Of a stretch of 35,950 bases of DNA, positions 1 through 35,950 are shown piece after piece (position 1 is the stretch's first letter; the number at the start of each line of letters is the position of its first letter). A program made the translations under genes and the position numbers. Below the pieces are notes generated by a model, which saw only the letters and a program-made list of their open reading frames with translations, searched no databases and was not told the DNA's origin. The stretch lies in the IMG/VR virus record IMGVR_UViG_3300042564_002294, positions 1-35,950 of that record. One strand, given 5' to 3'. This stretch comes from a virus.

Positions 1-951
1 CAAATTAAAGAAATCCATAGGTCTGTTAGCAACTGGTGTACCAGTTAATAACCAAACTTTTTCTATATTATGTTTAGTTGATAGTTCGACCATAATTTTA
101 CCTCTAATACTATCATTATTTTTAAGATAGTGAGCTTCATCTATTATACATAAATCATAACCAGCTTCAGCTAATTGTCTATGTATTGTAGGGTGTTCGT
201 TTTCTTTACCTTTTTTTACTAGTGTGTGAAAATTTTTAAGGATATCAAAATTTATTATCGTGAATTTAGAATCTGAAAATTTCTTTCCATCAATAATTGT
301 TGTTTCATTAGAAAAAACGTTTATTTCTCGTTCCCAGTTAATCTTTGTTGATGATGGGCATACGATAAGTATTTTTTTTGCACCACTTTCTATTGCAGCG
401 ATAATTGATTGGATAGATTTACCTAGACCCATATCATCAGCAAGTATACACCCGTTTCTAGATAATAAAAATTTTATACCTTCTTCTTGGTGTTGATATA
501 ATTTTTTACCTAATTTACTTAACACATCATTGTATTTAGTAAAATCAACATTGACATTTATGGATTCAAAATATGGGTCATCTGTTACTTGTGTTTTTGG
601 TAACCAAAGCAATTTAGATTCACTTTTTTTAGTTAGTTTCCCATAAACGTGGTAAGCTTTTTCTGTTTCAGCTAACATAAATTCGATAAGAATTCTTTTG
701 GGTGTAAAATCTAATTCCATTTTTGTTTTTAATTCTTCACCTAAATATTCGGTAATATTAACTACACGATTCATAAATTGTGGGTCTCTATCTACATTAT
801 CTATAATATATCTTGATTGCGTGTCAGTTAACAGCAATTTTTTTGTCTTTAAATATTCAGCCTTAAGTGTTAGTATGTATGGATTATACCCATCATATGT
901 TTCTAACATATCTAATGCTGAACGACCTTTTATATCGTCTAATTTAATCAA
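1..951 (-). CDS. SNF2-family DNA helicase/ATPase (5' part, runs off the window)
   Basis: The minus strand reads open for about 317 codons and leaves the window at base 1. In order it shows a Q-like segment (LYQHQEEGIKFL), a Walker A motif (ADDMGLGKS, near 405-440), motif Ia (ILIVCPSS), a DEAH box (CIIDEAH, near 130-150) and motif III (LLTGTPVANRP, near 20-50). This is the first RecA lobe of an SNF2/superfamily-2 helicase; the second lobe lies beyond the window. Such phage enzymes are thought to remodel DNA-protein complexes or forks during replication and repair, as T4 UvsW does; that role is inferred. The Walker A ends in GKS rather than the usual GKT, which is tolerated. The start is uncertain: no ATG is in frame near the 5' end, so I chose TTG at 951; the first in-frame ATG is at 909, but residues between them look coding. 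It is transcribed away from the structural genes. Confidence 0.88.
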   Translation of the reverse strand, partial: MIKLDDIKGRSALDMLETYDGYNPYILTLKAEYLKTKKLLLTDTQSRYIIDNVDRDPQFMNRVVNITEYLGEELKTKMELDFTPKRILIEFMLAETEKAYHVYGKLTKKSESKLLWLPKTQVTDDPYFESINVNVDFTKYNDVLSKLGKKLYQHQEEGIKFLLSRNGCILADDMGLGKSIQSIIAAIESGAKKILIVCPSSTKINWEREINVFSNETTIIDGKKFSDSKFTIINFDILKNFHTLVKKGKENEHPTIHRQLAEAGYDLCIIDEAHYLKNNDSIRGKIMVELSTKHNIEKVWLLTGTPVANRPMDFFNL

Positions 952-984
952 TCTACATATTCTTTTTTTTTACGTTATAACATT

Positions 985-1015
985 TAAATATAATAAAAAA
1001 ATAAATAAAAATCAA
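985..1015 (-). promoter_or_regulatory. Candidate host-type promoter for the helicase gene
   Basis: On the minus strand a TTG (1015-1013) lies 20 bases upstream of TATATTTA (992-985). This is close to the Bacteroidetes housekeeping promoter TTG-N17-23-TAnnTTTG, differing at the last base. Transcription would begin near 978, leaving a leader of about 27 bases before the TTG start at 951. This is weak evidence because the region is very AT-rich. Confidence 0.3.
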
Positions 1016-1042
1016 GGGTTTTAAGTTATTATTTAAAATATA

Positions 1043-1059
1043 AATATTTATAATAAAAA
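1043..1059 (+). promoter_or_regulatory. Putative phage late promoter (ATATTTAT core)
   Basis: AATATTTATAATAAAA, one of ten copies of the motif gATATTTATnnnTAAAa in the window. It begins 24 bases before the ATG at 1067. It overlaps a perfect 14-base palindrome (1039-1052) that contains TATAAATA, the T4 late promoter sequence, so it may also fire toward the helicase. Confidence 0.5.
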
Positions 1060-1066
1060 TACATAT

Positions 1067-1594
1067 ATGAACAATCAAAATAACAATATCACACCCATAA
1101 CTAGAATCAATAAATTTTTCTCTGAAGAAGATTTTAATTTAGAGATTTCAATGGGTCGCGAGGCAATTGAAGGTGATGGAAATTTTACAGTTATCCTTTA
1201 TAGAGTTGACCGCGATATGACAGAATTCGATAATGTTTATGGTGAAGCATCGGCTGATGGTATAAGATATTTCCCACCAGTTGAGTTAAAGGTAATTCCT
1301 ATAATGGCTGAAGCTGAAAATAAAGCGTATAATGGAAACGGTAGCCTTAGATACTTACAAGATGGGCAATTGACTTTTGGAATTTATGATGCTCAACTAA
1401 CTGATTTAAAAACACAGATAAGTTATGGTGATTATATTGGATACCCAGTTACTGAAACTGAAATAAGATATTTTAGTGTTGTTAATGATGGTGTGAAAAA
1501 CTATGACAATAAACATACAATTATGGGTTATAAGGGTGCCTTTAGAACTATATTGTGTGCAAGTGTTGAATATAACGAATTTAAAGGAGTTTAA
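1067..1594 (+). CDS. Putative virion protein, possible neck/connector component
   Basis: 175 aa, first gene of the 1067-7399 unit. I do not recognise a named family with certainty. The sequence is soluble and mixed alpha/beta, with no signal peptide or membrane segment. Its middle and end (GQLTFGIYDAQL, then DYIGYPVTETEIRYF, then NKHTIMGYKGAFRTILC) look like a compact beta-rich domain of a small structural protein. It lies directly upstream of another unrecognised virion-like gene and the fibre genes, in a region where T4-like phages may encode neck (gp13/gp14) or tail-completion proteins. The neck assignment is inference from position only. The start is the ATG 24 bases after a late promoter motif. 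Confidence 0.5.
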   Translation: MNNQNNNITPITRINKFFSEEDFNLEISMGREAIEGDGNFTVILYRVDRDMTEFDNVYGEASADGIRYFPPVELKVIPIMAEAENKAYNGNGSLRYLQDGQLTFGIYDAQLTDLKTQISYGDYIGYPVTETEIRYFSVVNDGVKNYDNKHTIMGYKGAFRTILCASVEYNEFKGV

Positions 1595-1599
1595 TAATT

Positions 1600-2661
1600 A
1601 TGATGCCAAAAGGATACATAACAAATATAGATATTACCAATGGTAAGATTGGTCCAGAGAGACGTCAAGAAATTCTTGATGGTATTGCTGACCAAGGTAC
1701 TTTTTTACCTAGAGGTGTAAACGCTGAAGATATGGATTCTTCAGTTGTTGATTTTTTTAATTCTGAAGATGGTTTATCTATCAGTATTGATGGAGAGAAG
1801 GTACCTGTTATATTTTTAACGATACAAAGATGGAATGAATTTACTAAAACATGGAGCTTCACCGATAAGTATAAAAATATAAGTATGCCATTTATAACAA
1901 TACTTAGAAAACCAGATATACAACAAGGTCAAAATCAAGCTGGTTTATGGAACATCCCAGGTCGTCGTACTTACACTTATATGAAAGTACCAACATGGGA
2001 TGGTGCTAGAAGTGGTGTTGATTTATACAAAGTACCACAACCAGTCTCAGTTGATTTAACTTATGAGATTAGAATCTTTACAACTAAAATGAAAGACTTA
2101 AATTTATTTAATACAGCTATTCAATTAGCCTTTCAATCTAGACAATGTTATATAAACGTAAAAGGACATCCGATGCCATTGCATTTAGAGTCTATAGGTG
2201 ATGAGAGTAATATTGATGACTTTGAAAATAAAAGATTTTATGTTCAAACTTTTGAAGTGACTTTATTGGGTTATTTGTTAGATGAATCTCAATATGAGGT
2301 AATTCCAACTATAAATAGAACTGTAATGGCTTTAGAAATTGATGAGAGAAAAATATTTAACGATGTTTTATTTGATGCGTCTAGGAAAGATAATATAGCT
2401 AATTTTGCTTTTATTTTTAAACCTAGGTCTAATAATCAATTTAGTTTTACTTTACAATATGATGTAAACTTTACTCAATTAATAGATGTTAAGAATATAT
2501 CTAGAATAACAATTATATCTAATGGTTCAACGATATTTGATGGTACAATAATGAACACACCTTTAATATTAAGTGCAAATGATATTATAACAATAAAAGT
2601 CACTAAAAACTATTTAGCTGTAAGTGAATTTAAATTAGTAGGAACAACAATTACATCATAA
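1600..2661 (+). CDS. Putative virion structural protein, head-tail/tail-end region
   Basis: 353 aa, starting five bases after the previous stop; its stop codon shares one base with the next ATG (TAATG), indicating translational coupling. I do not recognise the family with certainty. Residues about 95-245 form a well-ordered core (for example IPGRRTYTYMKVPTWDG, QCYINVKGHPMPLHLESIG, FENKRFYVQTFEVTLLGYL) that looks like a conserved phage structural domain. Residues about 255-353 form a separate Ser/Thr/Asn-rich beta domain ending NYLAVSEFKLVG. A neck, tail-terminator or fibre-attachment role fits the position before three host-recognition genes, but is not shown by any motif. Two adjacent methionines occur at the start (ATGATG); either could be used. 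Confidence 0.55.
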   Translation: MMPKGYITNIDITNGKIGPERRQEILDGIADQGTFLPRGVNAEDMDSSVVDFFNSEDGLSISIDGEKVPVIFLTIQRWNEFTKTWSFTDKYKNISMPFITILRKPDIQQGQNQAGLWNIPGRRTYTYMKVPTWDGARSGVDLYKVPQPVSVDLTYEIRIFTTKMKDLNLFNTAIQLAFQSRQCYINVKGHPMPLHLESIGDESNIDDFENKRFYVQTFEVTLLGYLLDESQYEVIPTINRTVMALEIDERKIFNDVLFDASRKDNIANFAFIFKPRSNNQFSFTLQYDVNFTQLIDVKNISRITIISNGSTIFDGTIMNTPLILSANDIITIKVTKNYLAVSEFKLVGTTITS

Positions 2662-5135
2662 TGAATAATGGAACAAAATCTTTAAGTATAAACGAAACGT
2701 TTATTATAGAACCTGTAGATGGTGTTGAAGTGTATAGTGCATGTACAGCATTTTATACTAATAATATACTTTCATGTACTGGAAATACTGAAATAATTAT
2801 GGGTATTGGTGGAGTAAGCACTAATTTATCTTTTAGCGCTAACACTTTTTATGGTGATGGTTCTAATCTTACTGGTATATCAACACAAGATACATTTGTT
2901 ACTGGTGGTACATATTCTGCTGGTACCGCTATTTTTAGAAACAACACAGGTGGTACTTTTAGTGTGTCTGGGTTTAGCACTGGTGCTAACTTTACTGGTG
3001 GTACAGTATCTGGTGCAACTAGATTTACCAACGGATTAACCGCTAACACAATATCGGCAACAACATATTATAATGTATCGACAAATTTTCAATACGAGAT
3101 ACACGTTAGTACAGCAGACGGAAACGACACTACAGGCAATGGTGACTTACTAAACCCTGTTGCAACTATTACCAAAGCATTAACTTTATTGACTGGGTCT
3201 CGTAAAACAATTATTGTTCATCCAGGTGGATATAATGAAAATGTTACTGTAGCAAATGGTAATACTACAATTGCAACATCTGAACTAACAGGTGCTAATA
3301 CTTTATTATATGGAACTTTAACTATCGGCACATTAGGTTCTGGCTCCCGTATTTCGGGTTTGAAGATGACTAACCTTGTTATTAGTGAAACGGCTCAAGC
3401 TTATATAAGCAACTGTACCGTTGATACTCAAGTAACTAAATCATCTAGTGGTTATGTTGAAATTCTTGACTCAGAACTGCAATGTATTTCAGGTGTTCAA
3501 ATTTCGGGTGCAGGCATTACTATTATTAATGGTAATAAAAATGTTGCGGTATCAGTAAGTAATGCATCAGCACAGGTTATAATAAAAGGATGTAATAGTG
3601 TTGTCACACCTTCAGCTAGTGCAGGTAATTTAGCAATAGTTGATTGTATTGTAACAGCTTTAGGTGGAAATGCTATAACTATTACTAATTCCGCAACAAC
3701 GTTAACTTTAGTCAATAGTCAAGTTCTTGTCCAAGCAGGTAATAACGTAGCACCAATTAGTGTAGCAGGTATTTATTCAATATTTAATACTATTTACGAT
3801 AAACCAAATTCTACCCTTAACGGAACAAGTACTAACTCCATTGATTATTTCCAATATATAAATGCAGATAAATTCATAACACAAGGTGGAACATCGTTAC
3901 AATATGTTATGGGTGATGGTTCATTAAGTAGTGGGTTTACTGGTGGTACAGTATCTGGTGCAACAAGATTTACAAACGGATTAACTGCTAACACAATATC
4001 AGCTACAACATATGAAAATTTACCAATAAAATACTATGCTGAATTTTCTGGTTCACCAAGCATTAGACCTATAGTGTATTCGGCTAATAGTATTGCAATA
4101 GGTGATGGCGCTGAAGCCTTAAATGAAAATATGTTTGTTGTTGGACAATATGCTGGTCGTGAAGCAACCGATGCAAGTAATTCTAACTTTATAGGTTATG
4201 AAGCTGGTTTTGATTCAACCGAAGCGGAAAGTTCTAACTTTTTTGGTAATAGTGCTGGTCGTGAAGCAACCGATGCAAGTAATTCTAACTTTTTTGGTTA
4301 TCAAGCTGGATATAATGCAACTACTGTAAGTGATTCTAACTTTTTTGGTTATGTTGCTGGTAATGGTGCAACCGATGCAAGTAATTCTAACTTTTTTGGT
4401 GAAAATGCTGGTTTTTATGCAACCAATGCTAATGATTCAAACTTTTTAGGTCGAGAAACTGGTTCAGGTGCAACTAATGCTAATTTTTCTAACTTTTTTG
4501 GGTATAGAGCTGGTTCTCAAGTAACAGGTGCCAGTTATTCAACACTTATTGGTTTTAATGTTGGGAGTGCTACTGGTGCTAATTTATCAATAGGTTTAAA
4601 TAATATAATTATAGGGACTAATATTAGTTTACCAACTGGTACACAAGATAGTATCAATATAGGTGGTGTGTTGTTTGGTTCTAACACATATTTTAACAGT
4701 AATAGTACCAATCCATTTACTGGTGCTTTATCCACTGGTAGAATTGGTATTAATGTGGTGCAACCAACACATTCATTACATGTATCTGGTGATACAAGGA
4801 TACAAGGTGGTCTTACTGCGACAACATATAACGGATATAACCCTTTACCGACACAAGCGGCAATTAGTAGTGGTGTTACATTATCTTTTATTACAGATAC
4901 TGTATATGGAACACTTTTAACACCAGAAACTAGCAGCGCTATTACAGCAAATGTCACTGGTGCTCTTTTGGGTGTTACAAACATTTTAATACATAGTGGT
5001 AGTACAACACCTACATTTGAGAGTCAATATAAAAAATTAAGTGGTAGTGGTAATTATTCTGCTGGTACGATAAATTATATTTTTTGTACATATATAGCAT
5101 CGACAGAAATTATTTATTCTATAAATCAAAGATAA
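2661..5135 (+). CDS. Tail fibre/adhesin with beta-helix and YadA-like head repeats
   Basis: 824 aa. An N-terminal attachment part is followed by two copies of a GGTVSGATRFTNGLTANT linker (residues about 112-136 and 427-451). Between them lies a beta-helix-like stretch (about 160-400) rich in Ser/Thr/Val/Ile with short periodic strands. Residues 492-627 contain eight 17-residue units of form NFFGxxAGxxATxAxxS plus a degenerate ninth, like the left-handed beta-roll heads of YadA-type trimeric adhesins. The segment GRIGINVVQPTHSLHV near 694-709 is shared almost exactly with the fibre at 7445. Unlike that fibre it ends without an S74 chaperone domain; the last 60-70 residues are a small beta domain. 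Likely a trimeric side fibre binding the host surface. The ATG overlaps the previous stop by one base. Confidence 0.8.
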   Translation: MNNGTKSLSINETFIIEPVDGVEVYSACTAFYTNNILSCTGNTEIIMGIGGVSTNLSFSANTFYGDGSNLTGISTQDTFVTGGTYSAGTAIFRNNTGGTFSVSGFSTGANFTGGTVSGATRFTNGLTANTISATTYYNVSTNFQYEIHVSTADGNDTTGNGDLLNPVATITKALTLLTGSRKTIIVHPGGYNENVTVANGNTTIATSELTGANTLLYGTLTIGTLGSGSRISGLKMTNLVISETAQAYISNCTVDTQVTKSSSGYVEILDSELQCISGVQISGAGITIINGNKNVAVSVSNASAQVIIKGCNSVVTPSASAGNLAIVDCIVTALGGNAITITNSATTLTLVNSQVLVQAGNNVAPISVAGIYSIFNTIYDKPNSTLNGTSTNSIDYFQYINADKFITQGGTSLQYVMGDGSLSSGFTGGTVSGATRFTNGLTANTISATTYENLPIKYYAEFSGSPSIRPIVYSANSIAIGDGAEALNENMFVVGQYAGREATDASNSNFIGYEAGFDSTEAESSNFFGNSAGREATDASNSNFFGYQAGYNATTVSDSNFFGYVAGNGATDASNSNFFGENAGFYATNANDSNFLGRETGSGATNANFSNFFGYRAGSQVTGASYSTLIGFNVGSATGANLSIGLNNIIIGTNISLPTGTQDSINIGGVLFGSNTYFNSNSTNPFTGALSTGRIGINVVQPTHSLHVSGDTRIQGGLTATTYNGYNPLPTQAAISSGVTLSFITDTVYGTLLTPETSSAITANVTGALLGVTNILIHSGSTTPTFESQYKKLSGSGNYSAGTINYIFCTYIASTEIIYSINQR
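2991..3068 (+). repeat. 78-base linker repeat, copy 1 (within fibre gene)
   Basis: Encodes FTGGTVSGATRFTNGLTANT and a few more residues. It is nearly identical to 3936-4013 in the same gene and related to the LPLSGGTV...GLTANT segment of the fibre at 7445. It marks a domain boundary on each side of the beta-helix section. Confidence 0.85.
3936..4013 (+). repeat. 78-base linker repeat, copy 2 (within fibre gene)
   Basis: Second copy of the 2991-3068 repeat. It differs at a handful of mostly synonymous positions, consistent with duplication followed by selection on the protein. Confidence 0.85.
4134..4541 (+). repeat. Eight 51-base units encoding 17-residue YadA-like repeats
   Basis: Each unit encodes [NF]F[FLI]GxxAGxxATxAxxS. 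Units 1 and 3 share an exact 40-base stretch (4151-4190 and 4253-4292), which points to recent unit shuffling. A shorter degenerate unit follows. Confidence 0.9.
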
Positions 5136-5141
5136 TAAGTT

Positions 5142-7112
5142 ATGAGTTTAAGAAGACTGATGTTATTTACGCTAACATCAAAAATAAGAAATATTATTCT
5201 ATTGTTTAAAAATAGAATCTTTTCAGATTTAGGTAGATTTGAAGCTGAGGATTGTTTGTACACACAACTTAATGATTTAGAATATAAGGGGTTACTAGAT
5301 TCGGCAAGTTTAGTTATAACACCAAACGGTTATGAAGAGACTAAATTATTTAGTGTTGTTCCAAATGATGGAACAACAGATTTTGCAGTTACAAGAGCTA
5401 CAGTAGCAACAAGGGTTAATTCACAGGGTCTTCTAGAAACCGTTCCGTATAACCAACTTCAATATACATCTCAATTAGAAAACTCAACATTTACAAAAAG
5501 AAATGTAACAATAACTAATAATACACTAACCGACCCTAACAACAGTAACACAGCTTATAATATAGTAGGTAACTCAGGTGTTACTTATAGTTACGCTGGA
5601 AGTACTTCAATAACATCAATAATTTCAGAAGGGTTTGCAAATACATTAATCACTCCATTCACAGGTAACGCATCAGTTTACTTAAAATATAATGGTTTAA
5701 ATAGTGTCAGATTTATTTTATCGGTTTCAACTTCTATAAACCTTACTACATTAGTTTTTGTTCAAGTAAATTTACAATCAGGTGAAATCACAAATTCTCA
5801 ACTTACGTCATCTGATGGTTTAACAAATATTTCTAATAGTTTTATTGAAAATGTAGGTAATGGTTGGTTTAGAATAGGATTTAAGATACTCACAGCGTCA
5901 TCAGCTACAAACAATAGATTGGCAGTATCTCTAGGTGACACAATAAAAACAACAGGTAATGGTGTGGATGGTGTGTATATTTGGGGTTTGCAACTTACAG
6001 TTGGGGGTAATGTACAAGACTATTGGCCAACAAGTACAAGAATAAATATACCTAGATTGGATTATAGTGGTACCACATGTCCGACACTCCTTACTGAACC
6101 ACAACTTACAAATAGTTGGATAAATAACAATATTACATCTGGTTATACAAATAACACAAACGCTATTCTAGTGGCAACAATACCTAATGCATTTGGGGAA
6201 GGTTTTGATGGGTTTGATTATAATTTTACTGGGGGATTCGAATTTATACCATCATCTACTAACATCAGAGTATTTGACACAAGAACTTTTCCATATCAAA
6301 GATTAAGTCTATATATTAAAAACCCATCATCTGATTTCTTTGGTATTTATTTTACAAATGTTGCACAGGTTATATTTAAGTTTTCCACATTAGAAGTAAG
6401 TGATAGCACACTAGGTTCGATAAAAAAAATAAATGATGATACTTATGCTCTATACATACATAATGATAATGCTGTTATGGGACAATTTTCACAAGTTAGG
6501 GTTGCTTTTGTAACGTCTTTAACAAATGATAATACCTTGAATGGTAGTGCTATTTTAGGTTTGGGGTATCAACAAGGTGTGGTGTCAGGTTCTACATTAC
6601 CCCTAACCTATAACCCAATAACAACAGGTGCCTCATCAGTTACAAAAAACGCTGAAACACTTACTAAGGTAGGTATTGAAAATCTTATAGGTCAAACAGA
6701 AGGTACTTTGTTAGTTAAGGGGTACCAGTTTGATAGAGGGATTGTTTTAAGAATAAGAAACAGTGGAAGTACAACACTTAACAGAATCGCAATATTCTGT
6801 GCAAGTAATGATGGAAAAGTTGAATGCTCAATAACTAAAAATGGTACAGCTGTAAATTCAAGTGTTCTGGCGGCACCAAGTGTTTTTAAAAAAAACATTG
6901 CCTTTGTTTATTCAAATTTAGGGTTTAAAGTTTTTGTTAATGGTGCTATAATTTTTACACACACATACGCGACACAAACCGATTTTACCGCAGTACTAAA
7001 TGAACTAAACTTAGGTTCAGTAAGCGAAAGAGCTACAGCTAGATTTGAATTAGTAGCTTTATGGAAAACACAATTAACAGATGAAAAGGTAATAGAATTA
7101 ACCACATTATGA
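5142..7112 (+). CDS. Tail appendage protein with carbohydrate-binding-like and lectin-like domains
   Basis: 656 aa, starting six bases after the fibre gene. The N-terminus (residues 1-45) is basic and hydrophobic. Residues about 58-105 carry a segment typical of phage tail appendage proteins (SLVITPNGYEETKLFSVVP, then TRATVATRVNSQGLLETVPYN). Two beta-sandwich units resembling carbohydrate-binding modules follow at about 110-300, ending VYIWGLQLTVGG...DYWPT, and about 320-490. The C-terminal 150 residues look like a concanavalin-A/laminin-G-type jelly roll, ending in a characteristic ALWKTQLTDEKVIELTTL tail. I infer a receptor-binding role on host polysaccharide. Family recognition is from sequence style, so the fold assignments are moderately confident. 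No catalytic motif was found. Confidence 0.72.
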   Translation: MSLRRLMLFTLTSKIRNIILLFKNRIFSDLGRFEAEDCLYTQLNDLEYKGLLDSASLVITPNGYEETKLFSVVPNDGTTDFAVTRATVATRVNSQGLLETVPYNQLQYTSQLENSTFTKRNVTITNNTLTDPNNSNTAYNIVGNSGVTYSYAGSTSITSIISEGFANTLITPFTGNASVYLKYNGLNSVRFILSVSTSINLTTLVFVQVNLQSGEITNSQLTSSDGLTNISNSFIENVGNGWFRIGFKILTASSATNNRLAVSLGDTIKTTGNGVDGVYIWGLQLTVGGNVQDYWPTSTRINIPRLDYSGTTCPTLLTEPQLTNSWINNNITSGYTNNTNAILVATIPNAFGEGFDGFDYNFTGGFEFIPSSTNIRVFDTRTFPYQRLSLYIKNPSSDFFGIYFTNVAQVIFKFSTLEVSDSTLGSIKKINDDTYALYIHNDNAVMGQFSQVRVAFVTSLTNDNTLNGSAILGLGYQQGVVSGSTLPLTYNPITTGASSVTKNAETLTKVGIENLIGQTEGTLLVKGYQFDRGIVLRIRNSGSTTLNRIAIFCASNDGKVECSITKNGTAVNSSVLAAPSVFKKNIAFVYSNLGFKVFVNGAIIFTHTYATQTDFTAVLNELNLGSVSERATARFELVALWKTQLTDEKVIELTTL

Positions 7113-7399
7113 TAAAGATATATAAATTAAAATATGATGATAGAGAATCGGGTATAAACGATTTAATAAATAAGGAAGTTATAAATATTGATGGGGTGAT
7201 TGGTATGGGTGTACTTGCTGTAGTAGAAGTTGGTAGAATAATATTGTTAGACGGTGTTTGTGATGATGAAGGAAACGAACTTGAAGCGACACAATATTAC
7301 GATGGGTATCACTTTGACGTTATGAGTGAAAGAGAAATAGATTTTGGTTATAATGAAATAAATGTGAATAACCCAAAACACACTTTTTACGGTTTTTAA
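7109..7399 (+). CDS. Small virion-associated protein of unknown function
   Basis: 96 aa; its ATG overlaps the upstream stop as ATGA, so it is translationally coupled to the appendage protein. It is acidic, soluble and has no membrane segment or recognised motif. Hydrophobic beta segments alternate (GVIGMGVLAVVEV, RIILLDGV), and the C-terminal half is Tyr/Asp/Asn-rich. Position between two receptor-binding proteins suggests a fibre accessory, adaptor or assembly factor, but that is inference only. It is the last gene of its unit. Confidence 0.6.
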   Translation: MIKIYKLKYDDRESGINDLINKEVINIDGVIGMGVLAVVEVGRIILLDGVCDDEGNELEATQYYDGYHFDVMSEREIDFGYNEINVNNPKHTFYGF

Positions 7400-7418
7400 A
7401 TTAAATTAAAATAATCAT

Positions 7419-7435
7419 GATATTTATTTATAAAT
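7419..7435 (+). promoter_or_regulatory. Putative phage late promoter
   Basis: GATATTTATTTATAAAT, 26 bases before the ATG at 7445. It overlaps a perfect 20-base palindrome at 7421-7440 made of TTTA/TAAA units and includes TATAAATA at 7429-7436. Confidence 0.5.
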
Positions 7436-7444
7436 AAATAAAAT

Positions 7445-10400
7445 ATGGGACAATTAATTAGTTCTTTTCCAATAGGTACAATCTTTTATCAAAGTGGTTA
7501 TGGTTATCCAACACATATAGCTACAAGAGGTTGTACATACATTGATGTTAATACTGCTATTGAATATATCAACAAAGATGGTATTGTTGATTGGGTTCCT
7601 TTTTTCGATGGAAGTACGGTAATAACTGGTGATTACTTACCATTATCTGGTGGTACTGTATTTGGACCAACAATATTTACGAGCGGTTTAACCGCAAACA
7701 CTTTAAATGTTTCAGGTCTAACACAAACCTCAGGTATAACATCAACAGGTGGTGTCACATTTAAACAAGTAACAATTAATTCATCATATACCGCAACAAC
7801 TTCTGATTATATAATAGATGTAACGGGTGGAACATTTAATGTTACATTACCATCGGCTGTGGGAATACAAGGTAGATTATTAGTAGTTAAAAATAATGGT
7901 GGTGGAGCGGTTACAGTTCAACCTATATTAGGACAAAATATTGATGATAAACCATTTGTAATTTTAGGTGAAACAAATACAATTCAATTGGCAAGTAATG
8001 GTTCAAATTGGATTGCAATATCATATAATATATCAACAGTAAACTCATCAACGGGTGTGTTCGAATTTACAGGTCTATCCATCGCATCATCAACAACATT
8101 TAATGTCGCACCTGTTAAAGGGTGGATTGTTAATGATACAACGAACCCATTAAGCCCTCAACTTTACTATGTTGCTTATAGTGGTGGTGTTCATACCGCA
8201 ATTTATGTTAATACAAGCACTGAAACTTGGGTGTATCTAACAAGTGGTGGTACAATATCACAATCAAGTATCGAACTGACAGAACAACAAAGAAGACAAA
8301 ATATATTTTTAGGTAAATTAGGACACGCAAATAAAACAAATATTATTAACGCATTTAGTCAACCTGATTTTGTTTTATCGCCATTGTCTCAATTAAGAGA
8401 TATGTTTACACCAATCAATCTTATAAATGGTGGGATATATGCCTCACCTAATGGAGCAAATTTAAGTTTTAACACAAGTGCAGGTTATCTTTATGGTTTA
8501 GGTATTAATTTTGCAACAAGTACATTAAACCCAAATACACTATATGTTTCGGGAGCAAGTCCCTGTACCTTCCAATATAGAACACAAACAGGTGGAACCG
8601 CATCGAATACCACATTTATAGACCCAACAAAATATGATGTTGGTGGTGTTGTAACATCAATTACAGGTACAAAGGCGACCAATCAAAGAATTTATTTGGT
8701 TCAAAATGGAATATTTAGGGTTCAATACGGGCAAACAGAATATAACCAATTATCCGCAGCTATCGAGGGAATTGCAACAGAACAATTTAACACATTTAGT
8801 AATTTCACAAATAATGGTATATTAATTGGGGTTTTAAGTGTTTTAAGTACCGCAACTAATTTAAGTGATACAACTAAAGCTCGATTTTTTTTCACATCTA
8901 AATTTGGTGAAACTGTTGGTGCCGCAGGTGGTGTGGCAACAACAACACTTCAACAAGCGTATAATAATTCATCCACACCTGAGATTGTAACAAATTCAAC
9001 ATTAGGAGCGTTAAGTATTAAAAATGGTACTGGTAATGCTGATAACGTAACTAATTTACTTGAAGGAATTAACGCAGCTGGAAATACAACATCAGTTATA
9101 AAAGCTGATGGTTATATATCTGGAACAACTATTCAAACAAATGGTTTGACAGCTACGACAATTTCAGCTACAACATATCAAAATTTACCAATATCAATAA
9201 ACACTTCTGGTACTACACTATATTCAACTAACCCAAGTACAAGTAATTTTAGTAACAATAATAGTGTGTATTTAGGTTTAAACGCTGGTAGGGGTGCAAC
9301 AGGTGCAACTTATTCAAATTTTTTAGGTTTAAATGCTGGTTCAGGTGCTACAAGTGCTAGTTATTCTAACTTTTTTGGTGCTGATAGTGGGTTTGGTGCT
9401 ACAGGTGCGAATTCTTCAAACTTTTTAGGTTTGGAAGCTGGGTATGGTGCAACAGGTGCTTCTACTTCAAATTTTTTAGGTAATAGAACTGGTAAAGGTG
9501 CAACAACTGCAAGCCAATCAAACTTTTTTGGTCTTAATGCTGGTTCAGGTGCAACAAATGCTAGTCAATCAAACTTTTTAGGTGCTAATGCTGGGTATGG
9601 TGCAACAGGTGCGAATTCTTCAAACTTTTTAGGTGCTAATGCTGGTTCAGGTGCAACGCAAGCTAATAATTCAATATTTATAGGTACTAGTGCTGGTAGA
9701 GGTGCTACAGGTGCAAATAATTCTATATTTCTAGGTTACCAAGCTGGTTATAATCTTGCTGGTAGTCCTAGTTATAATAATATAATTATTGGTAATAATG
9801 TTAGTTTAAACGCTGGTGTTATAAATAGAATTAACATTGGTGGTGTTCTGTTTGGTTCTGGTACTTATAGTGCTACTAGCGGTAATGCTAGTGTTAGTGC
9901 TCAAACAGAAGGTAGAATAGGTATTAACGTTGTATCACCAACACACTCATTACACGTTATTGGTGATACAAGATTACAAGGTGGGTTAACAGCTACTACA
10001 ATATCTGCATCATCAACAATAAATTCTGGTACTCTTACAACAACTACAATAAATGGTTCTAATAACCAATCAGGTATCGTTGTTGTTGGTAGTAACACAG
10101 TTGGTGGGTCTGGTTATGTAGATTTCATAAAAGTCACAAATACGTCTGCTGGTGCAACAAATATAAATAAAACAATTCGTGTAAACAACACAGGTGGTTT
10201 AGAGATTGTTAATAGTGCTTACAGCAATATAGCTTTTAGTCTTACAGATGCTGGTGTATTAAATACTCCAGGTGGTGGTACATCTGATTTAAGAACTAAA
10301 AAAAATATAGAATATATTTATGATGAAAAAACAACATTAATTAAAAAATTAAAACCAGTTAAATTTGAGTTTAAAAATAATGAAAATATTAAAAGACATG

Positions 10401-10591
10401 GTTTTATTGCTCAAGACATACTTGAACTATACCCTGAATTAGTTTTAGGTAATGGTAATGAAGAAAATGGTGTGTATGGGTTAGATTATGACGGAATTTT
10501 ATCATTAACAGTTAAAGCATTACAAGAAAGTATTATTAGAATAGAAAAATTAGAATCAGTTATAAAAGAATTAAAAAATAACAATAATTAA
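7445..10591 (+). CDS. Large tail fibre with YadA-like repeats and C-terminal S74 intramolecular chaperone
   Basis: 1048 aa. The N-terminus (1-70) is the likely virion-attachment part, followed by a fibre linker YLPLSGGTVFGPTIFTSGL near 70-90. Residues about 114-195 form a small beta domain (ending VQPILGQNIDDKPFVIL...IQLASNGSNWIAIS). A long beta-rich shaft follows, then nine 17-residue YadA-like units at 608-760 and a partial tenth. GRIGINVVSPTHSLHV is shared with the 2661 fibre. The last ~102 residues are a peptidase S74 chaperone domain: TSDLRTKKNIEYI, then GFIAQDILELYP, GLDYDGILSLTVKALQE and a terminal coiled coil. S74 domains trimerise the fibre, then cut themselves off at a conserved Ser; here that is probably Ser947. 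A trimeric host-binding fibre is the best reading. Confidence 0.9.
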   Translation: MGQLISSFPIGTIFYQSGYGYPTHIATRGCTYIDVNTAIEYINKDGIVDWVPFFDGSTVITGDYLPLSGGTVFGPTIFTSGLTANTLNVSGLTQTSGITSTGGVTFKQVTINSSYTATTSDYIIDVTGGTFNVTLPSAVGIQGRLLVVKNNGGGAVTVQPILGQNIDDKPFVILGETNTIQLASNGSNWIAISYNISTVNSSTGVFEFTGLSIASSTTFNVAPVKGWIVNDTTNPLSPQLYYVAYSGGVHTAIYVNTSTETWVYLTSGGTISQSSIELTEQQRRQNIFLGKLGHANKTNIINAFSQPDFVLSPLSQLRDMFTPINLINGGIYASPNGANLSFNTSAGYLYGLGINFATSTLNPNTLYVSGASPCTFQYRTQTGGTASNTTFIDPTKYDVGGVVTSITGTKATNQRIYLVQNGIFRVQYGQTEYNQLSAAIEGIATEQFNTFSNFTNNGILIGVLSVLSTATNLSDTTKARFFFTSKFGETVGAAGGVATTTLQQAYNNSSTPEIVTNSTLGALSIKNGTGNADNVTNLLEGINAAGNTTSVIKADGYISGTTIQTNGLTATTISATTYQNLPISINTSGTTLYSTNPSTSNFSNNNSVYLGLNAGRGATGATYSNFLGLNAGSGATSASYSNFFGADSGFGATGANSSNFLGLEAGYGATGASTSNFLGNRTGKGATTASQSNFFGLNAGSGATNASQSNFLGANAGYGATGANSSNFLGANAGSGATQANNSIFIGTSAGRGATGANNSIFLGYQAGYNLAGSPSYNNIIIGNNVSLNAGVINRINIGGVLFGSGTYSATSGNASVSAQTEGRIGINVVSPTHSLHVIGDTRLQGGLTATTISASSTINSGTLTTTTINGSNNQSGIVVVGSNTVGGSGYVDFIKVTNTSAGATNINKTIRVNNTGGLEIVNSAYSNIAFSLTDAGVLNTPGGGTSDLRTKKNIEYIYDEKTTLIKKLKPVKFEFKNNENIKRHGFIAQDILELYPELVLGNGNEENGVYGLDYDGILSLTVKALQESIIRIEKLESVIKELKNNNN
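9266..9724 (+). repeat. Nine 51-base units encoding YadA-like head repeats
   Basis: Units read NFLGxNAGxGATxASxS, starting with V608 and running to residue 760; a tenth partial unit ends near 9778. The pattern is the same as in the 2661 gene but with more Gly (GxGAT), so the two arrays have been homogenised separately. Confidence 0.9.
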
Positions 10592-10602
10592 AAACAAAAA
10601 TC

Positions 10603-10956
10603 ATGATTGAATGTACAATTTGTACAATTTTATGGAACAACATCAAAAAGTATCTAACAGATACAACTAAAATCTTTTCAAAAGATTTTGTAAAACAAAA
10701 TTATCATAAACACTTGGGTTATTCGCTAGTGTTAACTTTCTTTAGTATGTGGTTATTATTATCATATGCTCATTTGGCTGAGACAGGAATGCCTTTTCAA
10801 TTATTTATTGGTGGGTTTGGAGCTTATGCTGTTAACTTTGTTAGAGAATGGTACTACGGTATTAAGTATGGTGCGCCATGGGACTTTACTGATTTAAACA
10901 TGGGAAGTTACGGTGGTATCATCGGTGCTTTGTTAGCAGTGTTATTCACCATATAA
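10603..10956 (+). CDS. Small membrane protein with three predicted helices, holin-like
   Basis: 117 aa. Predicted transmembrane stretches are residues 39-58 (LGYSLVLTFFSMWLLLSYAH), 64-83 (PFQLFIGGFGAYAVNFVREW) and 102-117 at the very C-terminus (SYGGIIGALLAVLFTI). The amphipathic loop between helices 2 and 3 (YYGIKYGAPWDFTDLNMG) contains conserved-looking aromatic and acidic residues. Size and topology are compatible with a class I holin, but no endolysin gene lies beside it, and it could equally be another phage membrane protein. It follows the fibre gene by eleven bases with no promoter motif of its own, so it is probably co-transcribed. Its 3' end overlaps the convergent minus-strand gene by 15 bases. 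Confidence 0.65.
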   Translation: MIECTICTILWNNIKKYLTDTTKIFSKDFVKQNYHKHLGYSLVLTFFSMWLLLSYAHLAETGMPFQLFIGGFGAYAVNFVREWYYGIKYGAPWDFTDLNMGSYGGIIGALLAVLFTI

Positions 10957-11091
10957 GTCTTTTTTAGGTATACATGCTTCTCTAATTAGCTTTTCAACAA
11001 ATTGAAACATCTTTAACCCATTTTCTTCACAATATTTTTTAAGGAGTTCATGAGTTATTGGTGTAATTTTTAAGTTTTTATCCCTTTTCAT
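10942..11091 (-). CDS. Small ribbon-helix-helix (Arc/CopG-like) DNA-binding protein
   Basis: 49 aa on the minus strand, from ATG at 11091 to TAA at 10942-10944. The sequence matches the minimal ribbon-helix-helix pattern: a short strand (LKITPI), helix A (THELLKKYCEEN), a Gly turn (GLKM), and helix B (FQFVEKLIREAC), then a charged tail. Such dimers insert the paired strand into the DNA major groove. Three half-sites of AGTATGA lie 17-47 bases upstream of its ATG, the layout expected for autoregulation. It is the only minus-strand gene within the structural block and sits between the fibre/membrane unit and the tail sheath gene. A repressor or switch role is inferred. Confidence 0.7.
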   Translation of the reverse strand: MKRDKNLKITPITHELLKKYCEENGLKMFQFVEKLIREACIPKKDLYGE

Positions 11092-11107
11092 AACGCTTTT
11101 TACAATA

Positions 11108-11138
11108 AGTATGATAAAAGTATGAAAAAAATCATACT
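11108..11138. promoter_or_regulatory. Candidate operator: three AGTATGA half-sites
   Basis: On the plus strand AGTATGAT (11108-11115) and AGTATGAA (11119-11126) are direct repeats spaced 11 bases apart, one helical turn; ATCATACT (11131-11138) is an inverted copy. The second and third form a palindrome with a six-base A-rich centre. The site lies just upstream of the ribbon-helix-helix gene and about 47 bases upstream of the sheath late promoter motif. Confidence 0.5.
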
Positions 11139-11184
11139 AAAAGTGATTATTATTTTTTTACAAACCCACTTTTGAAAAATCAAT

Positions 11185-11201
11185 GATATTTATTATAAAA
11201 C
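11185..11201 (+). promoter_or_regulatory. Putative phage late promoter for tail sheath
   Basis: GATATTTATTATAAAAC, 59 bases before the sheath ATG. This is the longest leader of any motif-bearing gene here; the leader is A-rich and ends AAAAAGTAAAAAAAT just before the ATG. The rest of the 10957-11243 gap is taken up by the minus-strand gene and its operator. Confidence 0.5.
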
Positions 11202-11243
11202 AAAACATTAAATTTAATAATATCACTTAAAAAGTAAAAAAAT

Positions 11244-14099
11244 ATGGCAACAAAAGTGTTCGTAAGTCCAGGGGTTTATACCTCAGAAAAAGACTTATCT
11301 TTTATTACCCGTCAAATTGGCGTTACAACTCTTGGTTTAGTTGGGGAGACTACAATAGGTCCTGCATTTCAACCAATTTTTGTAGGCAATTATGGCGAAT
11401 TCCAATCTTTTTTTGGTGGCCAAAACGCTACTAGAGTAAAAGATAATGGGGCACCAAAATATGAATTACCTTATATCGCTAAATCATATCTTAGTCAATC
11501 TAACCAATTATTTGTAACTAGAGTATTAGGGTTTTCTGGATATGATGCAGGTAAAGCATGGGGTATAACATTACAAGGTACATTAGACCCTGATACTGTT
11601 GGGGTAACTTCATCAGGAACCACATACACTCCTATAATTTCATATACAGCAATAAGCGCTACTGATGAAGTTGTTAGTGTTGTTTCAAACGTACCTTTAA
11701 TTCAACAATTATATAATGATGGTACTTTAGTAAATCCATTGAATATATTGGGTACTTTCAGTGCTACAGGTGATGTCGCATCTATAGATGTAGAGTACAA
11801 AAAAACAGGTGCTACTTATAGTGGTGTATCATTTAATTTATTCGTTAATTCAATCGGTACTACTGGTTTATACACAACTGGTACAACAACAGGTGCTACA
11901 GTTACTTATTCTGGTTCAGCATATTCTGATGTTGAAAATAAGTTGGTAACTTTATTACGTTCTAGAGGTACAATAAATTCAGCTACACAGTTACCTAACT
12001 TTGAAGTTAGTGCGGCTACAGGTAATTTAGGTTTTAACCCTACTTATACCGCTGCAAATAGTGACGCGTTAGGTGATTTCGCGTTGACTGGTACATCTAA
12101 TACTCAAGGTGCTTTTAGTTATGTATTATCGTTTGATAAAACAAAACAAAACTACATTACTAGAGTATTGGGTAGAGAAGCTCAAGATGGAACAACAGCA
12201 ATTTTTGTTGAAGAGTTCTATAACAATATGTTTACTGATTTAAACGCTGCTGAAAAAATAGCTGGTGTTAATTTAAGTTTAATTAACTATAGTGGTGAAT
12301 TTTCAGATTATTTAAAAGAATACCAACCAGCAGTTACACCTTATGTAGTTTCTGAATTACGTGGTACTAACTTATTTAGATTATTTAGATTCTGGACAAT
12401 ATCAGACGGTAACGCTGCTAACGAACAATTTAAAATATCTATTAGAAATATTAATTTAGATTCTGGTGAATTTGATGTTGTTGTTAGAGGATTCTACGAT
12501 ACTGATGCTCAACCAACTGTATTGGAAACATTCAGTCGTTGTACTATGAGCCCAACATCTAATAATTACGTTGCTAGAAGAATAGGTACACTTGATGGTG
12601 AATACCCATCTAAATCATCTTATGTTCTTATTGAGATGGATACTGATTCAGATACTAGCGATATGGTTCCAGCTGGTTTCGTAGGTTTCCCAATTAGAGA
12701 TTACCAAGAAAGTGGCAATATAACAGTTGTTAACCCTGCTATTGAGTATAAAAAAGCTTATGGTACATTTGAAAATAAACGTAAATATTATTTAGGTTTA
12801 TCTGAAACTGTAGGTATTGATTCGGATTTCTTCGATTATAAAGGGGTTCCTGTAGGACAAAGTTATGATATGTGGACTGGTCTTACAAAAGGTTTCCATA
12901 TGGACGTTAATGCTACTGGCGCTACAATCGACAATGTATTTGTTGTGATTAACAATAGTGGTGATACATATAACCCAATATTCTTATTTGATACTGGTGA
13001 CGCTGCATTTAACAGTACTGCTGTAGCAGATGCTAATAATCCATATAATAAAATATATGCGCGTAAATTTACATTTGCACCTTATGGTGGTTTTGATGGG
13101 TGGGATATATACAGAACTAGAAGAAGTAACTTAGACTCATTCTTAATAAACGGTACTAATGGTGTTAAAGGTTTAAATAGTGAGGCTTTTAGTAATAGAA
13201 CACTTACAAACGGTGATTTAGGTATTAATTCAGATTACTACGCATATTTAGAAGCTATTTGGACATTTAAAAACCCAGAAGCAGTTAATATTAATGTGTT
13301 TGCAACTCCAGGTATTGATACGTTTGATAACAGTAACTTAATTGAGGCTGCTATTGAAATGGTTGAAACTGATAGAGCTGACTCATTATATATTTTAACA
13401 ACCCCAGATACAAATGCTGGTGGTGAGGTTATGTCAGCTGAAGAAATTTCAGATTTCTATTCTGATGGTTCTTTCGATAGTAACTACTCATGTACTTATT
13501 GGCCATGGATTCAAGTAAACGATACTGAAAATAATGTTTACATTTGGATGCCGCCAACAAGAGATGTAGTTAGAAACATCGCGTTAACTGACAACATTGC
13601 ATTCCCATGGTTTGCTGTTGCTGGTATTCAAAGAGGTGATGTTGACTGTATTCAAGCTCGTAAAAAACTTACTCTTTCTGAAAGAGATGCGTTATACGAA
13701 AATAGAGTTAACCCAATTGCAACTTTCACATCAGATGGTGTTAAAATCTGGGGTAATAAAACTCTTCAAGTTAAAGAATCTGCTCTTGACAGAATTAACG
13801 TTAGAAGATTATTATTACAAGCTAGAAAACTTATCTCTGCTGTTTCTATCAGATTGTTATTCGAACAAAACGATAGTGTTGTAAGAAATCAATTCTTATC
13901 ATTGGTTAACCCAATCTTAGATAACATTAGAGCTGAAAGAGGTCTTACAGACTTTAGAGTGGTTCTTTCAAATGACCCAGAAGATATCGATAGAAATCAA
14001 CTTACAGGTCAGATATTCTTGAAACCAACTAGAGCGTTAGAGTTCATCCAATTAGAGTTCGTAATTATGAACACTGGTGCATCTTTCGATAACATCTAA
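11244..14099 (+). CDS. Contractile tail sheath protein
   Basis: 951 aa. The N-terminus has the sheath signature (KVFVSPGVYTSEKDLSFI, then VGETTIGPAFQPIFVGNYGE), and the C-terminal ~120 residues are the conserved sheath core (NVRRLLLQARKLISAVS, RNQFLSLVNPILDNI, then FRVVLSNDPEDIDRNQ and a final FIQLEFVIMNTG). That core polymerises around the tail tube and drives contraction. The protein is much longer than T4 gp18 (about 659 aa); the extra length is in the middle, where Thr/Ser/Gly-rich segments (about 100-270 and 400-600) look like inserted outward-facing domains. It is a single-gene unit with its own promoter motif and a terminator just downstream, consistent with high late expression. Confidence 0.95.
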   Translation: MATKVFVSPGVYTSEKDLSFITRQIGVTTLGLVGETTIGPAFQPIFVGNYGEFQSFFGGQNATRVKDNGAPKYELPYIAKSYLSQSNQLFVTRVLGFSGYDAGKAWGITLQGTLDPDTVGVTSSGTTYTPIISYTAISATDEVVSVVSNVPLIQQLYNDGTLVNPLNILGTFSATGDVASIDVEYKKTGATYSGVSFNLFVNSIGTTGLYTTGTTTGATVTYSGSAYSDVENKLVTLLRSRGTINSATQLPNFEVSAATGNLGFNPTYTAANSDALGDFALTGTSNTQGAFSYVLSFDKTKQNYITRVLGREAQDGTTAIFVEEFYNNMFTDLNAAEKIAGVNLSLINYSGEFSDYLKEYQPAVTPYVVSELRGTNLFRLFRFWTISDGNAANEQFKISIRNINLDSGEFDVVVRGFYDTDAQPTVLETFSRCTMSPTSNNYVARRIGTLDGEYPSKSSYVLIEMDTDSDTSDMVPAGFVGFPIRDYQESGNITVVNPAIEYKKAYGTFENKRKYYLGLSETVGIDSDFFDYKGVPVGQSYDMWTGLTKGFHMDVNATGATIDNVFVVINNSGDTYNPIFLFDTGDAAFNSTAVADANNPYNKIYARKFTFAPYGGFDGWDIYRTRRSNLDSFLINGTNGVKGLNSEAFSNRTLTNGDLGINSDYYAYLEAIWTFKNPEAVNINVFATPGIDTFDNSNLIEAAIEMVETDRADSLYILTTPDTNAGGEVMSAEEISDFYSDGSFDSNYSCTYWPWIQVNDTENNVYIWMPPTRDVVRNIALTDNIAFPWFAVAGIQRGDVDCIQARKKLTLSERDALYENRVNPIATFTSDGVKIWGNKTLQVKESALDRINVRRLLLQARKLISAVSIRLLFEQNDSVVRNQFLSLVNPILDNIRAERGLTDFRVVLSNDPEDIDRNQLTGQIFLKPTRALEFIQLEFVIMNTGASFDNI

Positions 14100-14115
14100 T
14101 AAAAAATAAACAAAA

Positions 14116-14147
14116 CAAAAAGGCTTCCTTAGTGGGAGCTTTTTTTG
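14116..14147 (+). terminator. Rho-independent terminator after tail sheath
   Basis: A-rich 5' arm, stem GGCTTCC/GGGAGCT (with two G-U pairs) closed by a TTAGT loop, then seven T residues. It starts about 17 bases after the sheath stop and is followed within ten bases by the next late promoter motif. Confidence 0.82.
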
Positions 14148-14155
14148 TTTTATAA

Positions 14156-14172
14156 GATATTTATGTTAAACA
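14156..14172 (+). promoter_or_regulatory. Putative phage late promoter
   Basis: GATATTTATGTTAAACA, 23 bases before the ATG at 14179 and immediately after the sheath terminator. Confidence 0.5.
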
Positions 14173-14178
14173 ACTATT

Positions 14179-14550
14179 ATGAAGCTTATAATTACAGAAA
14201 CACAATACAATAGACTTTTTTTAAACGAAGAAAAAGAAGTATCGTTCAATTTTGATAATGACACCATATTGGCGTTCGGAAAATTAATTGGATTACCAAT
14301 GAAAGGTCAAAACGGTTTTTTAGCTGATAGAGCGTTAGATAACCAAGAAGTATTATCTAAGATTTATTCAATTATGACAAATGTTAATGAGAAGAATAAA
14401 ATTATCGATGATTTGGGGAATAAAGGTATGGTTGATTCAGATAAAAAACTACATGATAATATTGAATCAATCGTTACAAATTTTAATAAATATTCAAAGG
14501 ATAAAACATTAAATTTGGATACCGTGTTAAATAAAATACTTAGAAAATAA
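14179..14550 (+). CDS. Small protein with N-terminal ExQ...LxE tag, function unknown
   Basis: 123 aa, charged and mostly helical in appearance, with no membrane segment. The N-terminus MKLIITETQYNRLFLNE resembles those of the genes at 14607 and 20131 (basic start, hydrophobic IIxTExQ, then LxE). The LxE at residues 15-17 fits the cleavage consensus of T4-type prohead proteases, which cut short capsid-targeting leaders after (L/I)xE; this is inferred. The remainder (17-123) shows repeated amphipathic helices (for example KLHDNIESIVTNFNKY). It is monocistronic, with its own late promoter motif and 56 bases before the next gene. It may be an internal head protein or a tail assembly factor. Confidence 0.6.
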   Translation: MKLIITETQYNRLFLNEEKEVSFNFDNDTILAFGKLIGLPMKGQNGFLADRALDNQEVLSKIYSIMTNVNEKNKIIDDLGNKGMVDSDKKLHDNIESIVTNFNKYSKDKTLNLDTVLNKILRK

Positions 14551-14580
14551 CGTTAATAAATGTGTTTTTAAACACTTAAA

Positions 14581-14597
14581 GATATTTATAAATAAAA
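14581..14597 (+). promoter_or_regulatory. Putative phage late promoter
   Basis: GATATTTATAAATAAAA, 26 bases before the ATG at 14607. It is identical over 17 bases to the motif at 20107 and contains TATAAATA, the T4 late promoter octamer, at 14587-14594. Confidence 0.55.
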
Positions 14598-14606
14598 CAG
14601 TATATA

Positions 14607-17192
14607 ATGAAAAAAAAATTAATCTTAACGGAACAACAACATATTTTAATTGTTAACCAAATCCTTAAAGAAACAGTAGAAAAACTTAATGTTTTGGAAA
14701 CTGAAGGAAGACTTAATGAAGGGTTTTTAGATTCGGTTAAGTATGCTTTATCTAAATTAGGTAGATATAAAGCTGGTGGTAAAATATTTGGTAAGGGTAA
14801 AGTGGATACTGCTTATGCTGAAAAAATAAAAAACATTATCGATAAACAAGGTAATGAAATGATTAGACTATTAGATGCTAAAATAAAAGAAACAAACCCT
14901 GAATTCCCTAACAACGAAGACCCACAATTATTCTTAACAACTGTTATGGAAATAGCAGCTGTTTATGATTCAATTGTTGCAGCTACTAAAAAACAACCAA
15001 ACGAAGAAGGTTACATGCCAGTTGATGTTGCAAATGGTGTGATTAATGATTTAAGAGATTATGTCAATAAATTTTTAGATGTTGATATAACCGCTGCTTA
15101 CAGTGTTACGAATGAAGGTGAAGAACCTCAAGAAGATTTGTTATCTGAAGAAGAATTACAACAAATTGATGAATATTTTGGTTTAAACGAAGCTGTTCCA
15201 TCTAGAAGAGATGGTGGTCAAATGGGTACCACAAATCAAGACCCGCAAGTTAGTGGACAACCTAGTGCTGGTAATTATAGAAAAAATCAAGACGTTCAAG
15301 ATGTTGATTATGAAGATGTAGAAGATAAAAAACAATTAAACGCAAAAGACGTAAGAGCTGGTTTAAAAGCAAAAAGAGGTGATGGTGAAGATTTTGCTAG
15401 TACAAGAATGGATACGCTTAAATCTAACAAATTACCATTAACACTTGCTGGTGTTGGTGCTTCTTTAGGTGCTTTTTCATGGTTAGTAAATACTGAATGG
15501 TTTAAAAGTTTATTTGATGTAGTTACTAAAAACCCATCTATAGAAAATATCAAACAAGCTGTTCAAGAAAAAACAGATGTATTTGCGTCAATAAAACCTG
15601 GAGAAGGTATGACTCAAATAATGAATAGACTTAATGGTTTAAATCTTAATGCTAATTCTAGCCCTCAAGATTTTCTTAATGGTGTTAAACAATTAGGTGG
15701 TGGTGATTTAAATGCAGGTATTGACGCATTAACACAACAAGGTGGTGTATTTAAAGACCCAGCTTCAGCTAAAAAAGTATTAGAAGCAATTGCTCAAAAC
15801 CCAAATTCTTATGGTAATAATTTAGGTCAAATGTTCCAAGGTGAGTGGGCTGGTACTGGAAAACAAGTTGGTGACATGCTTGTCACTCAAACTGGTGGTG
15901 GTTTAAAAGGTATGATTGTAAACACTATTATTAAAGCTGTTCCAAAATTGGTAATCAAAACTGGTATAAAAACAGGTGCTGGGTTAGCAGTAGCAAAAGG
16001 TTTTGGTGCTATTTTAGGTCCTATAGGTATTGGCGCGTTAGTTACTGGTGCTGTAGTTAAATTAATGAGAATGAAAGGTCAGAAATCATCTAGAGCTGCA
16101 ACTCTTAATGATTTGTATCAATCTTTACGTAATATTGAAGGTGGTATTGGATTAGTTGAACCAGAAGGGGAAACAACTAACGGTGAAACTGGAACACAAG
16201 ATGGTGGAGCTGGAACACAAGATGGTGGAGCTGGAACACAAGATGGTGGAGCTGGAACACAAGATGGTGGTAACACTGGTGGTGGAAGACAAGGTGGTGT
16301 ATCACCAGATTCTAAAACTAATTTATATAACAACCTTAAAAATCTTTTCCAATTTATTGTAAATAATAAAAATACAATGGGTACTAAAACACAATACAAT
16401 ACTGGTACTGGTGTTGGAAAACAGTCAGCACCTTTGGCTGAAGGAAAGTATATAAATGATAAGAGAGTTATCCAATATTTATCAAAATCATTACCTTTTG
16501 ATAAGTTAAAGAATTTTGAAAATTTATTAACTAGAGTTGAAATAATGAGAAACTCTCTTAAAAAAATGGGCACTACAACTGGTGATAAGAATTTAGATAA
16601 TTTTTTAAAACAATTAGATTCTAACCCAATTATGCTTACAAATTTTCAAGAATTAATGAAAGTTAACCCTTCTAACCCTCAAGATGTTAATCAATTATTA
16701 TTATTCATTAAAGAAGTGTTATTAGCTGTTTATTCTGGTAACTATAAATTTGGTGGGATGGTTGATAAAATGTCTACTTTAGGTGGTGGAAACATAAATA
16801 AAGTTTCAGAAGAGGAAATTGATGAAGAAGCTGGTTATTCAGCTTCACAACCAAATAAATCTTTTACTAAAGATGCTAGTAGTAGAAGAACATTTAAAAA
16901 TAATCTTGTTAAATTTTTAGGTGTTGCTATGAATATGTTCCAATATTTACATAAAACACAAGGTGGTCAAATTGCTAGAAAAGACACGACTAACAATTAT
17001 ACCGCACCTCAAAGAACAACACCTAGACCTCAAAAACAAGAACCTGTTAATACAACACCTAAAGGTACTGCCGCTAGAGTTAGAAATAAAAAAACAAATT
17101 CTGGTGACCCTAACCAAACAAATTTAAATTTAAAAGAGAGTGTTGAATTAATGGAAGAATTAAAAAGAATTAAAAAAATTATGTTAAGTTAA
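14607..17192 (+). CDS. Large tagged virion-associated protein with hydrophobic core and GTQDGGA repeats
   Basis: 861 aa, family not recognised. The N-terminus MKKKLILTEQQHILIVNQIL followed by KE is the longest version of the tag seen at 14179 and 20131; the LKE at residues 20-22 would be the processing site. Residues about 20-200 are helical and acidic. A Gly/Ala hydrophobic stretch lies near 276-296, and a second, longer one near 438-487 (GAGLAVAKGFGAILGPIGIG) looks membrane-inserting. Residues 529-556 are four tandem GTQDGGA-type repeats, a flexible linker. The C-terminal third is helical and ends in a basic amphipathic segment (ELMEELKRIKKIMLS). Hydrophobic segments in a virion gene suggest an ejected or pore-forming internal protein, but this is inference. 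Monocistronic with its own promoter motif. Confidence 0.65.
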   Translation: MKKKLILTEQQHILIVNQILKETVEKLNVLETEGRLNEGFLDSVKYALSKLGRYKAGGKIFGKGKVDTAYAEKIKNIIDKQGNEMIRLLDAKIKETNPEFPNNEDPQLFLTTVMEIAAVYDSIVAATKKQPNEEGYMPVDVANGVINDLRDYVNKFLDVDITAAYSVTNEGEEPQEDLLSEEELQQIDEYFGLNEAVPSRRDGGQMGTTNQDPQVSGQPSAGNYRKNQDVQDVDYEDVEDKKQLNAKDVRAGLKAKRGDGEDFASTRMDTLKSNKLPLTLAGVGASLGAFSWLVNTEWFKSLFDVVTKNPSIENIKQAVQEKTDVFASIKPGEGMTQIMNRLNGLNLNANSSPQDFLNGVKQLGGGDLNAGIDALTQQGGVFKDPASAKKVLEAIAQNPNSYGNNLGQMFQGEWAGTGKQVGDMLVTQTGGGLKGMIVNTIIKAVPKLVIKTGIKTGAGLAVAKGFGAILGPIGIGALVTGAVVKLMRMKGQKSSRAATLNDLYQSLRNIEGGIGLVEPEGETTNGETGTQDGGAGTQDGGAGTQDGGAGTQDGGNTGGGRQGGVSPDSKTNLYNNLKNLFQFIVNNKNTMGTKTQYNTGTGVGKQSAPLAEGKYINDKRVIQYLSKSLPFDKLKNFENLLTRVEIMRNSLKKMGTTTGDKNLDNFLKQLDSNPIMLTNFQELMKVNPSNPQDVNQLLLFIKEVLLAVYSGNYKFGGMVDKMSTLGGGNINKVSEEEIDEEAGYSASQPNKSFTKDASSRRTFKNNLVKFLGVAMNMFQYLHKTQGGQIARKDTTNNYTAPQRTTPRPQKQEPVNTTPKGTAARVRNKKTNSGDPNQTNLNLKESVELMEELKRIKKIMLS
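16191..16274 (+). repeat. Four tandem 21-base repeats (GTQDGGA)
   Basis: Unit GGAACACAAGATGGTGGAGC plus T, repeated four times head to tail. The first three are identical and the fourth ends differently (GGTAAC). In frame it encodes a hydrophilic Gly-rich linker, and its copy number probably varies by slippage. Confidence 0.93.
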
Positions 17193-17212
17193 TGGAAAAA
17201 AACAAATTTTAA

Positions 17213-17229
17213 CATATTTATAATAAAAC
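17213..17229 (+). promoter_or_regulatory. Putative phage late promoter for tail tube
   Basis: CATATTTATAATAAAAC, 46 bases before the tube ATG. Like the sheath, this abundant structural gene has an unusually long A-rich leader. Confidence 0.5.
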
Positions 17230-17258
17230 AATAAAATATTTTTAAAAACTGATAGAAA

Positions 17259-17747
17259 ATGGCTGATTTATTAATGAAAATGCCCCTACCATACGAGCCT
17301 AAGAAAAAGAATCGTTGGTTAATTACATTTCCTGCTGATTTAGGTATCCAACAATGGTGGTTATCTTCAGCATCTAGACCTTCAATAACACAAAATGAGG
17401 TTGAGATTCCTTTCCTAAACACATCTACATGGGTTATTGGTAGATTTACTTGGGAAGCAATTGACGTTACATTCCGTGACCCAATTGGTCCTTCTGCTAC
17501 TCAAGCAATTATGGAATGGGTTCGTCTTCACTCTGAATCAATCACAGGTCGTCAAGGTTACGCTGCTGGTTATAAAAGACCAGTTGAGTTAGAAATGCTT
17601 GACCCTACTGGTGTTGTTATTGAGAAATGGTTACTTGATGGTACTATGCTTACAAACGTTGGATTTGGTGACTTATCATTCGAAGATGACGGTATCGCTG
17701 AGATTACCGCAACTCTTAGATTTGACAGAGCAATATTATTATTCTAG
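17259..17747 (+). CDS. Tail tube protein (T4 gp19-like)
   Basis: 162 aa, the size of T4 gp19 (163 aa). Recognisable tube features: KNRWLITFPADLGIQQWWLSSASRP near 17-41, the beta segment WEAIDVTFRDPIGPSATQAI, and the C-terminal LEMLDPTGVVIEKW...FGDLSFEDDGIAEITATLRFD block that forms the inner barrel. Hexameric rings stack to form the DNA conduit inside the sheath. It lies downstream of the sheath, as in T4, but here separated by two tagged genes. It has its own promoter motif and its own terminator. The gene is monocistronic, consistent with a very abundant product. Confidence 0.95.
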   Translation: MADLLMKMPLPYEPKKKNRWLITFPADLGIQQWWLSSASRPSITQNEVEIPFLNTSTWVIGRFTWEAIDVTFRDPIGPSATQAIMEWVRLHSESITGRQGYAAGYKRPVELEMLDPTGVVIEKWLLDGTMLTNVGFGDLSFEDDGIAEITATLRFDRAILLF

Positions 17748-17766
17748 TATTTGTTTACACAAAAAT

Positions 17767-17793
17767 AAAAGCCTCTTTTATAGAGGCTTTTTT
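17767..17793 (+). terminator. Rho-independent terminator after tail tube
   Basis: Perfect stem AAAAGCCTCT/AGAGGCTTTT with a TTTAT loop (GCCTCT at 17771-17776, AGAGGC at 17782-17787), followed by a T run. It lies 20 bases after the tube stop. Confidence 0.92.
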
Positions 17794-17816
17794 ATTTACA
17801 AAAAAATATGTATTGT

Positions 17817-17833
17817 TATATTTATTGTTAAAG
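17817..17833 (+). promoter_or_regulatory. Putative phage late promoter
   Basis: TATATTTATTGTTAAAG, 26 bases before the ATG at 17843. The motif overlaps an in-frame TTG at 17813, which argues against that TTG being the true start. Confidence 0.5.
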
Positions 17834-17842
17834 AGTTTTAAA

Positions 17843-18541
17843 ATGAAAAACAACAAACACAAAAAACAAAAAACAGTTTTAAGTGGTGATACTATTGAAA
17901 TCAAACAAATGAATGGTAATTCTACTTTTTTAAAAAAGACAAAACCTATTGGAAATAGATTAGAAGATTCAAAACATTTAGATGGGGAATACGCTAAATC
18001 TATTGATGATTTTTTGGAAAAGAGAAAATATGAAGTTCCATTATACGACCCACAAACTGGTGAACCAAATCCTAAATACGAAAAATTAACAGGAAAGAAA
18101 AACCCATTATTAAACGCGCCTAGGTTGTTAAATCAAAGTTTTAAAGAATACAAACAAAAAAATAGATTTTTGGTTAACTTACCAAAAGAATTTGGTATTG
18201 ATATTTGGGATATTAAATTTACCAATAGACCAACAATTTATTTAACACCAAAAAAATTTTTAGGGATAACTTATGGTTATAAGAAAATGTATTCTGAAAT
18301 AAATATTGAAATTAACGAAGGATTACAAAACAACAATAACATATTATTAAATTTATTGGAAGATAACCATAAGTTTAACTTTGAAATTGAAGAAGTAGAC
18401 CCTACTGGTATAGTGATTAACAAATTTAATTTATATGATTGTTATATAACTTACCTTAGTTTTGGTGATTTAGATTATAAATCAAATGAAATAAATAATA
18501 TTATGTTATCAATTAGTATTGGTAGATTAGAAATAAAATAA
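17843..18541 (+). CDS. Tail tube paralogue with N-terminal extension, possible tube initiator
   Basis: 232 aa. Residues about 105-232 align with the tail tube protein next door: QKNRFLVNLPKEFGIDIW against KKNRWLITFPADLGIQQW, and EVDPTGIVINKFNLYD...YLSFGDLDYKSNEINNIMLSISIGRLE against the matching tube block. The strand containing the tube's WEAIDVTFRDP is diverged. The first 100 residues are an added, charged, probably extended region (TIEIKQMNGN, PLYDPQTGEPNPKYEK). T4 gp48 and gp54 are tube-like proteins that start tube growth on the baseplate, so a tube-initiator or capping role is a reasonable inference. I chose ATG 17843, 26 bases after the promoter motif, over the upstream TTG. It is the first gene of a unit with the tape-measure chaperones. 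Confidence 0.8.
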   Translation: MKNNKHKKQKTVLSGDTIEIKQMNGNSTFLKKTKPIGNRLEDSKHLDGEYAKSIDDFLEKRKYEVPLYDPQTGEPNPKYEKLTGKKNPLLNAPRLLNQSFKEYKQKNRFLVNLPKEFGIDIWDIKFTNRPTIYLTPKKFLGITYGYKKMYSEINIEINEGLQNNNNILLNLLEDNHKFNFEIEEVDPTGIVINKFNLYDCYITYLSFGDLDYKSNEINNIMLSISIGRLEIK

Positions 18542-18553
18542 AATAATTAAATT

Positions 18554-19819
18554 ATGTCAGATATTAAACCAAATGTTTTTCCAAACAATCAACCACAAAA
18601 ACCTAATTTAACCGAAGCTGAAAAATTAGCAGCTTATGAAGCTGAAAAAGCCATGGTTACTAACGAAATTTATTCGTCTCAAATGCAAACAGACACACCT
18701 TATGAACATATGAGTGCGATTGAACAAATGAGACATAGAACTGAAGCTCAATTAAAACAAAGACAAGACATTGGTGTTGTTAAAGACCCTTCATTATCAG
18801 AAAAAACCAATACTAGAGTATTTCAACAACCAACTAAAGAAGACAACAACGAAGAACAAATTAGACTTAGAGATGAGCAGTTAAAAAAGAATTTACAACA
18901 AACTCAGAACTATCAACGTTTATCTCAAGAAGCTATGGATAGAAATAAAGAATATTACGAACAAAAAACAATGGAAAATAAACCAAGTTATCAACCACAA
19001 CCTAGTAGTCCTGTTATTAAAGATAAGACTACTTATACATCACAACAAGCAATAGACCCATACATATTAGAATTGAGTCAACCAAATTATAACGCACCTT
19101 TTGATGTTATTCCTTTACCTTCTAAGGGTAAATTATATAGAAATAAAAAACAAAATGTAAGATTAGCTTATATGACAACGGCTGATGAAAATATTCTTAC
19201 TAGCCCTAATTTATTAAAAAGTGGTGAGTTTTTAGAAATTCTTATAAACAGAAAATTATTAGAACCTGAATTACGTTATAAAGATTTATTACCAGGGGAC
19301 CGTAACGCAATCATGCTTTGGCTTAGAGCAACAGCTTATGGTGAAATGTATCCAGTAACTTTATTGGATGAAAAAGATGAAGCTTTTGAAACGGAAATAA
19401 ATTTAAATGAACTTAAAACAATTGAATTAAACGTTGAACCAGATGAAGATGGTTTATTTAATTTTACAATGCCATTAAGCAAAGCAAATGTTAGGTTTAA
19501 ATTATTAACATGTGGTGATATTGATAATATTGAAGAAATGTTAGAGAGAGATAGTGAAAACAATATTTTGGTTAACAACGCGAATACTTACAAATTAGAA
19601 AAAATGATTATTGAAGTTAATGGTGATACCAATAAAACTATGATTAGAGATTTTGTTAATTATATGAGAATACAAGATTCAAAAGAATTCAATAAATTTG
19701 TTGAATCTATTGAGACTGGTATTGATTTAGATATTGAGGTTGGGACTCCTGGAGGTGGGTCCATAAAAACCTTTCTTCCCCTTAACGTCAGATTTTTTTG
19801 GCCTGACTTCCGAGTATAA
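18554..19819 (+). CDS. Tape-measure chaperone / T4 gp26-like baseplate assembly protein (upstream frame)
   Basis: 421 aa. Residues 1-160 are a low-complexity Gln/Glu/Lys-rich helical region (for example EAEKLAAYEAEKAMV, TEAQLKQRQDIGV). The conserved domain starts near 175: FDVIPLPSKGKLYRNKKQNVRLAYMTT, then LLPGDRNAIMLWLRATAYGEMY, then DFVNYMRIQDSKEF. This is the style of the T4 gp26 family (PF12322), small proteins encoded just upstream of the tape measure. The frame ends FLPLNVRFFWPDFRV; a TTTTTTT run at 19793-19799 in the codons for RFFW lies where a second frame opens (from 19767), so a fraction of ribosomes may shift to make a 505-aa fusion. Not recognised with certainty but supported by position. 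Confidence 0.75.
   Translation: MSDIKPNVFPNNQPQKPNLTEAEKLAAYEAEKAMVTNEIYSSQMQTDTPYEHMSAIEQMRHRTEAQLKQRQDIGVVKDPSLSEKTNTRVFQQPTKEDNNEEQIRLRDEQLKKNLQQTQNYQRLSQEAMDRNKEYYEQKTMENKPSYQPQPSSPVIKDKTTYTSQQAIDPYILELSQPNYNAPFDVIPLPSKGKLYRNKKQNVRLAYMTTADENILTSPNLLKSGEFLEILINRKLLEPELRYKDLLPGDRNAIMLWLRATAYGEMYPVTLLDEKDEAFETEINLNELKTIELNVEPDEDGLFNFTMPLSKANVRFKLLTCGDIDNIEEMLERDSENNILVNNANTYKLEKMIIEVNGDTNKTMIRDFVNYMRIQDSKEFNKFVESIETGIDLDIEVGTPGGGSIKTFLPLNVRFFWPDFRV
19793..19799 (+). other. Candidate programmed +1 frameshift site (seven-T run)
   Basis: Zero frame reads AGA TTT TTT TGG CCT; moving +1 after the second TTT gives TTT GGC CTG ACT and continues as GLTSEYKPIVLEETFIV into the downstream gene. The two frames overlap at 19767-19819. 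Both chaperone halves look conserved up to the junction, and frameshifted chaperone pairs ahead of tape-measure genes are well known (lambda G/GT). A homopolymer miscall is the alternative: six T would fuse the frames outright. Confidence 0.55.
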
Positions 19820-19850
19820 ACCAATTGTTTTGGAAGAAACTTTTATCGTT

Positions 19851-20072
19851 ATGCAACAATTAAAAACACCTTATATTGACGTAATGTCAATGCCAGTGTA
19901 TGAAAGAAGGTTTTTTATTAATTTATTATTAAACCAACATGAAAAACAGCAACAATACATTGAAGATAATGCGGGTACAACAAATTCAAACGCTAAGGGT
20001 TCTAGAAAAACAAAAATATCTGGAGATGCTTTAAAATCAAAAATGAAATCTGGAGAAATTCCATTAAATTAA
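19851..20072 (+). CDS. Downstream half of the tape-measure chaperone pair (gp51-like position)
   Basis: From the first ATG the product is 73 aa (MQQLKTPYIDVMSMPVYERR, then FFINLLLNQHEKQQQY and a Gly/Lys-rich tail). Open frame and protein-like sequence continue upstream: TTG at 19830 gives LEETFIV before the Met, and the frame is open from 19767. The segment MPVYERRFFINLLL followed by KQ resembles the small T-type domains that follow tape-measure chaperones. I therefore think the main product is the C-terminal part of a frameshift fusion with the gene at 18554, with independent initiation at 19851 as an alternative. It is followed by a terminator and then by the tagged gene and tape measure. 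Confidence 0.65.
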   Translation: MQQLKTPYIDVMSMPVYERRFFINLLLNQHEKQQQYIEDNAGTTNSNAKGSRKTKISGDALKSKMKSGEIPLN

Positions 20073-20075
20073 TTA

Positions 20076-20098
20076 ATCCCCATTTTTGGGGATTTTTA
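20076..20098 (+). terminator. Rho-independent terminator after chaperone pair
   Basis: Stem ATCCCCA/TGGGGAT with a TTTT loop (20076-20082 and 20087-20093), followed by a run of T residues. It begins four bases after the stop codon, and the next late promoter motif starts within ten bases. Confidence 0.85.
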
Positions 20099-20106
20099 AT
20101 TTATAA

Positions 20107-20123
20107 GATATTTATAAATAAAA
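20107..20123 (+). promoter_or_regulatory. Putative phage late promoter
   Basis: GATATTTATAAATAAAA, identical to the copy at 14581, 24 bases before the ATG at 20131. Contains TATAAATA. Confidence 0.55.
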
Positions 20124-20130
20124 ACACATC

Positions 20131-21048
20131 ATGAGTAAAAAAATAATAATTAAAGAATCACAATATAATAAAATATTGTTGTTATTATCTGAGAACATAA
20201 CAAATAATTTAAACGTAGATGATATTATAACAATTATTGACGTTAATGATAATCAATATGAAATAAATATTGAATCAATTGTTGATGACTCAGTTTATGG
20301 TAAAGACCAAGATGGGTTTGATATAATTATTAAATCTATTGACAGTGTCAATAATGAAATAAAATTTATTAAAAATGAAAATAATAACCAAGTTGAAAAA
20401 ATATTAAATTTTAAAAATATAAAAATTTCTAAACCTGAAAAAAACTCTGAAGATGTAGATTCAATTGGTGAAAAGAATAATGACGAATTATTTAAAAAAT
20501 ATTATCATGATATTATGAATGACCCTCGCCTAAAAAAAGCATTTTATACAGCACCTTCTTTATGGAATTATTTTACAGCAGCGTTAACAAATAAAAAAGC
20601 TAGAGGTACTGGTATATTACCAGCATATGATTTAATAAATAAACATTATAATAGTAGAATAGAACAAAAATTACCAGGTTTTACAGATAAAGAAAATAAA
20701 AGAGCAGCTTTTTATCTTTTAGATACAGTTATAATACGTTATAGAGAACTAAATGGTAGGGAAAATGAATTAACTATGGAACCTAAATATTATAAAGCAA
20801 CAGTTAAACAATATGAAGCTGGTTTAGGTGATGTTAAAGTTTTGACATACAGAAGCTCTGGTGGTAATTTTGGTTTTAAATTAGCAGTAAAAAAACCTAC
20901 TGGTGATAGACCAGACGAATATTATTGTGATATATATGTGAATAATAATAAAGTTGAAGAAAACAAATATGTTGCTAAAAATGTTAAAGTAAAATTTATA
21001 AATTCAGATGGTTATTCATCTTATGATAATTTAAAAAAATATAGATAA
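20131..21048 (+). CDS. Tagged virion-associated protein, function unknown
   Basis: 305 aa, no recognised family. The N-terminus MSKKIIIKESQYNKILLLLS followed by E carries the same tag as 14179 and 14607 (basic, IIIxExQ, then LxE at about 19-21). Residues about 25-110 form a small domain rich in Ile/Asp/Asn with beta character (DDIITIIDVNDNQYEI...). Residues about 130-305 look like a separate helical then beta domain (LFKKYYHDIMNDPRLKKAF, AAFYLLDTVIIRYREL, then YRSSGGNFGFKLAVKK). No membrane segment is present. It is co-transcribed with the tape measure, only two bases upstream of it, so a tail assembly role is possible; the tag instead suggests head packaging. Both are inference. Confidence 0.6.
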   Translation: MSKKIIIKESQYNKILLLLSENITNNLNVDDIITIIDVNDNQYEINIESIVDDSVYGKDQDGFDIIIKSIDSVNNEIKFIKNENNNQVEKILNFKNIKISKPEKNSEDVDSIGEKNNDELFKKYYHDIMNDPRLKKAFYTAPSLWNYFTAALTNKKARGTGILPAYDLINKHYNSRIEQKLPGFTDKENKRAAFYLLDTVIIRYRELNGRENELTMEPKYYKATVKQYEAGLGDVKVLTYRSSGGNFGFKLAVKKPTGDRPDEYYCDIYVNNNKVEENKYVAKNVKVKFINSDGYSSYDNLKKYR

Positions 21049-21050
21049 AA

Positions 21051-23534
21051 ATGACACCAGAAGAGAAAGACAGATTAGACAGAGAAAAGGAGATACTTAA
21101 AATTTTAGGTAAACAAAGAAGTGAAATGGAGAGGTGGTATGAGCTCCAAAAAGACATAAATAGCGGTATAGATGGTTATATAGATGGTGTAAAAACTGTT
21201 GGTAAATTAACTGATGATTTAAAAACAGCTGAAAAACAAAGAAACAAATTATTAAAAGACGGTACTGAATTATCTAAAAAGAAAGCAGCTCAATTAGATT
21301 TAGAAATTGAGAAGATTAAAAGAATACGAGAAGAGTATAAAAGTGCGCTTAAAGATGCTAATAAATGGAGTATGGCGTCTGGAGCCGCAATGGGTGGTAT
21401 TGTTAAAGGTGCTTCTAATCTTGATAAAATACCTAATTTTATTACAGGTAAATTAGGCCTTTTAAAAGGTCTTTTTGAAATGGACAAAGCCATTAGAGTA
21501 ACCGTTAATCAAATGGGTACTCTTGGTAAACAAAGTGATATAGTAAGACAAAATATAAAATCAGCCGCTGTAAACACAGTATCTTTTGGTGTTGGGATTA
21601 AAGAGATTGCTGAAATTCAAGCACAATACGCAGAGTCTTTAGGTAGAAATGTATTAGTTTCTCAGAAGGGTCTTGAATCAATTGCTGAAATGGGTAAATC
21701 TAGTGGTCTAGGTATTGAAGGTGCAACAGAAATGGCTGCTCAGTTTGACAAAATGGGTGTGTCAGCAGATAGGACTGGAGAATTTATGGAAGAAACTTTA
21801 AATAATTCTAGCGCTATGGGGTTAAACACTACCAAAGTAATGAAGAATTTAAACCAAAACTTTAAAATGCTTAATAAGTATCGTTTTAAAGATGGTATTA
21901 AGGGTATCACTAAAATGGCTCAAATGGCGACTAAATTAGGTGTTGAAATGGATTTTGCTGCTGGTATGTCTGATAAGCTTTGGAACGTTGAAGGTGCTGT
22001 TGAGATGTCGGCACAATTAAATGTTATGGGTGGTGCATGGGCTCAAATGGCCGACCCTTTCAAATTAATGTATCAAGCGCGTAATGACATACAAGGTTTA
22101 ACAGAAGATATTGCTAAGGCTGCATCTCAATCAATGACTTTTGCTAAAGATGGTAGTATTGAAACTAACGCCATGGAAATGCATAGGTTAAAAATAATTG
22201 CGGAGCAAACTGGTCTTGAATATGAAAAATTGGTTGAGTTAGGTAAAACCCAATTTAAAATGGGTAAAATTGAAATGCAATCTTCTGGGTTACCTGATGA
22301 TGTAAAAGAGTTTGTTGCAAATACAGCTGAATTTAAAAACGGAAAGGCTTATATCCAAGTTGAAAGTGGTGATAAAAAATTATTAAGTCATTTAACAACA
22401 GCTGATAGAAACTATTTAAAACAACAAGTACAAGAAAAAGAAACCATGAAAAAAAGAGCTGAGGCAGCTCAGTCCTTTGATGAAAAAATAGAAAATCTTA
22501 TTAACATGGTTAAAATAACTATGATGCCAATCGTTGAAGGTTTAACAGAAGCCCTAAAACCACTTGTTGAAGATTTAATGAATGGTAAATTTAAAGAAGA
22601 TTTAGTTGAATTAGGTAAAAATATCGGTGATTTTGTTAAATGGGGTGCTGAAGGTGTTGGTAAGTTTGTTAAAACTATTGTAGATACTTTTGGTGTTAAG
22701 GGTATTTTCATAACTTATTTGGTTGGTAAAGCTGCTTTATGGATTGCTAATGGTTTAGCGTTAGCTTCTGGTTTTATGATGGGTACTAAAGGTATGGGTA
22801 TGTTTGGTGGTAAAGGTATGGGTTCTACTATTGGTAAGAACTCTACATGGAGTCCAGGACAAACAGGTAAACCTAGTTTTGGTAAAAATTTTAAAACAAA
22901 CTTACGTTCTGGTGGTAATATTGGAGGTGGTGTATTAGCTGGTGGTGTATCTGGTTATAATGAATACCAAGAACAAAAAGACAAAGGTAAAAGTGGTAAG
23001 GAAGCTTTTGGAAGAGCCGCATTAAAAGGAACTGGTGCTGGTTTAGGTGCATGGGGTGGTATGGCTGCTGGTGCGGCTATTGGGTCTGCATTTGGTGGTG
23101 TTGGTGCAATACCTGGTGCTTTAATAGGTTTGGCTTTAGGTAGTTTAGGTGCATATGCTGGTGGTGAAATAGCTGACCTAGATAACTATGGTGTTGAAGA
23201 TGGTTTATTTGAAGGGTCTTCAAATAAAAATAGAAGAGCTATATTACAAAATGGTAAAATAACACCAATTGATAAAAAAGATGATTTATTAGCATTAAAA
23301 AAATATGGCGTTGCGGGTAATGCAATGAGAGAAGGGTCTAACTCTAATGTTAGTGCAACAAAAATTGAATTTGGTGATTTAAATATTACTGGAGAAATCA
23401 AGATTAATTTACCAGGTGGAACACAAATTGGTTCTGAATTGTTAAAAAGTTCTGAATTTAAATCATCAATTACTAGAGTTGTTCAATCTCAACTTGAAAA
23501 AAATATAAATGGTAAAAATTCAGATAGAAAATAA
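21051..23534 (+). CDS. Tail tape-measure protein
   Basis: 827 aa. The first ~107 residues are coiled coil (DRLDREKEILKILGKQRSEM, then EKQRNKLLKDG and KKAAQLDLEIEKIKRIREEY). Residues 110-480 are a helical body with tape-measure-style segments (GVGIKEIAEIQAQYAESLGR, GIEGATEMAAQFDKMGVSAD). A hydrophobic stretch lies near 549-577, and a long Gly/Ala-rich one at about 624-712 (GAGLGAWGGMAAGAAIGSAF) that could insert in membrane on ejection. The C-terminus is helical (SELLKSSEFKSSITRVVQSQ). It sets tail length and is ejected before the DNA. At about 1.5 angstroms per residue, 827 residues predict a tail near 120 nm. It lies after the chaperone pair, as expected. No lytic motif was found in it. Confidence 0.85.
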   Translation: MTPEEKDRLDREKEILKILGKQRSEMERWYELQKDINSGIDGYIDGVKTVGKLTDDLKTAEKQRNKLLKDGTELSKKKAAQLDLEIEKIKRIREEYKSALKDANKWSMASGAAMGGIVKGASNLDKIPNFITGKLGLLKGLFEMDKAIRVTVNQMGTLGKQSDIVRQNIKSAAVNTVSFGVGIKEIAEIQAQYAESLGRNVLVSQKGLESIAEMGKSSGLGIEGATEMAAQFDKMGVSADRTGEFMEETLNNSSAMGLNTTKVMKNLNQNFKMLNKYRFKDGIKGITKMAQMATKLGVEMDFAAGMSDKLWNVEGAVEMSAQLNVMGGAWAQMADPFKLMYQARNDIQGLTEDIAKAASQSMTFAKDGSIETNAMEMHRLKIIAEQTGLEYEKLVELGKTQFKMGKIEMQSSGLPDDVKEFVANTAEFKNGKAYIQVESGDKKLLSHLTTADRNYLKQQVQEKETMKKRAEAAQSFDEKIENLINMVKITMMPIVEGLTEALKPLVEDLMNGKFKEDLVELGKNIGDFVKWGAEGVGKFVKTIVDTFGVKGIFITYLVGKAALWIANGLALASGFMMGTKGMGMFGGKGMGSTIGKNSTWSPGQTGKPSFGKNFKTNLRSGGNIGGGVLAGGVSGYNEYQEQKDKGKSGKEAFGRAALKGTGAGLGAWGGMAAGAAIGSAFGGVGAIPGALIGLALGSLGAYAGGEIADLDNYGVEDGLFEGSSNKNRRAILQNGKITPIDKKDDLLALKKYGVAGNAMREGSNSNVSATKIEFGDLNITGEIKINLPGGTQIGSELLKSSEFKSSITRVVQSQLEKNINGKNSDRK

Positions 23535-23585
23535 TATTGATTATCAAGTAGTTATAAAATAATATAAAAAAATAGTTTAATATAC

Positions 23586-23616
23586 TTGATTTTGTTAAAA
23601 AAAAACCGTATTTTTG
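23586..23616 (+). promoter_or_regulatory. Candidate host-type promoter in the gap after the tape measure
   Basis: TTG at 23586-23588, then 20 bases, then TATTTTTG (23609-23616), matching the Bacteroidetes TTG-N17-23-TAnnTTTG form. A transcript would begin near 23622 and meet the terminator at 23700, giving an RNA of about 100 bases. No coding frame is visible in it. Confidence 0.35.
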
Positions 23617-23639
23617 TATATATAAAATTTAAAATAAAT

Positions 23640-23678
23640 AATAATAAAATATATAATTATAATAATAAAATATATAAT
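23640..23678 (+). repeat. Two 18-base direct repeats in an AT-only stretch
   Basis: AATAATAAAATATATAAT occurs at 23640-23657 and 23661-23678, a 21-base period (two helical turns). The 260-base gap 23535-23794 otherwise holds only the promoter candidate, terminator and late promoter listed here; no gene is seen. Confidence 0.7.
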
Positions 23679-23699
23679 AATAACTTTTTAATAAAAATT

Positions 23700-23721
23700 G
23701 GCACATATTGTGCCTTTTTTT
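23700..23721 (+). terminator. Rho-independent terminator after tape measure gap
   Basis: Perfect stem GGCACA/TGTGCC with a TAT loop (23700-23705 and 23709-23714) followed by seven T residues. It lies 165 bases after the tape-measure stop, much further than the other terminators, so it may end a separate short transcript. Confidence 0.92.
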
Positions 23722-23769
23722 GTTTTAATATGTTTTAAACATTTATTTTTATAATTTTTTTGGTAGTTT

Positions 23770-23786
23770 AATATTTATATATAAAA
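23770..23786 (+). promoter_or_regulatory. Putative phage late promoter for the baseplate operon
   Basis: AATATTTATATATAAAA, 25 bases before the ATG at 23795. It would drive a unit of more than 10 kb through the hub gene. Confidence 0.5.
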
Positions 23787-23794
23787 GAAATATT

Positions 23795-26700
23795 ATGCCA
23801 TTATTTTATGACACGGCTTCGCCAACACCAACTTCTAGAAATACAATCAATAGTGTTTCAATTGATATTAGAGATTTTCTATTACAAAAAAATTTATTAC
23901 CAACATATCCAACATTATCAACTAGTTTAAATGGTAGTCCACGTATTGGTGAACCAGTACTAGATACTGAAACTAATTTCCTTAATTTTTATCCTCAACA
24001 AAGACTTGAAGGTAATACATCAAGTTTAGACATACTAGGAAGCATTTTAAACGGTCAAGGTGTTGGTTTGGGTGCTGGAGGTTCAATCGAACCTAATTTT
24101 GACGTTAGAGGGTCTCTATTAGGTCGTGTGTTAGGTTCTACAGGTATTTTAAGTGATACTAAGATAGGTACTATTGGTGCAAAGCAATTAGCGTTAGCTT
24201 TAGCTAATAATGCAGCGTTCAATGTTCAACAAGAAATATTAGGTACATTAAATGTAAGAGAAAACATTTATTCACTTATCAAAGATGGAGATTTAGCTGG
24301 TTTCAGACCTAATTATAAAATCACGGTACCAAAATCTACAGGTGGTCAAATATTAAATGGTATCACAAGAGTATTAGGGTTTCAAATACCAAGAAGTTAT
24401 TTAGATGAAAGTGGTTCTATATTCCAAACAGAAAATGGTGATGCGGCAAATATAGTAAGAGCTAATGCTATGATTGAAAACACTGGTAAGGGTCAAGTAG
24501 CTGCGTTAATTTCGTCTATGTTGAATAATTTAAGTGCTAATGAAGTTAATGGAAGTGTAGAAATAAATCCTTTTAGAAGTGGTTATTCACCAGCATTCAA
24601 TGATAAAAAAGGAGAACCGATGAGTGACCCTAAAATTTATGCTTATTATCTAACCAATGGTCAAGGAACTGTTAATGGTGGTGTAAGTAAATTATTAGGT
24701 AATATAGGTGATTATATGCCTAGTCTTAGTTATCTTAGAGAACAAATGACTAGTGATTCTGGTTTTAAATCACCTGAAGAATTGTTTATTGGTACTGGTC
24801 AATTTTTTAATTCTGGATACGATAAAAGAACTATTAGTAGAATAGGATTTTCATGGGCTAGTGAACAACCAGATGCTGTTAACTCTTTAGCTGGTTTAGA
24901 TAATACTTCAGATTTTGAATTTTTAACAGGTGTTGATACTAATAACATAAAAGGTGATAAAAAATCATTATTGGTTAAAACACAGAAATTATTCAATAGT
25001 AAAGGTATGAAAAACATTGTCACTGTTAAAGGTGATATGGAAAAAAATTCAACACAAATACAAACAGCTAATGGTAATGGTTTTTCTAAAGGTAGCGCTG
25101 TTTTAAAAGCAGAAATGTATGATTTAGAAAAAGGTATTTATATAGGTAAAGAAAATGCCACAGCTGATGAAACATATTGTAGAAGTTGGACAACGTTAGA
25201 CAGATACGATAGTGTAAGAAAATTGATTAGAAAAAAAGCGTTATATACAGACCCAAATGTTGCGTATAGATTTCAAACACAAAACAGTGTGTTAGATGGT
25301 CCTTTTGTTAAAATAGCACCATACGCAAATGAAATTGAAGACCCTAAAAAATTCATGTTATCAATTGAAAATCTTGCTTGGAAAGATGAAGTTCAAAATT
25401 TACCAGAATGTGAACAAGGTCCAGGTGATTTAATATCAGGTGAAAGAGGTAGAATTATGTGGTTCCCACCATATGATATCCAATTTAGTGAAAATAACAC
25501 AGTCAATTGGGAAGAAACTAATTTCATTGGTAGAGGTGAACCTATATATACATATAATAATACAAAAAGAAGTGGAAATTTATCTTTTAAAATAGTTGTT
25601 GACCACCCAAGTTATTATAATGCTTTTAATGCTAGAAAAAACCAAACAGGTTCACCTGATGATAATTATATAGCATCATTTTTTGCTGGTTGTGTTGATG
25701 TTGATAGAAGATGGGCAGATAAATTAATGTCAACACAAACCGTTAATGAAATAATATCTAATAAAATAGAAACCCCTCAAAAAAGAGAAAGCCCTAAAAA
25801 TCCAGATGCTCCTAAACCATGTAATGTTTATTTTCTTAATGACGTTAGGAAATATAATTCAGATTATGAAGATGGTTATTTATCTGGAACTACAACACCT
25901 ATTAATTATGTTACAAACCCACAAGGTGAAGGACAAGGTGTAGGTTATTATAAAGCTGATATTACACAAAAATTATATAATGGTATAACTAGGTCGTGGT
26001 TAGATAATAAAAACTTTGGGTTAAACGCTGGTAGAGACAGCGAATGTGAAACATCAGTTGTTAATGACTTTAAATACAATGGTTATAACGACCCTAATTG
26101 GCACACAGCTATGGTTGAGTTTTTAAAATCTTGTCCATGGGCTGTTGTTAATGTTACTGGATATGCTAGCCCACAAGGTTTTGAAGAATCTAATAAGAGA
26201 TTAGCTGACCTTAGAGCGGATGGTATAATAGAAACGCTTAAAAGTACATGGGGTTCTCAATTAGGTCTTAACAGTACCCAAATAGAACAGAGATTTAAAA
26301 AAATAGGTGCAAAAATACTTAAAGAAAACTCTTTTGGTGATAAAAAATGTGTTGTCCAAACAAAATCAAACCCAAATCCACCAACAGATACTGAAGGATG
26401 TAAATTAGGTAGAAAAGTTGAAATTTCAATTGTTTTTGATGAGAATTTAAAAGCTGAAATTGAAAAATCGTTAGCGCCTTTACCACCTAAAATAACTTAT
26501 AGTAACACTAGACTAACAGGTGAGTTAAAAAATAAATTTTACACTGAGTGTGATTATTTTGAACGTTTAACTGAAAACGACCCTTTTGTTTTTGATAGTA
26601 TTAGAGAAAAAATTAGATACTTTCACCCAGCGTTCCATTCAACCACACCAGAAGGTCTTAATTCTAGACTTACATTTTTATTACAATGTACTAGACAAGG

Positions 26701-27700
26701 ACCGACATTAGAAAAACAAGGTGCAAATAATTTAGCGTTTGGTAGACCACCAGTTTGTATTCTTAGAATTGGTGATTTTTATAACACAAAAATTGTTATT
26801 GATAATGTTAATATTAGTTATGAACCATTGGTATGGGACCTTAACCCAGAAGGTGTTGGTGTTCAACCTATGATTGCTAATGTTGATATAACGTTTAACT
26901 TTTTAGGAGGTTCAACTCTTATGGGTCCATTAAATAAATTACAAAATGCGTTATCGTTTAACTATTTTGCTAATACACATGTATATGACCCAAGAGCTGA
27001 TTATATTTCTAGAGGTAAAGATGTATTTAAACAAGAATTTGTAGATGACGAAGAAGGTAACCCAGTTTTAGTTGCAAAAAAAATACCTTCATATAATATA
27101 ATAGATGGTGTGTCATATAAAGAATATACTGATATAACTAATAAACTAACGGAAACTGATTTAGGAGTTACAGACCAACCATTAGACCAAATAAAAGATG
27201 AAGCTTTTGTTAATTCTGGTACAATAAATAATGAAACTGAAACACCTACAACTTCAAATGTTGATGATAATCAAATTGTGAATAGTATAAAACTTGTAAA
27301 TTATTTAAAATATACTACAACAGACGATATTTTAACGTTATTGTTAACGTATAATAAAGAATTTGATATACCTTTTAACCTTAAAGATGAAAACCCTAAA
27401 ACGTATAAAGGACAAGTTTATTTAATAAATGGTATGTCTAAAATTAATATTGGTTTTGTTTCAGTTGTTTCTAATGGTTTAAATAATGGTGTTTTAGTAA
27501 GTACTAATAGTGGTGCTGAAATATCAATATCACCAAATATAAAAAATGACCAAACGTTTAACGTTATTTTAGTTTTTGATGATGAAACAATTTCAAACAA
27601 CGTAAAAGATTTGTTTACTAAATCTGGAATCATGTTAAAACTTGAATGGGAAACTGGTGGGTCATCACAATGTAACTTTAATAACAACAATGGAATATAA
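23795..27700 (+). CDS. Large baseplate protein with tube-like domains and an OmpA-like cell-wall-binding domain
   Basis: 1301 aa. Residues 1-200 are Gly/Leu-rich (GSILNGQGVGLGAGGS, then SLLGRVLGSTGILSD). Residues about 550-608 (RGRIMWFPPYDIQFSENN, then FIGRGEPIYTYNNTKRSG and FKIVVDHP) and about 985-1070 (PPVCILRIGDFYNTKIVI, then YEPLVWDLNPEGVGVQP) look like the two halves of a contractile-injection tube/baseplate domain; this is pattern recognition only. Between them, residues about 780-880 have the OmpA C-terminal pattern: VNVTGYASPQGF, ESNKRLADLRADGIIETL and CKLGRKVEISIVF. OmpA-like domains bind peptidoglycan, and the GYASP/NxxLxxxRA spacing is normal. A Ser/Thr/Asn-rich C-terminal beta domain follows. 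It is the first gene of the baseplate unit, directly upstream of a gp53-like gene. Role: baseplate component contacting cell wall. Confidence 0.72.
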   Translation: MPLFYDTASPTPTSRNTINSVSIDIRDFLLQKNLLPTYPTLSTSLNGSPRIGEPVLDTETNFLNFYPQQRLEGNTSSLDILGSILNGQGVGLGAGGSIEPNFDVRGSLLGRVLGSTGILSDTKIGTIGAKQLALALANNAAFNVQQEILGTLNVRENIYSLIKDGDLAGFRPNYKITVPKSTGGQILNGITRVLGFQIPRSYLDESGSIFQTENGDAANIVRANAMIENTGKGQVAALISSMLNNLSANEVNGSVEINPFRSGYSPAFNDKKGEPMSDPKIYAYYLTNGQGTVNGGVSKLLGNIGDYMPSLSYLREQMTSDSGFKSPEELFIGTGQFFNSGYDKRTISRIGFSWASEQPDAVNSLAGLDNTSDFEFLTGVDTNNIKGDKKSLLVKTQKLFNSKGMKNIVTVKGDMEKNSTQIQTANGNGFSKGSAVLKAEMYDLEKGIYIGKENATADETYCRSWTTLDRYDSVRKLIRKKALYTDPNVAYRFQTQNSVLDGPFVKIAPYANEIEDPKKFMLSIENLAWKDEVQNLPECEQGPGDLISGERGRIMWFPPYDIQFSENNTVNWEETNFIGRGEPIYTYNNTKRSGNLSFKIVVDHPSYYNAFNARKNQTGSPDDNYIASFFAGCVDVDRRWADKLMSTQTVNEIISNKIETPQKRESPKNPDAPKPCNVYFLNDVRKYNSDYEDGYLSGTTTPINYVTNPQGEGQGVGYYKADITQKLYNGITRSWLDNKNFGLNAGRDSECETSVVNDFKYNGYNDPNWHTAMVEFLKSCPWAVVNVTGYASPQGFEESNKRLADLRADGIIETLKSTWGSQLGLNSTQIEQRFKKIGAKILKENSFGDKKCVVQTKSNPNPPTDTEGCKLGRKVEISIVFDENLKAEIEKSLAPLPPKITYSNTRLTGELKNKFYTECDYFERLTENDPFVFDSIREKIRYFHPAFHSTTPEGLNSRLTFLLQCTRQGPTLEKQGANNLAFGRPPVCILRIGDFYNTKIVIDNVNISYEPLVWDLNPEGVGVQPMIANVDITFNFLGGSTLMGPLNKLQNALSFNYFANTHVYDPRADYISRGKDVFKQEFVDDEEGNPVLVAKKIPSYNIIDGVSYKEYTDITNKLTETDLGVTDQPLDQIKDEAFVNSGTINNETETPTTSNVDDNQIVNSIKLVNYLKYTTTDDILTLLLTYNKEFDIPFNLKDENPKTYKGQVYLINGMSKINIGFVSVVSNGLNNGVLVSTNSGAEISISPNIKNDQTFNVILVFDDETISNNVKDLFTKSGIMLKLEWETGGSSQCNFNNNNGI

Positions 27701-27710
27701 AAAATAAATT

Positions 27711-28028
27711 ATGGCAGAATACTACGATAGATATAAATCATTTAGAAATAACTCTGGGGTTGAACCAATCCCAGGTATTACAATACCTTTTTCAAGTTCA
27801 GATAAATCGGTTGTTTATAAAAAAGGGGAAAGTAGACTTGACAAAATAAGTAATGTTTATTATAATAACCCGTACAGTGGTTGGTTAATAATGCAAGCTA
27901 ACCCAGAATTTGGTGGTTTAGAATTTAACATACCAGATGGTGCTGTTATTAGAGTACCATTTCCTTTTAACGAAGCGATAAGTCGTTACTCAACCCAAGT
28001 TTTAAATTATAAACAATTATATGGATAA
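27711..28028 (+). CDS. LysM-like baseplate wedge protein (T4 gp53-like)
   Basis: 105 aa. Residues about 38-85 read as a LysM-type fold: KGESRLDKISNVYYNNPYSG, WLIMQANPEFGG and IPDGAVIRVPFP, which is the gp53/LysM-like pattern of a Gly-Glu start, a hydrophobic helix with Trp and Asn, and an IPxG...IRVP strand. In T4, gp53 is a wedge protein that joins wedges around the hub. The protein is half the length of T4 gp53, so only the core is present. It begins ten bases after the upstream gene and its 3' end overlaps the hub gene ATG by eight bases, so all three are co-translated. Confidence 0.68.
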   Translation: MAEYYDRYKSFRNNSGVEPIPGITIPFSSSDKSVVYKKGESRLDKISNVYYNNPYSGWLIMQANPEFGGLEFNIPDGAVIRVPFPFNEAISRYSTQVLNYKQLYG

Positions 28029-31000
28029 TCAACCTAAAATAGGGTGCCGTTTTGGTACTGGCACTGGAGATAGAACAAAAATTATAGACCCTAACGCGTT
28101 TTATGGTGAAACAAACTCATCTAGAAACATACCAGTTAGGACTGAAGATTTAACAATTTCAGTTAAATTAACAACAACAAAAAAATCTAGAACAACTATT
28201 GCTACTAGTGAAGATGAAAACACCGTTGTTAAAGAACAAAAAGGTGCTACTATAAATTTTATTGAAGGTTCTGATATTAATGGTAAAAAAGTGTTAACAA
28301 CAAAGTACACTCAATTAACAACAGTATTTGACAAAGATGAGTTTAACCCAGAAACATTTGGTATTACTAATATTGATATAGATTATAATACTTCATACAC
28401 ACCAGTAATTAAAATTGATTTTGTTGATGTTAAAGGGTCTTCTATTTTTCAAAACGAAGAATCGTTAACACAAGATAATTCACAAAATAAATATACAACA
28501 TTTTTTGAATTTCCTTATCCAATGTTTGAGTTGGAAGTAAAAGGTTATTATGGTCAACCAGTAACGTATTGTTTACATATGACTAAGTTTAACTCTAAAT
28601 TTAATTCACAAACTGGTAATTTTGAAATTAGTTGTGAGTTTATTGGGTATACATATGCCTTATTATCAGACATGCTTGTTGGTGTTTTAAAAGTTATTCA
28701 TTTAACAAATATTGGTGAGACTATATTTAATAATTACAACACAGAAAGAACAGACAAAGGTAAACAACCTATTTTAAATTTAGTTGAATTAAGAAAAAAA
28801 ATAGCTGATATAAGTGAGGAAATACAAAAAGCTGCTGCAACTTCATCTGAATCAAAAGATATAGTTTCGTTTCAAGAATCTAACAATTTATTATCTAGTT
28901 TAAATTTAAATTTAGCTAATTTAAACGACCAATTTTCTATAACAAAAAAAGATAATACAACAGAAACGACTGAATATAGTTTTGTTGTTATGGATAATAC
29001 ACCTTTTTCTAATGAAAAAAATGCAAATTATAATGCGATAAATGCCGAGATAAAAGAAACAATAAAAAAATATAACGATTTAAAAATTAATGGCTTATCA
29101 ATAAATGAAAATGAATTTGCGTCACCAACAATTATAACTGAATTAACTTTAGATAAATTAGAACCAGACTATGATTTACAAATTGGTATTTATAAAGACG
29201 CCTCGGAAATAGAATCTTTTAAAAAGGATTTAAAAAATTATATAAAAAACAATTTTAATTTAGCATCAAACGTAACATTTAGAGCGTTTGATTTAAGGTC
29301 TAGATATAAAATACTTGAAATTCAAAAATCTTTATCTGAAACTAGTTTAAAAGACGCTAATAGAGCGTTAGCTATTCAGATAAAAGACAAGGTTGCTGTT
29401 ACTTTAGGTTTTGAACCAACTGTTAGAAATATGGTTGAAATATTCACTAATTTAATTGAAGTTTTCATGGAAACTATATGGACAGTTTCAAATAAAGCTG
29501 AAAACAATGTCAAAAGAAAAGAATTATTACAAACAGCTTTTGGTCAAGATTTAAACAAAAGTGATTATACCGAAAAAATTAATTATTGGCCTTGGCCAGA
29601 TTATAGAGAAAAAGATAGTAAAACAAACGCTTATGTTGATACGTATTTAGGTTCATGTCCTGAATTAAAAAATAATATATCAGACATAGACGAATTAGTT
29701 TTTATTGACGATTTATTAAAAGCGTTCCTAACAGCTAACAAACAACAAAAAGAATCAGATTTATTAAATGCTGGTGATGAAACATTATTTATACCAACAA
29801 ATCCTTTAGATACTAAGGTTTTTGGTGTTAGCGGTAATCCTTATGCTAAAAAAGATATAATAAACACACAACAAGCTTTAAGAACTGTTTTGGTTAGAGC
29901 TATGACATTTTTAGGTTATTCCAATGACCAAGATTATTTAACTGCTGGTGAAGATGGTGAAATACAAACAATGGCTAAATTAGAAGCTAGAATGTTATAT
30001 GATGCGTTATTAAATCCTACAGTAAAATCATTATTTAATAAAATAGAACAAGATAACATAAAAAAAACAATTGGTAAGATTTCTGGTAGTGATAGATATG
30101 TGATTGGTGAGACAACGCGAGGTGATTATTATTACAACTATGTCAACAAAGAAGATGGTGGTTTATTAAATGATTTTAAATTATTACCTATTGGTTTTGA
30201 TATTGAAGGTGAAGATTTAGAAACTGCTTATCAAAGTGAACCATTTGCTAGGACTTATATTGAACAAGATAAATTAAGAGAATATGCTAGTTCTGGTAAA
30301 ATATTTTTAACAAACTATGGTGGTGGTTTAAACGCTTTAGGTTCTGATTCTGTTGATAACGCTAAATCTAATGATGGTGGTATTTATATAGAAATAAAAC
30401 AACCATCAGATATAATCCCAACTACAACTGAAAGCTTATATGATACAAATTTAAAAACAGAAATGGTTTTAGATTTAAAAGCTTTAAAAGAAGATTCAAT
30501 TGCTAGTGCAGGTTTTAATGTTTTTGGAGGTAATTATGGAATTTCAGATTATAGTAATATTAATTTTGGTGAAGAGTTTAAAACGAGTCAACCAAAATCA
30601 ATGTTTATTTTTTATGAACAAAATAGTATCCTAAATGGTTTAGGGTTATCTAGAAAAGCGTCTAAAAATTTAAAAAGTGATTATGATTTTAATAAAACGG
30701 GTAATATAAATTTATCTAATACATACGAAGAAAGAAATATAGATATACAAAGTATATTAGAAACAGGTAAATACAAAGGTAGCTACGCTAAACCTTTACA
30801 TAAAGATTATGGTTCTAATTGGAGTTTATCTAGAAATATGGATAGTAGTGATGTAAGTTATCCTTTTATAAGTCAATATTTAGATATTAGCGATGGTAGA
30901 AGAAAAACAATTTCTCTTTTTGGTAGTAAATTTTATTATTTTCAGAAAAATAATGTTATTAATTTTTATGATAATAGACAATCATCGATTGCAGAAAAAT

Positions 31001-34000
31001 ATGTTAGAGGTTTATTGTTTTTAAACACATTACCGTTTAAAATATATGAAACTGGTAACGTTGTCAATAACCCAAGTGGTACAGTAAAAAATAATAAAAA
31101 CAATCCTTTTCAAGTACCTGAAATACGACATTTATTTGACATAAACGCTGGTTTTATACATACACCTAAATTATGGGTAGCCTATGTTGGTGGTTTATTG
31201 TGGTGGTTATCTGAAGAAGACCCAAAAGTTTCTGGAACTAAAATAATTGGTGGTGGTAGAGGTAAGACGGACCCTATTATTTGGAGAAAAGATTGTGGAA
31301 ATGATTCAGGTAATTGGGCGTGTAAACCTACTAAAAATCAATATTTACCTAAAATGTTAATGTTAGACCCTGAAGATATTGAAAGTGATAGTATACTACT
31401 TAATTTACCTAGACAAGTACAAGATAAATTTAAAGAAGTATTTTTTGAATTTATTAATGGTGAAGGTGAAACGTCATTTACTAACATAGCGTCTAAATTA
31501 GAAATTTACGATGGTACTGGGTTAGGATTTTGTAATTTAGTTAATAGATTTTCACAACCAGATTTACCAAATACTTTTATAAAAAAAACAAATGTTTCTA
31601 GTAATTACGTAAAAGGTAGTGACATAACAGATAATTTTAAAAATTATGATAATTATAATGTTATTTTACCTGTTTATAGTGATATAGGTGGTGCAGAGTA
31701 TTTAAGTTCAATATATTTGGAATTAAAAGATGATTCAGATATTGTAGGTAAATTAAAAGACATTTTTAAAGAAGAATTAATAATTGTAAACACTGGTTAT
31801 AAAATTTGGAATCCAAAAAAATATGCTCAATACAGACAAGGTGTTACAATAAAAAAAGATGTTTATGGTGAATATTTTAAAACGTTTACAGAAGAAATAA
31901 AAGCTTTAACTGAAGGTACGACAATACAAGGTGAGGAAGAAAAACAACTAAATGAAGTTTTCGGTATGAGTAATAAAAACGACATTAAATTAATGTTGTA
32001 TAAACACTGTAAAAACATTTATGATAAATGGGTTGGTGGTGTTCAAGATATTAACAACGTTATTTTCCAATGTGGTGATAATTCTAGAACTGATAGTAAT
32101 AGAAAACAAACAGACACGGCTTTATCTGATAAATATGGTTCAGGCAAACCTAGATTAATTGATAGTTTTAGATTTGTAACTAGGTCTTTTAGAGATATTG
32201 GTGACGAATTATTTATCGACCCTAGACCTGTTGAAGAGCAAATATCAGATTTTCCTAACACATCTAGTTATAGTGTAATTAGTGGTTTATTAAATGATAA
32301 TAAATTTGAGTTTCACTCGTTACCAACTTTTATCAATTATAGAGATGATAAAATGTTAGAATCTGTTTTTACACCGCAAGAATATAATAATTCAATAACA
32401 TCATGCGGTCCAACATTTGTTTGTGTTTATACAGGACAACATTCGAAAAGTTTAGATATTAAATCTGGAAGATACCCAAATGATGGTTTTGATATGCGCT
32501 GTAATTCAACAACAATTCCAGACGATTTTAAAAACGCCTTACAACCATATGAGGACCCAGTTGCTGTTTTTGAGGTTAATTATTCGCAGCAAAATCAAAA
32601 TATATTTAAAGACATAACTTTGGACCAAAGCGAATTTTCTGAAACTGAAGAATCTTTAAAGATTGTACAAGATATATCTATGAACGGGTTTGAAAATAAA
32701 CCAACATATGCTGGTCAAAACATGTATAATATATATGGTGTTAGAAGTTATAGTGCTGAAATAGAAATGTTAGGGAATCCAATGATTCAACCTATGATGT
32801 ATTTTCAATTAAATAACATACCAATGTTCCATGGTGCTTATATGATTATAAGAACTAGACATAATATTAAACCTAATCACATGACAACATGGTTTACTGG
32901 TAGTAGGATTAGAGCTATTGAAACACCATTATTTGATGTTGCCGATGCGTATATGAGTTTAATCGAAACTTTAAACTTATCTGAAGTTAAGGGTGGTTCT
33001 ACTACAGTTAGAGGAACTGGAGGTATGGTATTTGGTCAAAATTGTGGTGAGTTTAAATTAACTAAACCTATTGTAGATGGCGCTGAAGGTTTTTATAAAA
33101 GTAAACCAATTAGAGATTTAGTTGCAATTGTTGAAAGTAGAGGTGATTATAACGCTTATAATAATGGTATTGCTGGTTCTAAAGGTACAGGAAACTATAT
33201 ACCATCACAAATGACCGTTTCTCAAATAAAATCAGCACAAGCAAAAACAGGTAACGATAGAATATTTGCAGTTGGTAAATATCAATTAATACCTAAAACT
33301 TTTGACACCATGGTAAAAACTTTAGGGTTTTCTGATAGTACAGTTTTCAATGCTGAAAACCAAGAGAAAGCTGGTGAATGGTTAATATTAAAAGGAGCTG
33401 GTTATAGAAATGGTTTAATAAACTATTTCAAAACAGGTAGTTTGGGTAAAGAAAAAGATTTACAAAACGCCATAACTGATTTAGCGTTAGAATTTGCATC
33501 TTTTCCATCTTATTATGGTGTAACTACTTCACAAGCGGCCTCTAGAGTTAACCCAATTGGTTATAATTCAAAAACAGCTTTATACGGTGGTTCAGCTGGA
33601 AATGCGGCGTCTGCTGTTTTTTGTGCATACGATGTTGCTGAAGCTTTAATTGAAACTTGGAAAAATTATAATCCTAATAAAACACCAGAATTTACTTTAG
33701 AAAAATTAAAAAATACGTCAACAATACAAACAGATAACGATAATTCTATAAAATTAACAGCGAATGATAAATCAACAGCTATTATTATGGGTGATTCAAC
33801 TGTGGGTGTGATTAATTCTGTACCTAATGGTTTACAAAAAAATAAAATAGACATTTCTTTTAATAAAGTTGGTGAAACTGTTAATTGGTTAATCAGTAAA
33901 TTGAAAGAATTTGGTAAAGATGGTAAAAAATATGGTAATACTAAATACGTTTTTGTGTCAATAGGTACAAATGATGGTTATGTTGTAAGTGATAGTAGTA

Positions 34001-34272
34001 AAAAGAAAATTAGTGAATTAAATGAATTGATAAAAAAAATATACCCAAATGCTAAAAGAGTTGTAATACCAGGTACTTACGGTTGGGGTAATGTAAATGA
34101 TAAAACCAAACAGAATCAAGATAATTATTATAAAATATTTACTGATTTAGGGTTTACTTATCAATATCCAAACGCTAGTGCTTTGGCGTCTACGGATGCT
34201 AAAGCTCATGATTCAAAATCTGATTGGTTTGTTAAATCAACTAAAAAAATTGTTGATATAAAAAATGCGTAA
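28021..34272 (+). CDS. Giant baseplate hub with lysozyme-like and SGNH hydrolase domains
   Basis: 2083 aa, starting eight bases inside the upstream gene. Residues 1-400 and onward are a beta-rich N-terminal hub part. Residues about 1571-1640 (YGVRSYSAEIEMLGNPMIQP, then NNIPMFHGAYMIIRTRHNI and TTWFTGSRIR) match the gpD/gp27-type hub barrel. Residues about 1695-1830 are a lysozyme-like/transglycosylase domain: VAIVESRGDYNAYNNG with Glu1705 as the probable acid, then AVGKYQLIPKTFDTMVK (1750-1766). Residues about 1918-2083 are an SGNH hydrolase: MGDSTVG (Ser1926), G1951 in KVGETVNWL, GTND (Asn1984), and a DAKAH block (Asp2059, His2063; usual spacing is DxxH). The lysozyme would cut peptidoglycan during injection and the SGNH domain probably removes acyl groups; substrates are inferred. 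Confidence 0.85.
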   Translation: MDNQPKIGCRFGTGTGDRTKIIDPNAFYGETNSSRNIPVRTEDLTISVKLTTTKKSRTTIATSEDENTVVKEQKGATINFIEGSDINGKKVLTTKYTQLTTVFDKDEFNPETFGITNIDIDYNTSYTPVIKIDFVDVKGSSIFQNEESLTQDNSQNKYTTFFEFPYPMFELEVKGYYGQPVTYCLHMTKFNSKFNSQTGNFEISCEFIGYTYALLSDMLVGVLKVIHLTNIGETIFNNYNTERTDKGKQPILNLVELRKKIADISEEIQKAAATSSESKDIVSFQESNNLLSSLNLNLANLNDQFSITKKDNTTETTEYSFVVMDNTPFSNEKNANYNAINAEIKETIKKYNDLKINGLSINENEFASPTIITELTLDKLEPDYDLQIGIYKDASEIESFKKDLKNYIKNNFNLASNVTFRAFDLRSRYKILEIQKSLSETSLKDANRALAIQIKDKVAVTLGFEPTVRNMVEIFTNLIEVFMETIWTVSNKAENNVKRKELLQTAFGQDLNKSDYTEKINYWPWPDYREKDSKTNAYVDTYLGSCPELKNNISDIDELVFIDDLLKAFLTANKQQKESDLLNAGDETLFIPTNPLDTKVFGVSGNPYAKKDIINTQQALRTVLVRAMTFLGYSNDQDYLTAGEDGEIQTMAKLEARMLYDALLNPTVKSLFNKIEQDNIKKTIGKISGSDRYVIGETTRGDYYYNYVNKEDGGLLNDFKLLPIGFDIEGEDLETAYQSEPFARTYIEQDKLREYASSGKIFLTNYGGGLNALGSDSVDNAKSNDGGIYIEIKQPSDIIPTTTESLYDTNLKTEMVLDLKALKEDSIASAGFNVFGGNYGISDYSNINFGEEFKTSQPKSMFIFYEQNSILNGLGLSRKASKNLKSDYDFNKTGNINLSNTYEERNIDIQSILETGKYKGSYAKPLHKDYGSNWSLSRNMDSSDVSYPFISQYLDISDGRRKTISLFGSKFYYFQKNNVINFYDNRQSSIAEKYVRGLLFLNTLPFKIYETGNVVNNPSGTVKNNKNNPFQVPEIRHLFDINAGFIHTPKLWVAYVGGLLWWLSEEDPKVSGTKIIGGGRGKTDPIIWRKDCGNDSGNWACKPTKNQYLPKMLMLDPEDIESDSILLNLPRQVQDKFKEVFFEFINGEGETSFTNIASKLEIYDGTGLGFCNLVNRFSQPDLPNTFIKKTNVSSNYVKGSDITDNFKNYDNYNVILPVYSDIGGAEYLSSIYLELKDDSDIVGKLKDIFKEELIIVNTGYKIWNPKKYAQYRQGVTIKKDVYGEYFKTFTEEIKALTEGTTIQGEEEKQLNEVFGMSNKNDIKLMLYKHCKNIYDKWVGGVQDINNVIFQCGDNSRTDSNRKQTDTALSDKYGSGKPRLIDSFRFVTRSFRDIGDELFIDPRPVEEQISDFPNTSSYSVISGLLNDNKFEFHSLPTFINYRDDKMLESVFTPQEYNNSITSCGPTFVCVYTGQHSKSLDIKSGRYPNDGFDMRCNSTTIPDDFKNALQPYEDPVAVFEVNYSQQNQNIFKDITLDQSEFSETEESLKIVQDISMNGFENKPTYAGQNMYNIYGVRSYSAEIEMLGNPMIQPMMYFQLNNIPMFHGAYMIIRTRHNIKPNHMTTWFTGSRIRAIETPLFDVADAYMSLIETLNLSEVKGGSTTVRGTGGMVFGQNCGEFKLTKPIVDGAEGFYKSKPIRDLVAIVESRGDYNAYNNGIAGSKGTGNYIPSQMTVSQIKSAQAKTGNDRIFAVGKYQLIPKTFDTMVKTLGFSDSTVFNAENQEKAGEWLILKGAGYRNGLINYFKTGSLGKEKDLQNAITDLALEFASFPSYYGVTTSQAASRVNPIGYNSKTALYGGSAGNAASAVFCAYDVAEALIETWKNYNPNKTPEFTLEKLKNTSTIQTDNDNSIKLTANDKSTAIIMGDSTVGVINSVPNGLQKNKIDISFNKVGETVNWLISKLKEFGKDGKKYGNTKYVFVSIGTNDGYVVSDSSKKKISELNELIKKIYPNAKRVVIPGTYGWGNVNDKTKQNQDNYYKIFTDLGFTYQYPNASALASTDAKAHDSKSDWFVKSTKKIVDIKNA

Positions 34273-34289
34273 ATTAAAAATATTTTTAG

Positions 34290-34297
34290 TATATTTG
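34290..34297 (+). promoter_or_regulatory. Candidate host-type -7 element
   Basis: TATATTTG matches the Bacteroidetes -7 element TAnnTTTG exactly, but no -33 TTTG was found at the right distance. It ends four bases before the ATG at 34302, so the message would be nearly leaderless. This gene lacks the late ATATTTAT motif. Confidence 0.35.
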
Positions 34298-34301
34298 CAA
34301 T

Positions 34302-34898
34302 ATGAAAATTGCCAATATAGTTTCTACAACACAAATTAATCTTTCAGAAGATTTTAATGTGGTACAATCCATGGATGAAATAATCCATGGATTACCTACA
34401 TTGATAATTGGTTTTGACGTTACAGACAAATTGTATCCAAACTATGATGTTGGTGAAATAAAGGTTGAAGATAATGTTTATTGGACAACAAAACGAACAG
34501 AAAATAGAGATAAACACAATATTGAATTAGAATGGTTTAAATATTTTGTTTATAATGAATTAATAAAAGATATAAATTACATATTTGTTGACCCAATACA
34601 ATACAAGAGAAAATCTTTTTTAAAAATCCTTAAAAAAATATATTTAACTTCAAATAAAATTACCTATCAACATAAAGACATGTTGTATATTTATGGTGAT
34701 AATTTTATATTTGGGGTTGATTTAAAATTATTAAAATACATCGGGTTAGATATCAACAAAATAAAAGACAAAATATTTAAGCTAAGCTCAGTGTTTTTGG
34801 GTGAAACCGACATATTTATAGAATATAAAAATATAATCGAAGATTTAGATAATCAAGTTCGATTTTTACCGTTTTTATATTCTATTAGAAATGAATAA
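34302..34898 (+). CDS. Protein of unknown function
   Basis: 198 aa, no family recognised. It is soluble, Ile/Lys/Asp-rich and mixed alpha/beta. Notable segments are SMDEIIHGLPTLIIGFDVTDK near 23-43, and a basic middle (YKRKSFLKILKKIYLTSNK). It follows the hub gene by 29 bases with a host-type -7 element, not the late motif, and overlaps the next gene by eight bases. It therefore forms a pair with 34891 and may be expressed on a different schedule from the baseplate operon. No catalytic motif or membrane segment was seen. Confidence 0.6.
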   Translation: MKIANIVSTTQINLSEDFNVVQSMDEIIHGLPTLIIGFDVTDKLYPNYDVGEIKVEDNVYWTTKRTENRDKHNIELEWFKYFVYNELIKDINYIFVDPIQYKRKSFLKILKKIYLTSNKITYQHKDMLYIYGDNFIFGVDLKLLKYIGLDINKIKDKIFKLSSVFLGETDIFIEYKNIIEDLDNQVRFLPFLYSIRNE

Positions 34899-35286
34899 AG
34901 AAATATTATTAGCCTCGTTTATTTTCCCAGAAAGAGTTGATTGGTTTTTAGAATACCTAAAAACCAGTTTTGATATTGATAAAGTATTTTGCTACAAAAA
35001 CCTAGATGATGAATCTAAGGTTATTATGACTTTTAGAATAACTGTAAACACAGAAAAACCACTTAAATTTAAAGATTTATTTCCAAATGCCGTTATCATA
35101 CATAAAAAAGGTGATGCGCTATACACTATAAATGCTATAAATAAATTAATAGAAGAAAAATATCCAGAGTCTATAGGTAATATAGATAACAAAAACGTAA
35201 AAATAGATTGGTCAGAATATCAAAATAAGTTTATATTGATTAATAATGAAAAACTTTGTATTTTTAATATAAAAAGAGTTTTTTAA
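34891..35286 (+). CDS. Protein of unknown function, paired with the gene at 34302
   Basis: 131 aa, starting eight bases inside the previous gene. I recognise no named family. The sequence is an alpha/beta mix with a hydrophobic N-terminus (ILLASFIFPERVDWFLEYL), a central beta segment (ESKVIMTFRITVNTEKP), then a conserved-looking HKKGDALYTINAINKLIEEK stretch and an acidic/aromatic C-terminal part (VKIDWSEYQNKFILINN). It has no membrane segment. The pair sits between baseplate genes and what looks like the start of the head block. Confidence 0.58.
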   Translation: MNKEILLASFIFPERVDWFLEYLKTSFDIDKVFCYKNLDDESKVIMTFRITVNTEKPLKFKDLFPNAVIIHKKGDALYTINAINKLIEEKYPESIGNIDNKNVKIDWSEYQNKFILINNEKLCIFNIKRVF

Positions 35287-35295
35287 TTAGTTTAT

Positions 35296-35312
35296 GATAT
35301 TTATAAGTAAAC
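35296..35312 (+). promoter_or_regulatory. Putative phage late promoter
   Basis: GATATTTATAAGTAAAC, 43 bases before the ATG at 35339. This leader is longer than in most other units. Confidence 0.5.
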
Positions 35313-35338
35313 ATAAGAGATTATAAACTATTTTTATT

Positions 35339-35527
35339 ATGGAAAACAATAAAAACGAAAAGAAAACAGCTGAAGATTTAAACAAAACTTTAGATGGATA
35401 TTTAAACACTCAAAACCAAGACATGGATTGTAGTTCAGGTGTTTGTGTAATTAAAGGTGATAAAAGCCTTATTGAAAGAATAAACAAAAAAATCATAACA
35501 GAAGACGGTAGACAATTATTATTCTAA
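35339..35527 (+). CDS. Small acidic/lysine-rich protein near the head genes
   Basis: 62 aa, hydrophilic. The N-terminal half is Lys/Asp/Asn-rich; residues 30-40 hold a Cys pair (DCSSGVCVIKGD), and the C-terminus has SLIERINKKIITEDGRQLL. No family is recognised. Its TAA shares one base with the ATG of the next gene (TAATG), so the two are translationally coupled. The size and location before an acidic head-core-like protein suggest a small prohead or portal-region protein, but nothing in the sequence proves it. Confidence 0.6.
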   Translation: MENNKNEKKTAEDLNKTLDGYLNTQNQDMDCSSGVCVIKGDKSLIERINKKIITEDGRQLLF

Positions 35528-35950
35528 TGAAAAAGAAAGTTACGTTTAACCCAGAATTAATAAAAGAGGAAGCTAAACGCTTTAAACTTTTAACCGAATA
35601 TTCTTTTTATCACGAAGAAAATGTTATGTCACCATCAGCCACACCAGAAAAACCTGTTATCTTAGGTGGTGAGTTAGAAGAGGCTGAAGAAGAACCACAA
35701 GCAGGTGAAGAACAAGAAGAATTAGGTTTTGACCAAGCGGCAGGTATGGAAGACCAAACTCCAGCTGAAACTGGTGGTGAAGAAATGCCAGCTCCAGAAG
35801 AAGATACAGATATGGATTTCGGCGCACCAGCTCCAGAAGGTGGTGAAGAAATGCCAGCACCAGAAGAAGAAATGCCATTTGAAGAACCAGCGCCAGAAGA
35901 AGACGATATAGAAATTGACGTTACTTCTTTGGTTGACGGAACTGAAGATG
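35527..35950 (+). CDS. Acidic Pro/Glu-rich protein, possible prohead core/scaffold (truncated by window)
   Basis: ATG at 35527 shares its first base with the upstream stop and the frame stays open to the window end (at least 141 residues). The N-terminus is basic and helical (MKKKVTFNPELIKEEAKRFK) and is followed by LLTE at residues 21-24, an (L/I)xE site like those cut by T4-type prohead proteases. From about residue 45 the sequence is very acidic with repeated EEMPAPEE and related units, as in prohead core or scaffolding proteins. The product continues beyond base 35950. A scaffold or protease-substrate role is inferred from composition and the preceding small gene. Confidence 0.6.
   Translation, partial: MKKKVTFNPELIKEEAKRFKLLTEYSFYHEENVMSPSATPEKPVILGGELEEAEEEPQAGEEQEELGFDQAAGMEDQTPAETGGEEMPAPEEDTDMDFGAPAPEGGEEMPAPEEEMPFEEPAPEEDDIEIDVTSLVDGTED

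Follow-up and report, generated by a model that had tools for sequence, protein, structure and literature searches.

A ribbon-helix-helix gene and its AGTATGA array back-to-back with the tail sheath gene: a putative long-conserved genetic switch in uncultured giant phages

Several described systems resemble parts of the locus analyzed here, in which a short gene for a ribbon-helix-helix (RHH) protein faces away from the tail sheath gene of a giant phage. With repressors of the Arc/MetJ type (phrog_582, phrog_3180; PF10723), the locus shares a very small protein whose own gene is preceded by an array of short sites, and autorepression would be expected here as it is there. Unlike in those systems, the RHH gene of this jumbo-phage lineage is paired with a structural gene on the other strand, its three-site array is phased to the sheath promoter, and no role in lysogeny or plasmid copy control is apparent. 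The E. coli RHH protein NikR has the operator GTATGA-N16-TCATAC, as given in the available excerpt (PMC7055735), and its half-site is identical to that in the window, the whole 35,950-bp stretch of viral DNA analyzed. However, the window protein ends at 49 aa, without the C-terminal metal-binding domain of NikR, and its opposed sites are separated by N17 (sites 1 and 3) or N6 (sites 2 and 3) instead of N16; protein size and site spacing exclude NikR itself. The ParB/omega protein of pSM19035 is likewise an RHH protein whose arrays are built of direct and inverted 7-bp units, and in the text available these heptads work best when contiguous (PMC9499535), whereas consecutive units in the window are offset by 11 bp (4-bp gap) or 13 bp (6-bp gap).

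Two further systems concern homing endonucleases. The DNA-binding domain of I-TevI represses the enzyme's own late promoter, according to the portion of the source at hand (PMC2988022). The likeness is that some relatives of the window carry an RHH-bearing GIY-YIG nuclease directly behind the array, which recalls I-TevI-type autoregulation by analogy; the DNA-binding domain here is, by contrast, RHH-type and also occurs free-standing, as a far more widespread gene. Moraphages, in the excerpts available, have a Histone H1-like protein (PF07432), DnaJ and aquatic genomes of 200-307 kb, and antitoxins resembling CcdA/HicB occur with their PacI-like homing endonucleases (PMC12619734). The window is itself a 36-kb fragment; among 10 contigs searched, drawn from 18 large contigs of relatives, PF07432 was found in 9 and DnaJ in 8. 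Because these features are shared, the lineage is probably that of the recently described moraphages. CcdA and HicB presumably have an RHH-type fold, and the likeness thus extends to RHH-type regulators beside homing endonucleases in the same or a closely related lineage. The available moraphage results include no sheath-linked RHH gene, AGTATGA array or GIY-YIG fusion (PMC12619734), and the accessible part of a second moraphage paper mentions no RHH protein. A sheath-linked RHH switch was not found described in the titles of work on phage tail sheaths and RHH proteins or on GIY-YIG/RHH homing endonucleases, nor in these moraphage excerpts.

The RHH gene and its protein

A reading of the window made before any comparison (hereafter the sequence-only reading) had proposed a 49-aa, minus-strand RHH gene next to repeated AGTATGA sites, placed between a fiber unit and the sheath gene. 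Judged by family matches and divergence, the ORF (translation: MKRDKNLKITPITHELLKKYCEENGLKMFQFVEKLIREACIPKKDLYGE; Table 1) is a real gene for a constrained, RHH-type protein. In Pfam, the protein (P0001) scores 21.7 bits against PF10723 (RepB-RCR_reg; cut-off 21), a family that we take to be of the RHH type and that is matched at E<0.01 by 26 of 28 diverse members of the window's RHH family. P0001 also matches two Arc-like repressor families in PHROG (3.6e-4 and 1.6e-3), and PF07764 (Omega_Repress) is matched weakly by 1 of the 28 members (0.0072). Twenty positions are invariant across these members, including N6, K8 and T10, which presumably lie on the DNA-facing strand. An AlphaFold monomer of moderate confidence (pLDDT 72.9, pTM 0.44) contains helices at 11-23 and 29-39, with no strand assigned. 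Searches with this model returned two matches in Foldseek, both weak, and a best Z of 2.4 in VIA-align, a weak match to an antitoxin chain. The PDB profile search reached 2kel, which we take to be the RHH repressor SvtR, only at E=0.31; its main matches were SUMO proteins, which cover a 15-residue stretch and were taken as chance.

Table 1. Features of the RHH-sheath intergenic region and the genes on either side (window coordinates)
Feature	Position	Strand	Remarks
49-aa RHH gene	10942..11091	-	divergent from sheath; family matches, selection, predicted helices
Candidate operator half-site 1, AGTATGA	11108..11114	+	~16 bp from RHH start codon in most relatives
Candidate operator half-site 2, AGTATGA	11119..11125	+	11 bp (one turn) after site 1
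Candidate operator half-site 3, inverted (TCATACT on +)	11132..11138	-	13 bp after site 2
Tentative -10-like AT-rich element for RHH gene	11145..11154	-	AAGATATATT in many relatives; moderately conserved
CTTTTGA element before sheath late-type motif	11169..11175	+	kept also in some relatives without RHH gene
Late-promoter-like motif of sheath, ATATTTATTATAAA	11186..11199	+	recurs before other + genes; position kept in most aligned regions
Tail sheath gene, 951 aa	11244..14099	+	PF04984 4.2e-08 (Pfam); phrog_23 7.2e-60 (PHROG)

Selection on the protein is evident in its divergence. Among pairs from 116 loci whose sheath genes differ at more than 10% of nonsynonymous sites, that is, beyond close relatives, synonymous differences in the RHH gene are saturated at ~0.7, and nonsynonymous differences amount to 0.10-0.16. 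This saturation rules out recent lateral spread as the source of the protein's high identity. Furthermore, synonymous divergence of the RHH gene equals or exceeds that of the sheath gene, so there is no sign of recent spread.

The placement given in the sequence-only reading holds on the sheath side, where family matches identify the downstream gene as the predicted sheath (Table 1). On the other side, the RHH gene is separated from the fiber gene by an additional 117-aa ORF (10603-10956, plus strand), which shares 15 bp with the 3ʹ end of the RHH gene and has no family match in Pfam or PHROG. In the phage collection, neither P0001 nor a divergent RHH member gave relatives at a useful E-value, and the fiber-to-sheath region had no DNA match. 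Elsewhere in the window, a 2083-aa ORF (28021-34272) has a weak, below-cut-off GDSL-lipase-like match near its C-terminus.

Linkage to the tail sheath gene

Relatives were collected from viral contigs with the RHH protein alone (276 relatives), the sheath protein alone (214) and an RHH profile (at least 290), the best 80 being used in each case. The RHH gene is present in 64 of the 80 loci selected by sheath; the remaining 16 comprise 10 with too little upstream sequence and 6 truly without the gene. Both genes were seen in 227 of 246 loci of the redundant set and are on opposite strands in all 227, which bears out the antisense placement first proposed for the window. Each of the 18 large contigs (70-368 kb) encodes the RHH family once, one of them with an additional decayed copy. 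Contigs from bacterial genomes yielded only one RHH relative, L274 (QCKH01000012.1), a contig of 51 kb from a single-cell Prochlorococcus genome. It is probably an infecting or co-sorted phage, and here, too, the RHH gene lies opposite the sheath gene. In the outgroup loci of Microcystis phage Mel-JY01, LR756508 and Flavobacterium phage immuto (L187-L189), an RHH gene of this family and the array are both absent before the sheath gene. In another locus, L063, a divergent 303-aa DUF7487 ORF (PF24308, 1.8e-31) occupies the RHH position ~90-1000 bp upstream of the sheath gene, and no array is left.

Antitoxins are common among RHH proteins, and the gene could in principle be an orphan antitoxin against a host toxin. 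Multiple antitoxin genes also occur in moraphages, as the available text reports (PMC12619734). However, the neighboring gene is convergent and without a family match, no toxin gene adjacent in the same operon, the criterion for a type II antitoxin, was found, the presumed DNA-facing strand includes invariant residues (N6, K8 and T10), and the RHH gene goes with one array at one position. We regard an antitoxin role as very improbable.

The AGTATGA array and its spacing

The array consists of two direct copies of AGTATGA one helical turn apart and one inverted copy, as the sequence-only reading had noted (Table 1). The heptamer is absent from the rest of the window, for the whole of which 6.4 copies are expected by chance, and three copies within 31 bp arose in none of 300 first-order Markov simulations. 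When upstream regions of relatives were scored against the window's layout as a fixed template (maximum 21), all 119 non-redundant regions with the RHH gene scored 15-21, and all 6 long-enough regions without it scored 10-12; shuffled regions scored 10-15 (one was too short for scoring). The anchored consensus, from the 113 regions scoring at least 17 (6 lower scorers excluded), is AGTATGAyAAAAGTATGAnAAAAnTCATACTAA. Other layouts occur in some relatives (L124, L138, L197, L211, L231 and L243), among them two inverted pairs in L124 and L138 and other mixtures in L243 and L197. The six loci without the RHH gene, all of which retain an ATATTTAT motif by eye, are surrounded by carriers on the sheath tree and require two or more independent changes there; therefore, joint loss of the gene and the array probably took place on two or more occasions. 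This comparison strongly supports the earlier proposal of an autoregulated switch with operator half-sites.

The repeats could alternatively serve in RNA, as an attenuator or processing hairpin, and a 7-bp stem is possible between sites 2 and 3. However, 105 of 749 pair cells are broken, with double changes in only 2, and pairing leaves the direct copy at site 1 unexplained. The broken, uncompensated pairs rule out this reading, to which we attach a negligible probability.

Across the large contigs, the array also appears to be the only one of its kind per genome. Tandem pairs with 0-1 mismatch occur solely at the RHH-sheath locus in 16 of the 18 large contigs; the other two (behind L124 and L126, with the L124-type layout) have only 2-mismatch matches, ~10 kb or more from the RHH gene. 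A control of the reversed-motif type is uninformative for this search because AGTATGA is mirror-symmetric. All other pattern matches in the 18 contigs carry 2 mismatches, and a multi-site regulon is not supported. The further AGTATGA pairs for which a search had been suggested are thus missing from the window and, at 0-1 mismatch, from the large contigs outside the locus. In this survey of phage DNA, the confinement of such pairs to the locus lends no support to the earlier suggestion that the protein acts on the host.

On the RHH side, the start codon and the array are 15-18 bp apart in most regions and about 5, 27 or 38 bp apart in the others; these one-turn insertions and deletions could reflect duplication of the 11-bp repeat instead of selection for phase. 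No RHH promoter was clearly recognized in the compared upstream regions. The AT-rich element listed in Table 1 is tentatively its -10-like element, and within the array the minus strand carries candidate boxes of the type TAnnTTTG, TACTTTTG in 45 and TACTTTTA in 48 of 113 regions. TAnnTTTG is presumably the -7 promoter box of Bacteroidota. With the array ~16 bp upstream of the start codon, any RHH promoter would overlap the array or fire through it, and binding should therefore switch the RHH gene off.

On the sheath side, the sequence ATATTTATTATAAA is a putative promoter, given its recurrence. Allowing up to 2 mismatches, we count 28 occurrences of the full pattern (13.5 expected), and ATATTTAT has 15 copies on the plus strand of the window and 8 on the minus strand; 10 of the 15 plus-strand copies lie no more than 80 bp before one of 21 listed plus-strand genes. 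A host-type promoter may also precede the sheath gene, where TAnnTTTG is exact at a fixed position in 46 of 126 regions, with only its core found elsewhere. Cultured Flavobacterium phage immuto (L189, ~4671) has a ATATTTATAATAAA motif before its sheath gene, with neither array nor RHH gene. In L228, L243 and L255, a hairpin-like inverted repeat and T runs were noted by eye between array and sheath promoter, as if they may stop read-through. The sheath start also seems to be an insertion hot spot: in L074 (1-745), a 213-aa, HNH-looking ORF, which had no match in a Pfam search, is joined to a duplicate of the sheath N-terminus, and this fusion lies between promoter and sheath gene.

The distance between array and late motif is nearly constant. 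In the window, the inverted site starts 54 bp before the motif, close to the ~50 bases first estimated, and across the relatives 102 of 113 aligned regions have the motif at +78/79, counted from where the array starts. Among 70 clusters (sheath identity 85%; related clusters are not fully independent), the distance from the inverted site is 54/55 bp in 58, 44/45 in 7, 64/65 in 2, 34 in 1 and 48 in 1, with the motif not found in 1. At 75%, the exceptions among 31 clusters are 34, 44, 44, 45 and 64 bp and one not found. Spacing between array and promoter thus shifts almost only by whole helical turns, while the distance from motif to sheath ATG takes 20 values from 41 to 63 in the same 70 clusters. 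This fixed helical phase at ~54 bp suggests that dimers bound at the array probably act on the sheath gene.

An arrangement of this kind could also arise if the array served the RHH gene only, as a purely local autorepressor site, and lay near the sheath promoter passively in a compact intergenic region. In most relatives the array starts ~16 bp from the RHH start codon and would there occlude any RHH promoter, as expected of such a site, and the array and the sheath motif do not overlap. However, the near-exclusive shifts by whole turns are left over, as are the loci in which insertions have displaced the RHH gene by ~200-490 bp (L043, L091, L098 and L012): the array there is still 78 bp before the sheath motif. 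Even so, in these same loci the divergent gene row still begins at the array. A purely local role is a real possibility, if not a probable one.

GIY-YIG insertions and control of the sheath gene

Some of the displacing insertions encode endonucleases. In L012/L096, L098/L190/L191 and L194, an ORF that fuses a GIY-YIG domain to RHH separates the RHH gene from the array, and decayed remnants are found in L043 and L091/L092. The nuclease domain is assigned by PF01541 above cut-off for L012 and L098 (Pfam) and by eye for L194; in all three the RHH copy is C-terminal. Together with the RHH gene, the fusion ORFs make up an operon-like row, in which they stand immediately behind the array. The insertions are sporadic, at four separate positions on the sheath tree (L104, given the same label class on the tree, has a longer leader only). 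In the window, the RHH protein contains no GIY-YIG domain by Pfam, and no nuclease is present at the locus.

The presence of these fusions, some decayed, at four tree positions raises the possibility that the system is a domesticated homing element, in which the RHH protein derives from, or guards against, a GIY-YIG endonuclease carrying the same domain, with the array as a target or guard site. I-TevI, in the portion of the source at hand, binds both its homing site and its operator (PMC2988022), and CcdA/HicB-like antitoxins accompany the PacI-like homing endonucleases of moraphages in the excerpts available (PMC12619734). However, most of the phages have the RHH gene and array with no endonuclease at the locus, and synonymous divergence at least equal to that of the sheath gene gives no sign of recent spread. 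We consider this origin unlikely. A composite scheme, in which an ancient one-target RHH regulator with a sole operator controls the sheath alone through helical phase, a GIY-YIG endonuclease with a captured RHH domain exploits the same operator, and free RHH protein sets sheath timing while also protecting the locus against homing, is more doubtful still.

The reading that we favor, and hold to be probable, is that the RHH protein is an autorepressor acting on the AGTATGA array and that, once occupied, this array affects the sheath promoter as well. RHH dimers would fill the half-sites between the RHH start codon and the sheath promoter, and occupancy of the array would shut off the RHH gene. 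Bound dimers would additionally affect sheath transcription, by helping, delaying or insulating it. The gene, the selection on it, the array, its joint loss with the gene, its single occurrence per genome and the helical phasing are observed, and from them we infer dimer binding, repression and the sheath effect. Geometry and RHH precedent point to autorepression. Control of the sheath gene is supported indirectly, by the fixed, phased spacing and by the persistence of the array beside the sheath promoter in loci with a displaced RHH gene; the spacing is the main evidence that bound RHH protein would communicate with the sheath promoter.

Taken across many uncultured giant phages, the RHH gene and its three sites, back-to-back with the sheath gene, are strongly supported by sequence comparison as a long-conserved genetic switch. 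In large lytic phages, late transcription factors are usually assumed to turn on the structural genes all together. If the favored reading is true, a dedicated, deeply conserved repressor with one operator, phased to one structural promoter, would mean that these phages meter their tail sheath separately. The more than 100 distinct arrays, with independent losses and displaced copies, offer a clean natural test set for the grammar of RHH operators. Moreover, the locus brings together a homing endonuclease and a phage regulator with a common DNA-binding domain.
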